From Selenomonadales bacterium (GTDB lineage Bacteria > Bacillota > UBA994): a stretch of DNA of 64,000 nucleotides. The stretch covers positions 1-64,000 of the forward strand of contig JAGXRZ010000020.1 in the NCBI GenBank assembly GCA_018335585.1, read 5' to 3'. The notes under the pieces are model-generated. The model saw only the letters and a list, made by a program, of their open reading frames with translations. It made no database searches and was not told the origin of the DNA. A program made the translations under genes and the position numbers. Shown here one piece after another: positions 1 to 64,000 of the stretch; the stretch's first letter is position 1; each line of letters opens with the position of its first letter.

Positions 1-126
1 GCTGTGAGCGATGAGCTGTGAGCGATGAGCTGTGAGCGATGAGCTGTGAGCGATGAGCTGTGAGCGATGAGCTGTGAGCGATGAGCTGTGAGCGATGAGC
101 TGTGAGCGATGAGCTGTGGGCACTGA
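1..126. repeat. 14-bp tandem array (two fused heptamers)
   Basis: Eight exact copies of a 14-bp unit, GCTGTGAGCGATGA, fill 1-112; a ninth copy (113-126) has drifted. The unit is two related heptamers, GCTGTGA and GCGATGA, so the real period is 7 bp. The array runs to the left edge, so its full length is unknown. There are no spacers, so it is not a CRISPR array, and no gene signal is visible in it. Confidence 0.95.
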
Positions 127-282
127 GCAATCGTGAATCGTGAACTGCTGTGGGAGGGCTTCTCCCTTCCGCCGTAAGCTGTAAGCTGTAGGGTGGAAAG
201 GTTAAAGGTGTAAGGGGAACTAGGACACCGTTCCCTTACGGAGCACGGAGCACGGAGCACGGAGCACGACAGCACGCTCTCT
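127..282. repeat. Rest of heptamer repeat island A
   Basis: The array continues as other short tandem families: two copies of an ATCGTGA-type heptamer near 130-146, a TAAGCTG-type heptamer near 173-190, a purine-rich GGTNNAA-type stretch near 193-221, and four exact GGAGCAC copies at 240-267. The same families recur in the same order in the islands near 18.9-19.35, 39.15-39.4 and 47.0-47.2 kb. I see no promoter or open frame in this intergenic stretch apart from the downstream gene's ribosome binding site. Confidence 0.85.
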
Positions 283-316
283 TCGCTCTGGTTACTAAGT
301 ACAAGGAGGAGTAAGA

Positions 317-1177
317 ATGCTACGAACTAATCGCGACAAGTTGGTCTGCATCAGTGTACAGGGGGAGATAACTCACCCTAAGAGCACAGCGCCCTACCGC
401 ATCACTACGGAAGGGAATCCCGTTGTTCTGCCCGGTACGGGTGGCATTACCTACAGCCACAAAATCGGTGACAACTGCATGGACCTAGCAGGCGACCACG
501 TGGAGCCGGGCGTAACCACGCAGCGCAGTGTCGAAACCGAAAACAGCGGCTTTAACACGCTTGCCTGTGTGGGAAATACTGCTAAAGTGGTAAGCGGCGA
601 CGCCAAAGGTGCGCGCGGCATAGTAACTGGCATGCACGGCGGCTCGGAGCACGTGCTAATCTATTTTGACCAAGGCACGCTGGAGCAGTTGGCGATTGGC
701 GACAAGATTCTCGTCAAGGCCTGCGGGCAGGGCCTGCGTCTATTAGATTTTCCTATGATTAAAGTCATGAATCTTGACCCCGATTTGCTAGGAAAGATGG
801 GCCTTAAAGTAGCGGATGACGGTGTGCTGGAAGTGCCTGTGGCCGTGCAGGTGCCTGCGTACCTAATGGGTTCGGGACTTGGGAGCGTCACAGCCTACCG
901 TGGAGACTACGACATTTCGACGCATGACCAAGCAGCCTATGAGGCGTACAACTTAGGGAAGCTCCGCTTTGGCGACATAGTTGCCTTAATGGACTGCGAC
1001 ACCACCTACGGCAGGGGATACTTAGCAGGCGCGGTTACTATCGGCGTCGTCGTGCACTCAAACTGCGTCCTGTCTGGGCACGGACCCGGAGTAAGCACGC
1101 TTCTGACGTGTAAAGAAGCGACAATTCGTCCGGTCCTTGCAGAGAGAGCTAACATTGCAGACTACTTAGGCGTATAG
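317..1177 (+). CDS. DUF4438 domain-containing protein
   Basis: 286 residues, recognised as the DUF4438 family, a soluble bacterial/archaeal protein of unknown function. The ATG follows GGAGGAG at a good distance. Visible features are a Gly-rich N-terminal half (GTGGITYSHKIGDN near 41-54), an AKGARGIVTG segment near 96-105, and a C-terminal part with Asp/Cys/Gly-rich turns (ALMDCDTTYGRGYLAG). There is no signal peptide or membrane segment. It lies 11 bases upstream of a metallo-beta-lactamase gene and is probably cotranscribed with it. Family assignment is from memory of the conserved pattern; no reaction can be assigned. Confidence 0.8.
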   Translation: MLRTNRDKLVCISVQGEITHPKSTAPYRITTEGNPVVLPGTGGITYSHKIGDNCMDLAGDHVEPGVTTQRSVETENSGFNTLACVGNTAKVVSGDAKGARGIVTGMHGGSEHVLIYFDQGTLEQLAIGDKILVKACGQGLRLLDFPMIKVMNLDPDLLGKMGLKVADDGVLEVPVAVQVPAYLMGSGLGSVTAYRGDYDISTHDQAAYEAYNLGKLRFGDIVALMDCDTTYGRGYLAGAVTIGVVVHSNCVLSGHGPGVSTLLTCKEATIRPVLAERANIADYLGV

Positions 1178-1188
1178 GAGAGAGAGCA

Positions 1189-2523
1189 GTGCAGGAAACC
1201 GCCACCTGTCTAAAGTTCTGGGCCGGGCTCACAAATATCGGGGGGACAGTCATCTCCGTGGAGCACGGCCCTTACCGCTTGGTGTTTGATTTTGGCTTAA
1301 GCTACGCCCCGGGAAACATCGCGAGCGACAAACAAGTACGTTTGCGCCCCGGACGACTCGTACACGACTACCTGTGCCTAGATATGGTCGCGCCCTTACC
1401 CGGCGTCTACCGCAGTAAGGATCTCTACGATTCCCCGCACATCTTATCGGCGGCGGAGAGCCCATGGCAGACAATTGTCCTCATCTCCCATTTGCACCTT
1501 GACCATATGGGTGCAATGGGATTAGTTGACGAGAGCATCCCGATTTATCTTACCGCAGAGTCCTTGGAACTGTACCAAGCGCTCAGTGCGATTGGCGAGG
1601 GCGTGGACGGCGCGAGGGAATATAGCGCCTGTCAGTTTGGTGTACCCCTAACGCACGGCCCTTTCGTAGTTACACCGCTTCGCGTGGACCACGACATCAG
1701 TGGCGCGTGTTCGTTTCACATTCGCACACCCCATGGCAACCTCCTCTACACGGGGGATTATCGCCTCTACGGCACAGTGCCGCCTATATCGCCGCATTGG
1801 CTCAAGCAGGCCGAGGGTCTGGGGGTGGATGTGCTTATTTCCGAGGGGACGACATTGCGTGCGCCTGCAGAAGGAGAGAGCGTAAGAATCGCGGGAGACG
1901 GTACCTTGCCTGATACACTGACGACAGAAGACATGCTGCCGGAGAAACTGCGCATAATCCTAAGCAACACAGAGCTGGCATTCTTTAATATTTACCACCG
2001 CAATTTGCGGCGACTTGCCATGATTCTTGATGCCGGCAAGGCCACCGCTCGCACCGTGGTCTTGGAGCCCGAAACTGCGTATCTGGCACGTATGCTACTA
2101 GCACGCGGGGATTTTCTTGAGACTACGGAAGTCTCTGCGTCTCTAGTCAGGGAAAACCCGGCGCAGTATCTAATTCAGAACAGCTACCGCAACTGCCTCG
2201 CACTACTAGACTACGCTGGTCTTGGCGGCAGCTACCTGCATTCAAATGGTACGCCGCTCGGCGAATTCGACCCGGCTTACGCGAGGCTTCGCGCACTTAT
2301 TGACAGATGCGGGCTCGCATTTCACTATGTCGGCGCTACCGGACACGCCATCCCCGAGCACCTGCAGTACGTGGCGGATACCTTAGCGCCCAAGGTGCTG
2401 GTGCCTTTGCACAGCTTCTGTCCAGAGAGGCTTACGGCTGCCAAAGGGCAGCGCATACTGCCTGAGCGCGGCACAGCTTATCGCCTAGACGAAGGGTTGT
2501 TACACGTTGTGCCGCTGGCTTAA
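1189..2523 (+). CDS. MBL-fold metallohydrolase, RNase J/beta-CASP-like
   Basis: 444 residues from a GTG start closely following the DUF4438 stop, with GGAGAG just upstream. The metal-binding motif HLHLDH is at 101-106, a further His is at 168 (VDHD) and Asp190 is in TGDYR. The C-terminal part has a GHAIPEHL...PLHSFCPE arrangement like the final His motifs of beta-CASP nucleases such as RNase J. That suggests a two-zinc hydrolase acting on phosphodiesters, possibly RNA. A canonical RNase J C-terminal domain is not obvious, and the extra 1-95 region is unusual. Cytoplasmic, as there is no signal peptide. Substrate unknown. Confidence 0.75.
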   Translation: MQETATCLKFWAGLTNIGGTVISVEHGPYRLVFDFGLSYAPGNIASDKQVRLRPGRLVHDYLCLDMVAPLPGVYRSKDLYDSPHILSAAESPWQTIVLISHLHLDHMGAMGLVDESIPIYLTAESLELYQALSAIGEGVDGAREYSACQFGVPLTHGPFVVTPLRVDHDISGACSFHIRTPHGNLLYTGDYRLYGTVPPISPHWLKQAEGLGVDVLISEGTTLRAPAEGESVRIAGDGTLPDTLTTEDMLPEKLRIILSNTELAFFNIYHRNLRRLAMILDAGKATARTVVLEPETAYLARMLLARGDFLETTEVSASLVRENPAQYLIQNSYRNCLALLDYAGLGGSYLHSNGTPLGEFDPAYARLRALIDRCGLAFHYVGATGHAIPEHLQYVADTLAPKVLVPLHSFCPERLTAAKGQRILPERGTAYRLDEGLLHVVPLA

Positions 2524-2542
2524 CGCAAAGTTAACGTATTTT

Positions 2543-2573
2543 TTACGTTTTTTTGCCGCGGACAAGCTATAAT
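2543..2573 (+). promoter_or_regulatory. Candidate promoter of the stalk/SBP gene
   Basis: A perfect TATAAT lies at 2568-2573 behind an A/T-rich stretch. The best -35 is only TTTACG at 2543-2548 with a long 19-base spacer. It lies about 70 bases before the TTG start of the downstream gene. Confidence 0.45.
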
Positions 2574-2644
2574 ATTGGTGTCGATGTGAGTCTGTAACCC
2601 CGGATTCACGTACATAGCACTATATTTATTAGGGAGGAAATGCT

Positions 2645-4615
2645 TTGCGAAAAATCATCATCCTTGTGGCGCTGGTCGCTCTCCTGTTACCCCTTGCGGA
2701 ACTAGGTGAGGTATCTGCGCAAGCACATCCCATCAGAATCACCCTTAACGGCAGGCAGCTAGCAACCGATGTTGCCCCGATTATTCGCAACGGGCGCACG
2801 CTCGTACCCTTCCGCGCGATTTTTGAAGCGCTCGGAGCTAGAGTCACCTGGGACGAAGCAACTAACACTGTGGCCGGTTACAGGGGTCGTCAAGCCATTA
2901 TTCTGGAGCTAGGCAGCACTACCGCCTGGGTAAACGGCCCTGCGGTAAGGCTCGACGTCGCTCCACAGGCAGTGAACGGGCGTACAATGGTACCGCTGCG
3001 TTTTGTTGCCGAGCGTTTGGGCGCACAGGTAGAATGGGTTGACGCTACTCGCACCGTGGCAATTAATGCTACCTTGCCGGTATTGCCACAGGTAGGCGGG
3101 ACGATTACGCATGGCCGTATTGCCGATGCCACCATCCTAAATCCCATCCTTGCTAACGACGTAGACTCCAATTTCACCTTAGCCCGCACTAACGTCGGCG
3201 TAATTCGTCGCGATGAGAACGGTGAGTTAATCAACGCACTTGCCGACAGATGGCAATGGAACGCGCAGACGCGCACCTGGCGTTTTTGGCTTCGTCCAGG
3301 TCTGGTTTGGCACGACGGGCGCCCACTGACCGCTAGAGATGTGAAGTTCACAATCGATGCCATCTTGCACCCCGATTATACCGGGCGCCGCCGGGGGGAC
3401 TTTGTTTCGGTATCTAATGTTACCGTGGTCAGCGACCACATCGTCGACATCACTCTCTCTACGGAAGATGCCACCTTCCTTGGCCGGATGACCATGGGCC
3501 TTATTCCGCAGCACGTGTTTGAAGGCACGGCTATTCGTGACATGGCTGCGCACAGCTATAGCCAAAATCCTATCGGTGCCGGACCCTACAGGTTTGTACG
3601 CTGGGTTCGCGGTCAGTTTATTGAGCTTGCTCGCAACCCGAACTGGCACCTAGACGGGCCCTTTATTGAGCGTGTTGTGATTAGGGCCTACCCCGACTCT
3701 AACGTGCTGCATGCCGCTTGGGAAGCAGGCGACATCGATTGGGGCGCAGCCGTACCTAGCGACATTATCCCCGCAGTTCTCAATCGCATGCGCGACCGGG
3801 CTAGATTCTTTGAAATCCCGGCTATCTTTGGTTACGATTACGTGGGGCTTAATCTCACCAATCCAATGCTCGCTGATATTCGTGTGCGCCAGGCCCTCAT
3901 GTACGGCATTGACCGCCCGGCCATTGTGAGGACTGTCTTTGACGGCCGCGCCAATGTGGTGCACGGGCACTTGGTTCCCTCGCACTGGGCACATAACCCC
4001 AATCTCTACACCTATCCGCATAATCGCTTAAAGGCAATCGACCTCTTGCGCCAGGCCGGCTTTACCACCGTAGGTCGCGACGGCATACGTACTAACGCCG
4101 CCGGACAACGCCTGTCCTTCCGCTTTCTTATCCGCACAGGTATCCCCGAGCGCCATGACACACTGGCGATGTTACAGAGCTACTGGCGTCTCATTGGGAT
4201 TGAGATTATCCCCGAAGTTCTAGAATGGTCAGTTCTCGTGGAAAGGCTTAACACCGTAAACTTCGACATGAACATCATGGGCTGGAGCTTTGCCGAAGAC
4301 CCCGATTCGTTCACAATCTTCCACTCGAGTCAAGGAAGAGATCCGGCCACGGGCCGCAATGTTGGCATGAACAATATGCAGCTTAATGATGCCGAAGTCG
4401 ACCGCCTGATTATGCTTGGCCGAACCACCATAGACGAAACTGCGCGCCGAGCGATTTACCAGCAGCTCGAGGTGCGTTTGAATGAAGTGCTGCCATACGT
4501 GTTCCTACACTCCCGCAATGGGATTGTCGGCGTCCACAACCGCATTCAAGGAGGCGTCGTCGGTTCTCGCGGCCTAACCTTCCCCGAAACTTTATTTATT
4601 GCTCCCGGTAGATAA
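2645..4615 (+). CDS. Stalk-domain/family 5 extracellular solute-binding fusion protein
   Basis: 656 residues from a TTG start eight bases after GGAGG. Residues 1-26 form a Sec signal peptide ending near SAQA, with no lipobox Cys. Residues about 28-140 hold two copies of the copper amine oxidase-like N-terminal (stalk) domain, seen from the repeated VNGRTMVPLRF-type motif. Residues about 155-650 are a family 5 (DppA/OppA-like) solute-binding protein (RPGLVWHDGRPLTARDVKFT; DIRVRQALMYGIDR), usually binding peptides, sometimes nickel. The stalk domain would replace the usual lipid anchor. No permease or ATPase genes adjoin, so it must work with a transporter encoded elsewhere or act as a peptide scavenger. 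Confidence 0.85.
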   Translation: MRKIIILVALVALLLPLAELGEVSAQAHPIRITLNGRQLATDVAPIIRNGRTLVPFRAIFEALGARVTWDEATNTVAGYRGRQAIILELGSTTAWVNGPAVRLDVAPQAVNGRTMVPLRFVAERLGAQVEWVDATRTVAINATLPVLPQVGGTITHGRIADATILNPILANDVDSNFTLARTNVGVIRRDENGELINALADRWQWNAQTRTWRFWLRPGLVWHDGRPLTARDVKFTIDAILHPDYTGRRRGDFVSVSNVTVVSDHIVDITLSTEDATFLGRMTMGLIPQHVFEGTAIRDMAAHSYSQNPIGAGPYRFVRWVRGQFIELARNPNWHLDGPFIERVVIRAYPDSNVLHAAWEAGDIDWGAAVPSDIIPAVLNRMRDRARFFEIPAIFGYDYVGLNLTNPMLADIRVRQALMYGIDRPAIVRTVFDGRANVVHGHLVPSHWAHNPNLYTYPHNRLKAIDLLRQAGFTTVGRDGIRTNAAGQRLSFRFLIRTGIPERHDTLAMLQSYWRLIGIEIIPEVLEWSVLVERLNTVNFDMNIMGWSFAEDPDSFTIFHSSQGRDPATGRNVGMNNMQLNDAEVDRLIMLGRTTIDETARRAIYQQLEVRLNEVLPYVFLHSRNGIVGVHNRIQGGVVGSRGLTFPETLFIAPGR

Positions 4616-4632
4616 GCCTATCAGATGCAGAC

Positions 4633-4668
4633 AAAGGGCTGTCCCCGCTAGGCGAGGACAGCCCTTTC
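4633..4668. terminator. Bidirectional terminator
   Basis: A 12-bp inverted repeat, AAAGGGCTGTCC (4633-4644) with its complement at 4656-4667, lies between the convergent stops of the binding-protein gene and mgtE. The AAA/TTT at the stem ends gives short U tracts in both directions. Confidence 0.8.
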
Positions 4669-4677
4669 GTTCGACAA

Positions 4678-6024
4678 CTAGACAACTATGCCTAGGAAGT
4701 ATGCGGCGACCGCAAAGTAAATCAGGAGTCCGACCACGTCGACCATCGTCGTAATAAATGGACTAGAGAGGATGGAGGGGTCAATCTTGATTCGCCTAAG
4801 CACTAGAGGGAGCAACGCTCCGGTAAGTACAGCCAGCAAAATTACCAGGAGTAAAGACAAGGACACGGTCATGGCCAGGGTAACGGATTCGCCCATCATC
4901 AGCGCGCGGCCGTAACCGATTAGACCGATAGTAGTACCGAGCATCAGACCCATGGCAAGTTCGGTGGTGGCGATTTTCAGCCAGTGGCGGTAGTCAATCT
5001 CACCGATGGCCATGCCGCGTATGACTAGCGTGGCGGCTTGCGTCCCCGCATTGCCTCCGGCCGCAATCAACATCGGGATGAAAAAGTTTAGGCCCATCAT
5101 AGTCTCGAGGACAACCTCATAGCGCTGCATAATGGCGCTAGTGACCGCTAGGAGAAGTGCTAGAGCTACTAACCATTTGACGCGCTTTGTGTACATAGAT
5201 AGAATGGGGACGCTCAAGTAGGGTTCTTCTAACGGTTGGCTACCACCTAGCATGGAGATATCTTCAGTGGCCTCTTCGCTAAGGACATCGAGCACGTCGT
5301 CAATCGTGACGAGGCCGAGAATGTTGCAGTGTTGGTCAACTACGGGTAAGGCCAGGAAGTCGTACTTACTGAGTAACCGCGCAACTTCCTCCTGGTCGGT
5401 GGCAGGGGACACCGTAATCACGTTGTCTTCCATTATTTCCTTAAGCGTCGCCTGAGGAGGGGCGAGGATAAGCTCGCGCAGGCTAACCACACCTACGAGC
5501 GTGTGCTGCAGTGTCACATAGACATAGTAGACGCTTTCACTGCTTGAAGCGTTTTCGCGGATTGCGGCAATGGCATCGTCTACGGTGCGGTCCTGTTCGA
5601 GCGCAAGATACTCTTTGATCATCAAGCCGCCAGCGCTACTCTCCGGGTAGACGAGCAGCTCGCGAATCTCCTGTGCATCCTTATGCGGCATGAGGCTCAG
5701 GACGGCCTTGGCCTGCTCAGGGTGGAGCTCGCCCACGAAGTCGGCGATGTCGTCCGAATACATCTCGCCAAGTATCTGTTTGGCTCTGGATGTCCCCAAG
5801 GCGTTGAGCAGAGGTTTCTGGTCGCGCGGTTCAAGGTGCTCAAACACCCGCGCACCCAAATCCGACGATAGGCGGGCGAAAACAGCGATGCGGTCGTCCT
5901 GTTCTAGAAGTAAAATAATCTCCGCTATATCCGCCGGCAGGAGGTCGGCAAGCAAAGTGTCTAGTTCAGGCGAGGCAATTAGCGCCTTAATCTCTGTGAG
6001 TGTGATGTGTTGTTGCCATGTCAA
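4678..6024 (-). CDS. mgtE: Magnesium transporter MgtE
   Basis: 448 residues: an N-terminal MgtE helical domain (about 1-130, including the SDDIADFVGELHPEQA stretch), a CBS pair (about 135-250, which senses Mg2+ and gates the pore in this family), and a C-terminal membrane domain with five predicted helices from about 285 on, containing AAGGNAGTQAATL typical of the pore. It mediates Mg2+ entry. The start is TTG at 6024, six bases after GGAGGG; this Shine-Dalgarno can be sequestered by the leader described separately. It is monocistronic and faces the upstream gene at a shared terminator. Confidence 0.95.
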   Translation of the reverse strand: MTWQQHITLTEIKALIASPELDTLLADLLPADIAEIILLLEQDDRIAVFARLSSDLGARVFEHLEPRDQKPLLNALGTSRAKQILGEMYSDDIADFVGELHPEQAKAVLSLMPHKDAQEIRELLVYPESSAGGLMIKEYLALEQDRTVDDAIAAIRENASSSESVYYVYVTLQHTLVGVVSLRELILAPPQATLKEIMEDNVITVSPATDQEEVARLLSKYDFLALPVVDQHCNILGLVTIDDVLDVLSEEATEDISMLGGSQPLEEPYLSVPILSMYTKRVKWLVALALLLAVTSAIMQRYEVVLETMMGLNFFIPMLIAAGGNAGTQAATLVIRGMAIGEIDYRHWLKIATTELAMGLMLGTTIGLIGYGRALMMGESVTLAMTVSLSLLLVILLAVLTGALLPLVLRRIKIDPSILSSPFITTMVDVVGLLIYFAVAAYFLGIVV

Positions 6025-6159
6025 AATAAACCCTCCTTAGTCAGTTTCGGAGGGTCCAGTACCGCTAGCGGCGGTTAGTGGACCCCAAATGTTACGCAGG
6101 CCTTCAGGCCAACTACCGTCTCCGTCCACCGAACCACCACCTTTCGCTAACCCAGTATA
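6025..6159 (-). promoter_or_regulatory. mgtE leader with mutually exclusive helices (riboswitch-like)
   Basis: On the minus strand a TATACT -10 (6154-6159) precedes a leader of about 120 bases. A long helix pairs 6124-6138 with 6070-6083 (7 bp, including one G-U, plus 6 bp, with a small internal loop), closing a domain with a GGCC-TGAA-GGCC hairpin. The inner strand of that helix overlaps GGGTCCA (6079-6085), which can instead pair with TGGACCC (6052-6058). That strand overlaps ACCCTCC (6049-6055), which is perfectly complementary to the mgtE Shine-Dalgarno (6030-6036). If the outer helix forms, the Shine-Dalgarno is hidden. I do not recognise an M-box consensus. Confidence 0.6.
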
Positions 6160-6235
6160 GCACCATCATGCGGAGTCGGCTAGACAAGTGACAAGCCGTG
6201 TGATAAAAATATGTATACGACAGGAGGATTTATCT

Positions 6236-6985
6236 GTGCACATACTTGTCACTAACGACGACGGCATTCTTGCCCCCGGTATTCGCGCTCTGTCAGCCGC
6301 GCTTTCCCGCCTAGGTGATGTTACTATCGTCGCGCCGGATCGTGAACGCAGCGCCACCGGCCACGCCATTACTGTTCACTCTCCGCTGCGCGTCAAGCAT
6401 ATTACAGGTCTCCCCGCTACGGCCGCCTATGCCGTCAATGGGACGCCCGCCGACTGCGTAAAACTAGCACTTGAAGGCCTTAAGATTGAGAAGCCTGACT
6501 TAGTGGTGTCTGGCGTTAATCGCGGCCCCAATCTAGGTACCGATGTATTGTATTCGGGTACGGTCTCAGCGGCGATTGAGGCCGCGCTGCTTGGGTTACC
6601 TGCCATTGCTGTCTCCCTGGCTGATTTCCGCGAGACTGACTACGAAGACGCGGCCGACTTTGCTGCGCAAATAGCCGCGCGTTGGCAGCATAGGCGTCTC
6701 CCGCCTGACACTTTGCTCAACGTGAATTGGCCGCGTGAGCGAGCACGCGGCGTAAAGATTACTTTTCTTGGCCAGAGAAGGTACGAAAACATCTTCGATT
6801 TGCGCACCGACCCTTGGGGACGCGAGTATTATTGGCTAGGCGGAGCCGCCATCAACGACGAGACCCCGGAAAGTGACGTGTGGGCCGTCGAAAACGGTTA
6901 TGCGTCTGTAACACCCATACACTTTGACCTGACAAACTATCGCCTAATCTCCGAAGTGGAGAGCTGGAAAATAGGCCTTGAGTAA
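6236..6985 (+). CDS. surE: 5'/3'-nucleotidase SurE
   Basis: 249 residues from the GTG at 6236, chosen because AGGAGG lies just upstream and the protein then begins HILVTNDDG, the family's N-terminus; a longer reading frame opens at 6188 without support. The metal site includes D8-D9, Ser in VSGVNRG and Asn in RGPNLGTDVLYSGT. SurE removes phosphate from nucleoside 5'- and 3'-monophosphates and short polyphosphates in the cytoplasm. It is monocistronic, with its own terminator. Confidence 0.95.
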   Translation: MHILVTNDDGILAPGIRALSAALSRLGDVTIVAPDRERSATGHAITVHSPLRVKHITGLPATAAYAVNGTPADCVKLALEGLKIEKPDLVVSGVNRGPNLGTDVLYSGTVSAAIEAALLGLPAIAVSLADFRETDYEDAADFAAQIAARWQHRRLPPDTLLNVNWPRERARGVKITFLGQRRYENIFDLRTDPWGREYYWLGGAAINDETPESDVWAVENGYASVTPIHFDLTNYRLISEVESWKIGLE

Positions 6986-6994
6986 TGAGGAACG

Positions 6995-7027
6995 AGCCCG
7001 TGGCATAACGCCACGGGCTGTTGACTT
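6995..7027 (+). terminator. surE terminator
   Basis: AGCCCGTGGC (6995-7004), loop ATAAC, and the perfect complement at 7010-7019, followed by TTGACTTTTT. Confidence 0.85.
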
Positions 7028-7037
7028 TTTGCGGGGG

Positions 7038-7202
7038 TTATTTGCCACGCTTCACATGTCGGTGGTGCGGTGGTCGCTGTTGCTTAACTGCGTTGCGCCT
7101 GCAGTCGGTGCAGTCGCTCTGTTCGATTACCCCTAGCTCCTCGGCCACTTCAAACTTGAACTTCTCAACTGCGTCCTTGGTATGGGAGTCCTTGCCCTTC
7201 AC
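7038..7202 (-). CDS. Small acid-soluble spore protein, alpha/beta-type-like
   Basis: 54 residues from a GTG at 7202 preceded by GAGGTG. The core AVEKFKFEVAEELGV (residues 11-25) matches the first conserved helix of alpha/beta-type small acid-soluble spore proteins (usually LDQMKYEIAQEFGV). The remainder, with an unusual CTDC pair and a His/Arg/Lys-rich tail, replaces the second conserved motif. These proteins coat spore DNA. A frame extends upstream to 7313, but the ribosome binding site favours the short form. It lies between convergent surE and a divergent peptidase operon. The family call rests on one motif; endospore formation is inferred. Confidence 0.65.
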   Translation of the reverse strand: MKGKDSHTKDAVEKFKFEVAEELGVIEQSDCTDCRRNAVKQQRPPHHRHVKRGK

Positions 7203-7330
7203 GTCTGTCACCTCGATTCGCTTTAGTGTGTGTAGTGACGCGCGCGATAATACTTTCGTGAGCAGGAAGTTTGACCTAGGTGTCGAATAGAGACGGGGGA
7301 CGCAGTGACGCACAAGAAGGAGGGGGCATT

Positions 7331-8383
7331 CTGGACACCAAGGAATTTCTCAAACGGATGGTTGAAGCAACGGGAGTTTCAGGCTATGAAGACTCGGTGG
7401 GGAATATCATCCGCGAAGTCTTAGGTACAGCGGCAGACGAGGTTACAGGCGACACTCTCGGTAACGTCATAGCCCTAAAGCGAGGAGAGGGCGAGAACCG
7501 ACCAAAAGTTATGCTGGCTTCACACATGGACGAGATTGGGCTGATGGTCACCAAAATTGAGGAAAAGGGCTTCTTGCGTTTCACCTCCATTGGCGGTGTA
7601 GATCAGCGCACGTTGGTGGCACAAGAAGTACGGGTGCACGGCCGGCGAGATTTAATCGGCATTATCGGCATGAAGCCGCCTCACCTCCTGACCCCTGAGG
7701 AAGGCAATGCCGCGATTAAGATGCAGGATATGGTGATAGACCTTGGCCTCACGGAACCGGAGGTCAAGGAGGCGATTGCGGTTGGCGACTTAGTCACGAT
7801 TAACCGCAATTTTATCTCGCTCAGCGGCGATTTCGCAGCCGCGAAAGCAATGGATGACCGCGCGGCTGTGGCAGCTATGCACTATTGTCTGCTTGAGCTT
7901 AAGCGCATGCGCCACACCGCCGATGTCTACGCTGTCGCTACCGTACAGGAGGAGGTAGGCGCAAGGGGAGCCCTAGTGAGCTCTTACCACATTATGCCAG
8001 ACATCGGGATAGCCATAGACGTTTGCCATGGCGAGATGCCCGGCGTACCGGAACAAGACACTGCCCCGCTAGGCAAGGGGCCGAATCTGGCCCTAGGCGC
8101 TAACATTCACCCGAAGCTATTTGAGAGACTGTCTGAGCTCGCGCGGGAGCACAACATTCCTTTTACACTTGACCCTGTCCCGGGTCCTACGGGCACGGAC
8201 GCGTGGGTAATGCAGGTGACACGCTCCGGCATTCCCACCGCACTGGTGTCGCTGCCGCTTAGATATATGCATACGTCAGTGGAAACGTTGTCAATTGGGG
8301 ATATAAAGCTCGTCGGCCGTTTACTGGCCCTCTTTGTGGCTAGCGTCGACCGGGAGTTCGTGGAGGGGCTACTATGTTATTAA
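7331..8383 (+). CDS. M42 family metallopeptidase, paralogue 1
   Basis: About 350 residues. M42 enzymes are cytoplasmic aminopeptidases (glutamyl aminopeptidase/tetrahedral TET type) with two metal ions. Visible ligands: His in SHMDEIG, Asp in KAMDDRAA, the catalytic Glu pair in QEEVG, Asp in AIDVCHG and a C-terminal His in MHTSVE. The start is uncertain: a GTG at 7280 opens the frame but lacks a ribosome binding site, while AAGGAGG at 7316-7322 points to CTG at 7331, giving LDTKEFLKRM, which matches the usual family N-terminus. First of three tandem paralogues. Confidence 0.85.
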   Translation: MDTKEFLKRMVEATGVSGYEDSVGNIIREVLGTAADEVTGDTLGNVIALKRGEGENRPKVMLASHMDEIGLMVTKIEEKGFLRFTSIGGVDQRTLVAQEVRVHGRRDLIGIIGMKPPHLLTPEEGNAAIKMQDMVIDLGLTEPEVKEAIAVGDLVTINRNFISLSGDFAAAKAMDDRAAVAAMHYCLLELKRMRHTADVYAVATVQEEVGARGALVSSYHIMPDIGIAIDVCHGEMPGVPEQDTAPLGKGPNLALGANIHPKLFERLSELAREHNIPFTLDPVPGPTGTDAWVMQVTRSGIPTALVSLPLRYMHTSVETLSIGDIKLVGRLLALFVASVDREFVEGLLCY

Positions 8384-9393
8384 AGAGGCTGTCTGAAGCT
8401 TTCGGCCCCTCGGGCTCTGAGGGGGAAGTGCGCGACATACTAGTTAAGGAACTAGCGAACGTTGTGCCGAGCTGGCAACGCGACGCGCTAGGCAACCTCA
8501 TTGCGCTTAAGCCCGGTGCGCGTGGGCCAAAGGTGATGCTAGCCGCACATATGGACGAGTGCGGCCTGATGATTAGTTCTATAGACAAATCCGGCTTGTT
8601 GCGGTTTCGTAAAGTAGGCGGCCTGGACGACCGTGTCTTAGTTTCCAAGCACGTTGTCGTCGGCAGCAAGCGCGTTGCGGGCGTAATCGGCGCTAAGGCC
8701 ATTCATCTACAGAAACCCGAGGAGCGCAATCAGGTAATTCCGCTAAGCGGACTCTATATTGATATCGGAGCCAAGAGCAAAGAAGAGGCTGAGAAGCTGG
8801 TCAAACTAGGCGACTATGCCGTCTTTGCGACGGAGTTCGGCCACCTCAGTGATACGGTTGTGAAGGGCAAATCTTTTGACGACCGCGCGGGCTGTGCCGT
8901 GTTAGCTGAAGTCCTGAGTGAGGATTACGCCTTTACGCTCTACGGTGCCTTTACGGTGCAGGAGGAGATAGGGCTCCGCGGCGCGGGGGTAGCCGCTTAC
9001 GCGCTAGAGCCGGATATGGCGATAGTGCTCGAAGGTACAACCTGCAATGACTTGCCTGGCAGTGAAGAGCATGGCTATTGCACCAGCCTCGGGGGAGGCC
9101 CCGCCATTACGGTTATGGATGCTTCGGTAGTTTGCGATAGACGCATGATTGCGGAGCTCGAGCGACTAGCGCGAGAAAACGACATCCCCGTGCAGTTTAA
9201 GCGCTCCATTACCGGTGGCAGCGACGCGGGACGCATTAACCAAACTAAAGCTGGTATCCCTGTTGTAGTTGTCTCCGTGCCCTGTAGGTATATTCATTCG
9301 CCTGTGTCTATGCTGAGTCTTAAAGACTTCGAGGCGACCATAAAGCTAGTCAAGCTGTTTCTCAGGAGTATCGAAGGAGGTTTTCTGCTATGA
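8374..9393 (+). CDS. M42 family metallopeptidase, paralogue 2
   Basis: 339 residues, overlapping the previous gene by ten bases. Metal and catalytic residues are in place: AAHMDECG, KSFDDRAG, VQEEIGLRGA, an acidic residue in LEGTTCND instead of the more usual Asp of DV, and His in YIHSPVS. It probably trims N-terminal residues from oligopeptides in the cytoplasm. The altered fourth-ligand context (EGTTCND) may mean a different substrate from its neighbours. Translational coupling suggests the three paralogues are made together, possibly as mixed or separate tetrahedral assemblies. Confidence 0.88.
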   Translation: MLLKRLSEAFGPSGSEGEVRDILVKELANVVPSWQRDALGNLIALKPGARGPKVMLAAHMDECGLMISSIDKSGLLRFRKVGGLDDRVLVSKHVVVGSKRVAGVIGAKAIHLQKPEERNQVIPLSGLYIDIGAKSKEEAEKLVKLGDYAVFATEFGHLSDTVVKGKSFDDRAGCAVLAEVLSEDYAFTLYGAFTVQEEIGLRGAGVAAYALEPDMAIVLEGTTCNDLPGSEEHGYCTSLGGGPAITVMDASVVCDRRMIAELERLARENDIPVQFKRSITGGSDAGRINQTKAGIPVVVVSVPCRYIHSPVSMLSLKDFEATIKLVKLFLRSIEGGFLL

Positions 9394-10379
9394 AGGATCT
9401 TATTAAGCAGGTCGTAGAGTGCTACGGACCGGCGGGTAACGAAAAAGCCATCCGGGAACTTATCACGGGCATTGTTGCCCCATATGTTGACGAAATCCGC
9501 GTGGACAACTTAGGCAACCTTATTGCCTTGAAAAAAGGCGGTGAAAAGAAGCTGATGTTTGCCGCGCATATGGACGAAATCGGGGTAATGGTCACCCATG
9601 TGGACAAGCATGGCTTCTTGCGCTTTTATCCCGTCGGCGGTGTTTCCCCGCTGACGATGCTTGGCAACCGCATAGTGTTTGAGAACGGCACGATTGGCGT
9701 CATAGGCTGCGAGAAACTAGAAGCGCAGAAAGACCTGACGCTTAACAAAATGTTTGTAGATATCGGGGCAAGCACCAAAGAAGAGGCGGAGGCCAAAGTG
9801 CGCATCGGCGACTTAGGCGCAGTATCGCGTGAGTTTGTGGACTTAGGGCCGCGTCTAGTGTCTAAAGCGATGGACGCGCGCATCGCCTGTGCTATCTTAA
9901 TTGAAGCGCTCAGGACAGTAGCTAATCCGGCGCACGACATTTACGCTGTCTTCACGACGCAGGAGGAGCTAGGACTCAGAGGCGCAAGAGTTGCCGCTTA
10001 CAGCATTGCTCCCGATGTCGGTATCGCTTTGGATGTAACTCGCACAGGCGACACGCCGACATCCATCACTATGGACGTGTCGCTTGGCAAAGGTCCGGCG
10101 GTGAAAATTCGCGATTCTAGTGTGCTTTGTACGCCTGCGGTTAGGCGGTATATGGAACAAGTGGCCAAGGACAACGATATACCGTTCCAGCTCGAGGTAC
10201 TGGAGGCAGGCGGAACCGACGCCGGCGCTATCCAACTCACGCAAGGCGGCATTCCGGCCGGAGTGATGTCTATTCCTTGCCGCTATGTGCATACCGCCAG
10301 CGAAATGGTTGATTACAGAGACGTCGAAAACGGTGTAAGGCTAGTTAAGGCCTTGATGGAAACGAAGTACACGGGGTAA
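9390..10379 (+). CDS. M42 family metallopeptidase, paralogue 3
   Basis: 329 residues; the ATG overlaps the preceding stop (ATGA), indicating translational coupling. Ligand motifs are AAHMDEIG, KAMDARIA, TQEELGLRGA, ALDVTRTGD and YVHTASE. The usual DDR after the bridging Asp is DAR here, so the metal-binding Asp is kept but its neighbour is lost. It is probably an active aminopeptidase with changed specificity. Last gene of the three-paralogue operon. Confidence 0.88.
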   Translation: MKDLIKQVVECYGPAGNEKAIRELITGIVAPYVDEIRVDNLGNLIALKKGGEKKLMFAAHMDEIGVMVTHVDKHGFLRFYPVGGVSPLTMLGNRIVFENGTIGVIGCEKLEAQKDLTLNKMFVDIGASTKEEAEAKVRIGDLGAVSREFVDLGPRLVSKAMDARIACAILIEALRTVANPAHDIYAVFTTQEELGLRGARVAAYSIAPDVGIALDVTRTGDTPTSITMDVSLGKGPAVKIRDSSVLCTPAVRRYMEQVAKDNDIPFQLEVLEAGGTDAGAIQLTQGGIPAGVMSIPCRYVHTASEMVDYRDVENGVRLVKALMETKYTG

Positions 10380-10428
10380 CACTTGTACTCTCTCCTGCAT
10401 AGCATGAGGGCATGGGAGAGTGGTTACC

Positions 10429-10857
10429 ATGTGGGATGACCCACGGCGCGTCTTAGGTGTGGAGCCCACGGCTTCGCCGGCTGAGGTCAGGCGAGCGTAT
10501 CGGCTGTTAGTGAGGCAACACCATCCGGATGCCGGAGGCAGCGCGGAGCAGTTCAAGCAGATTCATGCAGCATACATTAGACTTATCTCCGCCACCAACC
10601 CGCCCGCCGCTACGGGAACGGAAAGCGGCAGTCTGCGCGTTGTCTATGGCACCCGGTCGTATACCCCGGGCTACCTAGTGTGGCGCAGGCTGCTCCGGCC
10701 AAAAATCATCTGGACGCGCGGGCGAATACGCCTAGCTGTGCCTCTGGTGTTGGCGGCGGCGTTGCCCGCCATTGGGTGGAGTATCAACCCTACGGCAACC
10801 GTGCTGTGTGGCGCGGGGTTCGTAGTCTCAGGACAGATTCGGTTAAGTGGCTTCTAG
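10429..10857 (+). CDS. Membrane-anchored J-domain protein
   Basis: 142 residues from the ATG at 10429, eight bases after GGGAGAG; a GTG at 10420 in the same frame overlaps that site and is less likely. Residues about 3-55 form a J domain with the HPD tripeptide (RQHHPDAGG), which stimulates the ATPase of an Hsp70. There is no Gly/Phe or zinc domain, so it is not DnaJ itself. Residues about 100-140 contain two hydrophobic segments separated by a short turn, probably a membrane hairpin that would recruit DnaK to the membrane. The gene has its own terminator; the client is unknown. Confidence 0.8.
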   Translation: MWDDPRRVLGVEPTASPAEVRRAYRLLVRQHHPDAGGSAEQFKQIHAAYIRLISATNPPAATGTESGSLRVVYGTRSYTPGYLVWRRLLRPKIIWTRGRIRLAVPLVLAAALPAIGWSINPTATVLCGAGFVVSGQIRLSGF

Positions 10858-10860
10858 CAT

Positions 10861-10890
10861 AATGCCTCCTAGGTCAAGGAGGCATTTTTT
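10861..10890 (+). terminator. Terminator after the J-domain gene
   Basis: AATGCCTCCT (10861-10870) and its exact complement at 10877-10886 flank a 6-base loop; TTTT follows. Confidence 0.9.
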
Positions 10891-10977
10891 GCGCCACAAG
10901 AGGAAGATTGCCGGCGGATAAAGAATAACTCTAGATGGTTCGTATTATGCTGTAGATGTCGGTGAGAGGGGTGCACC

Positions 10978-12207
10978 ATGGAGTTAAGAGAAGAAGAAAG
11001 AAGAGCGGTCGCGGGCGCACGTATTGCTCTGCCCAAGGTAGTAGCACTGTGCCTAGTGTTTCTCGTAGTAGGGCTGTTTTTGGGAGCCACCAGCCAATTT
11101 ATCATGGGGCCGGTAGGGGCGACTATTTTGTCACGCCTCGGCTTACCTGTTGACCCCAACGTCGCGCGCCTTTTGGCTGTGCAGAACTTGGTCTTGGACA
11201 CGCACCTTAACCCTAGATTAGACCCGAACGAGATGATGGAGAACGCGGTACGCGGACTGCTCAGCCGCGTAGATGGCGGGCTGACGCGTTACGAAAACCC
11301 CGAAGAAGCAAGGCGAACCGCCGAACGTGCCACAGGTGAGTTTACCGGCATCGGCGTTACGGTTCGCATGGTGGAAGAGCAGGTGCAAATAGAGTCTGTA
11401 TTTCGCGGCACACCTGCGCAAGGCGCGGGGCTCCTGCCGCGCGACATTATCGTCTCAGTCGACGACCAGACATTAAGAGGCTTAACTCTGCATGAGGTGA
11501 CAGACCGCATTAAAGGACCTGCCGGCACAAACGTTACGCTGACGATTTTTCGGCCAGCGCTTGGGCGAACTATGGACGTCACGATAACGCGCGCGCGGAT
11601 TGTGGTCCCGGTAGTTTCTTATGAGGTAGTGGAACCGGGGATTGCACACGTAATTCTTACGCAGTTTACCACTACAGCTACGGAACAGATGCGGACGACC
11701 CTAACCGCCCTCGAACAGCAGGGGATAAAGCACTTGTTGCTGGACTTGCGGTTTAATCCGGGTGGATTTACGCATGTTGCCGAAGACATCGCCAGTTTCT
11801 TTCTCGGTCCGGATTATGTAGTGTATCAGACAATTGACCGCGAGGGCGTCGTGCGGCAAACAAAAACCCGTGGCGAACGCATCTACACGGGCCGCATCAC
11901 TGTGCTTATTAACCAAGGCAGTGCCTCTGCTTCGGAGCTCTTGACCGGAGCGCTGCGCGATCACCTGCATACGCCTGTGCTAGGCGTCACCAGCTTTGGC
12001 AAGGGTACGATTCAACAAGGATATCCTTTGGGGGATGGCTCGCGAGTATGGGTAACGGTGCAGGGCTACAAAACTCCTGCCGGTACAGTCATCGACGGCA
12101 AAGGAATTACCGCAGACGTGGTTATAGAACAGCCCGACCCGGCCGCCCCGGAGGATGTGCAGTTAGCGCGCGCGCTACAGCACATTCGAGATAATCTCTT
12201 ACGCTGA
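10978..12207 (+). CDS. S41 family C-terminal processing peptidase
   Basis: 409 residues. A single N-terminal membrane segment (about 18-42) anchors the enzyme with its body outside. A PDZ domain follows at about 115-205 (IGVTVRMVEEQVQIESVF...GLLPRDIIVSVDD), then the S41 protease domain with the catalytic Ser in QGSASASE (near 320) and the general-base Lys in FGKGTIQQGYPL (near 344). CtpA-type proteases cut proteins near their C-termini at the cell surface; spore formers use them in signalling between compartments. No partner gene adjoins. A weak ribosome binding site, GAGAGGGG, precedes the ATG. plsY follows after 23 bases. Confidence 0.92.
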   Translation: MELREEERRAVAGARIALPKVVALCLVFLVVGLFLGATSQFIMGPVGATILSRLGLPVDPNVARLLAVQNLVLDTHLNPRLDPNEMMENAVRGLLSRVDGGLTRYENPEEARRTAERATGEFTGIGVTVRMVEEQVQIESVFRGTPAQGAGLLPRDIIVSVDDQTLRGLTLHEVTDRIKGPAGTNVTLTIFRPALGRTMDVTITRARIVVPVVSYEVVEPGIAHVILTQFTTTATEQMRTTLTALEQQGIKHLLLDLRFNPGGFTHVAEDIASFFLGPDYVVYQTIDREGVVRQTKTRGERIYTGRITVLINQGSASASELLTGALRDHLHTPVLGVTSFGKGTIQQGYPLGDGSRVWVTVQGYKTPAGTVIDGKGITADVVIEQPDPAAPEDVQLARALQHIRDNLLR

Positions 12208-12230
12208 TGCGCGGGAAAGGACGGTCATAA

Positions 12231-12842
12231 ATGCCAAGTCTCGAATTCCTGATTATCGCAGTCGCCGCTTACCTGCTGGGCGCATTCCCTACTGCCTTGG
12301 TCGTCGGCAAATTCCGCAACATTGACATCACCAAACACGGTAGCGGCAATATCGGCGGTACTAACGCCATGCGCGTCATGGGGGCAGGGCCGGGGCTAGC
12401 GGTAATGGCCATAGATATACTCAAAGCGGCCTTACCGACCTATGTAGCCGCGCATGTTATCCCTCTTGAGACATGGCAGGTCATGACGGTTGCTCTCGCG
12501 ACCGTCATCGGACACAACTGGTCCGTGTACATTGGGTTTAGGGGAGGGAAGGGCATAGCTTGCACGATTGGCGCATGCGCTGTGCTGTTTCCGGCCGTGT
12601 TGCTGACGGGTTTTGCTGTGTTTGCCCTGACCATAGCCATCACCAAGTACGTGTCCCTTGGCTCCATCCTGATGATGACGGCTTTGCCCATTCTCCTGTG
12701 GTTGTGGAACTACGGCCTAGAGTATATTTTGTTTGCGCTTTTGATACTGGTCATAGGCACGTACCGCCATCGCTCGAACATCAAACGGCTCGTTACAGGA
12801 ACGGAGAGCAAGATTTGGGGCAAAAAAAACAGAGGGGGTTAA
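12231..12842 (+). CDS. plsY: Acyl-phosphate glycerol-3-phosphate acyltransferase PlsY
   Basis: 203 residues with five predicted membrane helices. It transfers an acyl group from acyl-phosphate to glycerol 3-phosphate to make lysophosphatidic acid, the first step of phospholipid synthesis in most bacteria. The three cytoplasmic family motifs are visible: GSGNIGGTNAMR at 37-48, GFRGGKGIA near 103-111, and the SIL/RHRSNIKRL region near the C-terminus. It follows the S41 protease gene closely, and its stop lies inside a hairpin shared with the convergent glutaredoxin gene. Confidence 0.95.
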   Translation: MPSLEFLIIAVAAYLLGAFPTALVVGKFRNIDITKHGSGNIGGTNAMRVMGAGPGLAVMAIDILKAALPTYVAAHVIPLETWQVMTVALATVIGHNWSVYIGFRGGKGIACTIGACAVLFPAVLLTGFAVFALTIAITKYVSLGSILMMTALPILLWLWNYGLEYILFALLILVIGTYRHRSNIKRLVTGTESKIWGKKNRGG

Positions 12843-12852
12843 CATCCCCTCT
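12823..12852 (-). terminator. Terminator of the glutaredoxin gene, overlapping the plsY end
   Basis: AGAGGGG (12831-12837) pairs with CCCCTCT (12846-12852). Read on the minus strand the stem is followed by a run of eight T, so it mainly serves the minus-strand gene; on the plus strand it may also weakly end plsY transcripts. Confidence 0.8.
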
Positions 12853-13116
12853 TTACTGCAGTTGCGACAACTCCGGCTGGCCGAAGATGATCAATTCACC
12901 CTCGTTTACGACCGTACAGGGAATACCTACACGGCCTTCTTTTCGTACGTCGGCAAACTCAGCGCGATGGTCGCGGTACTTAAGAAACGCTTTCAAATTA
13001 GCCATGCCGGCCGTAATATCTACGTATTGGAATGGTATGTTGTGATGTGAAAGAAACTCTTTCACGGGAGCACAGCCGGGTCAATGCTGACTGCCAAAGA
13101 GAACGATATTTTTCAT
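12853..13116 (-). CDS. Selenocysteine-containing glutaredoxin-like protein (UPGC motif)
   Basis: Read through an in-frame TGA (13083-13081), this is an 87-residue thioredoxin-fold protein beginning MKNIVLFGSQH-U-PGC. Selenocysteine at 12 and Cys15 form U-x-x-C exactly where glutaredoxins have C-P-x-C. The later GIPCTVV segment (64-70) fits the cis-Pro loop. The ATG at 13116 follows GGGAGG by six bases; no such site supports the internal GTG after the TGA. A SECIS-like hairpin begins 15 bases after the TGA. Probable role: thiol-disulfide or peroxide-linked reduction in the cytoplasm. Selenocysteine glutaredoxins are known from clostridia. No selA, selB or selC lies in the window. Confidence 0.85.
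13047..13083 (-). promoter_or_regulatory. Bacterial SECIS-like element with its UGA
   Basis: On the minus strand the TGA (13083-13081) is followed by 15 bases and then a perfect 7-bp stem, GTGAAAG/CTTTCAC (13065-13059 with 13053-13047), with a 5-base loop AGTTT. UGA-to-loop distance is 22 bases, and the loop has G at position 2; both fit the published bacterial SECIS rules (loop about 16-37 bases after UGA, G near the loop start). Confidence 0.75.
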
Positions 13117-13144
13117 GTCTAACCTCCCTACAGCGTGTGTGCGC

Positions 13145-13167
13145 AAAACGCCTTCCCATGGAAGGCG
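13145..13167 (-). terminator. Terminator after tRNA-Trp
   Basis: CGCCTTCC (13149-13156) and its exact complement at 13160-13167 flank a 3-base loop; on the minus strand TTTT follows. No promoter fits between this hairpin and the glutaredoxin start, so that gene may depend on read-through from the tRNA promoter. Confidence 0.75.
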
Positions 13168-13183
13168 CCAGATTGCAGTATTA

Positions 13184-13259
13184 TGGCAGGGGCAGAGGGA
13201 CTCGAACCCACAACCAACGGTTTTGGAGACCGCTACTCTACCAATTGAGCTATACCCCT
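13184..13259 (-). tRNA. trnW: tRNA-Trp (anticodon CCA)
   Basis: A 76-base cloverleaf on the minus strand. Acceptor AGGGGTA pairs with TGCCCCT (one G-U); D-loop AGCTCAATTGGTAGAGTA; anticodon loop CTCCAAA with CCA; T-loop GGTTCGAGTCC; discriminator G and an encoded CCA end (13186-13184). Confidence 0.97.
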
Positions 13260-13270
13260 GCGACAAAACA

Positions 13271-13299
13271 ATTATACGCGAGTGCGGCGTCTCGGTCAA
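13271..13299 (-). promoter_or_regulatory. tRNA-Trp promoter
   Basis: On the minus strand TTGACC (13299-13294), a 17-base spacer and a perfect TATAAT (13276-13271) lie just before the tRNA 5' end. Near-consensus housekeeping promoter. Confidence 0.85.
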
Positions 13300-13335
13300 G
13301 CGAAATCTCGGCTGTCTATTACATAAATTTACAAC

Positions 13336-13364
13336 TTGTGAAGGTGCAGCGCGACTGGTAAAAT
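13336..13364 (+). promoter_or_regulatory. Promoter of the aminotransferase gene
   Basis: TTGTGA (13336-13341), a 17-base spacer and TAAAAT (13359-13364), about 40 bases upstream of the GTG start. Confidence 0.6.
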
Positions 13365-13404
13365 TGACGTGGACTTATTGTTATTATCGCAAAGGAGGAG
13401 TCGT

Positions 13405-14280
13405 GTGAGCCAGATAATCTACCTCGATGGGCAGTTCGTGACGCGCGAGGAAGCAAAGGTTTCGGTGTATGACCATGGTTTGCTTTACGGCGACGGCATC
13501 TTTGAAGGGTTGCGGGTGTACAACGGGCGTATCTTTAAGCTAGAGGAACATATCGACCGACTTTACGAATCGGCCAAGGCAATTATGCTTACTATTCCTA
13601 TGAACAAACAACAGATGAGCGACGCACATGTCGAGACTGTGCGGCGGAACAACATGCGCGATGTGTACATAAGGACCCTTGTAACCCGTGGCGTAGGAAG
13701 CCTAGGCATTGACCCGCGTTCCTGCGCGCGCGCTAGTGTGATTATTATTGTCGACAAGATTTCACTTTACCCCACCGAGTTCTACCAGAAGGGGATTGAG
13801 GTTGTCACCGTAGCAACCAGGCGTACTGCTATCGACGCGCTAAGTCCGCGCGTGAAGTCACTTAACTACCTAGGCAACGTCATGGCTAAAATCGAGGTCA
13901 ACCGCGCCGGGGCATTCGGCGGAATTATGCTTAACAACGAGGGCTACGTTACAGAAGGAACTGCTGACAATATTTTCGTGGTAAAAACTGGCGTTCTGTA
14001 TACACCGCCGACGCACGTAGGGATTCTCCAAGGCATCACACGGGACACGATCATGGAGTTGGCGGCGCGCGACGGCTACACAGTGCGAGAGCAAGTTATG
14101 ACTCGCCACGACCTCTATGTGGCCGACGAAATCTTCTTTACCGGTAGCGGCGCTGAAGTTATCCCTGTCATTAACGTAGATGGCCGCAGCATCGGCGACG
14201 GCAAACCAGGCGCAATAACTTGGCACTTTATTAACGCCTATCGCACGCTCGTCAACTCAACCGGGCAGCCGGTTTTCTAG
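13405..14280 (+). CDS. ilvE: Branched-chain amino acid aminotransferase (class IV)
   Basis: 291 residues from a GTG at 13405 with AAAGGAGGAG just upstream; a frame opening at 13369 would add an unsupported extension. It is a fold-type IV PLP enzyme: YDHGLLYGDGIFEGLR (22-37) is the classic N-terminal motif, the Schiff-base Lys is K151 in VKSLNYLGN, and EGTADNIF and FFTGSGAEVIPV mark the PLP phosphate and substrate loops. It interconverts Leu, Ile and Val with their 2-oxo acids using glutamate. In this fermenter it may work in degradation as well as synthesis. The related D-amino-acid aminotransferases are an alternative, but the motif set favours IlvE. Confidence 0.9.
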   Translation: MSQIIYLDGQFVTREEAKVSVYDHGLLYGDGIFEGLRVYNGRIFKLEEHIDRLYESAKAIMLTIPMNKQQMSDAHVETVRRNNMRDVYIRTLVTRGVGSLGIDPRSCARASVIIIVDKISLYPTEFYQKGIEVVTVATRRTAIDALSPRVKSLNYLGNVMAKIEVNRAGAFGGIMLNNEGYVTEGTADNIFVVKTGVLYTPPTHVGILQGITRDTIMELAARDGYTVREQVMTRHDLYVADEIFFTGSGAEVIPVINVDGRSIGDGKPGAITWHFINAYRTLVNSTGQPVF

Positions 14281-14301
14281 GGCCGAGAGTACAGCAACGA
14301 C

Positions 14302-14329
14302 AAGGGACAGCCATTAGGCTGTCCCTTTA
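14302..14329. terminator. Terminator between convergent genes
   Basis: AAGGGACAGCC (14302-14312), loop ATTA, exact complement 14317-14327. It lies between ilvE (plus) and the nucleotidase gene (minus) and probably serves both, though the T runs are short. Confidence 0.8.
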
Positions 14330-14342
14330 ACTGATGGTTGCT

Positions 14343-16082
14343 CTATGCGGCGGGCGGGATGACCAGGCGTTGTCCAGGCAGAATGAGGTGAGGGTTCTTT
14401 AGCCTGTTGTGGCGAGCTAACACTTCCCAAGTGGTGTTGTGTTTAGCGGCGATTCGCCATAGCACATCTCCAGGTTGGACCACATGGATTACCGGCTCCA
14501 CAGGCTGTGCGGTGGGTGGCACGGATGGGGTAGGCGGGGTCTCTGGTTTGGGCTCTGTTGGCGGAAGCATCACTACGGTCGGCATGGGGGCCAAAGTTAT
14601 GCGTCCCTCGATAGCGGCCGACACTGTGCCCCCGAGCGCAGCTATGTGCTCAACTAAGGCTTCCTCTAGTGACATCATGACGGCATGTACGGGAACAGCG
14701 GCCAATAGGGCGTACCCATCGCCGCCCGCGGCCAAGAAGTCGTTCGTGGCCATAGTGTACTCTTTATCTGGTTGGAGGACTTGCCCTTTCACCTTCACGG
14801 AGTGAATGCGCTTACCTGCTTCGCGCGTAGAGTCAATTGAGTATGTCAGGCCTGCTACTTGCAGGAAGCCGCCGTTTTGTGCCGGCAACAGTCTAGCGCT
14901 AATCTCAAGCAGTTCTAAGACTTGCGCACCTCTGATCTTCTGAGTCACAACCAAGTTGCCAAAGGGCAGTACGTCAAACACGTGACGGCGCGTAACCTGC
15001 CCGGCAGGAATGCTCGCGCGAATGCCGCCGCCATTTGTCACTGCGAAATCGGCACCGGTAACGCGCAGCATCGCGTCAGTCACGAGGTTCCCGAGATTGC
15101 TTTCGGCGGTGCGAACTACTGCGCGGTCGCCCTCGAGCCGCACGGTGGTGCTGCCGATGACCTGCGCGTGAATAGCATTCACCTGCTGGTTGTAGCGATT
15201 GATTACTTCTAGCACGCGGGCGTCTTGGGCCACGGCCGTGGATTGGGTGGCCTCAATCAAGCCGTTAGACATGCGCACGCCGCTCTGGTCAAACACAACG
15301 TCGACACGCCCTAAGTGATTGCCAAACTCACCGGCTTGCACAATGAGGGTGCGCCCTACTTGCATGGCACCAAAATCGTGGCTGTGGCCGTCAATGATTA
15401 GGTCAATGCCTTGAACGTCGCGGGCGAGGGCGCGGCTGGTATAGTCGCCGTCTTGCCCAAGATGGGCTAGCACAACGATGAGGTCAGCTTGGGCTCGCAG
15501 CGAACTCACCAAACGGCTGATGCTTTCGGCGGGGTTGCGAAAGGTGAGGCCGACTACATTGCGCGGGTGGGTCTTGTAAGCAGTCTCCGGCGTAGCTATG
15601 CCAATAATGGCGATGCGTCTACCGCCCACAGTTCTGACTACGTGTGATGGGAGGGTGCTGCCCTCGATGTTCGCGGCAAGCAGGGGGAACCTAGCCATGC
15701 CGGCAAGCTCAAGTAGGCGTTCCTGGCCAAAGTTGAAGTCATGGTTACCTGGGACCATCGCGTCGTACTGCATGACGTTCATGATATCGACGATAGCTTG
15801 TCCCGTAGACAAATTGGCGATGGATTGCCCGTGAAAGGCGTCGCCCGCCTCAAGCAAGAGAACATTGGGATTGGCCGCGCGTTCTGCCTGCACAAGCGTC
15901 GCTATGCGCGCGTACCCGAGGGTGGTGGCTGAAGAAGCAACCCGAGCGTGAATGTCGTTGGTGTAGAAGATAGTGACAGTTGTGGGCGCCGAGGCCGCCG
16001 TAATTCCGCTGAACAACGACAGAACAAGCACTGTAGCCGTTAGCAGCGCGACCAGGCGTCGGGAAAATATGGATGATTTCAT
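14343..16082 (-). CDS. Secreted 5'-nucleotidase with C-terminal LysM domain
   Basis: 579 residues. A signal peptide (1-32, ending ASA) is followed by a calcineurin-like metallophosphatase domain (about 34-270) with TNDIHA (D43, H45), AGDAFHG (D81), GNHDFN (113-118), VLAHLGQD and DGHSHDFG. A 5'-nucleotidase C-terminal domain follows (about 310-470: NGGGIRASIPAG; MATNDFLAAGGDGY) that binds the nucleoside. A Pro/Thr-rich linker leads to a LysM domain (about 530-577: VVQPGDVLWRIAAKHN), which binds peptidoglycan. It would dephosphorylate external nucleotides while held on the wall. No LPXTG anchor. The ATG follows GGAGG. The gene is transcribed alone. Confidence 0.93.
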   Translation of the reverse strand: MKSSIFSRRLVALLTATVLVLSLFSGITAASAPTTVTIFYTNDIHARVASSATTLGYARIATLVQAERAANPNVLLLEAGDAFHGQSIANLSTGQAIVDIMNVMQYDAMVPGNHDFNFGQERLLELAGMARFPLLAANIEGSTLPSHVVRTVGGRRIAIIGIATPETAYKTHPRNVVGLTFRNPAESISRLVSSLRAQADLIVVLAHLGQDGDYTSRALARDVQGIDLIIDGHSHDFGAMQVGRTLIVQAGEFGNHLGRVDVVFDQSGVRMSNGLIEATQSTAVAQDARVLEVINRYNQQVNAIHAQVIGSTTVRLEGDRAVVRTAESNLGNLVTDAMLRVTGADFAVTNGGGIRASIPAGQVTRRHVFDVLPFGNLVVTQKIRGAQVLELLEISARLLPAQNGGFLQVAGLTYSIDSTREAGKRIHSVKVKGQVLQPDKEYTMATNDFLAAGGDGYALLAAVPVHAVMMSLEEALVEHIAALGGTVSAAIEGRITLAPMPTVVMLPPTEPKPETPPTPSVPPTAQPVEPVIHVVQPGDVLWRIAAKHNTTWEVLARHNRLKNPHLILPGQRLVIPPAA

Positions 16083-16122
16083 GACTGACCTCCTCTATGT
16101 AGATTGATGTGCGGCTACTTAG

Positions 16123-16151
16123 ATAATAGTACAGCTGCGACGGTTTGTCAT
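16123..16151 (-). promoter_or_regulatory. Promoter of the 5'-nucleotidase gene
   Basis: On the minus strand ATGACA (16151-16146), a 17-base spacer and TATTAT (16128-16123), about 40 bases before the start codon. Confidence 0.7.
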
Positions 16152-16252
16152 GTGGATTGGGAGTTTAATGTGCAGGAATGTGCAGGGAAAGAGAGAAGGT
16201 TTATCGAGAATCGAACGATTCAAGTCGACGTCACATGAAAGGAATAACGAAC

Positions 16253-16777
16253 ATGCGGCATGTTACCTCACGCTTAGCTTGGCGAGGGGCGGCCTGGCTC
16301 TTGCTGACGGCATTAGCTTTGACGGTCATTTTAGTAGCCGCCTGCATGCGTGCAGACGCCGGGGCGGTGAACGTCGTGTCTGTTACCGATGGAGACACAA
16401 TCAGAGTCGTACTGCAGGGCAGGGAAGAACCCGTGCGGTTAATAGGAATCGATACGCCAGAGCTCAGACCACGGCCTACGCCATTTGCACGCCAGGCACA
16501 TGCCCATTTGCGGGAGCTTCTTTCACGACGCAGGGTTTGGCTGGAGTTTGATGCCACCGAGCGGGATAGATACGGGCGAGTGCTCGCCTACGTATGGCTT
16601 ATACCGCCAGGGGCAGCAAGAGACCCGCGTGTAGATATGGTTAATGCGGCGATGGTACTGGCCGGGTGGGCGGAAGCGCTGGAAGTGCGGCCGAACACTA
16701 AGTATGCCGCGCTCTTTGTCGCGCTGCAAAATGAAGCGAAAGCCGCGCGCCGAGGACGGTGGCGGGACACGCGCTAG
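16253..16777 (+). CDS. Thermonuclease-family lipoprotein
   Basis: 174 residues from the ATG at 16253, preceded by AAAGGA; upstream in-frame starts at 16178 and 16235 lack a site. A hydrophobic signal (about 9-28) ends in a lipobox-like VAAC, so the protein is probably lipid-anchored outside the membrane. The rest is a staphylococcal-nuclease fold: VTDGDTIRV (metal-binding Asp), VRLIGIDTPE (Arg and Glu of the active site) and ERDRYGRVLAYVW (second active-site Arg). It would cleave extracellular DNA or RNA using Ca2+. With the divergent surface nucleotidase it could scavenge nucleic acid nutrients. Confidence 0.85.
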   Translation: MRHVTSRLAWRGAAWLLLTALALTVILVAACMRADAGAVNVVSVTDGDTIRVVLQGREEPVRLIGIDTPELRPRPTPFARQAHAHLRELLSRRRVWLEFDATERDRYGRVLAYVWLIPPGAARDPRVDMVNAAMVLAGWAEALEVRPNTKYAALFVALQNEAKAARRGRWRDTR

Positions 16778-16853
16778 GGCAGGGAGGTTTCTAGCACTAT
16801 ACAGCGAGGTAGAGTATAATCTATCTGCAAAACAACCTGAGAGGGGCAGTTGC

Positions 16854-18875
16854 GTGTTTAAGAATGAGACTTCCGCTGCAGTTACCATTGAGCTTGACCG
16901 GGTGCTACCGCAGTATCCGGAGTTTGTGTCGGGCATTCGTCGCGCGCCACACCGCGGCTTTAGCTTAAGCCAAAGCATGACGGAGACCGCCCTGAAGAAC
17001 GCTCTGCGCTATGTGCCGAAGGAGTGGCACGAGGCACTTGCGCCCGAGTTCCTAGACGAACTTATCTCACGCGGTCGAATTTATGGCTACCGCTTTAGAC
17101 CCGTAGGCGCAATTAAAGCTAAGCCTGTTCACGAGTACAAAGGCAAATGCCTTGAGGGCAAGGCCTTTCAGGTGATGATTGACAATAACCTCGATTTTGA
17201 CGTCGCGCTTTACCCCTACGAACTCGTTACCTACGGCGAGACGGGTCGGGTATGTCAAAACTGGATGCAGTATCGCCTTATAAAGAAGTATCTAGAAGTC
17301 TTAACGCAAGATCAAACGCTAGTCATTGAGTCCGGTCACCCGTTAGGCTTGTTCCGGTCGCGACCGGAGGCGCCTCGCGTGATTATAACTAACGCTTTAA
17401 TGGTCGGCATGTTCGATAACGAACGCGACTGGGACATCGCCGAGCAGATGGGTGTCGCCAACTACGGTCAAATGACCGCCGGCGGCTGGATGTATATCGG
17501 ACCGCAGGGTATCGTGCATGGCACGTTTAACACTTTGCTTAACGCGGGCCGCTTAAAGCTTGGCTTAAAGCCCGAGCAGGACCTCCGCGGCGTGATGTTT
17601 GTTTCGTCGGGACTCGGAGGCATGAGCGGTGCACAGCCGAAGGCAATGGAGATTGCGGGTGGGGTAGCCGTTATCGCCGAGGTAGACTACTCGCGCATTG
17701 AGACCAGGCACAGCCAGGGTTGGGTCGGAAAAGTCACTGGGGACTTAAGCGAGGTATTTGCGTGGGCAGGGGAGGCACTGCGCGAGGGGAGGCCGCTCTC
17801 GGTCGCCTACCACGGCAATATTGTCGACTTGCTGGCGTATGCGGTCGAGAACGACATAAAGATTGACCTGCTTTCCGACCAAACTTCGCTCCATGCGGTA
17901 GGGGGATACTGCCCGCAGGGGATAACCTTTGCCGAGCGTACGGCGATGCTTCGCGACGACCGCACGCGCTTTCTTAAGCTAGTAGATGAGAGCCTGCGTC
18001 AACATTATCGGCTGGTTAAGGCCCTAGTCGAGCGGGGAACGTATTTCTTCGATTACGGCAATTCGTTCCTTAAAGCCGTATTTGATGCCGGCGTGAAGGA
18101 GATATCGCGCAATGGCCGGGACGAAAAAGAGGGGTTTGTCTTCCCGTCCTACGTAGAAGACATCATGGGCCCCGAGCTTTTTGATTTCGGCTATGGGCCG
18201 TTTAGGTGGGTGTGCTTAAGCGGCGATCCTCTGGACTTAGAAAAGACAGATGCGGCGGCTATGGCCTGCATTGACCCCAAACGGCGGGCGCAAGACCGCG
18301 ACAACTATAATTGGATTCGCGATGCAGCCAAGAACAAGCTAGTTGTTGGCACAAAAGCGCGCATCCTGTACCAAGACGCCGGTGGGCGCCTGCGCATTGC
18401 GCTTAAGTTTAACGAAATGGTGCGCAAGGGCGAAGTAGGCCCGATTATGCTCGGGCGCGACCACCACGACACAGCCGGCACGGATTCGCCGTTTAGAGAA
18501 ACTGCCAATATTAGGGATGGCAGCAACGTGATGGCCGACATGGCCACGCAGTGCTTTGCCGGGAACGCGGCGCGCGGCATGAGCTTGGTGGCGCTGCATA
18601 ACGGCGGCGGTGTGGGCATCGGCAAGGCCATTAACGGCGGCTTTGGCATGGTGCTTGACGGTAGCGCGCGCGTAGACGCCATTTTGCGTGCGGCGATGCC
18701 CTGGGACGTTATGGGCGGCGTAGCGCGCCGCGCGTGGGCGCGTAACCCTAATTCCATCGCCACATGTCAAGCCTATAACGCAGAGAACGCCGGCACCGAC
18801 CATATTACACTGCCGCATGTAGCGGACGACGACCTGGTTGCGCGGCTGGTGCAGACGGAGTTTGCAAAGCGTTAG
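16854..18875 (+). CDS. hutU: Urocanate hydratase, long form
   Basis: 673 residues from the GTG at 16854, with GAGAGGGG upstream and TATAAT at 16815-16820 giving a short leader; the frame stays open to 16644, overlapping the nuclease gene, but nothing supports that start. The enzyme uses tightly bound NAD+ to convert urocanate to imidazolone propionate in histidine breakdown. Signatures: LVIESGHPLGLF, TAGGWMYIGPQGIVHGTFNT, SSGLGGMSGAQPKA (the NAD-binding GlyGly loop) and LGRDHHDTAG near the C-terminus. Proteobacterial HutU is about 550 residues; this is the longer form seen in several Bacillota. No hutH, hutI or ftcD adjoins. Confidence 0.93.
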   Translation: MFKNETSAAVTIELDRVLPQYPEFVSGIRRAPHRGFSLSQSMTETALKNALRYVPKEWHEALAPEFLDELISRGRIYGYRFRPVGAIKAKPVHEYKGKCLEGKAFQVMIDNNLDFDVALYPYELVTYGETGRVCQNWMQYRLIKKYLEVLTQDQTLVIESGHPLGLFRSRPEAPRVIITNALMVGMFDNERDWDIAEQMGVANYGQMTAGGWMYIGPQGIVHGTFNTLLNAGRLKLGLKPEQDLRGVMFVSSGLGGMSGAQPKAMEIAGGVAVIAEVDYSRIETRHSQGWVGKVTGDLSEVFAWAGEALREGRPLSVAYHGNIVDLLAYAVENDIKIDLLSDQTSLHAVGGYCPQGITFAERTAMLRDDRTRFLKLVDESLRQHYRLVKALVERGTYFFDYGNSFLKAVFDAGVKEISRNGRDEKEGFVFPSYVEDIMGPELFDFGYGPFRWVCLSGDPLDLEKTDAAAMACIDPKRRAQDRDNYNWIRDAAKNKLVVGTKARILYQDAGGRLRIALKFNEMVRKGEVGPIMLGRDHHDTAGTDSPFRETANIRDGSNVMADMATQCFAGNAARGMSLVALHNGGGVGIGKAINGGFGMVLDGSARVDAILRAAMPWDVMGGVARRAWARNPNSIATCQAYNAENAGTDHITLPHVADDDLVARLVQTEFAKR

Positions 18876-18885
18876 GCGTGACGTA

Positions 18886-19020
18886 GAGGCAATCATGAAT
18901 CGTGAATCGTGAACTTGGGGCCTTCCGCTTTACGCTGAGACCGTGAGCCGTAAGCGGTCAGCTGTAAGCTGTGAGCCGGGAGCTAGGAGCTCCCCCCTCG
19001 ACGCTAGTTAACATAATATA
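18886..19020. repeat. Heptamer repeat island B, left part
   Basis: After the hutU stop come GAATCRT-type heptamers (18894-18914), then a run in 7-base phase of GC(T/C)GTRA and GCYNGGA variants between about 18937 and 18993, drifting copy by copy. The 30 bases beyond hold nothing recognisable. No coding frame is supported. Confidence 0.8.
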
Positions 19021-19044
19021 TCTTATACGACTCAAGGACATGCC

Positions 19045-19080
19045 AAAAAAGAGAGTCCTTAGGTGTTATCCTGAGGACTC
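19045..19080 (-). terminator. Distal terminator for nifJ
   Basis: GAGTCCTTAGG (19053-19063) pairs fully (one G-U) with 19070-19080. On the minus strand the stem is followed by TC and six T. It lies 270 bases beyond the nifJ stop, so the nifJ transcript would carry the repeat island as its 3' tail. It is too far past hutU on the plus strand, and lacks a T run that way. Confidence 0.75.
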
Positions 19081-19099
19081 TGTTGCGCGTAAGTTGAGC

Positions 19100-19350
19100 T
19101 GTGAGCAAGCAGAACGAGGTAAAACGAGGTAAAAGGTGGTAAGGTCAAAGGGGAACCGGTCACTACAGCGACACCGCACTACTGAGCACGGAGCACGAAG
19201 CACGGAGCACGTCCTTCTCTACCGCGAGCATGGAGCCGTCAGCACTCTCCACAAAGTGCCAAGTGCTAAGTGCTAAGTGCTGCCCTCTACCAGGAGCCAG
19301 CTCTCTCCACGCAGTGCTAAGTGCCAAGTGCCAAGTGCTAAGTGCACTCC
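19100..19350. repeat. Heptamer repeat island B, right part
   Basis: Modules in order: G/A-rich CGAGGTAAAA decamers (about 19108-19140), a conserved block with GGGGAACCGGTCAC (about 19150-19165) shared with the islands near 39.3 and 47.1 kb, four GAGCACG-type heptamers (about 19183-19210), four AAGTGCY heptamers (about 19256-19283), a GAGCCAG stretch, and five more AAGTGCY heptamers (about 19315-19346). The block abuts the nifJ stop codon and no gene is visible in it. Confidence 0.88.
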
Positions 19351-22300
19351 TTAGCAAATGGTATCCGCTTGCCACCGCAGGTAGTTGGCGAAGCGCTGGC
19401 GCGATTCGCGCTCAGCCTGGGCAAGCAGGGCTTCTTTGATGTGTTCGGGTTGCTGATTAAGTGCCATGAAGCGCGTCTCCCCGAGGAGAAACTCGCGGAA
19501 GTTCCAGGTCGGCTTGCTAAAGTCGAGTACGAACGGATTCTTGTTTTCGTCAGCGAGTAGTGGATTGTAGCGGTACAGCGGCCAGTAACCGCACTCCACA
19601 GCCTTCTTGCCCTCAAGCTGGCTCTTCGCCATATCAATACCATGCGCAATGCAAGGCGCATAGGCAATGACTAGTGACGGACCGGGGTACTGTTCGGCTT
19701 CCAGCATAGCCTTTAGGGTCTGGTTGCGGTTCGCCCCGCTGCAAATGGAGGCTACATAGACATAGCCGTAGCCCATCATCATGCGGCCTAGGTCTTTCTT
19801 GTGTGTGCGCTTGCCGCCGGTGGCGAATTTGGCGATTGCGCCGGTAGGCGTAGCTTTTGAGGACTGTCCGCCAGTGTTGCTGTACACTTCTGTATCGAGC
19901 ACGAGCACGTTGATATCGACATTAGAGGCCAAGACATGGTCAAGTCCGCCAAAGCCGATATCGTAAGCCCAACCGTCGCCACCGATAACCCATATGGATT
20001 TCTTTGTAAGATACGGCGAAAGCTCCTCTACTTCCCGCAGTGTCGCAACAAGGCCATCGTTTGCCGCACCTAATGCAGACGGCAGCAGGGCGCGTATGCG
20101 GTCCCCCTGCTTCCGCGATTCGTCGGCGTCCTGTTTGCCTGCTACCCAAGCTGTGCAGGCCTCGCGCAGTTCATCGCTTAACGCGCTCTCCCCCGCTAGC
20201 GTCGAGAGCAGTTCGGCCAACTTCTCACGCTTTTGCGCCACCGCTAAAGCCATACCGTAGCCAAACTCAGCATTATCTTCAAAGAGCGAGTTAGCCCAGG
20301 CCGGACCATGCCCTGCGGTATTGGTGGTGAAGGGGCATGACGGTGCGCTGCCGCCATAGATTGAGCTGCAGCCCGTGGCGTTTGCGATCATCATGCGGTC
20401 GCCAAAGAGCTGGGTTAAGAGCTTAATATAGGGCGTTTCACCGCAACCCGCGCAGGCTCCCGAGTATTCAAAGAGAGGCTGCTTAAACTGGCTATTCATC
20501 ACGGTGGTTGGCTTTACGTCGATGTTTGGTTCGGGCAATGCGGTGAGAAACTCAAACTTCTCTAGCTCAACTTGCCCTACCCTCTCGAGTGGGGTGAGAG
20601 TCAGCGACTTCACCTTGGTGGGGCATACGTCCACGCAGTTGCCGCAACCCGTGCAATCAAGCGGTGACACTTGCATAAAGTACTCAAAACCCGCCAGCTC
20701 TTTATTGGTAGCAGGCTTGCCAACTAGAGCCTCCGGTGCGGTTTGCACTTCGGCGGGCTGCGCTAGATAAGGCCTAATTGCCGCATGTGGGCAGACAAAA
20801 GCGCACTGGTTGCACTGAATGCAGGTCTCGGGATTCCAGACCGGCACTTCTAATGCGATGCCGCGCTTCTCGTGCTGCGAAGTGCCCAACGGAAACACTC
20901 CGTCGTCGCTAAAGGCACTGACAGGGAGCTCGTCTCCACGTAGAGCCGTCATGGGGCGAAGAATGTCAGAGATAAAGGGCGGCTCTGTCTTGCCTGTTTC
21001 CTTGGCTTCTGGTTCTGTATCTGCCCAAGTTGCGGGGTAATCGATGCGTGTCAGGGCGGATAGCGCGCGTTCTACGGCAGCAAAGTTTTGCTCCACAACG
21101 GCTTCACCCTTTTTGCCATAGGTCTTCTTAATGGCTTCTTTGATGAGTTGTGTGGCATACGTGCTGTCCATAACCTTAGTCAGGGCAAAGAAGGCTACCT
21201 GCATAATTGTGTTGATGCGGCCCCCCTGCCCCACTTCGCGCGCAATCTTGGCAGCGTCAAGGTTATAGAACTTGAGCTCGCGTGCGGCAATTGTGTGGCG
21301 GAGAGAAGCCGGGAGTTTCATATCCATCTCTTCTGTCGTCCAAGGCGAGTTAAGCAAGAAAGTGCCGCCCCTCTTTATCCCCTGAAGCAAATCGTACCGC
21401 CCGACAAACGAGGGGTGATGGCAGGCAATAAAGTCAGCCTCGCCAACAAGATACGGACTTTTGATGGGGCTACTGCCGAAGCGCAAGTGCGAGACAGTAA
21501 TCCCGCCGGACTTCTTGGAGTCATATACGAAGTAGCCCTGGGCGTAAAGGTCGGTATGATCACCGATAATCTTAATAGAGTTTTTATTGGCACCGACAGT
21601 GCCGTCCGCGCCTAGGCCAAAAAACTTGCAGCGATAGACATCTGGCGGCGTGGTATCGATGTGGTCGGTCACCGGCAGCGAGGTGAAAGTGACGTCGTCG
21701 TTTATTCCTACGGTAAAGTGATTCTTAGGGGAGTTCAGCCTGAGGTTGTCGAACACCGCTTTGACCATAGAAGGGGTGAACTCCTTGAGCCCGAGGCCAA
21801 ACCGTCCCCCGATAATGGTCTTGGCCATGCCTAGTTCCGAGTACACAGTACAAACGTCCTGGTACAGCGGCTCGCCAAGTGACCCGGGCTCCTTGGTGCG
21901 ATCAAGCACGGCTAGATGGGTGACGCTCGCCGGTACTACTTTTAAGAAGTGCTCAGTACTAAAGGGTCGATACAGACGTACCTTAACGACGCCTAGCTTT
22001 TCGCCGCGAGCGTTCAGGTAGTTAACTGTCTCTTCTACCGTCTCGGCACCCGAACCCATAATGACTATAACGTGCGTCGCGTCTGGCGCACCTACGTAGT
22101 CAAAAGGCTGATGGTGACGCCCTGTCAGCTCACCTACTTGACGCATCACATCTGCAACAATGTTCGGAGCCGCCAAGTAGTACTTGTTACTCGCCTCGCG
22201 ACCCTGAAAGTAGATGTCTGGGTTTTGAGCAGTGCCGCGCTGCTTCGGAAACTCAGGATTCTGGGCCCGGTCACGGAAGTCACGCACCGCTTCCATGTCT

Positions 22301-22884
22301 ACTAGGCTCCGCATTTCCTCATAGCTAATCTCGCTCACCTTCTGAACCTCATGCGAGGTGCGGAAGCCGTCAAAAAAGTGCAGGAAAGGTACCTTGGTCC
22401 GGAGTGTTGCTAGGTGCGCAACTAAGGCCAAGTCCATAGTCTCCTGGACAGAAGCTGAAGCTAACATGGCAAAACCCGTGTGTCTAGTCGACATCACGTC
22501 CGAATGATCGCCATAGATTGAGAGGGCATGCGTAGCTAAGGCTCGCGCCGATACGTGGAAAACCGTGGGCAAGAGCTCGCCCGCAATCTTGTACATGTTC
22601 GGTATCATCAACAAGAGCCCCTGTGATGCGGTAAAGGTCGTCGTCAACCCGCCCGCGACCAAAGAGCCATGCACCGCCCCCGCCGCTCCCGCTTCGGACT
22701 GCAGCTCTGTTACTGACACAGTTTGCCCCCACATGTTTTTCTTGCCGCCCGCCGCCCATTCATCGGCCATTTCGCCCATGTTAGACGAAGGCGTGATGGG
22801 GTAAATGGCAGCTACATCGCTGAAAGCATAGGCGACATGTGCAGCCGCTGTGTTGCCGTCAATAGTAACTTTACGACTAACCAT
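19351..22884 (-). CDS. nifJ: Pyruvate:ferredoxin (flavodoxin) oxidoreductase, single-chain
   Basis: 1177 residues from the ATG at 22884, which gives the family N-terminus KVTIDGNTAAAHVAYAFSD; an upstream extension to 22965 is not supported. The enzyme oxidises pyruvate with CoA to acetyl-CoA, CO2 and reduced ferredoxin. Domains in order: pyrimidine-binding domain with AIYPITPSSNMGE, the CoA-side domain, the gamma-type domain, two [4Fe-4S] motifs near 690-760 (CIQCNQCAFVCPH; CTGCGNCVDVCP), and the thiamine-diphosphate domain with ACAGCGETPY and GGDGWAYDIGFGGLDH. Length and order are standard. It is transcribed alone and is central to anaerobic energy metabolism here. Confidence 0.97.
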   Translation of the reverse strand: MVSRKVTIDGNTAAAHVAYAFSDVAAIYPITPSSNMGEMADEWAAGGKKNMWGQTVSVTELQSEAGAAGAVHGSLVAGGLTTTFTASQGLLLMIPNMYKIAGELLPTVFHVSARALATHALSIYGDHSDVMSTRHTGFAMLASASVQETMDLALVAHLATLRTKVPFLHFFDGFRTSHEVQKVSEISYEEMRSLVDMEAVRDFRDRAQNPEFPKQRGTAQNPDIYFQGREASNKYYLAAPNIVADVMRQVGELTGRHHQPFDYVGAPDATHVIVIMGSGAETVEETVNYLNARGEKLGVVKVRLYRPFSTEHFLKVVPASVTHLAVLDRTKEPGSLGEPLYQDVCTVYSELGMAKTIIGGRFGLGLKEFTPSMVKAVFDNLRLNSPKNHFTVGINDDVTFTSLPVTDHIDTTPPDVYRCKFFGLGADGTVGANKNSIKIIGDHTDLYAQGYFVYDSKKSGGITVSHLRFGSSPIKSPYLVGEADFIACHHPSFVGRYDLLQGIKRGGTFLLNSPWTTEEMDMKLPASLRHTIAARELKFYNLDAAKIAREVGQGGRINTIMQVAFFALTKVMDSTYATQLIKEAIKKTYGKKGEAVVEQNFAAVERALSALTRIDYPATWADTEPEAKETGKTEPPFISDILRPMTALRGDELPVSAFSDDGVFPLGTSQHEKRGIALEVPVWNPETCIQCNQCAFVCPHAAIRPYLAQPAEVQTAPEALVGKPATNKELAGFEYFMQVSPLDCTGCGNCVDVCPTKVKSLTLTPLERVGQVELEKFEFLTALPEPNIDVKPTTVMNSQFKQPLFEYSGACAGCGETPYIKLLTQLFGDRMMIANATGCSSIYGGSAPSCPFTTNTAGHGPAWANSLFEDNAEFGYGMALAVAQKREKLAELLSTLAGESALSDELREACTAWVAGKQDADESRKQGDRIRALLPSALGAANDGLVATLREVEELSPYLTKKSIWVIGGDGWAYDIGFGGLDHVLASNVDINVLVLDTEVYSNTGGQSSKATPTGAIAKFATGGKRTHKKDLGRMMMGYGYVYVASICSGANRNQTLKAMLEAEQYPGPSLVIAYAPCIAHGIDMAKSQLEGKKAVECGYWPLYRYNPLLADENKNPFVLDFSKPTWNFREFLLGETRFMALNQQPEHIKEALLAQAERESRQRFANYLRWQADTIC

Positions 22885-22905
22885 AGTGTATATCCCCTTT
22901 TCCGT

Positions 22906-22965
22906 GAGTGCGTAAGTATCGCACTCTATGCATACAGTATACAATATTCTCCTTCGTTTTGTCAT
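22906..22965 (-). promoter_or_regulatory. nifJ promoter with palindrome in the transcribed leader
   Basis: On the minus strand ATGACA (22965-22960), an 18-base spacer and TATACT (22941-22936) form a good promoter. Right at the expected transcript start is a perfect inverted repeat, GAGTGCG-N7-CGCACTC (22906-22926), about 22 bases before the start codon. It may be an operator or a 5' stabilising hairpin; it does not resemble the Rex consensus. Confidence 0.6.
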
Positions 22966-23001
22966 TACCCAAGCACATCTTTCGCAAATAGAAACTTCGG
23001 C

Positions 23002-25479
<2,478 letters not shown>

Positions 25480-25496
25480 ACACTCATCTCCTTAAG

Positions 25497-25705
25497 TAAA
25501 AAAGCCTTTCATCTCTAGAAGAGACGAAAGGCTGTGCTTCCGTGGTACCACTCTTGTTGATGCTAGCGCACCCACTTTACGGCCAATAACGGTGCCAACC
25601 GGTGCCAACTCAAAGGCGAGTTTCAGGTCGCTCTGCCACTGCCTTGCACCGACCGGCAGCTCTCTTTGGCTTCCTTACCCTACTGCTCCTTGTCACTGTT
25701 GTTGT
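25497..25705 (-). promoter_or_regulatory. T-box leader of leuS (Leu)
   Basis: The minus-strand leader has the hallmark T-box sequence AAGAGTGGTACCACG (25555-25541), which pairs with the uncharged tRNA acceptor end, followed by a terminator stem (25533-25520 with 25516-25503) and a T run. Upstream is the Stem I purine-rich AAAGAGAGCTGCCGG region. A CTC triplet at 25620-25618 in GAAACTCGCC is a plausible leucine specifier. Uncharged tRNA-Leu would block termination and raise leuS expression. Confidence 0.9.
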
Positions 25706-25710
25706 TCACA

Positions 25711-25739
25711 ACATTAGCATGAGAGATAAGGCGTGTCAA
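25711..25739 (-). promoter_or_regulatory. leuS promoter
   Basis: On the minus strand a perfect TTGACA (25739-25734), 17-base spacer, and TAATGT (25716-25711). The -35 lies inside the 3' end of the upstream small gene. Confidence 0.75.
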
Positions 25740-25956
25740 GCCTCGCATGCGGGTAAAATTGCTCATCCCAACTGACGGGATAGTCGCGCTGCTCCGCATG
25801 TCCTACGGGCGACTTTACTACGTCAGGAATTAGCGCGCTGTCATCATGGGCTGCAGGGTCAAAGGTGTCGGGGAATGGCCATTCGTGGTAATCAGGGTAC
25901 ACGAACTCGTGCATGTGGCGGCGAGTATAGGGGATGCTCCGATCTGCTGCAGGCAT
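25714..25956 (-). CDS. Hypothetical protein, 80 residues
   Basis: I do not recognise a family. It is supported by a strong GGAGGTG seven bases before the ATG. The protein is soluble, rich in Pro, Asp, His and aromatic residues (HEFVYPDYHEWPFPD near 16-30) and ends in a Cys. It lies 69 bases after the YneA-like gene on the same strand, so it may be part of that SOS-controlled transcript; its 3' end overlaps the leuS promoter. Confidence 0.6.
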   Translation of the reverse strand: MPAADRSIPYTRRHMHEFVYPDYHEWPFPDTFDPAAHDDSALIPDVVKSPVGHAEQRDYPVSWDEQFYPHARLDTPYLSC

Positions 25957-26025
25957 GGCTGTGCACCTCCGCAGATTAATGTGCTACTTGCATAGGTTCC
26001 CCCCGGCATGGGAGTTTATGCTGAG

Positions 26026-26289
26026 CTAGCGGATTGGCAGGCGCAGTACCTGCCCCGGATGGATGTTCGCAGACGCGAGGCCGTTTAGTTTTCTGATCTG
26101 GTGAATATAGGCTCTCGGGTCAAGCTGCGGTGGGCCGAATCTCGCCGCAATAGCCCACAGTGTGTCGCCTTGCTCTACTACGTACTCGAGATGGCGGGCT
26201 GGGTGGAATGCGGCGGTGCTGTTTACGTAAAGATCTGCAAGCCCCGACAATGCTAGTACAACAACGGCTGCGACGATTAAAATACGCAC
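26026..26289 (-). CDS. yneA: YneA-like SOS cell division suppressor (LysM protein)
   Basis: 87 residues from a GTG at 26289, with GGAGGG upstream. One N-terminal membrane segment (about 3-22) is followed by an external LysM domain (about 35-85: YVVEQGDTLWAIAARFG...LNGLASANIHPGQVLRLP). B. subtilis YneA has the same design and position, divergent from lexA, and halts division during DNA damage by acting at the septum. LexA-type operators in its promoter support the same role. The sequence alone could be any small LysM protein; the context makes the call. Confidence 0.8.
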   Translation of the reverse strand: MRILIVAAVVVLALSGLADLYVNSTAAFHPARHLEYVVEQGDTLWAIAARFGPPQLDPRAYIHQIRKLNGLASANIHPGQVLRLPIR

Positions 26290-26301
26290 ACCTGTTCCCT
26301 C

Positions 26302-26350
26302 CGAACATAAGTTCTAGGTCAAATATACATACATATGTTCGCGTTGTCAA
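26302..26350 (-). promoter_or_regulatory. LexA-controlled promoter of the YneA-like gene
   Basis: On the minus strand a perfect TTGACA (26350-26345), 17-base spacer and TATATT (26327-26322). A LexA box with perfect arms, GAAC-ATAA-GTTC within CGAACATAAGTTCT (26302-26315 on the plus strand), lies just downstream of the -10. A half-matching box, CGAAC-ATAT-GTATG (26342-26329), sits in the spacer. Confidence 0.8.
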
Positions 26351-26379
26351 GCGGTCGAAGGAAAAATACAAACGCGTGT

Positions 26380-26408
26380 TTGACCTATATGACACAATAT
26401 GCTATACT
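26380..26408 (+). promoter_or_regulatory. lexA promoter
   Basis: TTGACC (26380-26385), 17-base spacer, TATACT (26403-26408). The LexA boxes lie 40-80 bases upstream and may also affect this promoter. Confidence 0.8.
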
Positions 26409-26440
26409 CATGCCAATGTAGCGGAGGACGGTGACTTGCG

Positions 26441-27055
26441 ATGAAGAACGGTCTCACTAAGCGCCAGCTAGAAATCCTCGAGTTCATCAAGCACGAGGTG
26501 CGCGTCAAAGGCTACCCGCCCTCCGTGCGCGAGATTGGCTTGGCGGTGGGACTTAACTCCAGCGCTACTGTCCATAGCCACCTCGCTCGCCTTGAGTCGA
26601 AAGGGTTTATTCGCCGCGACCCCACCAAACCGCGCGCAATTGAAGTGCTCGATGGAGCACCTTTTGTCTCCCCGCCCTCTTCTACCGTAGCGCTTCCTAT
26701 CGTCGGTCGCGTAACCGCAGGCGAGCCAATTCTCGCAGTGGAAAATGTGGAAGACTACTTTACCCTTGCGCCGCAGTACGTCCCCTCAGGCGACATCTTT
26801 ATGCTCACTGTCCGCGGGGAATCTATGGTAGGGGCAGGCATACTCGACGGAGATATGGTCCTCGTACGCAAGCAAAGCGTCGCGCAAAACGGAGAGATGG
26901 TCGTAGCGTTACTAGAAGACGAGGCCACCGTCAAGACCTATTACCGCGAACACAGCCGCATTCGGCTACAGCCAGAGAATCCCACCATGGAGGCCCTCTA
27001 CTGCACTGATGTCACTATCTTAGGCAAAGTAGTAGGTCTGTATCGGGTGTTTTAG
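26441..27055 (+). CDS. lexA: LexA repressor
   Basis: 204 residues. N-terminal winged helix-turn-helix (about 1-65; [25 protein letters not shown] is the recognition region), a self-cleavage site Ala93-Gly94 (TAGEP), and the S24 catalytic dyad Ser128 ([10 protein letters not shown]) and Lys165 ([10 protein letters not shown]). RecA filaments trigger self-cleavage and derepress SOS genes, here at least the divergent YneA-like gene. The ATG lies a longer than usual 14 bases after GGAGG. Confidence 0.97.
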
Positions 27056-27067
27056 AAGTCATATAGC

Positions 27068-27097
27068 AAGGGCTGCCCACGTAAGGCAGCCCTTTGT
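27068..27097. terminator. Terminator between lexA and ppdK
   Basis: AAGGGCTGCC (27068-27077) and its exact complement at 27085-27094 flank a 7-base loop between the convergent stops; TTTG follows on the plus strand. Confidence 0.8.
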
Positions 27098-27116
27098 GTC
27101 GTTTTGCGCTTGTCCT

Positions 27117-29756
27117 CTACTTATCGGCCTGTTCACCGCTTAGGTACAGCGCCCTGCCTGCGGCAAATCGAGCGACCGGCACTCGATAAGGCGAGCAACT
27201 GACGTAGTCTAGTCCAAGCTCGCTGCAGAAGGCAATGCTAGTTGCCTCGCCGCCGTGTTCGCCGCAAATGCCAATCTTCAGGCTCGGTCTCGCGGCGCGG
27301 CCTTCACTTGCCGCCAGTCGCATCAGTCTTCCTACCCCTTCCCTGTCCAGCACGGCAAAGGGATTGTGGGCAAGTATGTCCTGGGCCAAGTACGCCTGCA
27401 GGAACTTCCCTTCTACGTCGTCGCGGCTAAAGCCAAACGTCGTCTGCGTGAGGTCATTGGTGCCAAAGGAGAAGAAGTCCGCATGCTTCGCTAGTTCACC
27501 GGCGACAAGACACGCCCGCGGAATCTCAATCATGGTTCCTATGGCTACAGCAAAACGCTGGCCGCGCCGCTTCTCTACTATTTCCCACGTGTTTTCTACC
27601 AATCGGCGGGTCACTATAAGCTCGCGATGATGCCCGACAAGCGGAATCATAATCTCCGGCCTCGGGTCGAGACCCTCCTTGAGAAGGTCAAACACTGCCT
27701 CGGCGATAGCTTCTACCTGCATGGCATAGACGCTAGGTGCGGTTATGCCGAGGCGACACCCGCGATGCCCTAACATGGGATTAGACTCATGCAGCTGATC
27801 CACAACGCGTAAGGCACGTTCTGCCTTAACGCGGGCGGCATGTGTGGTCGCCCGCGCGACTTCAGCCTGTAACTCATGCCGGGCGGGTAGAAACTCATGT
27901 AAAGGAGGGTCAAGCAACCTTATCGTAACCGGATAGCCGTTCATAGCCTTGAGAATGCCGTAGAAGTCGCTTCGCTGCATAGGCAAGAGCTTTTGTAGCG
28001 CGTAGTGCCTGTCCTCCTCGTGCTCGGCCATAATCATGGCTTGCATGATTGGCAACCGATCCGCTTCCATAAACATATGCTCTGTCCGGCACAGGCCAAT
28101 GCCTTTCGCGCCGAAGCTGCGAGCTAAGGCCGCGTCATGGGGGTTGTCTGCGTTCGCGCGTACCGAGAGTCGTGCGGCGTCATCCGCCATACTGAGCACG
28201 TGCGCAAACTCCCGTCCCGGCTCCGGCTCCACTAAAGGAACGGCTCCTAGGAACACTCTGCCGTTTTGGCCGTCGAGGGATATAATGTCGCCTTCGGACA
28301 ACTGATGTTCACCTATATAGGCTTTGCGCGTGGATAGGTCAATGCGCACTGCCTCCGCCCCGCACACGCAAGGCTTCCCCATGCCGCGCGCCACTACGGC
28401 TGCGTGGCTGGTCATGCCGCCTCGCGTGGTTACAATCCCTTCACTGGCGATAATGCCTTGAATATCGTCAGGGGATGTCTCAGGCCGCAGCAAGATTGTT
28501 TTGCGTCCCGCTCGCGTCAGACGCAGCGCGCCTTCGTTGTCAAAGACGATAGAACCAGTGGCTGCACCGGGTGAGGCAGGCAAGCCGCGCGTAAGTTCAT
28601 TTAGCGGTTGCCTGTAATCCACCGCGCGGTGAAGCATCAGCTCGATGTGCTCCGGTGTCACGCGCAGCAAGGCTTCTTGCTGTGAAATTAGTCCTTCCGC
28701 CAACATCTCCACAGCCATGCGGACTGCGGCGGCGGCGCTGCGCTTGCCCGCGCGTGTCTGCAACAGGTAAAGCTTGCCGCGCTCCACCGTGAACTCGATG
28801 TCTTGCATGTCCCGGTAGTGGGCTTCCAGTTGGTTCGCTACTCGCTGTAGCTGTGCGTACGCCTCAGGCAAGATGTCTCCCATCACCGACACGCGCTCGG
28901 GAGTACGTGTGCCGGAGACTACATCTTCACCTTGCGCCGAAGCCAAATACTCGCCAAACAACTCCTTGGCTCCGGTAGATGGATTGCGAGTAAAGCAAAC
29001 GCCGGTGCCCGAAGTCAAGCCGAGATTGCCAAACACCATCGCTTGTACGTTGACGGCGGTACCCGCCGCGTCTCCGATACTATGTAGTTTGCGATACACT
29101 TTAGCCCGTGGGTTCTCCCAACTCTCAAACACAGCTTGTACTGCTCCGAGCAACTGCTCCCACGGCGACTCCGGGAAGGGACGCTCGGCTTGCCGCGCTA
29201 CAATCTCCCTATACTCCGCAATAATTCGCGTGAGGGCTTCGGCACTGAGCTCATGGTCGTGGAACACACGCTCGTGTCGCTTTACCTCCTCTAAGCAGTC
29301 GGCAAAGTGGTGATGCGGCACCTTAAGCACAATTTCTGCATATTTTTCGATAAAGCGGCGATAGCAGTCTAGTGCGAACACGGGCGTTGTCAATTGACTC
29401 AGGCCGCTTACGACCTCATCATTAAGGCCTAGATTAAGAATGGTGTCCATCATGCCAGGCATAGAATACGCCGCACCGGAGCGCACAGAGACCAGCAAGG
29501 GATTTGCGGGGCTCCCAAAGGTTTTGCCCGTCTGTTCCTGCAGCCTTGTCATAGCTCGCGCTATCCCTTGTACAGTGTCATCCGCTAACGCGCCGCGCGC
29601 AAAATACTCCGCACAGGCTGCAGTCGTCACCGTAAACCCTGGCGGGACGGGTAACCCGACGCGAGTCATTTCGGCTAACCCCGCGCCTTTACCGCCAAGC
29701 AGCCCCCGCATGTCTTTGCTGCCTTCCTCAAAGAAAGAGATCTTTTTCTCCTGCAT
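27117..29756 (-). CDS. ppdK: Pyruvate, phosphate dikinase
   Basis: 879 residues from the ATG at 29756, with GGGAGG seven bases upstream (an ATG 15 bases earlier overlaps that site). It interconverts pyruvate + ATP + Pi and PEP + AMP + PPi. Domains: ATP-grasp nucleotide-binding (1-340, KDMRGLLGGKGAGLAEMTR), phosphohistidine swivel domain with the catalytic His in GGMTSHAAVVARGMGKPCV (near 450), and the PEP/pyruvate TIM barrel with FGTNDLTQTTFGFSRDD and CGEHGG near the C-terminus. In anaerobes it serves both gluconeogenesis and PPi-saving glycolysis. It is last in the miaB-to-ppdK gene series. Confidence 0.97.
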   Translation of the reverse strand: MQEKKISFFEEGSKDMRGLLGGKGAGLAEMTRVGLPVPPGFTVTTAACAEYFARGALADDTVQGIARAMTRLQEQTGKTFGSPANPLLVSVRSGAAYSMPGMMDTILNLGLNDEVVSGLSQLTTPVFALDCYRRFIEKYAEIVLKVPHHHFADCLEEVKRHERVFHDHELSAEALTRIIAEYREIVARQAERPFPESPWEQLLGAVQAVFESWENPRAKVYRKLHSIGDAAGTAVNVQAMVFGNLGLTSGTGVCFTRNPSTGAKELFGEYLASAQGEDVVSGTRTPERVSVMGDILPEAYAQLQRVANQLEAHYRDMQDIEFTVERGKLYLLQTRAGKRSAAAAVRMAVEMLAEGLISQQEALLRVTPEHIELMLHRAVDYRQPLNELTRGLPASPGAATGSIVFDNEGALRLTRAGRKTILLRPETSPDDIQGIIASEGIVTTRGGMTSHAAVVARGMGKPCVCGAEAVRIDLSTRKAYIGEHQLSEGDIISLDGQNGRVFLGAVPLVEPEPGREFAHVLSMADDAARLSVRANADNPHDAALARSFGAKGIGLCRTEHMFMEADRLPIMQAMIMAEHEEDRHYALQKLLPMQRSDFYGILKAMNGYPVTIRLLDPPLHEFLPARHELQAEVARATTHAARVKAERALRVVDQLHESNPMLGHRGCRLGITAPSVYAMQVEAIAEAVFDLLKEGLDPRPEIMIPLVGHHRELIVTRRLVENTWEIVEKRRGQRFAVAIGTMIEIPRACLVAGELAKHADFFSFGTNDLTQTTFGFSRDDVEGKFLQAYLAQDILAHNPFAVLDREGVGRLMRLAASEGRAARPSLKIGICGEHGGEATSIAFCSELGLDYVSCSPYRVPVARFAAGRALYLSGEQADK

Positions 29757-29773
29757 CCTCCGGCCTCCCATTC

Positions 29774-31015
29774 TTAACTCGAGTTTCTTGGCAAAAGTGT
29801 AGGCAGGGCGTGAGCTAACGCTACTTTAATGTGCGCGTAACTTAGCCCGCCTTGGACATAAGCTGTTAAAGGCTCGCGCAAAGGCGCGTCTGCGGACAGC
29901 TCGCTGGATGCGCCTAGCACAAAAGTGCCTGCAGCCATCACAACATCGCAGTCGTAGCCGGGTAACTTACCCGGCAAAGGCTTGACGTGAGCGTCTATGG
30001 GCGAGGCGGACTGGATGCGCTGGCAAAACTCAATCAGGCTCTCGCAAGAGGGCATTCTCACAGCCTGAATGATGTCCCCGCGTGGCTCTAGCGGGCCGGG
30101 GGAAGTGTCAAGCCCGAGCAACTCGCAAGCCTGGGCTAGGAGTGAGGCTCCCTTAAGGCAGGCACTAACTACTGCCGGAGCCAGAAACAGCCCCTGCAGG
30201 AAACCACGGTTCATGCCAAAGGACGCGCCTACTTGCCCGGCAATACCCGGAGCGTACAAGCGTTCGGCAGCAAGTCGCACGAGGCGGTCTCGCCCGACTA
30301 TGTATCCGCCTGTTAAGGCTAAGCCCCCGCCGGGGTTCTTAATCAAAGACCCCACGGTGAGGTCTGCGCCTAGGTGACCCGGTTCGGTTGTATTGACGAA
30401 CTCGCCATAGCAGTTGTCGACCAAACAGACAATATCCTTGTCGTAGGCTTTAACTACCTCGACAATGCGGGCGAGTTCCGCTAAGCTAAGTGCTTTGCGC
30501 CAGTGGTAGCCTCGACTGCGTTGGATGTGCACTAGGCGTGTCTGGCGCGTAAGCGCGCTCGCGAGGGCCGGCATGTCAACCGCTCCGTCCGCAAGTAGCG
30601 GGACGACGCGGCAGTTAATACCCCAAGCTCTAAGGGAACTTTGCCCGGCATCTTTGTGGCCAATAACGGGTCCGAGTGTGTCGTAGGGTTCGCCTGTCGC
30701 CACAACGAGTTCATCCCCCGGGCGCAGCACACCAAACAATGCACAAGCCAAAGCGTGAGTGCCTGAGGCAAACTGGGCTCGAACGAGCGAGCTTTCACCT
30801 GCAAACAAGTCCGAGTAGATATGTTCGATTACTTCACGGCCCGAGTCTCCATAACCGTAGCCGTTAGAGCCGTGAAGGTGAAAGTCGGAAACCCTGTGTC
30901 GGCGAAAAGCGTCTAGTACGCGCGCCTGATTAGCTACCGCGCAATCGTCAAACTCGCGAAACTTCACTGCCAGCAGCTCTTCCGCATGCGTCAGCAACTC
31001 CGAAACGTATGTCAT
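29774..31015 (-). CDS. PLP-dependent aluminium resistance/methionine gamma-lyase-like protein
   Basis: 413 residues, matching the methionine gamma-lyase-related family annotated as aluminium resistance protein (YnbB type), found next to hfq/hflX in many Bacillota. The PLP Lys is in SLIKNPGGGLALTGGYIVG (near 235); upstream DLVDNCYGEF holds the Asp that contacts the PLP ring, and FHLHGSNGYGYGD near 44-56 is a family signature. The substrate is not established; a sulfur amino acid is inferred from the fold. The ATG overlaps the hflX stop by four bases. Confidence 0.88.
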   Translation of the reverse strand: MTYVSELLTHAEELLAVKFREFDDCAVANQARVLDAFRRHRVSDFHLHGSNGYGYGDSGREVIEHIYSDLFAGESSLVRAQFASGTHALACALFGVLRPGDELVVATGEPYDTLGPVIGHKDAGQSSLRAWGINCRVVPLLADGAVDMPALASALTRQTRLVHIQRSRGYHWRKALSLAELARIVEVVKAYDKDIVCLVDNCYGEFVNTTEPGHLGADLTVGSLIKNPGGGLALTGGYIVGRDRLVRLAAERLYAPGIAGQVGASFGMNRGFLQGLFLAPAVVSACLKGASLLAQACELLGLDTSPGPLEPRGDIIQAVRMPSCESLIEFCQRIQSASPIDAHVKPLPGKLPGYDCDVVMAAGTFVLGASSELSADAPLREPLTAYVQGGLSYAHIKVALAHALPTLLPRNSS

Positions 31016-32274
31016 GCCTTGCTTAACTCGGCCTCCACCTTATTTATGTACCGTTGTAACGCGTCGACGACGACCTCTGTGCCAAGTTCGGTGTGGTTAG
31101 TAGCTACTACATCACCCTTGGTGTGCAAAAATCCAAGCAGGTCGCCGCGGGTAAAGGGGATGACGAAGCGGGCTCGCATGGGTTTGTCGCTTAAGCCCTC
31201 GGAGATAGCGGCTGTTAAGAGGGAGAGGTTGGTGCGGTGCAAAGCAGAGATAGGAACGGTGCGGCCTAACTCAGGCAGCGCAGGCAGCTCCGTCACGGCA
31301 TCCATCTTATTGAGAGCCGTAACCATAGGTTTATCGGCAGCGCCTAGCTCAGTCAGCACGGCCTGCACGGTCTGCGCCTGTTCGAGGGCTTTAGTGTGCG
31401 AGATGTCGACTACGTGGAGTAGCAGGTCTGCCTGTCGCACCTCCGCGAGCGTAGCCCGGAAGGCCTTGATTAACTGGTGCGGTAGCTTTCTAATGAAACC
31501 CACGGTGTCTACCACCATGACGGTACGCCCGTCAGGCAGTGTCAGCTCGCGCGCCATCGGGTCAAGCGTGGCGAAAAGCTTATTCTCTACCAAGGCTCCA
31601 CCTTCTGTGAGGGCGTTCTGCAGGCTTGACTTTCCGGCATTCGTGTAGCCGACAAGCGCTACCGTGGGAACACCGCGCGCAATGCGTTGGTCTCTCGCTA
31701 GGCTGCGGTGCTGTTCGAGCTCTTCAACCTGTCGTTTTAAGTCCGCCATACGCGACTTGATTCTGCGCCGGTCGTATTCTAGTTTTGTTTCTCCGGGGCC
31801 GCGCGTGCGTATGCCGCGCGCTGACGCTCCAAGGCCGGACATTTCCACGCCCCTGCCGCGGAGCCTCGGCAACAGATAAGCCAGCTGCGCCAGCTCAACC
31901 TGCATCTTCCCCTCGGCAGAGGTGGCTCTGGCAGCGAAAATCTCCAAAATGACATGCGTGCGGTCAAGCACCTTAAGGCCGAGTTCTCTCTCTAAGTTGC
32001 GTTGCTGCGACGGGGACAGCTCATCGTCACAGATAGCCATCGTGCCGCCTAAGGACAGGCAGAGCGCCTTTAGCTCCTTAACCTTTCCACTGCCCAAAAA
32101 GAACGCCGGGTCTGGGTGCGGCTTAACCTGTACCATTCTTCCCAGCACCTCGGCCCCTGCCGACTCAACAAGGGCTCCAAGTTCATCTAAGTACCCATCT
32201 GTCTCTCCCGTATAATCCTTTGTCGCTGTAAAGAGCACAGCTCTTTCCCGTTCTGCTTGCTGCACTTCGTGCAT
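31012..32274 (-). CDS. hflX: GTPase HflX
   Basis: 420 residues from ATG 32274, six bases after GGAGGTG; a TTG at 32289 overlaps that site. The N-terminal HflX domain carries GSGKVKEL, followed by a coiled coil with the family sequence GxRGPGETKLExDRR, then the G domain: GYTNAGKSSL (G1), DTVGFIRKLP (G3) and NKMD (G4). HflX binds the 50S subunit and splits or rescues stalled ribosomes under stress. Gene order hfq-hflX is conserved in bacteria. Confidence 0.95.
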   Translation of the reverse strand: MHEVQQAERERAVLFTATKDYTGETDGYLDELGALVESAGAEVLGRMVQVKPHPDPAFFLGSGKVKELKALCLSLGGTMAICDDELSPSQQRNLERELGLKVLDRTHVILEIFAARATSAEGKMQVELAQLAYLLPRLRGRGVEMSGLGASARGIRTRGPGETKLEYDRRRIKSRMADLKRQVEELEQHRSLARDQRIARGVPTVALVGYTNAGKSSLQNALTEGGALVENKLFATLDPMARELTLPDGRTVMVVDTVGFIRKLPHQLIKAFRATLAEVRQADLLLHVVDISHTKALEQAQTVQAVLTELGAADKPMVTALNKMDAVTELPALPELGRTVPISALHRTNLSLLTAAISEGLSDKPMRARFVIPFTRGDLLGFLHTKGDVVATNHTELGTEVVVDALQRYINKVEAELSKA

Positions 32275-32327
32275 AGGTGACACCTCCAATGAACACAGCC
32301 CGCGCCGGCGCGCGGGCTCTCGTTAGT

Positions 32328-32567
32328 CTAGTTTACTTCCCCTACGGTCATGGAGACCGCACGAGCCGGTTGAACGGTCGAGACCGCATGCTTATAGACG
32401 AGCTGCTGCCTTCCGTCAGCATCTACCATGATAATAGTGAAGTTGTCAAACCCTTTAACGATTCCTTTTAGCTGATAGCCGTTTACCAGGAAAACAGTCA
32501 CAGGCATGTTCTCTTTGCGAACTTGATTGAGAAACGTGTCCTGTAGGTTCAGAATCGTCTTGGACAA
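32328..32567 (-). CDS. hfq: RNA chaperone Hfq
   Basis: 79 residues from the TTG at 32567, behind GGGGGG, which gives the family start [18 protein letters not shown]; a longer in-frame reading to 32690 lies within miaA and is rejected. Sm1 motif [21 protein letters not shown] and Sm2 motif YKHAVSTV are present. Hfq forms hexameric rings that bind small RNAs and A-rich mRNA. Confidence 0.97.
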
Positions 32568-32601
32568 GGCTAGCCCCCCTAACTCCGTATGTCTCATTTT
32601 A

Positions 32602-33534
32602 TTACAATCCAAAGCGGTGCGCAAGAATTGCCACAATTTCAGCTTGAGCCTTTGCTTCATCGCGCGCATCAATCCACCGTATGCGGGCATCGGCTCTAAA
32701 CCACGTCAGTTGCCGTTTGGCGTAACGGCGCGTCTCTCGTTTTAGCGTTTCTTTCGCTTCCTCTAATGAACAACGGCCAAGCAGATAGGGGATGATTTCT
32801 TTGTACCCTAGTGCTTGGTGCGCCACAAAGCTTAGGCCGCGCTCTAGTAGTGTCCTCACCTCATCTATTAACCCCTGGGCAATCATGGCTTCCACGCGCT
32901 CTTCGATGCGTGCGTACAACTCGTCGCGCGGCCGTTCAAGGCCGATGAGCACGGCATCGTAGACGGCTTGGCGGGCATCCTTCTGCGATTCCCAAAAACT
33001 CAAAGGGCGACCCGTGGTTTGAAACACCTCTAGCGCGCGTATTATCCGCCGCTCGTCGTTTACGTGAATGCGACCGGCGACGGGTGGGTCAACCTCTAGT
33101 AGACGCGCGTAAAGTGCCGAAAGTCCGGCTTCCTTGGCTTCGCGGCGCAGTGCATCCCGTATGCCCCAGTCATTACTAATCGTGACAAAATTGTAATCGT
33201 CGATGGCGGCGCGGATATACATGCCTGTTCCACCCGAAAAAATGGGGAGCCTTCCCCTGCCGGAAATGTCCGCTACCGCCGCACGCGCGAGGTGCTGGTA
33301 ATCCGCTGCGCTAAAAGCCTCGCCGGGTTCGCGCACATCGAGGAGGTGGTGTGGAACGCGTGCTCGCTCGGCCGATGTAGGCTTAGCAGTGCCTATGTCC
33401 ATTCCCTTATACACCTGCATAGAGTCAGCTGAAATAATCTCCCCGCCTAGGCTATCTGCCAGGCTCAGAGTAAGCGCGGTCTTACCGACGGCCGTCGGTC
33501 CCACAATGGCGAGTACGCGAGCCTTCACGCACAT
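32602..33534 (-). CDS. miaA: tRNA dimethylallyltransferase
   Basis: 310 residues. It adds the dimethylallyl group to N6 of A37 in tRNAs that read UNN codons; MiaB, encoded upstream, then methylthiolates the base. P-loop GPTAVGKT (12-19), [16 protein letters not shown] (substrate-binding, near 37-52), GGTGMYIRA and the C-terminal [12 protein letters not shown] are all typical. The start overlaps the mutL stop (TAATG), indicating coupling. Confidence 0.97.
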
Positions 33535-35225
33535 TACCTCGCACTGGGGTGAAAAAGCCGGAAGAGCTCGTCACCCGTGTATTCAATCTCCACAGGGCGG
33601 CCGTGTGGACAGGTCACACTGCGGTCAGTAGCATAGAGCCTGTCTAGTAGCTCCACCATTTCCGCGGGTGTGAGCTTCGTATTGGCCTTAATGGCAGCGC
33701 GGCAGGCTAGCGCCTGGGCCATTCTAACCTCTCGGTCAAGCTTCGCTTTGTCCTCGTCTAAGTCGGTTAGGAGCTCGCGCAAAGCCTGCTCATCAAAGTA
33801 GCCGCGATACACGGCGGGGAAGCTGCGCACGAGGTAAGTGTTGCCGCCAAAGGGCTCGCAAGTAATGCCGACCGCGTTGAGGGCGGCGAGGCGTTCTTCG
33901 GATACGACTGCCGTGCCTAGGTCGACAGCAATCGGAATGGCTAGAGAAAGCACCTCTAGAGTCGCCTTTTGCAGGAGCTCCTCAAACAGAATACGCTCAT
34001 GCGCCGCGTGTTGGTCTACAATTACCAACTTGCCATCTCTCTCGACGAGCAAATAGCTCTGTAGCACTTGCCCCAAACAGCGATACGGCACGCGCGGTAA
34101 ATAGGTCACCTGAGCCGGTGACTCTGCGGCAGAAGGCATAAAACTAACGGGAGTCAACGCAAGCGGAGCGTCTTCATGCGCGACCAAGCCCGAGGCTTTC
34201 ATCGGCGGAGTTGTCAGGGCCTGCGAGCTCACTTTGCTTATGGCCAGAACTTTGCTCTTGAGCAAAGATATTGCTGCGGAGACCACGGCACGCTCGTCCC
34301 TAAACCTTACTTCTGTTTTGGCGGGGTGTACATTGACGTCCACTTCGCGCGGGTCCATGGTGATATGCAGTATCGCCACAGGAAAGCGCTTCGGAGGTGT
34401 GAGCGTGCGATAGGCCTCGTCTAGGGCAAAGGCGAGCCCGCGATGCTCGATGCACCGCCCGTTAAGGAAGAAGTACTGCCAACCGCGATTGTGGCGCGTT
34501 AGGGTGGGCCGCGCCAGCACACCAGAGAGAGATATATATCTGCCTCCCGCCTCGTCAAAAGCCCATAGGTGTCTCGCTGCCTCACTGCCAATTACAGCCG
34601 CTGCGGCGTCTAGCAGGCTGTTGGTGCCGGGGGACTGCAAAACCATACGCCCATCCAAAAGAAGAGTGAAGCGTACGGCGGGATGCGAGAGGGCTAGGCG
34701 CTCCATGCTCTGCGCGATACGCTGCGCTTCCTGAGCGGCACTTTTCATAAACTTAAGCCTAGCTGGGGTATTAGCAAAAAGCTCTCGCACCTCGACAATT
34801 GTGCCCTGCGGCATACCCACCGCCTGCATGGCTTGTTGTTCGCCAGCCTGACACACCAAAAGTTGCCCATGCTCGGCTTCTCGCCTGCGGCTTTTTATGG
34901 ACAAGTGGCTGACCGCGGCAATACTTGGCAGCGCCTCGCCGCGAAAGCCTAGGGTCGTCAGGTAGAAGAGGTCATTCAGGGTGCTTAGTTTGCTCGTCGC
35001 ATGGCGCAATACAGAGACGGCGAGGTCGTCTTTGTCCATGCCGTGGCCATTGTCGGTCACTCTGATTAAGCGTAGACCGCCACCTAGAATTTCCACGGTG
35101 ATATCAGTAGCTTCTGCATCGAGGGCATTCTCCACTAGCTCTTTGACAGCGGAAGCCGGTCTCTCCACCACCTCGCCGGCCGAGATTTGGTTTACTACAT
35201 CGAGAGCTAAAACTCTAATTCCCAT
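33534..35225 (-). CDS. mutL: DNA mismatch repair protein MutL
   Basis: 563 residues from ATG 35225, preceded by GAGGTGA (a TTG lies directly before it). The N-terminal GHKL ATPase has ELVENALDAEAT, DNGHGM and TTLGFRGEALPSI. The C-terminal dimer domain carries the metal-dependent endonuclease motif DQHAAHERILFEE and CPHGRP, so this is a nicking MutL, as expected in a bacterium without MutH. The linker is short, giving a compact protein. It lies between mutS (24 bases upstream) and miaA. Confidence 0.97.
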   Translation of the reverse strand: MGIRVLALDVVNQISAGEVVERPASAVKELVENALDAEATDITVEILGGGLRLIRVTDNGHGMDKDDLAVSVLRHATSKLSTLNDLFYLTTLGFRGEALPSIAAVSHLSIKSRRREAEHGQLLVCQAGEQQAMQAVGMPQGTIVEVRELFANTPARLKFMKSAAQEAQRIAQSMERLALSHPAVRFTLLLDGRMVLQSPGTNSLLDAAAAVIGSEAARHLWAFDEAGGRYISLSGVLARPTLTRHNRGWQYFFLNGRCIEHRGLAFALDEAYRTLTPPKRFPVAILHITMDPREVDVNVHPAKTEVRFRDERAVVSAAISLLKSKVLAISKVSSQALTTPPMKASGLVAHEDAPLALTPVSFMPSAAESPAQVTYLPRVPYRCLGQVLQSYLLVERDGKLVIVDQHAAHERILFEELLQKATLEVLSLAIPIAVDLGTAVVSEERLAALNAVGITCEPFGGNTYLVRSFPAVYRGYFDEQALRELLTDLDEDKAKLDREVRMAQALACRAAIKANTKLTPAEMVELLDRLYATDRSVTCPHGRPVEIEYTGDELFRLFHPSAR

Positions 35226-35232
35226 CAAGGCT

Positions 35233-37809
35233 TCACCTCACGGTCTGCTCGCTTGACGTCCGCCGTTTAAGCTCAAACAGGAAATTTAATGCCTGCAAGG
35301 GCGAAAGGAGTTCGGGGTTAAGCTGCTCTACTTCCCTGAACAGCTCTAGGGCAAGCTCCACCTTTGGGTCTTCTGTTGGCAGGGCGGCGGCGCTCTCTGC
35401 TACATAGTCAAAGAAGTTTGTCTGCTCGCGGGCTAGACGCCGCGTCTGTTCAAGTTCCTTTAGCAGGGCATACGCCTTTTCGGTGACGCGTCGGGGCAAC
35501 CCAGCTAGCTCGGCCACGTGAATGCCGTAGCTCTTGCTGGCTTTCCCAGGAGTTACCCGGCGCAGAAAAGTAATCTCTCTGTTTTGCTCGAGAACGGCTA
35601 CGGTGTAGTTGCGACAACGCTCGAGCTTGTCCGCAAGATTCGTTAGCTCATGATAATGGGTAGAGAAGAGCGTGCGTGCTCTCAGTTGGTCATGCACGTA
35701 CTCCATAATCGCACGCGCTAAGGCCATGCCGTCGTACGTGCTAGTTCCACGCCCCACCTCATCGAACAGCAAGAGGCTGTTAGCAGTAGCTTCCCGCAAG
35801 GCCAATGCTGTCTCCGTCATTTCCACCATAAAGGTGCTTTGCCCACTGTATAAGTCGTCAGCCGCACCGACGCGGGTAAACACTCGGTCTGCGATGCCAA
35901 TTACGGCGCGCGCGGCAGGGACGAAGCTGCCCATTTGCGCCATTAAGACGATTAGAGCGACCTGACGCATGTACGTCGATTTTCCGGCCATGTTCGGGCC
36001 GGTGATGATGGCCACTTCACCGTTGTCAAACTCGGTGTCGTTGGGCACAAAGGCGTGTGTGCCGACAAGACGCTCCACCACCGGATGACGTCCGGCGTTG
36101 ATGACGATGGTGTTTCCACTTGTTACGCGCGGTCGCACATAGCGGTAGCGGCTCGCTGCCTCGGCTAAGGACTGCAGGGCGTCGAGCCTGGCCAGTTCGC
36201 GCGCTACTTGGACGATTGATTGGGCAGAAGAAGCTACGTTGCCGCAGAGCCCCGTAAACTCCTGCGCCTCAAGCGCTACCATGCGCTCTTCTGCCGTCAA
36301 CACCGCACTCTCATGTTGTTTGAGTTCCTCGGTAATGTAGCGCTCCGCATTAGCTAACGTCTGCTTGCGGTGGTAATGTGCGGGGACATCGGCGAGGTTG
36401 CTTTTGGTTACCTCTAGATAATAGCCAAACACGCGGTTAAAGCCTACTTTAAGAGACTTAATGCCGGTCGTCGCCCGCTCCCTCGCCTCGAGTTCGGCGA
36501 GGTAGCCTTTCCCGTCCCTAGTTAGCTTGCGCAGCCGGTCTATCTCGGCGCTATATCCGTCGCGAATGATGCCGCCCTCACGCGCGGTCGGCGGAGGCTC
36601 GTCATTAAGCGCCTCAAGCAGCAGTTGCGTTAGACTCGGGTGAGGGTCAAGGCTGTGGCTGACCTCTTGCAGCAGGGGACAACGTGCGCCCGACAAGGCA
36701 GTGTTGACGTCTATTACGGCTGAAAGCGACTTAGCTATAGCTAGCAGTTCCCGTGGCGTAGCCGTGGCTGTAGCAATGCGGCTAAGCAGGCGTTCCAGGT
36801 CATAGACCAAGTCGAGAGCCGAGCGCAAGGCGTGGCGCATCTGCCCGCCTGTCAGCTCCTCTACGGCCTCCTGGCGGCGCAGAATCTCAGGTAGCCATGT
36901 CAGGGGCTGCTCAATCCATTGACGCAACAACCGCGCCCCCATGGAAGTGACGGTGTGGTCGAGCACCCAGAGCAAAGACCCAGCGCGGTCACCTTGGCGC
37001 ATAGTCCGCGTTAGCTCGAGGTTGCGGCGCGTCACCGCGTCAAGCGCCATCACCTGCGTGCGCGCATTGAGACGAGGCGCAGTAAAGTGCCCAAAACTAC
37101 TTATGCCAATCTGTTTGAGGTAATGTACGATTTCGCCGAGGGCCAAAGTCTCGGGCGGCGAAACGCCTTCACACGCCGTGAGTTCCCCACATAACACACG
37201 CGCTTCGGCGAGTTCTAAGCCGGCCTGAGGATGCCGCAAAGCCCCGCTAAACGCTAGCGCTTTGTCAATGCTAGGGGGTATTTCCTGACGCGGCACTAGC
37301 GCTTCCCGCGGCATTATGCGAAATAGCTCTTGCGCAGTGGACTCGGCAATGGCGCTCCCGCTATAGACATCGACCGAACCGGTGGTAAACTCCACCGCCA
37401 CCAAAGCGAGGTTTTGGCCATCCTGTACCCAAGCCACGATGTAGTTTGACGTATCGGGCGCGCAATCTGCGTGTGTGCCCGGGGTAATCGTGCGCACGAC
37501 CTCTCGCCTGACTAAGCCCTTAGCAGAACTCGGGTCTTCGGTCTGTTCACAAATCGCCACCGTGTGCCCTGCGGCGAGCAGCTTAGCCACATAGCTGTCG
37601 GCGGCGTGATAGGGTACGCCGCACATAGGCACCTTCCCGGCCGCGCCGCCCTCGCGCGCAGTCAGTGTAATCTCTAGGACGCGAGAAGCTAGCTTGGCAT
37701 CTTCAAAAAACATCTCGTAGAAATCCCCGAGACGAAAGAACAGGACGGAATGCGGGTGCTCTGCTTTAATCTCGAGATACTGCTGCAACATGGGAGTGTA
37801 GCCGCTCAT
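35233..37809 (-). CDS. mutS: DNA mismatch repair protein MutS
   Basis: 858 residues. The N-terminal mismatch-binding domain starts MSGYTPMLQQYLEIKAEHP and contains FFRLGDFYEMF, with the Phe-x-Glu wedge that reads the mismatch. Connector, lever and clamp domains follow; the ATPase has GPNMAGKSTYMRQ (Walker A, near 595), the VDEVGRGTSTYDG-type Walker B as LLFDEVGRGTST, and the C-terminal dimer helices. Its ATG overlaps the miaB stop by four bases. Confidence 0.98.
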   Translation of the reverse strand: MSGYTPMLQQYLEIKAEHPHSVLFFRLGDFYEMFFEDAKLASRVLEITLTAREGGAAGKVPMCGVPYHAADSYVAKLLAAGHTVAICEQTEDPSSAKGLVRREVVRTITPGTHADCAPDTSNYIVAWVQDGQNLALVAVEFTTGSVDVYSGSAIAESTAQELFRIMPREALVPRQEIPPSIDKALAFSGALRHPQAGLELAEARVLCGELTACEGVSPPETLALGEIVHYLKQIGISSFGHFTAPRLNARTQVMALDAVTRRNLELTRTMRQGDRAGSLLWVLDHTVTSMGARLLRQWIEQPLTWLPEILRRQEAVEELTGGQMRHALRSALDLVYDLERLLSRIATATATPRELLAIAKSLSAVIDVNTALSGARCPLLQEVSHSLDPHPSLTQLLLEALNDEPPPTAREGGIIRDGYSAEIDRLRKLTRDGKGYLAELEARERATTGIKSLKVGFNRVFGYYLEVTKSNLADVPAHYHRKQTLANAERYITEELKQHESAVLTAEERMVALEAQEFTGLCGNVASSAQSIVQVARELARLDALQSLAEAASRYRYVRPRVTSGNTIVINAGRHPVVERLVGTHAFVPNDTEFDNGEVAIITGPNMAGKSTYMRQVALIVLMAQMGSFVPAARAVIGIADRVFTRVGAADDLYSGQSTFMVEMTETALALREATANSLLLFDEVGRGTSTYDGMALARAIMEYVHDQLRARTLFSTHYHELTNLADKLERCRNYTVAVLEQNREITFLRRVTPGKASKSYGIHVAELAGLPRRVTEKAYALLKELEQTRRLAREQTNFFDYVAESAAALPTEDPKVELALELFREVEQLNPELLSPLQALNFLFELKRRTSSEQTVR

Positions 37810-39137
37810 CGCCCTACCCCGACCCGCTCGCCCAATAGGCTAAACGTTTGCACCTTCGTTATGCGTACATCGAGGAGTTTGCCCACTAAGTCGGGCTCAT
37901 TGTTTATGTGCACTAGTTTGTTGGTGCGTGTCCTGCCGGTTAACCTGTCCGGATTAGTCTTACTTGGTCCCTCCACGAGCACTTCCACCACTTGGTTGGC
38001 AAGTTTCTGGTTGCGCTCGAGAGCAATGGCGTTGGCTGTCTCTATCAACTGCTTGAGGCGCATGCTCTTTTCAGGCTTTTGGAGGTGCTCCGCGTAATCT
38101 GCTGCCGGCGTGCCGCTGCGCGCCGAGTAGGCGAAGGCAAAGACAGAGTCAAAGCCAACTTCCCGCACCAGTGCCAAAGTATCGGCAAAGTCTTGCTCTG
38201 TCTCGCCCGGAAACCCGACGATGATGTCGGTAGTAATGGCCGCATGGGGGACTCTGCTCCGGAGTCTTTGCACGAGGGCTAAGTATGCTTCACGCGTGTA
38301 ACCTCGGTTCATTCTGGCCAAAACGGCATTGCTGCCGCTTTGGACAGGTAGGTGAAAGTGCTCGCAAACAGCCGGCGTGTTGGCAGCCGCAGCTATCAGC
38401 TTGTCGGAGAAGTCGCGTGGGTGTGAGGTCATAAAGCGCACGCGGGCGACACCGGGCACCTTGCCTATGGCGGTAAGCAGGTCAGCAAAATCTACCCTTA
38501 CCAAAGGTGCGAGGTCGCGGCCATAGGAGTTTACGTTTTGACCGAGCAAGGTAACTTCACGGCAGCCATGCTCGGCGAGCGCGCGCACTTCCGCGACAAT
38601 GGCGTCAAGCGAGCGGCTGCGTTCGCGCCCCCGCACGTAAGGCACAATGCAGTACGTGCAGTAGTTGTTGCAGCCGTACATAATCGTCACCCAGGCCTTA
38701 AGTCCATCCTGCCTTAAGCGCGGCAAGTCCTCGCGCACCTCACCTGCTTCATCTAAGACCGCTAGAACTTGACTTCCACCTGCCTGCACTTCCTCAAGTA
38801 GGCGCGGGAAGTCGGGCAAGTTATGCGTGCCAAAAATGAGGTCAAGGTAAGGGAACTTAGCGCGCAGGCTCTTCGCCACGTCGTCTTGTTGGGGCATACA
38901 GCCCGAAATGCCAATTATTAATGCGGGCTTCTCTTGTTTTAGTCGCGCCAGTTCCCCTAGTTTGCCGTACACTCTGCTTTCGGCATGCTCGCGTACACAG
39001 CAGGTTATGAGTAGGATAATGTCGGCTTCTGCCTCCGTCTTGGCCTCGCTGTACCCCATGTTGACGAGGAAACCTGCTAAGACCTCCGCATCTGCTTCAT
39101 TCATTTGACACCCGAAAATGTGAAAGAAGTACTTCAT
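37806..39137 (-). CDS. miaB: tRNA-2-methylthio-N6-dimethylallyladenosine synthase
   Basis: 443 residues from ATG 39137, with GGAGG upstream (an earlier ATG at 39149 overlaps that site). Radical-SAM methylthiotransferase: the N-terminal domain holds the auxiliary cluster cysteines (IFGCQMNEADAE; ITCCVREHAES; ISGCMPQQ), the radical-SAM cluster is CNNYCTYC near 155, and a C-terminal TRAM domain (about 375-440) binds RNA. It completes ms2i6A37 after MiaA. First gene of the miaB-mutS-mutL-miaA-hfq-hflX series. Confidence 0.97.
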   Translation of the reverse strand: MKYFFHIFGCQMNEADAEVLAGFLVNMGYSEAKTEAEADIILLITCCVREHAESRVYGKLGELARLKQEKPALIIGISGCMPQQDDVAKSLRAKFPYLDLIFGTHNLPDFPRLLEEVQAGGSQVLAVLDEAGEVREDLPRLRQDGLKAWVTIMYGCNNYCTYCIVPYVRGRERSRSLDAIVAEVRALAEHGCREVTLLGQNVNSYGRDLAPLVRVDFADLLTAIGKVPGVARVRFMTSHPRDFSDKLIAAAANTPAVCEHFHLPVQSGSNAVLARMNRGYTREAYLALVQRLRSRVPHAAITTDIIVGFPGETEQDFADTLALVREVGFDSVFAFAYSARSGTPAADYAEHLQKPEKSMRLKQLIETANAIALERNQKLANQVVEVLVEGPSKTNPDRLTGRTRTNKLVHINNEPDLVGKLLDVRITKVQTFSLLGERVGVGR

Positions 39138-39149
39138 GTTGGCCTCCAT

Positions 39150-39395
39150 TGTGTGGAATCATGAATCATGAACTAGGGGTTGTCAGCGCGTGGCTGTGAG
39201 CTTTGAGCGGTGAGCTGTGAAGGGGGCAATCATGAATCAGCAATCTTGAATCATGAACTAGGGGTTGTCAGCGGAACCGGTCACCACTTGCGATACCGCT
39301 CTACTGGGCACTGAGCACTAGGCACTGGGCACTAGGCACTTCCCTCTACCAGCAGCCAAGAGCTAGGAGCCAGCACCTCCTCCGCTTTCTCCGCA
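39150..39395. repeat. Heptamer repeat island C
   Basis: Modules in order: GAATCAT heptamers (about 39157-39172), GGGGTTGTCAGCG (twice, near 39176 and 39261), four GCNNTGA heptamers (about 39192-39219), a second GAATCAT group, the conserved GGAACCGGTCAC block (about 39272-39283), five TRGGCAC-type heptamers (about 39304-39340) and AGAGCTAGGAGCCA units near 39358-39375. It separates miaB from the glycosyltransferase gene and holds no supported gene. Confidence 0.88.
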
Positions 39396-39396
39396 T

Positions 39397-40485
39397 CTAC
39401 CTTCCCTGCTGTAACAGCTCCACAATGTCCCGCGCGGCATGGGGGCGAGCTAGCTCCCGCGCCATACGCGACATACACGAAAGCCTCACCTCATCGTAGA
39501 TGAGGTCGGCAAGCTTCGGAGCTAAGGTCGATTCATCAAAGTGAATAGCCGCGAGGTTTTCCACGAGAAAAGTGGAATTTCGCCACTCTTGCCCGGGGAT
39601 AGGTGACACAAAAACCAGTGGTACGGCCATGGCCAAAGCTTCGGCGCATGTTACCCCGCCCGGCTTGGTTACCAGCACATCCGCGGCGGCCATATAGACT
39701 TCGACGTTCTCGACGAAGCCTAAGACCATGACGGGATTGACAAAGCGAGCCGCCTTGAGCTCGCGCAACAAAGCCTCGTTGGTTCCGGCGAGTACAATTA
39801 TCTGGCAATCGGCTAGTGAGCTATCTAGTAAGCGTACCATCTCTGACGGCGTTCCCATCCCGAGTCCCCCGCCCATGAGTAGCACCGTAGGCCTGTGGGA
39901 GAGGCCTAAGGCTAGACGCGCCTCACTTTTGCTGGGAGGAGTCGCGAACTGCGGGCGAATCGGGATGCCCAGTGGAGCGAGAGCTGCTTCCGGCACGCCA
40001 AGCTGGCGGATAAGTGGGACTAATTTGTGGGAAGCAAGTACATACGTGTCTATCGCCGGGTTAACCCAAGTATAGTGCACTGTGAAGTCGGTGACCGCCG
40101 CGACGAGACGCACGGGTGCGTTTAGCCTTAGTTTAAGCGCGGACAATAGCCCCGCTGGGAAGCTGTGCGTGCACAGTATCGCATCGGGGCGGTGTTGCGT
40201 TAAGAGTCGCTTAAACTTTCGGCACAAAAGTTTATTGATAACGGAAGTAAAGTCGTACAGCATCGGTTCTTCTGTCCACTGGTACAGCTTGCCGTAGACG
40301 CTCGGCGTATAGCGCAACATCTTTAAGTAGCTTTCCAATAGCACCTTCGAGAGAAAGGGACTGACAAAATCTAACCCGTCAATCAACTGCACGGTGTGGC
40401 CCTGACGTTTTGCCTCTTGGGCTAGTGCCTCTGCAACTTGATTATGGCCGTGACCTATGGACGCGGAAAACACCATTACGTTCAT
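39397..40485 (-). CDS. Diacylglycerol glycosyltransferase (MGDG synthase/UgtP-like)
   Basis: 362 residues of GT-B fold, glycosyltransferase family 28 type. The N-terminal part has the family motif SASIGHGHNQVAEAL (8-22) and FVSPFLSKVLLESYLKM; the C-terminal part has MGGGLGMG and the sugar-nucleotide site VTKPGGVTCAEALAM (near 273). Such enzymes add glucose or galactose to diacylglycerol at the inner membrane face, making glycolipids or the lipoteichoic acid anchor. Acceptor and sugar cannot be read from the sequence. Confidence 0.85.
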   Translation of the reverse strand: MNVMVFSASIGHGHNQVAEALAQEAKRQGHTVQLIDGLDFVSPFLSKVLLESYLKMLRYTPSVYGKLYQWTEEPMLYDFTSVINKLLCRKFKRLLTQHRPDAILCTHSFPAGLLSALKLRLNAPVRLVAAVTDFTVHYTWVNPAIDTYVLASHKLVPLIRQLGVPEAALAPLGIPIRPQFATPPSKSEARLALGLSHRPTVLLMGGGLGMGTPSEMVRLLDSSLADCQIIVLAGTNEALLRELKAARFVNPVMVLGFVENVEVYMAAADVLVTKPGGVTCAEALAMAVPLVFVSPIPGQEWRNSTFLVENLAAIHFDESTLAPKLADLIYDEVRLSCMSRMARELARPHAARDIVELLQQGR

Positions 40486-40566
40486 CTAGCGAACACCCAC
40501 CTCGCTTGGTACTACCCTACCATCTTACCATATCGGTGGGCAATGCGGCAGGTGAGGGTGAACGAG

Positions 40567-40941
40567 TTAAATCGGTCGCGCAGGCAAGTCCCGGCTGGCG
40601 ACAATGTCGACGCCTAACCCCAGTAGGTCCGGAAAGATGACTTGACCGACTTTGATGGGGGCGTCAACGATAATTTCGCTGAGAAGTTGTACACCTACGG
40701 GTACGCAGGCTTTAGGCAAAGAACCGGCGGATACTACCGGCAATAGCGGCAGTACGCCCCCTCTGACGCGCACCGTAGTCGTCAACATGCGCAACGGATT
40801 TGTAGACTCTGCATAAGCATAGCTCTTGCCTCGCTCGCAGATAAAGCCCTGCATGGAAGCGACTTGCCCGTCTGCGATGCATACCTCGCCGATGCAACCG
40901 ATGGGGCAGACGATGCAGATTAGCTTGCGATTAGCGCTCAT
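40567..40941 (-). CDS. DUF1667 domain-containing protein
   Basis: 124 residues. The N-terminus has ICIVCPIGC and later GFICERGKSYA, four conserved Cys that may bind a metal or Fe-S cluster. In Bacillota this family sits beside GlpA-like and NAD(FAD)-dependent dehydrogenase genes, as here (its start overlaps the preceding gene's end). It probably serves as a small redox partner or takes the role of GlpC in glycerol 3-phosphate oxidation; that is inference. Last gene of the glp operon. Confidence 0.85.
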   Translation of the reverse strand: MSANRKLICIVCPIGCIGEVCIADGQVASMQGFICERGKSYAYAESTNPLRMLTTTVRVRGGVLPLLPVVSAGSLPKACVPVGVQLLSEIIVDAPIKVGQVIFPDLLGLGVDIVASRDLPARPI

Positions 40942-43675
40942 GCTTCTCTACCTCCCGCAGTGACACGCACAGCTCGTTAGCGCCCTCTGCCAGCGATAGC
41001 GCATTGACATCTACAGTAATCATTTCGCTTGGCTTGGCCACAGGGAATCTTCTCGTTAAGGGCGTCTGGTGTCCGGAGGTTACGGTCAGAGTGCATCGCT
41101 GTAGTGGAATTGTGGCACGCAAGTAGAGGCGTATTGTGTCTTCTGCTCCCGCTGGCAGTGCGATCTTCTGTGGTACGACGGTGCGCACTCCTTCACCTGC
41201 CCTGACGGATAACGTCTGACAAGTGGGCGGCATGTTGCCGGCCGCAAAATCGGCTGCTGCCCGGCCGGCTAACTCGCTCTCCTCCGAGACGAAATCTACT
41301 AAGTCATGGACGTGCAGGACATTACCTGCCGCAAATATGCCCGGTACTGAAGTGTGGCGAAACTGGTCGACAACCGGGCCCAAGGTAACGGGGTCAAACA
41401 GAACTCCTAACTCGCGTGATAGCTCGTTCTCGGGGATGAGGCCGACCGACAACAACAGGCAATCGCAATCCAAGGCGAACTCGCTTCCGGGTATGGGGCT
41501 CTTGTTCTCGTCTACCTTGGCTACCGTTACTCCGGTGACGCGGTCCTTGCCGTGCACTTCGGTTACGGTATGTGATAGGTACAGAGGTATATCGTAATCC
41601 TCAAGGCATTGTACGATGTTTCGCGTCAGGCCGTTGGAGTAGGGCATAATCTCAACTACCGCCAGTACCTTAGCACCCTCAAGTGTCAGTCGTCTGGCCA
41701 TAATGAGGCCAATATCGCCCGACCCGAGCACCACTATTTTCTTGCCTGGGAGGTATCCCTCCATGTTAACGATGCGTTGCGCGGCACCGGCGGTAAAAAC
41801 ACCGGCCGGGCGACTGCCTGGGATGCGAATCGCCCCTCGCGTTCGCTCACGGCAGCCCATCGCCAGCACCACTGCGCGCGCAGCAACCTCCATAGGACCG
41901 TGCGCAGCACTTGAGACAAGTACCTGAAACCCAGGTCTAACCTGGCGCACCATCGTATCAAGATACACAGTGATCGCGGCATCAGCCAGTACCATATCAA
42001 TGTAGCGCTGTGCGTAGGTCGGCCCCGTCAGCTCCTCGTTAAAGCGGTGCAGCCCAAAGCCATTGTGTATGCACTGGTTCAGGATGCCCCCGAGTTCCCT
42101 GTCCCTTTCCATGATGACGACGCGCTTGGCGCCTCGTTCGCGCGCGGCCAGCGCGGCCGCTAGTCCTGCCGGTCCTCCGCCGATGACGGCGACGTCAAAT
42201 TCCGGTCTTGTGTCTGCCACGGGGTGGCCTCCGCGCCGAGGAAAATATAGGAAGGACTCCGAAGTGTCTTTGCGTACGGAGCTAAGCGGCAAGCCAAGCT
42301 CTCTTGCTAGCAGTGCCGAGGTCCGCGGCCCACAGAAGCCACCTTGACAGCGTCCCATCCCGGCCCGCGTACGCACTTTTACGGCGTCTAGTGTATGTGC
42401 GGGGCATGGTGCGTGAATGGCAGAAACGATTTCGGCCTCAGTCACGCCCTCGCAGCGACAGATAATCCTGCCATGCAGCGGGTTTAGGGCAAACAGGTGC
42501 CTCCTGCCCGGCTCTCCGTGTTCCTTATAGGAAAGATGGGCTGGCCTTAAGGGCATAAAACGCGGATTAGGCTTAAGATGAAGGCCTAGCTCGCGCAGGA
42601 TATCGACCGTCCTTTCGGCAATAGCCGGCGCGGCAGTGAGGCCGGGCGACTGGATGCCGGCAGCATGTATTAGACCGCGTACAACGGGCGACGGGCCGAT
42701 GATAAAGTCATCATGTTGTGCGACGGCACGCAACCCAGCAAACTGAGTGATTACTGCCCCTAGCGGCAGGGAAGGAACAAGCTTCTTGGCCCCGTCTATG
42801 ATTTCTGAAAGTCCTATGGCCGTGGTAGCTAGGTCCTCTGGGTCGCTGACATTGGCGGCATTCGGACCGATAAACAAGTTGCCGTGCACCGTTGGCCCGA
42901 CGACAATGCCTTTAGACACCTTTGTCGGTGTGGGGAAAAGCACGGACTTAACACAGTCCTCAAGTGTGCTGTCAAAAAGGAGGTACTCGCCTTTGCGCGG
43001 TGTAATGGCCACACTATCGTCGCCGACTAGGGCCGCTATGCTGCCCGCGTGTACCCCGGCAGCGTTGATTATCCAGGTGGTTTCGATGTAACCGTGTGCG
43101 GTGACGACTCCGGCTACTGCGTTTCCGTTGACTACAATTTGCTCCACCGCGTGCTCGCGTAACACAGTAACGCCGTTCTGTACCGCATTCTCGGCAAAGG
43201 CCAAGGTAGCATCAAACGGCGATACGATACCGGCGGTAGGCGCCCACAAAGCGCCTAGAGCTGTCTTGGTGATGTGTGGTTCCAATTCAAGGAGCGTATC
43301 CCGAGAAATTAGCTCGAGCCTAGGCACGCCGTTCGCTTTGCCCCGCCGCAGCAAGTCGCTCTGCACGGCAAGGTCGTGCTCATCTAACGCCACGACGAGG
43401 GAGCCAATCCACTTAAGACGGATGCCAAGCTCCGCCTCCAGTTCGTGATACAGCGCATTGCCGCGCACATTGAGCGAGGCTTTATGCGTCCCAGGCAGCG
43501 CGTCAAACCCGGCATGGAGGATGCCGCTGTTGGCTTTAGATGTCCCCATACCTAGGTCAGGATGCTTTTCCAGCACGACGACGCGTAGGTTATAGCGCGA
43601 AAGCTCGCGGGCTATGGCACTACCCACTATTCCGCCACCTACTATAACGACGTCGGCTCTTGTTGTTCTTGTCAA
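40931..43675 (-). CDS. Fused GlpA-like FAD dehydrogenase and pyridine nucleotide-disulfide oxidoreductase
   Basis: About 914 residues from TTG 43675, nine bases after GGAGG; a GTG at 43690 precedes that site and is less likely. Residues about 1-360 are a DAO-type FAD domain (VVIVGGGIVGSAIARELSRYN), 385-475 a BFD-like [2Fe-2S] domain (CRCEGV...MGRCQGGFC), then about 490-810 a second flavoprotein (VAVIGGGPAGLAAALAARERG; NAD-binding VVLGSGDIGLIMARRL). The first half oxidises glycerol 3-phosphate or a similar substrate; the second would pass electrons to NAD or another carrier. In many clostridia these are two genes. It sits between glpP and a DUF1667 gene. Confidence 0.88.
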   Translation of the reverse strand: MTRTTRADVVIVGGGIVGSAIARELSRYNLRVVVLEKHPDLGMGTSKANSGILHAGFDALPGTHKASLNVRGNALYHELEAELGIRLKWIGSLVVALDEHDLAVQSDLLRRGKANGVPRLELISRDTLLELEPHITKTALGALWAPTAGIVSPFDATLAFAENAVQNGVTVLREHAVEQIVVNGNAVAGVVTAHGYIETTWIINAAGVHAGSIAALVGDDSVAITPRKGEYLLFDSTLEDCVKSVLFPTPTKVSKGIVVGPTVHGNLFIGPNAANVSDPEDLATTAIGLSEIIDGAKKLVPSLPLGAVITQFAGLRAVAQHDDFIIGPSPVVRGLIHAAGIQSPGLTAAPAIAERTVDILRELGLHLKPNPRFMPLRPAHLSYKEHGEPGRRHLFALNPLHGRIICRCEGVTEAEIVSAIHAPCPAHTLDAVKVRTRAGMGRCQGGFCGPRTSALLARELGLPLSSVRKDTSESFLYFPRRGGHPVADTRPEFDVAVIGGGPAGLAAALAARERGAKRVVIMERDRELGGILNQCIHNGFGLHRFNEELTGPTYAQRYIDMVLADAAITVYLDTMVRQVRPGFQVLVSSAAHGPMEVAARAVVLAMGCRERTRGAIRIPGSRPAGVFTAGAAQRIVNMEGYLPGKKIVVLGSGDIGLIMARRLTLEGAKVLAVVEIMPYSNGLTRNIVQCLEDYDIPLYLSHTVTEVHGKDRVTGVTVAKVDENKSPIPGSEFALDCDCLLLSVGLIPENELSRELGVLFDPVTLGPVVDQFRHTSVPGIFAAGNVLHVHDLVDFVSEESELAGRAAADFAAGNMPPTCQTLSVRAGEGVRTVVPQKIALPAGAEDTIRLYLRATIPLQRCTLTVTSGHQTPLTRRFPVAKPSEMITVDVNALSLAEGANELCVSLREVEKHER

Positions 43676-43742
43676 GTCCACTTCCTCCACATTACCGGGA
43701 CCGTCTCTTATTCTCCGCCCACGTACAGATTTGTCAGTTGCC

Positions 43743-44321
43743 TTATACTTCGTTTATACTCCACAGCTCGGGGCGACTCGTGCTTACGGCAGTGACACCG
43801 CTCTTTAGCACACGCAGTACTTCATCGCGCGTGGATAGCAGTCCCCCCGCCATAACCGGCAGTCGCGTCTGAGTCAGCAAATTAGCGATAATGGGTGCCG
43901 GAACTACTGCCGGCAATACTTCCAGCATATCCGGCCTAGTATGCTTGAGCAGATTGAGCCCGGTGCGCAAAGACTCCGAATCCACGAGAAACAGCCGTTG
44001 GATAACCAAGATACCTTCTTCTTGCGCGAGTCTAACGAGCTGCGCCTTAGTGGTGACGACGGCCGTGACCCCGAGTTTGGCAACTAGCTTAAGGCCCGCG
44101 CGGTCTTTGCCTAGGCCGTCACAAAGGTCAAAGTGAATAATCAGGCGCTTTCGCCATTTGCTTGCTTCGGCGACGAGTGTAGGCAGTTCGTTAATGTCGC
44201 CAAACAGGGCAATAACGCTGTTGGCCGGGGTACTGCTTAAAGCTAAGCGGAAGTGTTCGCTATTACGCGGAGCCGGCACAATCGGTTGGTTGCCCACTAT
44301 CTTGGAAGTTGGAATTACCAC
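43743..44321 (-). CDS. glpP: Glycerol 3-phosphate-responsive antiterminator GlpP
   Basis: 192 residues, TIM-barrel-like protein of the GlpP family. Recognisable stretches are IALFGDINELP (38-48), HFDLCDGLGKDRAGLK (about 71-86), VIQRLFLVDSESL and the C-terminal AGGLLSTRDEVLRVLKSGVTAVSTS. With bound glycerol 3-phosphate it attaches to glp leader mRNA and lets transcription pass a terminator; a terminator-like hairpin is present in the glpF leader here. It follows glpK across a strong intercistronic hairpin. Confidence 0.92.
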   Translation of the reverse strand: MVIPTSKIVGNQPIVPAPRNSEHFRLALSSTPANSVIALFGDINELPTLVAEASKWRKRLIIHFDLCDGLGKDRAGLKLVAKLGVTAVVTTKAQLVRLAQEEGILVIQRLFLVDSESLRTGLNLLKHTRPDMLEVLPAVVPAPIIANLLTQTRLPVMAGGLLSTRDEVLRVLKSGVTAVSTSRPELWSINEV

Positions 44322-44344
44322 GACTAACTCCCTTTCTCTTTAAG

Positions 44345-44381
44345 GGGGACCGGCAGCGATTTAAGGCACTGCCGGAACCCC
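44345..44381 (-). promoter_or_regulatory. Intercistronic hairpin between glpK and glpP
   Basis: A strong imperfect stem: GGGGACCGGCAG (44345-44356) against 44369-44381, with 12-base loop. No T run follows on the minus strand, so it is not a standard terminator. It may be a processing or stability element, or a GlpP target. Confidence 0.5.
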
Positions 44382-44396
44382 ATCCCTAAACTGATT

Positions 44397-45908
<1,512 letters not shown>

Positions 45909-45929
45909 TTACAGACTATCCGGGAGTTT

Positions 45930-46754
45930 CTAGGCAGAGCGTTTGGCAGACCCCTTTTCCACATATGCATCTTTGCCTGTGGTGTAGGCTAAGCCTAAAA
46001 TGCCTGCAACCACGGCACCAAGTACCCAAAACACAGGCGTAAACTCACCTTTAAACAGAGCTTGATAGAAGACTGCGCCAAAGGCCCCGCCCAAGATTGG
46101 GCCGACCACCGGAATCCACGCGTATCCCCAGTTAGAGTCACCTTTGCCGGGGATAGGCAACAGGAAGTGGGCGATGCGCGGGCCAAGGTCGCGCGCGGGA
46201 TTGATGGCGTAACCGGTAGTCCCACCTAGAGACATACCAATCGCTACGATCAAGAGACCGACCGCTATCGGGGTTAGTCCTTGCGTAAACTGATTGGCGC
46301 CGATAAACATCAGGCCAAGAATTAGCATAAACGTGCCAAACACTTCGCTGAATAGATTCGCGTATGTGCTCTTAATGGCCGGGCCGGTAGAGAAAACGCC
46401 CAACTTGGCTCCCGCGTCGTCGGTCGCCCCCCAGTGCGGCAAGTAGTGGCAGAACACAAGCGCAGCGCCGATGATCGCGCCTAGCATTTGCGCGAGAATA
46501 TACGCAGGCACATCGGCCCAATCGAAGGCACCGTTGATAGCAAGCGCGATGGTTACTGCGGGGTTGAGATGCGCGCCGCTGATGCCGCCGACGGCAAAGA
46601 CTGCCATGGTGACCGCCAGGCCCCACGCCAGCGCTATGACTACCCAACCCGGGCTGTTCGAGTACACTTTCTTGAGACTTGCGCCGGCGCATACGCCGCC
46701 GCCAAAGATGATGAGAATCATGGTTCCGATTACTTCTCCGATGAATGGTGTCAT
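45930..46754 (-). CDS. glpF: Glycerol uptake facilitator
   Basis: 274 residues from ATG 46754, with AGGAGGAGG upstream; a frame opening at 46835 adds an unsupported N-terminus. MIP/aquaporin channel with six membrane helices, two re-entrant loops carrying HLNPAVTIA and the second NPA as INPARDLGPR. The Asp after the second NPAR is typical of glycerol-conducting members. It admits glycerol for GlpK. First gene of the operon. Confidence 0.96.
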   Translation of the reverse strand: MTPFIGEVIGTMILIIFGGGVCAGASLKKVYSNSPGWVVIALAWGLAVTMAVFAVGGISGAHLNPAVTIALAINGAFDWADVPAYILAQMLGAIIGAALVFCHYLPHWGATDDAGAKLGVFSTGPAIKSTYANLFSEVFGTFMLILGLMFIGANQFTQGLTPIAVGLLIVAIGMSLGGTTGYAINPARDLGPRIAHFLLPIPGKGDSNWGYAWIPVVGPILGGAFGAVFYQALFKGEFTPVFWVLGAVVAGILGLAYTTGKDAYVEKGSAKRSA

Positions 46755-46858
46755 TACATAACCTCCTCCTTCTTTAGAGTAACAGAAGTCGACCGTAGCC
46801 CTCCGCCCGCATCCTTTCTCGCGCACACCCCCCATTCACCTGTTCCCGCACTAGAGCC

Positions 46859-46904
46859 AAAAGACACAAAAGCCCAAACACACCTAGCTATCGGCACAGG
46901 CGTG
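46859..46904 (-). terminator. Terminator-like hairpin in the glpF leader
   Basis: On the minus strand CACGCCT (46904-46898) pairs with AGGTGTG (46885-46879, one G-U), followed by a T-rich tract including TTTT twice (46878-46859). It lies about 105 bases upstream of glpF. A leader terminator is what GlpP antitermination needs. The rest of 46755-46980 shows no open frame on the minus strand with a ribosome binding site. Confidence 0.5.
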
Positions 46905-46979
46905 CATGGACTTTCTCTTAGACTCCAGTCCAGAATTCTCGATTACCATGTATTTCGCTATGCATTTTCGGATTCCTTC

Positions 46980-47008
46980 TTTACAAGAAAAATAATTTTT
47001 CTGAACAA
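46980..47008 (-). promoter_or_regulatory. Candidate glp operon promoter
   Basis: On the minus strand TTGTTC (47008-47003), a 17-base spacer and TGTAAA (46985-46980), in an A/T-rich stretch that ends just before repeat island D. It would give a leader of about 220 bases. Confidence 0.45.
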
Positions 47009-47012
47009 CTTT

Positions 47013-47206
47013 GAGGCGTTAGCCTTTAGGCGTGAGGCGTTAGAAGAGCCGTAAGCTGTGAGCAGGACGGTCACCACACGACACGACTCTACTGGGCACT
47101 GAGCACTTGGCACTAGGCACCCTCGCCACTCTTGCCTCTTGCTTCTCGCATCTTGCCTCTTGTAGCTAGCAACCCCCTCGCCTCCCCCCGAAGTGCAAAG
47201 TGCAAC
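47013..47206. repeat. Heptamer repeat island D
   Basis: AGGCGTT-type heptamers (about 47014-47041), a GTAAGCTGTGAGC unit (47051-47063), the shared GACGGTCAC block (about 47066-47075), four TRGGCAC heptamers (about 47093-47120), five CTTGCCT-type heptamers (about 47127-47163) and two AAGTGCA copies (47191-47204). All lie between the glp promoter and yitT; no gene is seen. Confidence 0.88.
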
Positions 47207-47242
47207 CATATGCTACAATAACGTCGTGGGAGGTGGCGCAAC

Positions 47243-48079
47243 TTGTCTCGCAATATTAAGGACTACATCGGCATTCTATTCGGTGCGCTGATTGTGGCGC
47301 TCGGGTTAAACTATCTACTTATCCCTAATCGCATTGCGGCAGGCGGAGCGAGCGGCATCGCCACTATCCTGGTGCACTTGGTTGGAATTCCTCCTAGTGT
47401 CGTGTTGCTGGCCATCAACGCGCCCCTGCTGATTGCAGGGTCACGCGTCTTTGGTGTCCGGTTTGGCGCCTACACCCTGCTTGGCACTTTGTCCTTAGTC
47501 GTAGCCGTAGGCTTCACGCAAGGCATAGCACCGCTGACCACGGACCCCCTTTTGGCCGCGCTCTATGGCGGCGTCGTTACAGGCATCGGTATGGGCATCG
47601 TGTTTCGTTTTCGGGGGTCGACCGGCGGAACCGACATTGCCGCCAAACTAGCCGCTCACTACAGCGGCATCAGCCTTGGAGACGCGCTTTTGGCTATTGA
47701 CGCCTTAGTGGTCATTGTGGCGGGCATTTTGTTTTCGGCGGAATATGCCATGTACGCTCTGATCGCCATCTTCGTCTGCACCAAAACTATCGATGTGGTG
47801 CAGGAGGGGCTCTACACCGCCAAGGCGATGTTTGTCGTCTCAGATCGCGGCGAGACAATCGCCAATGCGCTTATAAGCAGAATCGACCGCGGGGTGACTT
47901 TGCTCCCGAGCAAAGGTGGTTTCAGCAAACAGGAAAGGACTACCCTGTTTTGCGTCGTGGCGAGAACAGAGCTCACCCGCGCAAAAAGAGTAGTCCTGGA
48001 AGTCGACGCGAACGCATTTATTGTTATCACCGATGCGCATGAAGTCTTGGGGGAAGGTTTTAAAGTGGAGCTGCCCTAG
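47243..48079 (+). CDS. YitT family membrane protein (DUF161/DUF2179)
   Basis: 278 residues from a TTG at 47243, after GGGAGGTGG. Five or six membrane helices (about 10-195) with the family's ALGLNYLLIPNRIAAGGASGIATI and FRGSTGGTDIAAK, then a cytoplasmic DUF2179 domain (about 205-278: MFVVSDRGETIANALISRIDRGVTLLPSKGGF). Function is not firmly established; transport is suspected. A TACAAT at 47214-47219 is a possible -10, placing the promoter at the edge of repeat island D. Confidence 0.9.
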   Translation: MSRNIKDYIGILFGALIVALGLNYLLIPNRIAAGGASGIATILVHLVGIPPSVVLLAINAPLLIAGSRVFGVRFGAYTLLGTLSLVVAVGFTQGIAPLTTDPLLAALYGGVVTGIGMGIVFRFRGSTGGTDIAAKLAAHYSGISLGDALLAIDALVVIVAGILFSAEYAMYALIAIFVCTKTIDVVQEGLYTAKAMFVVSDRGETIANALISRIDRGVTLLPSKGGFSKQERTTLFCVVARTELTRAKRVVLEVDANAFIVITDAHEVLGEGFKVELP

Positions 48080-48132
48080 ACGGCCATTGTGCACCCGCGC
48101 GCGGACAGCGGCAAGCGGATGGCGAGACGGTT

Positions 48133-48696
48133 CTAGCCTATCTCTACTATGTCCCCGTTTTCTAGGCCACAGGCATTTGCTTCATCCGTGTCGATATGGA
48201 ATTCGGCCTTAAACTGCGGGTTCACGCGCACGATCACGTTGTGGAAGGTAACGGCGCGCGTGCCTTTTACTGCTACGCTGACCGAAGCCCCGCTCTTTAC
48301 GCCGAGCTGTTCTGCTTCAGCTGTATGCAGGTGCATGTGTCGCCATGCTAGGATTGTCGACGCAGGCGCGAGGACCTCGCCGCGGGGGCCACGCAGCACA
48401 ATGTCCGCTGCTCCTGTTAAGTCCCCGGACTCGCGTACCGGCGGCTTTACGCCTAGCTTGACGGCATCCGTGCGGCTGATTTCCACTTGTGTTACCGCAC
48501 GCGTCGGTCCTAGAACTCGCACCCCCTCGATTTGCCCCTTAGGTCCCACTAACGTAACCGTCTCATGCGCCGCGTACTGGCCCGGTTGGCGCAAGGGTTT
48601 CGCTGCACCGAGTTCGTACTGCGCGCCAAAAAGGGCGGTCACGTGGTCTGGGGACAAGTGTAGATGGCGGCTAGAAACGCCTACCGGAATATGCAT
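48133..48696 (-). CDS. pduL: Phosphate propanoyltransferase PduL
   Basis: 187 residues from ATG 48696, with GGGGG eight bases upstream; an earlier start at 48744 would extend into the oadB gene. PduL moves an acyl group between CoA and phosphate using two zinc ions; His ligands appear in SSRHLHLS (9-16), WRHMHLH (near 133) and EFHIDTDEAN. It has no microcompartment targeting peptide, and no shell genes are near. Coming last in the methylmalonyl-CoA operon, it would turn propionyl-CoA into propionyl-phosphate for ATP formation by a kinase encoded elsewhere. Confidence 0.92.
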   Translation of the reverse strand: MHIPVGVSSRHLHLSPDHVTALFGAQYELGAAKPLRQPGQYAAHETVTLVGPKGQIEGVRVLGPTRAVTQVEISRTDAVKLGVKPPVRESGDLTGAADIVLRGPRGEVLAPASTILAWRHMHLHTAEAEQLGVKSGASVSVAVKGTRAVTFHNVIVRVNPQFKAEFHIDTDEANACGLENGDIVEIG

Positions 48697-48718
48697 TACT
48701 CGAGCCCCCTCTCGCTTA

Positions 48719-49861
48719 TTATCCGAGCATCGATAAGAGCACACCCGCAGCCACGGCTGAGCCGATTACACCCGCCACATTAGGCCCCATGGCGTGCATT
48801 AAGAGATAGTTGTTAGGATTCGCCCGGCGTCCTTCGCTATGGGATACGCGCGCGGCCATCGGCACGGCAGACACACCTGCTGAGCCTATTAATGGGTTTA
48901 TCTCGCCGCCTGTCAGCACATACATTAATTTGCCGAGCAGAACCCCGCCGGCTGTACCAACGGCAAAGGCAACGAGCCCTAAGGCCATAATCATAAGCGT
49001 TTCAGGTCTTAAGAAGTATTCTGCACTTGAGGTAGCGCCTACTGCAGTGCCCAAGAAGACCACGACAATATTCATTAGCGTATTCTGTGCAGTATCTGAT
49101 AGCCTACCGACTACACCGGACTCCCGCAGTAAGTTACCGAGCATTAACATGCCGACGAGCGGAGTGGCAGGAGGAAGCAACATACTGACCAAGACTGTAA
49201 CGATAATGGGAAAGAGGATTTTTTCCACTTGAGAAACTGTTCGTAGCTGTTTCATAACGGTTTTACGTTCTTTATCGGTAGTAAGTAGACGCATAATCGG
49301 GGGCTGAATTACCGGCACTAAGGCCATATAGGAGTAAGCTGCTACCGCTATTGCGCCCAGGCGATGCGGAGCAAGGCGTGCGGCAAGAAAAATCGCAGTC
49401 GGACCGTCAGCCCCGCCAATAATGCTGATGGAGGCAGCCTCTTGCGGCGTGAAGTTCAGCAAGACTGCCGCCAGAAACGTCCCAAAAATGCCAATCTGAG
49501 CTGCTGCCCCAAGGAAAAAGGTCTTAGGGTTAGCGATTAATGGCCCAAAATCCGTCATCGCGCCGACACCTAAGAAAATTAAGGGAGGGTATATACCAAG
49601 TTTAACGCCTTGATAGAAGTAATACATGAGCCCGCCAGCGATGCCTTCGCTCGGGGGAGTCATTAAGCCACTCATCGGGATATTGACTAGCAACATGCCA
49701 AAGGCAATCGGTAGCAACAAGAGTGGCTCGTATCCCTTGGCAATGGCTAGGTACAGGAAAAAGCAGGCAACAGAAATCATGACGAGATGCCCTGGGGTAA
49801 TGTTTGCGAAGCCGGTTGTCCCCCAGAGGTCGACTAGCACTGTGACGATATCGCCTAGCAA
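48719..49861 (-). CDS. mmdB: Na+-translocating decarboxylase beta subunit
   Basis: 380 residues from a TTG at 49861 behind GGGAGGG. Membrane protein with about nine helices of the OadB/MmdB/GcdB family: [15 protein letters not shown] (about 102-116), [14 protein letters not shown] (re-entrant region with Na+-binding Asp) and [19 protein letters not shown]. It couples release of CO2 from carboxybiotin to export of Na+. Works with the alpha, gamma and biotin subunits directly upstream in the operon. Confidence 0.95.
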
Positions 49862-49875
49862 GTTAAGCCCTCCCT

Positions 49876-50307
49876 TTACCCAATAACCACAAGGACTTCA
49901 CCTGCATTAACGGCAGTGCCCTTGGTCACCCGAATTTCCCGCACCGTGCCGTCAGCTGTGGCGGCAATTTCGTTTTCCATTTTCATGGCTTCGAGTATGA
50001 GGACAGGCTGTCCATACTTAACCGCATCCCCTACTTTCACTTTGACGTCAAGTACTGTACCCGGCATGGGGCAGACTACCGCGCCGGTTCCGCCGCCTGC
50101 GGCAGCGACGGTCGGAGCCTTAGGCGGAGCCGGAACAGGCGCCGCGGCTTTAGCCACCGGTGCGACAGGAGCTACCGGAGCGACAGAAGGAGCAGGCATT
50201 TGCGGTCTCGTCGCTAGGGGGGGAGCTGTCGGTTGGCTGGTGCCACACTCCTCGACTTCGACCTCATATGCTTCACCGTTAACAACGATACGAAACTTTC
50301 TCGGCAT
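49876..50307 (-). CDS. mmdC: Biotin carrier subunit of methylmalonyl-CoA decarboxylase
   Basis: 143 residues. N-terminal part [18 protein letters not shown], a flexible Pro/Ala/Val linker (about 25-68) and a C-terminal biotinyl domain (about 72-143) with the biotinylated Lys in EAMKMENEI. It carries CO2 from the alpha carboxyltransferase to the membrane beta subunit. The linker repeats VAPVAPVA explain the low-complexity DNA there. Confidence 0.94.
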
Positions 50308-50324
50308 TTCTCTCTGTCCCCTTC

Positions 50325-50666
50325 CTAATCACTCTGGCGCGATGTGGCTTGTGTCCGCGCGGCCTGTTGCCAAGCGGATGGTTGCTCGCGGCGAATGGCG
50401 ACAATGTTTGCGCTTCGTCCGCCTAACATAGCGTAGATGGCGGCACTAATGGCGGCCAACACAGACCGCGATACCGCCGCTTCTGCCGGTGCGGAAGCCG
50501 GCAGTGAAGCCTTCACCGGCTCTTCTGCGGGCGCATCGGCGCGCTCGCCTTTGTAGAACAACAATCGCATGGCTTGCATGACTAACTGCAACAAGAAAAG
50601 TGCGCTAAACACGATAGTCATGCCTATGAAAGTGACTTTGAAACCTAAATACAGCTCGCTAGTCAA
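50325..50666 (-). CDS. mmdD: Decarboxylase gamma (OadG-like) subunit
   Basis: 113 residues from a TTG at 50666 behind AGGAGG. One membrane helix (about 8-32: FKVTFIGMTIVFSALFLLQLVM) typical of OadG/MmdD, then a charged and Pro/Ala-rich cytoplasmic tail with AAISAAIYAMLGGRSANIVAIRR. It stabilises the complex and links the alpha subunit to the membrane. Identified mainly by size, topology and position between mmdA and the biotin subunit. Confidence 0.88.
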   Translation of the reverse strand: MTSELYLGFKVTFIGMTIVFSALFLLQLVMQAMRLLFYKGERADAPAEEPVKASLPASAPAEAAVSRSVLAAISAAIYAMLGGRSANIVAIRREQPSAWQQAARTQATSRQSD

Positions 50667-50677
50667 AATGTCGCCTC

Positions 50678-52222
50678 CTAAAGTGGGATGTTGCCATGTT
50701 TCTTGGCGGGGCGGCTTTCGCGCTTGGTCGCACTCATGGACAAAGCGTTGATTAAGGCGCGGCGTGTATCGCGCGGGTCTATCACGTCATCGACCATGCC
50801 CCGGCCGGCAGCCACATAGGGGTTAGCGAACTTCTCGCGGTACTCGCGGATTTTCTGTTGGCGAAACTCCTGCGGGTTTTCTGCCGCGGCTATGTCATCC
50901 TTAAAAAGGATATTGGCTGCGCCGTCAGGCCCCATTACGGCAATCTCTGCGGTGGGATAGGCATAGACGACGTCAGCGCCTAACGCCCGACTGCACATCG
51001 CGAGGTATGCTCCCCCGTAGGCCTTGCGCACAATGACAGTAATCTTGGGCACTGTAGCTTCGGAATACGCGTACAGAAGCTTCGCGCCGTGGCGAATCAC
51101 GCCGCCGTATTCCTGGCCTACACCCGGGAGGTATCCCGGTGTGTCCACGAACGTCACGAGCGGAATGTTAAAGCAGTCGCAGAAGCGGATAAAGCGGGCA
51201 GCCTTGTCCGACGCATTAATGTCCAAACTGCCTGCGGTGACCTTGGGCTGGTTGGCGACGATGCCGACAGGGAAACCGTTGAGGCGTCCAAAACCAACTA
51301 CAATGTTCTCCGCATAGAAAGGCTGGACTTCGAGAAAATCGCCGTCGTCTACAATGTTAGCAATAACCTCCCGCGTGTCGTAGCCGCGGTTTGGCTCAAC
51401 TGGAATAATTTCCAGCAGCGCGTCGCCGCTTGGCTCCCCGGCCTCACCGGTTAACACGGAAGGCACCGGGTCAAGGTTGTTGCTGGGGATAAACCCTACG
51501 AGACGGCGAACTTGGGCTAAGCAGTCCTCGTCCGTCTGGGCGAGAAAATGTGCCACACCGCTAATGGTATTGTGCACCGAGGCTCCGCCGAGATTCTCCA
51601 TCGTGACATCTTCGCCCGTGACGGCCTTAATTACCTGTGGTCCGGTAATAAACATTTGGCTGTTGGCGGCAGTCATAAAGACAAAGTCGGTCAAGGCGGG
51701 TGAGTACACCGCTCCGCCGGCGCAAGGTCCCATGATTACCGAAATCTGCGGGATGACGCCTGAGGCGAGCGTGTTGCGGTAGAAAATGTTGCCGTAGCCA
51801 TTTAAGGCGTCCACACCCTCCTGAATGCGCGCGCCGCCGGAGTCGTTGATGCAAATCATCGGCGCCCCGTTCTTTACGGCCAAGTCCATTACTTTGCAGA
51901 TTTTTGCCGCATGTGCTTCACCGAGTGAACCCCCGAGGACAGTAAAATCTTGTGACGCCACGTAGACTAGTCGACCGTCAATAGTGCCATAACCGGTAAC
52001 CACGCCTTCGCCCGGAGCTTCCGTGTCAGCCATACCTAGGTCATGGCAGCGGTGCTTGACGAAGACGTCTGTCTCGATAAAGCTTTCCGGGTCTAACAGG
52101 TAATTAATCCGCTCGCGCGCGGTGAGCTTGCCTTGGGCCTTGTGCTTTTGGATGCGCTTTTCGCCGCCGCCTAGTGCTAGCGTATTGCGCTTTTGCTCAA
52201 GCTCCTGAATCTTCTCCCACAT
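50678..52222 (-). CDS. mmdA: Methylmalonyl-CoA decarboxylase alpha subunit (carboxyltransferase)
   Basis: 514 residues. Crotonase-fold carboxyltransferase with two halves, each with an oxyanion-hole loop: [13 protein letters not shown] (near 130) and [27 protein letters not shown] (near 365). AKQ-type start [37 protein letters not shown] is classic. It transfers the carboxyl of (S)-methylmalonyl-CoA to biotin, giving propionyl-CoA. The closely related propionyl-CoA carboxylase beta subunit is the alternative, but the beta and gamma membrane subunits next door favour a decarboxylase. Confidence 0.95.
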
Positions 52223-52240
52223 ATGGTCTTAGCCTCCTCG

Positions 52241-52645
52241 CTATTCGCATCTCTCGCAAAGCTCGATGAGCACGCCGTGGCTTTCCTTGGGGTGGATAAA
52301 GGCGATCTTCGCGCCGTGTGCCCCTATGCGCGGCTTCTCGTCGATTAGGCGAACTCCCTTGGCCTTGAGTGAAGCGAGTGCCTCCTCGATGTTTGCCACG
52401 CGAATAGCCACGTGATGAATCCCCTCGCCTTTTTGCTCGATGAATTTAGCGACCGGACCGTCGGGAGCGGTCGACTCCAAGAGCTCAAGCTTGGTCTGCC
52501 CCAGTGGCAAAAACGCCACCCTAACCTTTTGTTCGGCCACAACTTCTTCCCCCGTGCAAGGCAACCCGAGTTTGTCTGTGTAAAACGCCAGCACGGTGTT
52601 TAGGTCCCTCACCGCTATGCCTAAGTGATCTATTTTCTCTAGCAT
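52241..52645 (-). CDS. mce: Methylmalonyl-CoA epimerase
   Basis: 134 residues of vicinal-oxygen-chelate fold. Metal ligands are His in IDHLGIAV (residue 7), His in GIHHVAIRV (near 79) and the C-terminal Glu in GVLIELCE. It interconverts (R)- and (S)-methylmalonyl-CoA, linking the mutase to the decarboxylase. Its start overlaps the meaB stop by seven bases. Confidence 0.96.
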   Translation of the reverse strand: MLEKIDHLGIAVRDLNTVLAFYTDKLGLPCTGEEVVAEQKVRVAFLPLGQTKLELLESTAPDGPVAKFIEQKGEGIHHVAIRVANIEEALASLKAKGVRLIDEKPRIGAHGAKIAFIHPKESHGVLIELCERCE

Positions 52646-53589
52646 TGTTCCTCACCCCCCCTTTGAAACTCCGCAGCCAACTTGCGGCCGCATGTGTAGA
52701 CATCGACCTGCCCACTTTCTATGTCCGGCCAGAGGGAACTTAGGCGATGTTCGAGCCATTCCCCCAGGCGACCATTGACAATGCTCGACGTGTATGTGTA
52801 GAGAGCCTTGCGCAGTCGCGCCTTTCGCCGCTGTGCGAGCTCACCGTCAGCCACCATAGCCCGGTAGTGGTCGTCTAGCGCGTTTACCAGAGCAGCGACT
52901 CCTACGCCGCTAGTGGCAATTGTAGCTAGCACAGGCACGGAGCGAGGTCCTAGCTTGAGGGCTTCCTCTAACTGACGCGCGGTGCGCTCCGCTCCCTCGC
53001 GGTCAGCTTTGTTGACTACGCATACATCGGCAATTTCTATAATACCCGCCTTCATGGCCTGCACATCGTCGCCGAGGCCCGGCACTGCCACCACTACCAC
53101 GGAGTCCACGGCTTCTACCACATCTGTCTCCGCCTGGCCGGTTCCCACAGTCTCGACAATAACCGTGTCAAAGCCGAAGGACTCCAGTAACTGCACGACA
53201 GGTGGCACAGCGCGAGAAAGTCCGCCAAGACTGCCCCGGGAACCGAGGCTACGGACGTAGAGGCCGCTCTGTCCCACAATATCGTGCATGCGAATTCGGT
53301 CACCTAAGATTGCCCCGCCGGTAAACGGACTGGAAGGGTCAATCAAGAGCAAAGCGACTCGCTCACCGCGGTCAAGCAATGCTTGAGCTAGCTTGGCCGT
53401 CAGCGTGCTTTTCCCTGCCCCGGGCGGTCCGGTGACACCGATTAAGCGGGCCCTTCTGTCGACGCGTGCGAGTTCCGCCAGGAGCTCCTCACCCTGCGCC
53501 TCACCCGCCTCTACTAAGGAAATGGCGCGAGCTAAGGCGCGCATGTCGCCGCGACGAAACCCTTGCACTAACCTATCGACGCGCGACAT
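52639..53589 (-). CDS. meaB: Methylmalonyl-CoA mutase-associated GTPase MeaB
   Basis: 316 residues. G3E P-loop GTPase with [13 protein letters not shown] (about 51-63), [14 protein letters not shown] (switch region) and NKADREGA (G4). It loads and protects the B12 cofactor of methylmalonyl-CoA mutase. Older annotation as ArgK is a misnomer. The ATG lies inside the end of the mutase small-subunit gene (17-base overlap), consistent with coupled production. Confidence 0.96.
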
Positions 53590-53977
53590 TGGTGCGAATA
53601 AACTCCACTATTGCCTGCGTGGTCGCCCCGGGAGTGAAGATTTCCTTTACTCCGCTCGCACGCAAGGCCGGAATGTCATCTTCGGGGATAACGCCCCCGC
53701 CCACAACCAAGATGTCACCGCCGCCCTGTTGCCCAAGCAGCTCAACAACGCGTGGGAACAAGTAATTGTGGGCGCCGGACAAGCAGCTCAGCGCTACGAC
53801 ATCGACGTCCTCCTGGATAGCCGCTTCCACGATTTGTTCCGGGGTCTGTCGCAGTCCCGTGTAAATAACCTCCATGCCTGCATCACGCAAAGCACGTGCC
53901 ACAATCTTGGCGCCTCTGTCGTGCCCGTCAAGTCCGGGCTTGGCCACAAGCACACGGATAAAAGTTTGTTCACTCAT
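53573..53977 (-). CDS. mcmB: Methylmalonyl-CoA mutase small subunit (B12-binding)
   Basis: 134 residues from ATG 53977, eight bases after AGGGG (a GTG nine bases earlier is possible). B12-binding Rossmann domain: [15 protein letters not shown] has the DxHxxG motif whose His becomes the lower cobalt ligand; ALSCLSGAH and [11 protein letters not shown] are further signatures. It pairs with the separate large subunit encoded just upstream, as in many anaerobes and archaea. Confidence 0.96.
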
Positions 53978-53989
53978 CGTCGCCACCCC

Positions 53990-55597
53990 TTACGTCAGCG
54001 TCTCTTCTGGGCGATACTCGCCAAAAACACGCCTAAGCACATCGCACACTTCGCCAAGCGTAGCGTAGGCGCGCACGGCCTCGAGCACCGCAGGCATTAG
54101 GTTATCCTTGGACGCGGCAGTGCGGGCGAGTATGGCGAGTGCTTCTTCTACTTTGGCGTTGTCCCGGCGCGCCTTTAGGTTCGCGAGCTTGGCCTTCTGT
54201 TTCTCGCCGACGCTTGCGTCTATGCGCTCAAGTCCGCGCGGTGCGCCTTCGCGCACCTGAAACTGATTTACGCCGACCACAATACGTTCTTTGCTCTCTA
54301 CCTGCTGTTGCCAAGCGTAAGCGCTGTCTTGAATGTCTCGCTGCATTATCCCAAGCTCGATGGCGCGAACGGCTCCGCCGCAGGCATCTATTCTGGCGAT
54401 TTGTGCTGCGGCAGCCTGTTCTATAGCGTTAGTCAAGCTCTCGATATAGTATGAGCCTCCTAGCGGGTCTACAACGTCGGCGACGCCGCTCTCATAGGCA
54501 ATGATCTGCTGCGTGCGCAGCGCAATACGTACAGATTCCTCGGTTGGAAGTGCGAGAGCCTCATCGCGCGAGTTGGTGTGTAAGCTCTGCGTACCCCCCA
54601 GCACAGCCGCCAGCGCCTGCAGCGTGACGCGAATGATGTTGTTGTCGGGTTGCTGCGCTGTCAAAGTTGAGCCGCCGGTCTGCGTATGGAAACGGAGCAT
54701 CTGCGAGCGTGGATTGGTGGCCCCAAAACGCTCGCGCATAATCTTAGCCCACAAGCGACGCGCAGCGCGAAACTTGGCAATCTCCTCAAAGAAGTCTACG
54801 TGGGAATTAAAGAAGAACGAGAGGCGCGGGGCAAAATCGTCAACACGCAGTCCCGCGTCGAGCGCCGCCTGAACGTAAGCAATGCCGTTGCTAAGGGTGA
54901 AGGCTGCTTCCTGCACAGCAGTGGAACCGGCTTCCCGAATGTGGTAGCCGCTGATGCTGATAGTATTCCACTCCGGCACCTGCTCGGAGCAATAGGCGAA
55001 TATGTCTGTGATCAGGCGCATGCTTTGTGCCGGCGGGAAAATGTACGTGCCGCGCGCCGCATACTCCTTTAAGATGTCGTTTTGAATGGTGCCGTTAAGT
55101 TTGGCCGGGGACACCCCTTGCTTCTCGGCGACGGCGATGTACATGGCCAACAGCACGGCGGCTGGCGCATTAATGGTCATCGATGTACTGACTTTGTCTA
55201 GAGGAATGCCTCCAAACAGCACTTCCATGTCTGCGAGCGAGTCGATGGCTACACCGACTTTACCAACCTCACCCTGTGCTAGGGCATGGTCTGAGTCGTA
55301 GCCGATTTGGGTAGGAAGGTCAAAGGCGACGCTGAGGCCTGTTTGACCCTGCTCCAGCAAATAGCGATAGCGAGCGTTAGACTCCTCGGCGGAAGCCATC
55401 CCCGCGTACTGGCGCATGGTCCAGAAGCGCCCGCGGTACATCGTCGGCTGCACACCACGCGTAAAAGGATAATCCCCCGGCAGCCCTAAGGCGCCGTCGC
55501 TGCCAGTTGAGTCTTCCGCGGTATATACGCGCTTAATCTCAATGTTCGAAGTATTCCTGAATGAACGCTTGCGTTCGGACGGTTTCTTCTCCTCCAT
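53990..55597 (-). CDS. mcmA: Methylmalonyl-CoA mutase large subunit
   Basis: 535 residues from ATG 55597, behind AGGAGGT. Catalytic TIM-barrel domain with [21 protein letters not shown] (substrate-binding), [21 protein letters not shown] and [19 protein letters not shown]. It rearranges succinyl-CoA to (R)-methylmalonyl-CoA using adenosylcobalamin supplied on the small subunit. The B12 domain is absent here, so the enzyme is a two-chain type. First gene of the mcmA-mcmB-meaB-mce-mmdADCB-pduL operon. Confidence 0.97.
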
Positions 55598-55652
55598 AGT
55601 TTGACCTCCTGTCAAAGGTATGCCGGGGATACTGTATACATTGTACTCACAT

Positions 55653-55690
55653 TTTATATGGCCCTCCCGACGTCAGTCAAGAGGGCCGTA
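55653..55690 (-). promoter_or_regulatory. mcmA promoter placed in a hairpin after gdh
   Basis: A 10-bp stem (55657-55666 with 55681-55690, one G-U) lies just after the gdh stop, but no T run follows on the minus strand. Its loop carries TTGACT (55680-55675); 16 bases on is TATAAA (55658-55653), a good promoter for the mcmA operon. Confidence 0.65.
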
Positions 55691-55696
55691 TAGAGA

Positions 55697-56947
55697 TCAG
55701 ACCCAACCGTAAAGTTTCATGGCGTCGGCTACGCGGCGAATGGCGACCAGATAGGCTGCGGTGCGCAGATCCACCTTTTTCTCCGCGGCCATCTTCCACA
55801 GGTTGTTAAAGGCATTGACCATATTGCGCTCGAGCTTTTCATTTACCTCCTGCTCCGGCCAGTAGTAATTCATCAGGTTTTGCACCCACTCGAAGTACGA
55901 TACGGTGACGCCGCCAGCATTGCAGAGAATATCCGGCAGAATCACAATGCCGCGCTCGGACATCTTCTTGCCGGCCTCGGTCGTTACGGGGCCGTTAGCG
56001 CCCTCAGATACGATCTTCGCTCTTACTAGGTGCTGGTTATCCATGGTAATGGTGTTCTCTAAGGCGGCCAGCACCAGTACATCGACGTCCAGAGCGAACA
56101 GTTCTTCCGCCGTGATGTTTGTGCTGCCTGGGAAGCCAAAAACAGTACGCCTTGGCTTGGAGTGCTCCATCAACTCCACCGCATCAAGGCCGGCCGGATT
56201 ATAAGCCCCGCCGCCTAGATCAAGCGCCGCCACAATTTTAGCGCCAAGCTTATGCAGGTAAAGACCCGCAAAACTTCCGACATTGCCATAGCCGTGTACG
56301 GCCACTCTGGCACCCTTCAGGTCGATGTTCATGGCGCGGCAAGCTTCGCGTGTGGTGATGACTACGCCGCGTCCGGTCGCCTCCGTGCGGCCGAGCGAAC
56401 CGCCGATAAGTACTGGCTTTCCTGTGATAACGCCAGGGTTGTTATAGCCCTTCATGGCGTTGTACTCATCGACCATCCAAGCCATAACCTGCGGATTGGT
56501 GTTGACATCCGGAGCCGGGATGTCGACCGCGGGGCCGATAAAGTCGCCGAGTTTACGCACATACCCGCGTGCTAGGCGCTCGATTTCACCTTTGGACAGC
56601 TTGCTTGGGTCTACGGTGATGCCGCCCTTACCGCCGCCATAGGGAAGGCCGATTACCGCACACTTAAAGGTCATCCACATGGACAGCGTCTTTACCTCAT
56701 CAAAGGTTACATCGGGGTGAAAACGGATGCCGCCTTTGGCCGGTCCGTTGACGGTGTTGTGTTGCGAGCGGTAGCCGACAAACGTCTTGACTGAACCGTC
56801 GTCCATGCGCACCGGGATGCCTACCTCCATAGCGCGCTCGGGGGTTTTTAGGATTTCATAGTAGCTGTCGTCGAGTCCCAGAAGATCGCAGGCTTCCTTA
56901 ATCTGCGCTTGAACCTGCTGAAAGACGTTGAGATTCTCTTTAGACAT
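55697..56947 (-). CDS. gdhA: Glutamate dehydrogenase
   Basis: 416 residues from ATG 56947, nine bases after GGAGGAG. Glu/Leu/Phe/Val dehydrogenase family: catalytic Lys in GPAKGGIRFHPDV and in LPYGGGKGGI, catalytic Asp in PAPDVNT, and NAD-binding VAVHGYGNVGSFAGLYL. It oxidatively deaminates glutamate to 2-oxoglutarate and ammonia; the hexameric type here is usual in amino-acid fermenters. It is last in the gntR/oxidoreductase operon, 24 bases after the ferredoxin subunit gene. Other family members use Leu or Val, but the sequence fits Glu. Confidence 0.93.
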   Translation of the reverse strand: MSKENLNVFQQVQAQIKEACDLLGLDDSYYEILKTPERAMEVGIPVRMDDGSVKTFVGYRSQHNTVNGPAKGGIRFHPDVTFDEVKTLSMWMTFKCAVIGLPYGGGKGGITVDPSKLSKGEIERLARGYVRKLGDFIGPAVDIPAPDVNTNPQVMAWMVDEYNAMKGYNNPGVITGKPVLIGGSLGRTEATGRGVVITTREACRAMNIDLKGARVAVHGYGNVGSFAGLYLHKLGAKIVAALDLGGGAYNPAGLDAVELMEHSKPRRTVFGFPGSTNITAEELFALDVDVLVLAALENTITMDNQHLVRAKIVSEGANGPVTTEAGKKMSERGIVILPDILCNAGGVTVSYFEWVQNLMNYYWPEQEVNEKLERNMVNAFNNLWKMAAEKKVDLRTAAYLVAIRRVADAMKLYGWV

Positions 56948-56970
56948 GTTAAACTTCTCCTCCACGCTTA

Positions 56971-57249
56971 TTATTTGTCTCGCTTAGACACATCAGGCAT
57001 ACCGTAACGTGACATTTCAAACTCGCCTTGCACACTGCCTACCGCAACCATCGAAATACAATTGCGCTTGCTTATGTCGGTACAAATGCGCAGACAGGCC
57101 CCGCATCCTTTGCACCTGTCGACTGCTACAAAGGCAGTGTTGCGGTTTTCGTCGTAGAGCAGTGTATTTGGCTCGGGGCAGTAGAGTACGCAAAGCCTAC
57201 AACTTGAGGCGCTGCACTTGCTCGCGTCCACACGCGCTACTTTGTACAC
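56971..57249 (-). CDS. 2-Oxoacid oxidoreductase delta subunit (4Fe-4S ferredoxin)
   Basis: 92 residues from GTG 57249, behind AAGGGGGG; a frame to 57282 adds an unsupported N-terminus. Two Fe-S motifs: C-x4-C-x2-C-x3-C in SKCSASSCRLCVLYCPEP, which has an atypical first spacing, and CKGCGACLRICTD. It passes electrons from the catalytic subunits to soluble ferredoxin. Start overlaps the gamma gene stop by 13 bases. Confidence 0.88.
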   Translation of the reverse strand: MYKVARVDASKCSASSCRLCVLYCPEPNTLLYDENRNTAFVAVDRCKGCGACLRICTDISKRNCISMVAVGSVQGEFEMSRYGMPDVSKRDK

Positions 57250-57938
57250 GATGTAGTCCCCCCTTTCGGCGATATTTCCCATCCCTGCTCTAGAGCATAC
57301 TGCACGGCGGCCTTAATCGCTTCCATGTTCTTTCTGACCAGGTCAACTTTTGGACCGAAGTTCTTCTCCATGGCTTTGTCTAACGAAGCCGTGCCGCCTG
57401 AGGCTACCAAACCTTTGCCGAGAAAACGCTCTATCAAAGCTTTTTCTAGCGAAGCGAGGTCAGGCAGGCCCAATACCGCACTGACGGCACCGATCATCAC
57501 CATATTGGTGGCGACTTCCGTACCGGCATGTTGCAGTGCGAGCTGTGTCGCCGGTATATAGAAAACCTTGGCTCGCTTCTCCGTTAGTTCGCGCTCTTCG
57601 TCCTTGCTTAACTGGGCTTGCTGGGCCATGTTAATCAAGATATAGGAGTCATCTTTGATGCCGGAGTAAAAAGGCATAGTATATGACTTGCCGTGCGTGA
57701 TGACCTGACTGTGGAAAATAACGATTACATTCGGATAAATAATCTCGCCAATCTCGTATAACTTACCGTCGGCAATACGCACATAGCTCTCTACCGGCGC
57801 CATGCGTTTCTCCGAGCCAAAGAAAGGGACGACCGTGCTTTCGCCGCCGCTTTGAATTACGCCGTTGCTGAGTACATGCGAAGCGGTAACCACGCCCTGC
57901 CCTCCAACGCCGGCCATGCGAACATTGTACCTGCGCAT
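57237..57938 (-). CDS. 2-Oxoacid:ferredoxin oxidoreductase gamma subunit
   Basis: 233 residues of the pyruvate/ketoisovalerate oxidoreductase gamma family: VRMAGVGGQGVVTASHVLS at 6-24 and SYGPEMRGG-like region replaced by VPFFGSEKRMAPVESYVR (near 38-55). NMVMIGAVSAVLGLP is typical of the C-terminal part. Works with the alpha, beta and delta subunits encoded around it. The SEKRMAPVES segment departs from pyruvate enzymes and resembles 2-oxoglutarate/branched-chain types. Confidence 0.9.
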   Translation of the reverse strand: MRRYNVRMAGVGGQGVVTASHVLSNGVIQSGGESTVVPFFGSEKRMAPVESYVRIADGKLYEIGEIIYPNVIVIFHSQVITHGKSYTMPFYSGIKDDSYILINMAQQAQLSKDEERELTEKRAKVFYIPATQLALQHAGTEVATNMVMIGAVSAVLGLPDLASLEKALIERFLGKGLVASGGTASLDKAMEKNFGPKVDLVRKNMEAIKAAVQYALEQGWEISPKGGTTSCTK

Positions 57939-57970
57939 ATTTCTCCCCCTAACGTTTTGAACTGGACGAC

Positions 57971-58828
57971 TTAGCCTCGCTGCTCTGCGTCTTTGGCGGC
58001 AAGGAATGCTTTGGCTTCGTCACTCATAATCTCCATAAAGCTGTAACGTTCTTTTTCTACTTGGCGCGCGTCATCTAGCACCTTCTCGGGTGGGATAGCG
58101 TACTCGATATTGCACGACGTATACGCCTGTACGTAAGAAGGGCCGATTTCGCGTGCTACCAAGACCGCTTTACGAATGGTAGTGACGATACGGCTCGGGT
58201 TAGTCGGCGTCAAGCGGGCGATATAGGCGACGCCGGCCGTCTTAGCCAGTCCGAGCATGTCGATTTTCTCGAACTTCTTTCCGGTCGGAGCCATTTTGAC
58301 TACCTCACCGCGTTTGGTCATACCGCTTTCCTGTCCGCCGGTATTACCGTAGACTTCGTTGTCGAGCATAACGGTCGTAAACTTCTCCTGTCGGAACCAC
58401 CCGTGCATGACCTGTGAAAAGCCGATGTCCGACAAACCTCCGTCACCCGCCATGACGACCACGTCTTTGTGCTGATTAGGGAAACGCAGCGCAAGACCAC
58501 GCTTGAGACCTGTCGCTACGCCGTTGGTGTCGCAGTAGTTGCCGTAGACAAAAGGAATAGCGGCCTGCGAGAGTGACAAGCGTCCACAGCCTGCCGTGCC
58601 GACGATGACGGTGTGCTCCGGTGAAGGCAAGCCAGTGAGCGCCAGTCTAATAAAGAAAGCCATGGCACAGCCTTCACACATGGGATGTTCCTCTAAGACC
58701 TCTTTATAGGTCCCGAGGTCGGAGAGCTTAAGGTTACGGCCAAACGGGCCCTTTTCAACTAAGTCCTGGTATTCCTTAGGCATAAAGCGCATAAAACCGG
58801 GAGATACCTGTAACGTCCGGAGTGCCAT
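57971..58828 (-). CDS. 2-Oxoacid:ferredoxin oxidoreductase beta subunit (TPP-binding)
   Basis: 285 residues. Thiamine-diphosphate subunit: HPMCEGCAMAFFIRLAL binds cofactor near 51-67, GDGGLSDIGFSQV is the metal/diphosphate loop, and DNEVYGNTGGQES is a conserved stretch shared with NifJ. It catalyses decarboxylation of a 2-oxo acid. Substrate is not readable from this subunit alone; the neighbouring glutamate dehydrogenase suggests 2-oxoglutarate. Confidence 0.92.
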   Translation of the reverse strand: MALRTLQVSPGFMRFMPKEYQDLVEKGPFGRNLKLSDLGTYKEVLEEHPMCEGCAMAFFIRLALTGLPSPEHTVIVGTAGCGRLSLSQAAIPFVYGNYCDTNGVATGLKRGLALRFPNQHKDVVVMAGDGGLSDIGFSQVMHGWFRQEKFTTVMLDNEVYGNTGGQESGMTKRGEVVKMAPTGKKFEKIDMLGLAKTAGVAYIARLTPTNPSRIVTTIRKAVLVAREIGPSYVQAYTSCNIEYAIPPEKVLDDARQVEKERYSFMEIMSDEAKAFLAAKDAEQRG

Positions 58829-58857
58829 ATGTTGATCCCTCCCTTAGAATTAGTGGA

Positions 58858-60012
58858 CTAGTCGTGCTTGAACAGCCAGTCGAGGATTAACTCAGTCGGC
58901 ATAGTAATGCCACCGTACACCCGCGGCCCGTCGGCAATCTTAGCTTCAGAATAACCATACAGCGTGGCGCGAACCTCGCGGTTTAGCCAACCGGGGCAGT
59001 TAAACTCGGGCACGATAATGCGCTTGGCATTACGACAAGCCGTGCGCAGTTCTTCCGTAGGAAACGGCCGTAAACACTTGACTTTGATTAGGCCTACCTT
59101 TTTTCCCATTTCTTCGGCTTGACGGAGCGCTTCACGCGACTGTGACACCGCACTGCCCGAGGCAATGATCATCGTTTCGGCATCGGGATTGACAACTTCG
59201 ACTAAGCCGCCAAGGAAGTGCTTTACCCATTTGCGAGAACGTTCGTGCGCGGCGTGGATTTCCTGTTGCCACGCTGCGTGCATCTGGTAACTGATGAAGT
59301 TGCTCTTCTGAATAGGTGCGTCCCTGGCAATGCGCACGGGGGGATTTTCATTGTCAATCATGGGTACGGCTTCGCTGTAACAGTCGCGCGGCGGCAATTT
59401 CAATTCGGCTGAGGGCATTTCGACCCAGCCGCGGGCGTGGGTGACAAAGAACCCGTCCACGGCGACTGCGACAGGCAAGGTCACTTCGCACTTCTCGGAT
59501 ATGGCAAAGCCGGCTAGAGTGTAATCAAAGAAGTCTTGTTGGTTTTCTCCATGCAGCAAAATGTTGCCGGAGGTCAGCATGTAATCGAGTTCAAGGTTAT
59601 CCGGCTGAATCGAGAGAGGTGCGTTAATCACGCGGCACATAATTAGAAACACAAGCGGCAGACGATGTCCGGGCCAGGAAGCGATGGTCTCCAGGCCGCG
59701 CATCAGGCCCGGGCCTGACGATGCTGTCATGCAGCGCACGCCGGTACGGGAGGCCCCGGAGATGGCCGAGAAGGCACCTACCTCGTCTTCCGCGCGGTAG
59801 TAATCCCGAATGTAGCCTTCGGCATAGAGGTTCCCCACCCTCTCCATTGTTTCACTCTGGGGAGTAATGGGATAGGCAATGGCTATGTCCACATTTGCCC
59901 TGCGCACGGCTTCGCTGGCCGCCTCGCTGCCGGTAATAAAGGCCTTGGTGCGCGGCGCTTCGAACAGGAGATGCTCTGGGGTCACTACTCTTTGGTTTAC
60001 GGTATTAGCCAT
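58858..60012 (-). CDS. 2-Oxoacid:ferredoxin oxidoreductase alpha subunit
   Basis: 384 residues. IAIAYPITPQSETMERVGNLY (near 45-65) is the pyrimidine-binding signature; ASSGPGLMRGLETI and the C-terminal VKCLRPFPTEELRTACRNAKRIIVPEFN are also typical. It binds the 2-oxo acid and CoA side of the reaction. The presumed product with 2-oxoglutarate is succinyl-CoA, which feeds the mutase operon next door; pyruvate is less likely because a full NifJ is encoded elsewhere in the window. Specificity is inference. Confidence 0.92.
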   Translation of the reverse strand: MANTVNQRVVTPEHLLFEAPRTKAFITGSEAASEAVRRANVDIAIAYPITPQSETMERVGNLYAEGYIRDYYRAEDEVGAFSAISGASRTGVRCMTASSGPGLMRGLETIASWPGHRLPLVFLIMCRVINAPLSIQPDNLELDYMLTSGNILLHGENQQDFFDYTLAGFAISEKCEVTLPVAVAVDGFFVTHARGWVEMPSAELKLPPRDCYSEAVPMIDNENPPVRIARDAPIQKSNFISYQMHAAWQQEIHAAHERSRKWVKHFLGGLVEVVNPDAETMIIASGSAVSQSREALRQAEEMGKKVGLIKVKCLRPFPTEELRTACRNAKRIIVPEFNCPGWLNREVRATLYGYSEAKIADGPRVYGGITMPTELILDWLFKHD

Positions 60013-60025
60013 CTTTTACTCCTCC

Positions 60026-60706
60026 CTATCGCGCCACGGGGGCAGGTTGCCATGCTAGGCCCTGACTTAAGGTCGCTTGGGCCGCGGTAAGCTGAATCCC
60101 CGGGGTATCGGCATAACGTGGACGCAATCCCTCACGCTTGAGCTTGCGTATGGCTTCGGTTAAAGCCCGCACTTGGTTCGCGTCGGCGAACGGCAGAGAA
60201 GCCATGGAATCTTCATGTCCGGCTGCGTGACAGAGCGTGATCGTGTAGCAGTTCGTGCCGGCGCGAATCATCTTTAGCGTGATATTAGCGAAGTGACAGT
60301 GCACACCGATAAACACGCATACTTCGATTTTATTGTGCCAAATCGTCAAGTTAGGGTGACACGGGTTAATCACAGCTTCCGGGTCAATCTTAGGATATAT
60401 GGGGCGATAGTCGGGCATGGGGATAATCCTTACTCCCGGTATTTCGGCTGCGAGCTCGAGCACGGCTGCGGCTTTTTCGGTGACTCCCTCACGCCATGCC
60501 CATAGTACTAAAGGCCCCGGGAAAATAGTTGGATTCTGGCGAGTGAGCAGTTCTTGAGCCATAACTTCCAGTGTGTCCTGCTCGGTCATCAAGGTGCCCT
60601 CTACTAGGCCTTGGCCTTTCTCCGGCAGAATTACGCCGCAGCAGGCAGCCGCCGGAGGCAGAAGGCCTTCAGGTCCCGGTACGACGCGATACCCATTACC
60701 GTTCAT
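60026..60706 (-). CDS. CO dehydrogenase beta/epsilon-subunit-like protein
   Basis: 226 residues from ATG 60706, behind GGTGG. I associate it, from memory and with limited certainty, with the family annotated as carbon monoxide dehydrogenase beta subunit (CdhB/ACS epsilon-like). Visible features: ACCGVILPEKG near 21-31, Cys/His-rich NPCHPN, GVHCHFANITLKMIRAGTN and TLCHAAGHEDS. No CO dehydrogenase or acetyl-CoA synthase gene is in the window. Position between the regulator and the oxidoreductase alpha subunit suggests it is an accessory of that enzyme, perhaps electron transfer or substrate gating. Function unknown. Confidence 0.55.
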   Translation of the reverse strand: MNGNGYRVVPGPEGLLPPAAACCGVILPEKGQGLVEGTLMTEQDTLEVMAQELLTRQNPTIFPGPLVLWAWREGVTEKAAAVLELAAEIPGVRIIPMPDYRPIYPKIDPEAVINPCHPNLTIWHNKIEVCVFIGVHCHFANITLKMIRAGTNCYTITLCHAAGHEDSMASLPFADANQVRALTEAIRKLKREGLRPRYADTPGIQLTAAQATLSQGLAWQPAPVAR

Positions 60707-60722
60707 TGTTGTTACACCACCT

Positions 60723-61715
60723 TTATAATCTTGCGGATCCGTTTCTTCCAATGCTTTTGCGCTGCGCTAGGATGGTATTTTGCAGAAGGTTAGTGGAACC
60801 GAGGTCCGGTCGATAGATAAACTCGATGACCTCTTTGTCTGTCGGGCAGAGCAGCGAGACTTCCCGTTTGCGTCCGGGAGACACCAAGACAGCGTCACAG
60901 CCCCCCAACACTTGGCTGATACGCCTGCTGTCATCTCGCGAGGTCAACACGTCGAGGCGATGCTCCAAACCGGCGGCGTTAAGCGAATTTTGTACTTTCG
61001 CGGCAAACACGTCTGAGATGCAGACCAGAGCCAGTTTGCTTTGCCGGGGAATCCTAGCAATTCGCACCATGGTCTCCAGCTGAGGCTCTAACGCTACCGC
61101 CAACAGGAGTTTGTCCGGACCAATGGCCGCGCGCACATCGCTCTCGTGAAAGAACGTCGTCACCACGATTTCCGCATTCTCGATAAGCTTTTGTGTTTCC
61201 GGCGTGGCCGAGAGTACTTCTTCAAGCAGCATCGGGCTAGCGCTTACCCCGCTGCCTAGTCCGAGGTGAGTTGAGAAATAGTCCACCTGTTCGCGATTGC
61301 ACTCGACAAACACGATGCGCACTTCGCTGAGCAGGCGTTGCCTCTGCAGCGCTACGCGAGTAGCCGCCTCCATAAACTCATCACAGGCAAACCCTTCATC
61401 TAACGCCTGCCCCAGCGCATTCGACACTAGGGCCTCGAGCCTGTTACTCCGGCTGGCACTTAGGGCACTAGCGTCAGCCTTAGCCAAGAAGGTGCCTTTC
61501 CCCTGTAACGAAACTAAGATGCCCTCTTGCTCAAGTTCCCGGTAGGCTTGGCTCACGGTATTGCGACTGACCGCCAACAGTGTCGACAGTTCTCTCTCAG
61601 TCGGCAGCTTAAAACCCGGGGACCACGCGCCGCTCTCAGCCTGTTGTCGAATACTTGCTTTCAGTTGCACATAGAGAGGGACACCCGACTTCTTGCGGAG
61701 CTCCAACGCTACCAT
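60723..61715 (-). CDS. GntR-family transcriptional regulator
   Basis: 330 residues. Winged helix at about 8-75 (LYVQLKASIRQQAESGAWSPGFKLPTERELSTLLAVSRNTVSQAYRELEQEGI type; recognition helix SRNTVSQAYRELE). The remaining 240 residues resemble a periplasmic-binding-protein-like effector domain (VRIVFVECNREQVDYF...). It is neither the UTRA nor the aminotransferase (MocR) type. First gene of its operon, so it probably controls itself plus the oxidoreductase and glutamate dehydrogenase genes. Effector unknown; an amino or 2-oxo acid is plausible. Confidence 0.88.
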   Translation of the reverse strand: MVALELRKKSGVPLYVQLKASIRQQAESGAWSPGFKLPTERELSTLLAVSRNTVSQAYRELEQEGILVSLQGKGTFLAKADASALSASRSNRLEALVSNALGQALDEGFACDEFMEAATRVALQRQRLLSEVRIVFVECNREQVDYFSTHLGLGSGVSASPMLLEEVLSATPETQKLIENAEIVVTTFFHESDVRAAIGPDKLLLAVALEPQLETMVRIARIPRQSKLALVCISDVFAAKVQNSLNAAGLEHRLDVLTSRDDSRRISQVLGGCDAVLVSPGRKREVSLLCPTDKEVIEFIYRPDLGSTNLLQNTILAQRKSIGRNGSARL

Positions 61716-61746
61716 TTTATCACCTCCACTCGCCCTTATTGCACGA

Positions 61747-61766
61747 TGGATTAGTCCATTAGTCCA
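61747..61766. promoter_or_regulatory. Probable GntR operator
   Basis: The stretch upstream of gntR reads TGGA-TTAG-TCCA-TTAG-TCCA: one 4-4-4 palindrome and an 8-base direct repeat sharing a half-site. It lies 32 bases before the start codon, just after A/T-rich -10 candidates (TAGAAT), a position suited to autorepression. Confidence 0.6.
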
Positions 61767-61814
61767 TTACATTCTACTATATTCTATCGTTCCGCGCATA
61801 CTCCTGCTACAAAA

Positions 61815-61852
61815 CAAAAAAAAGTGGTCGTGATTTTTACCGCCGCGACCAC
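61815..61852 (-). terminator. Terminator after the PHP phosphoesterase gene
   Basis: On the minus strand GTGGTCG (61852-61846) pairs with CGACCAC (61830-61824), followed by seven T. Confidence 0.85.
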
Positions 61853-62634
61853 AGCTCGTACCAAACATGATTCCCTATGCCCTTTGTTCCCAATGCGGCG
61901 GCGCTATGCGCATCCGAGCCCCCGGTAACCACCAAACCGTGCTCACACGCCAAACCTAAGAGCTCTCGCTCGCGCGCTTCGTCATGGTCGGGGTGATACA
62001 CCTCTATCCCTCGGAGACCTGCCTTTACCAGTGGTTTGAGCAGTAATTTTGCCAACGGGCCGGGATGCGCCCAAACCGCGACGCCCCCGCTCCCGACGAT
62101 CGCTTTTATCGCCTCTTCCGGTAGCAGTTTATAACGCGGCACATAGGCAGGCCGTCCACGCTCAAGGTACTGGTCAAAGGCAGCGGCGAAGTTCCCGACA
62201 TAACCTCTGTTAAGCAGAGCTCTCGCTACGTGGGGTCGGCCTAGCGAGTGAGCGTCGCCCTTGTTTTGGTCTGTCACCTCAGAGAGCGTCAAAGGTAAGC
62301 CTAACTCACCTAATCGCGCTACCATGCTCGCAATGCGAGTAGCGCGCTCCGCGCGTAGTTTGGCCGTCAGCGCAGTCAACTGCCGGTCACTTTGGCTGAT
62401 CCAGTAACCTAGGATATGCACGTCCTTGTCGCACCACTCGGCGCTCAGTTCAATGCCGGGTAGCACGGCAAGACCATATGTGAGGCCTGCGGCAAAGGCT
62501 TCTTCCAACCCGACACAGGTATCGTGGTCGGTTAGCGCTATCCCTTGCAGTCCTCGTTCTTTGGCTTGCCGCACTATCTCACGTGGCGACTCTTTGCCGT
62601 CTGAAGCAGAACTATGAGTGTGTAGGTCTAACAC
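61837..62634 (-). CDS. PHP-domain phosphoesterase
   Basis: 265 residues. PHP metal motifs: LHTHSSASDG (4-13), ITDHD (as LTDHDTC, near 37-43), PGIELSAEW (Glu ligand), HILGYW, and a C-terminal GGSDAHSA. Members of this size are 3',5'-nucleoside bisphosphate phosphatase/RNase AM-like or polymerase-type phosphoesterases. It likely hydrolyses phosphodiesters or nucleotide phosphates in the cytoplasm. It lies eight bases after the dipeptidase gene. The exact substrate is uncertain. Confidence 0.88.
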   Translation of the reverse strand: MLDLHTHSSASDGKESPREIVRQAKERGLQGIALTDHDTCVGLEEAFAAGLTYGLAVLPGIELSAEWCDKDVHILGYWISQSDRQLTALTAKLRAERATRIASMVARLGELGLPLTLSEVTDQNKGDAHSLGRPHVARALLNRGYVGNFAAAFDQYLERGRPAYVPRYKLLPEEAIKAIVGSGGVAVWAHPGPLAKLLLKPLVKAGLRGIEVYHPDHDEARERELLGLACEHGLVVTGGSDAHSAAALGTKGIGNHVWYELWSRR

Positions 62635-62641
62635 GTTGGCG

Positions 62642-63619
62642 CTACCCTAGCACCGTCCGGATGACGCGCAAATGGTTTAGGCCCAGAACATCTAAGAGCG
62701 CCTCCTCACTATAGCCGCGCCTAAGCAGGGCCTCGGTCAGCGCGGGGTATTTGGTGACATCTTCCAGCCCCACTGGTGTGTGTGAAATCCCGTCTAAGTC
62801 TCCTCCCAGACCGACATGTTTGCTGTTCCCAAGTAGGTTGACGATGTGGTCGATGTGCGTAACTACATCGTCTAGGTGGGCCTCGCCATGTTCCACCAAA
62901 AATTCTGGGGCAAAGTTCATGCCCACAACCCCCCCGTTCGCCGCCAGAGCACGAATCTGTCGGTCGGTGAGGTTACGGACATGGCCGCAAACCGCGCGGG
63001 CATTGCTGTGGGAAGCGATAATGGGGTGTTTGCTTACCTCTAAGACATCATAAAAACCGGGTTCGGAAATGTGCGAGACATCGACAATCATGCCTAACCG
63101 GTTCATCTCCGCTACTACGCTGACGCCAAAGTCGGTCAGCCCACCGCCGCTCCGGCACTCTCCCACCCCTTCGGCTATTTGATTGCGTTCATTCCAAGTG
63201 AGTCCCACCGCCCTAACTCCCAAGCGGTGGTAAATGCGCAGCGCGGCTAGTTCTCCCTCTAGCGCCTCTCCTCCCTCGATAGAGATTAGTACGCCTATCT
63301 GATTGTTTGTCTTGACGAAATCTATATCGCTAGCCTTAAGGATTAACCTAAGCGTGTCTTGGTTAGCCTCAATCTCCTGATACAGGCAGTCTAGGAGCTG
63401 GAGTGTGCGCTTAACGGCGCGGTCGGGTTTGTATTCGGCACCTATGTAAGCGGCAAAGAATTGGACGTCCACTCCTCCCTGCCGCAGGCGGGGGATGTCT
63501 ACGTGTTCGGCAAAGTGGAGTTCACCGAGGCGATATTCCCCGCGTGAGCCTAGCACCTTGAGAATGGTATCGCAGTGGCTGTCAATGACCAACGCACGCG
63601 AATGAAGCTCTGTAGTCAT
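62642..63619 (-). CDS. Membrane dipeptidase (peptidase M19)
   Basis: 325 residues from ATG 63619, seven bases after AAGGAGG (an ATG six bases earlier overlaps that site). Renal dipeptidase family zinc enzyme: VIDSHCDTIL (His-x-Asp ligands, near 11-20), ISIEGGEALEG (bridging Glu), IVDVSHISE (His ligand), ASHSNARAVCGHVRNL (His) and GLGGDLDGI. It cleaves dipeptides, including those with a C-terminal D-residue. No signal peptide, so it is probably cytoplasmic. It fits the peptide-degrading theme of the window. Confidence 0.93.
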   Translation of the reverse strand: MTTELHSRALVIDSHCDTILKVLGSRGEYRLGELHFAEHVDIPRLRQGGVDVQFFAAYIGAEYKPDRAVKRTLQLLDCLYQEIEANQDTLRLILKASDIDFVKTNNQIGVLISIEGGEALEGELAALRIYHRLGVRAVGLTWNERNQIAEGVGECRSGGGLTDFGVSVVAEMNRLGMIVDVSHISEPGFYDVLEVSKHPIIASHSNARAVCGHVRNLTDRQIRALAANGGVVGMNFAPEFLVEHGEAHLDDVVTHIDHIVNLLGNSKHVGLGGDLDGISHTPVGLEDVTKYPALTEALLRRGYSEEALLDVLGLNHLRVIRTVLG

Positions 63620-63636
63620 AAGCATTCCTCCTTGTC

Positions 63637-64000
63637 TTAGGGGACTACGGTCAGTATGCGCTCGGGCGTAACCACGGCGCGCCTAGTAGCTAGGTTAAAG
63701 CGGTACACCACGCCGGCAAGCACCTTCGGCCCCTCCGCAAGCTCAAAGCGCGCGGGCAAGCCGGTGGTAAATTTGCGCACGACCGGGGCTACAGCCACAC
63801 CGAGCACCGAATTGTAAGGGCCGCACATCCCGGCGTCCGAAAGGTAGGCTGTCCCCTTGGGCAACAGACGTTCATCCGCCGTCTGCACATGCGTGTGTGT
63901 ACCGACAAGCCCCGCGACTCTGCCGTCAAGGTAGTGCGCAAGGGCTAGTTTTTCGGATGTCGCCTCGGCGTGGAAGTCCACGAACGTTAGGCAATTCGCT
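63637..64000 (-). CDS. ymdB: YmdB-family metallophosphoesterase (partial)
   Basis: Only the C-terminal 120 residues are inside the window; the frame continues past 64000. FVDFHAEATSEK, LVGTHTHVQTADE and YLSDAGMCGP are signatures of the YmdB/TIGR00282 family, a cyclic-nucleotide phosphodiesterase fold needed for sporulation and biofilm decisions in Bacillus. It lies 17 bases upstream of the dipeptidase gene. The name is firm as to family; activity is inferred. Confidence 0.92.
   Translation of the reverse strand, partial: ANCLTFVDFHAEATSEKLALAHYLDGRVAGLVGTHTHVQTADERLLPKGTAYLSDAGMCGPYNSVLGVAVAPVVRKFTTGLPARFELAEGPKVLAGVVYRFNLATRRAVVTPERILTVVP

Follow-up and report, generated by a model that had tools for sequence, protein, structure and literature searches.

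Evidence for a selenocysteine-containing glutaredoxin with a conserved SECIS hairpin in a Selenomonadales assembly

Gene organization and reading frame

The window analyzed here, a stretch of 64,000 nucleotides at the start of contig JAGXRZ010000020.1, carries on its minus strand a small gene that is interrupted by a TGA within its active-site motif and lies directly downstream of a tRNA-Trp gene. The features of the locus, in the direction of transcription, are as follows.

13271..13299, minus strand: sigma-70-like promoter, TTGACC-17-TATAAT (11 of 12 consensus positions; consensus match only)
13184..13259, minus strand: tRNA-Trp with CCA anticodon (ARAGORN on locus L005; Rfam tRNA, 66.1 bits)
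13123..13129, minus strand: ribosome binding site AGGGAGG (from the sequence, 6 nt before the ATG)
12853..13116, minus strand: putative Sec-containing glutaredoxin gene, 87 aa, U12-P-G-C15 (translation with TGA read as U, PF00462 score, AlphaFold2 model)
13081..13083, minus strand: in-frame TGA, codon 12, predicted to be read as selenocysteine (from the sequence; the same codon is TGA in orthologues of the class)
13047..13065, minus strand: predicted bacterial SECIS hairpin, GUGAAAG-AGUUU-CUUUCAC (fold, covariation, invariant codons, linkage to TGA across the phylum)
12831..12852, minus strand: intrinsic terminator after the glutaredoxin gene, a 7-bp stem followed by 8 T (consensus match only)

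An earlier note, made from the sequence alone, had proposed that a TGA here occupies the place of the first Cys of a glutaredoxin active site (UPGC), that both flanks belong to one protein, and that the ribosome binding site lies upstream of the TGA. Each proposal is borne out. Between the start ATG (13116-13114) and the stop TAA (12855-12853), the TGA at 13083-13081 is the sole interruption of the frame, and AGGGAGG (13129-13123) precedes it. Read-through gives MKNIVLFGSQHUPGCAPVKEF..., 87 aa in length, and the frame on both sides is conserved in orthologues. Codon 12 falls on the leading residue of the [C/U]PxC motif, the catalytic Cys of PF00462, and the protein matches that family at 34.5 bits (gathering cutoff, 22.9) when queried with Cys at position 12; the cutoff is passed nowhere else in the assembly. 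Among the 1558 TGA triplets of the window, seven precede a perfect hairpin of at least 7 bp that conforms to the SECIS rules for loop and spacing; the glutaredoxin TGA alone also has long open frames on either side (97 and 75 codons). The conjunction of TGA, hairpin, and two open frames at this locus is not due to chance.

As the earlier note had anticipated, ORF calling yields only a 70-aa piece beginning at GTG 13065, and a glutaredoxin selenoprotein of this kind would escape ordinary annotation. The ORF caller's result could be taken at face value, with translation restarting at this GTG so that only the C-terminal piece is made, but the GTG has no evident ribosome binding site ahead of it and is itself the start of the hairpin stem, and homologues have GCA, GCG, or CTG in its place. 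Moreover, a product starting there would be without the active site and strand 1, although homologues conserve the N-terminal residues. We consider such a restart highly improbable.

An AlphaFold2 model built with ten homologues (pLDDT of 87.7) has its structural elements arranged much as in glutaredoxins, plus one additional helix. The segment U12-C15 precedes helix H15-24, placing the U/CxxC motif at the N terminus of helix 1, and a predicted cis-Pro-type loop contains G64 and P66, neither of which varies in the alignment. By fold, the closest PDB entry is cGrx1 (7c10); other glutaredoxins and the methanoredoxin 5cax come next.

The hairpin downstream of the TGA

The hairpin (GTGAAAG-AGTTT-CTTTCAC, 13065-13047) begins exactly 15 nt past the TGA and has a perfect 7-bp stem with an AGUUU loop, just as the earlier note had described it; RNAfold adds an inner A-U pair, which extends the stem to 8 bp and leaves GUU as the loop. 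A hairpin as long as this arose in 10 of 20,000 shuffles and in 23 of 20,000 synonymous recodings of the same peptide. The published model of bacterial SECIS elements calls for a loop of 3 to 9 nt, a stem of 4 to 16 bp, a distance of 16 to 37 nt from the UGA, a G within the first two loop positions, and a minimum free energy (MFE) of at most -7.5 (PMC13188914). The loop (AGUUU), stem (7 to 8 bp), and spacing (22 nt) all agree with this model. The 45 nt starting at the UGA fold with an MFE of -10.1, inside the limit, which is reached only with the flanks, since the bare hairpin (-7.1 kcal/mol) just misses it. A search of Rfam at the locus returned no SECIS family match. The earlier note counted the continuous frame, the ribosome binding site, and the hairpin as three independent signs of a selenoprotein; all three are present, but they are not fully independent, since the conserved peptide VKEFLSH is encoded by the hairpin itself.

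Comparison among homologues points to selection acting on the RNA itself. In 17 Sec sequences, 89.7% of the hairpin cells are paired, and most of this signal is lost in slid registers, none of which is comparable. There are six two-sided stem changes in the outer pairs (four from U-A to C-G and two from G-C to A-U), which sit on only two base pairs in related sequences, so that their count is not a strict probability; these changes in the outer stem are compensatory. Among the 16 Sec homologues that keep the core, the hairpin codons are AAA, GAG, and CTT in 16/16 and TTT in 14/14, while elsewhere in the same genes these codons are used 58%, 47%, 13%, and 64% of the time, respectively. Thus AAA-GAG-[T/G]TT-CTT is invariant in the 16 hairpin-bearing homologues and other synonymous sites drift; four of the sequences used (L031 to L034) were retrieved partly via the peptide KEFLSHHN, so that their peptide is ascertained and their codons are not. 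In G043 and G084, Phe TTT is replaced by Val GTT, which changes the loop from AGUUU to AGGUU and still fits the G[G/U] rule.

Selenocysteine and cysteine at codon 12 among homologues

In the class, the gene was found in 11 of 15 genomes. Codon 12 is TGA in every copy, and the other ten copies are 79% to 33% identical to the window protein. One of the 11, in G003, was left out of alignments as nonindependent. Its contig (G003:C214; L024, L028) is nearly identical to G005:C221 (L025, L027), although the two bins belong to different genera, and G003 holds a second, more distant plsY; for these reasons, the contig is probably misbinned. Further TGA homologues occur in the wider phylum (G043, G084, G121). 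The earlier note had called for a comparison of homologues at residue 12: orthologues keep the TGA with the frame conserved on both sides, and a distant homologue at 41 to 44% identity (L055) has the Cys form CPDC and neither the KEFL peptide nor the hairpin. Cys also replaces the UGA in L060 and L061. The Sec homologue of G121 (L054, UPQC) has no conserved hairpin core downstream and may use another SECIS element.

These comparisons bear on the reading of the TGA as a nonsense mutation in a pseudogene whose full protein is no longer made. The standard code does read TGA as a stop, the gene is absent from three genomes of the family, and the copy in G014 (L044) has a further in-frame TAG near its 3' end (FG*PDLAEL), which may reflect a sequencing error or incipient decay into a pseudogene. 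Against this, the same TGA recurs in other genera at 57 to 64% protein identity with the downstream frame clearly constrained, and throughout the phylum the TGA goes together with the hairpin. Conservation of TGA and frame in independent genera in effect refutes a pseudogene, which we hold to be extremely unlikely.

Selenocysteine machinery

The earlier note had asked whether selA, selB, selD, and a tRNA-Sec gene occur in the rest of the genome. All four were found in the same assembly (2.34 Mb in 69 contigs, 96% complete, 4% contamination), each above its curated cutoff, in one 6-kb cluster (G000:C39:30765-36917).

C39:30765-32108: selA (573 bits, above cutoff)
C39:32150-34039: selB (371 bits, above cutoff)
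C39:34847-34939: tRNA-Sec, anticodon TCA (72.8 bits; gathering score, 47)
C39:35994-36917: selD, L018 (362 bits, above cutoff)

The selD gene carries its own in-frame TGA, in the loop GGGUASKLGPG, and SelD is likely itself a selenoprotein; the Sec pathway therefore appears to be in use. Since selA was found in 8/8 genomes of the family searched, the pathway is unlikely to be an artifact of one contaminated bin. TGA ends 7 of the 44 open stretches of at least 200 codons in the window and is otherwise a normal stop. A genome-wide reassignment of UGA to an amino acid such as Trp or Gly would also account for a TGA read through in a conserved gene, but these 7 of 44 stops, the CCA anticodon of the tRNA-Trp, the complete Sec pathway, and the Cys of homologues at codon 12 leave it the least probable alternative of all.

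Genomic context

The tRNA-Trp gene directly upstream does not encode a UGA-reading tRNA. The predicted sigma-70-like promoter, a strong one, stands before both genes, which are possibly cotranscribed. Between them lies a GC-rich inverted repeat, CGCCTTCC-ATG-GGAAGGCG, followed by TTTT (window positions 13171-13146, minus strand), a possible tRNA terminator or attenuator that the terminator scan did not pick up. The convergent gene on the other side of the glutaredoxin gene was taken, on its sequence, to be plsY, which encodes glycerol-3-phosphate acyltransferase.

In G001, G002, and G004 (L075, L076, and L077), plsY adjoins tRNA-Trp and the intervening glutaredoxin gene is missing, which makes its absence there real; the sequence stretch from G006 ends at this very point. 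These junctions indicate that the gene was gained or lost as a single unit, and because selA remains in genomes of the family that lack it, the gene is either dispensable or recently gained.

A hairpin signature across the phylum

We scanned 399 genomes of the phylum for the signature TGH-6-TGY-9-AAAGAGKTTCTTT. It matched at 46 places, of which 43 carry TGA and 3 a Cys codon (TGC/TGT), and the reversed pattern gave 0 matches in the same 399 genomes. In a search for xPxC-KEF[L/F] sites that allowed any codon, the core codons were present in 35/41 sites with TGA compared to 2/14 sites with Cys. These two Cys sites (L100 in G202 and L094 in G337) are Cys-containing YruB-type glutaredoxins with an intact SECIS hairpin core, and they look like cases of recent change from Sec to Cys with a fossil SECIS element, or like the step before the reverse change.

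Viral contigs gave 17 matches to the signature. A Sec glutaredoxin is encoded by just one of them, L126; the rest seem to be chance matches and were rejected. L126 (IMG/VR contig 3300020032_000016), filed as viral, is identical over the element to the gene in G133 and is probably host DNA beside a prophage. Many bacterial SECIS elements have been described as bearing no mutual resemblance (PMC13188914). Here, one hairpin sequence varies very little among the Sec glutaredoxins of many genera, which provides a usable DNA signature for finding them (TGA, 6 nt, TGY, 9 nt, AAAGAGKTTCTTT).

Proposed mechanism and significance

We infer Sec insertion and catalysis from the computed frame, SECIS element and its conservation, machinery, fold, and Sec/Cys exchange. 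The locus almost certainly encodes a SelB- and SECIS-dependent selenoprotein of glutaredoxin fold in which UGA codon 12 is read as selenocysteine. SelA would make Sec-tRNA-Sec from selenophosphate supplied by SelD, and the hairpin 15 nt past the UGA would act as a bacterial SECIS element that recruits SelB with its Sec-tRNA-Sec. The ribosome could then read the UGA as selenocysteine, so that helix 1 begins at a U-P-G-C active site. Attack on disulfides or related substrates would fall to the Sec selenolate and resolution to the thiol of Cys15, and the product may thus act as a fast thiol-disulfide reductase of the UxxC type.

A broader proposal, to which we give even chances, is that the protein represents a divergent, longer subfamily of Sec glutaredoxins that lies outside current family models and whose SECIS core (AAAGAGKUUCUUU) is almost constant through much of the phylum and also outside it. 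In that case, the peptide KE[F/V]LS would be set in part by the RNA element, and spread or loss would affect the gene as a self-contained unit, as the plsY/tRNA-Trp junction suggests. Most of what is known of these organisms comes from assemblies, and the locus adds to them a well-supported selenoprotein of a subfamily that annotation models do not cover; the two closest named relatives (L027, L028) are metagenome-assembled genomes of uncultured bacteria, labeled candidate division NPL-UPA2 and Bacillota.

Comparison with known selenocysteine glutaredoxins

Sec glutaredoxins have been known since early selenoproteome surveys (PMC1794560; PMC1088965) and are covered in a 2026 review (PMC13188914; references 85 and 109 therein). 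The window protein is a further case of these, in a divergent, longer subfamily. No NCBIfam model scores it above cutoff. The UXX-star families (NF041114, NF041211, NF041212, NF047338) resemble it in having Sec at the same position of a glutaredoxin-like fold; families 1 and 2 have UxxT or GxGU motifs (PMC13188914), whereas the window protein keeps the resolving Cys. Its scores are far under their cutoffs (NF041212, 25.0 versus 66 bits; NF041114, 22.3 versus 72 bits), and membership was rejected.

The YruB-type Sec glutaredoxins (TIGR02196; L031 in Pseudalkalibacillus and L086 to L105 in the phylum) share with the window protein UPxC and VKEFLS and, at the same distance, the SECIS core AAAGAGUUUCUUU. 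In contrast, they are shorter and lack its insert, and L031 scores 89.6 bits on TIGR02196, compared to 39.2 for the window protein (cutoff, 88.55). The cGrx1 of PDB entry 7c10, a Cys form, is presumably CoGrx1 of Clostridium oremlandii, a natural selenoprotein, judging from the review's references. Like the window protein, CoGrx1/cGrx1 has a glutaredoxin fold with a UxxC active site, and 7c10 is the second-best solved structure by sequence. Identity is only about 25%, however, and an additional helix (H52-60) makes the segment before the cis-Pro loop longer in the window protein.
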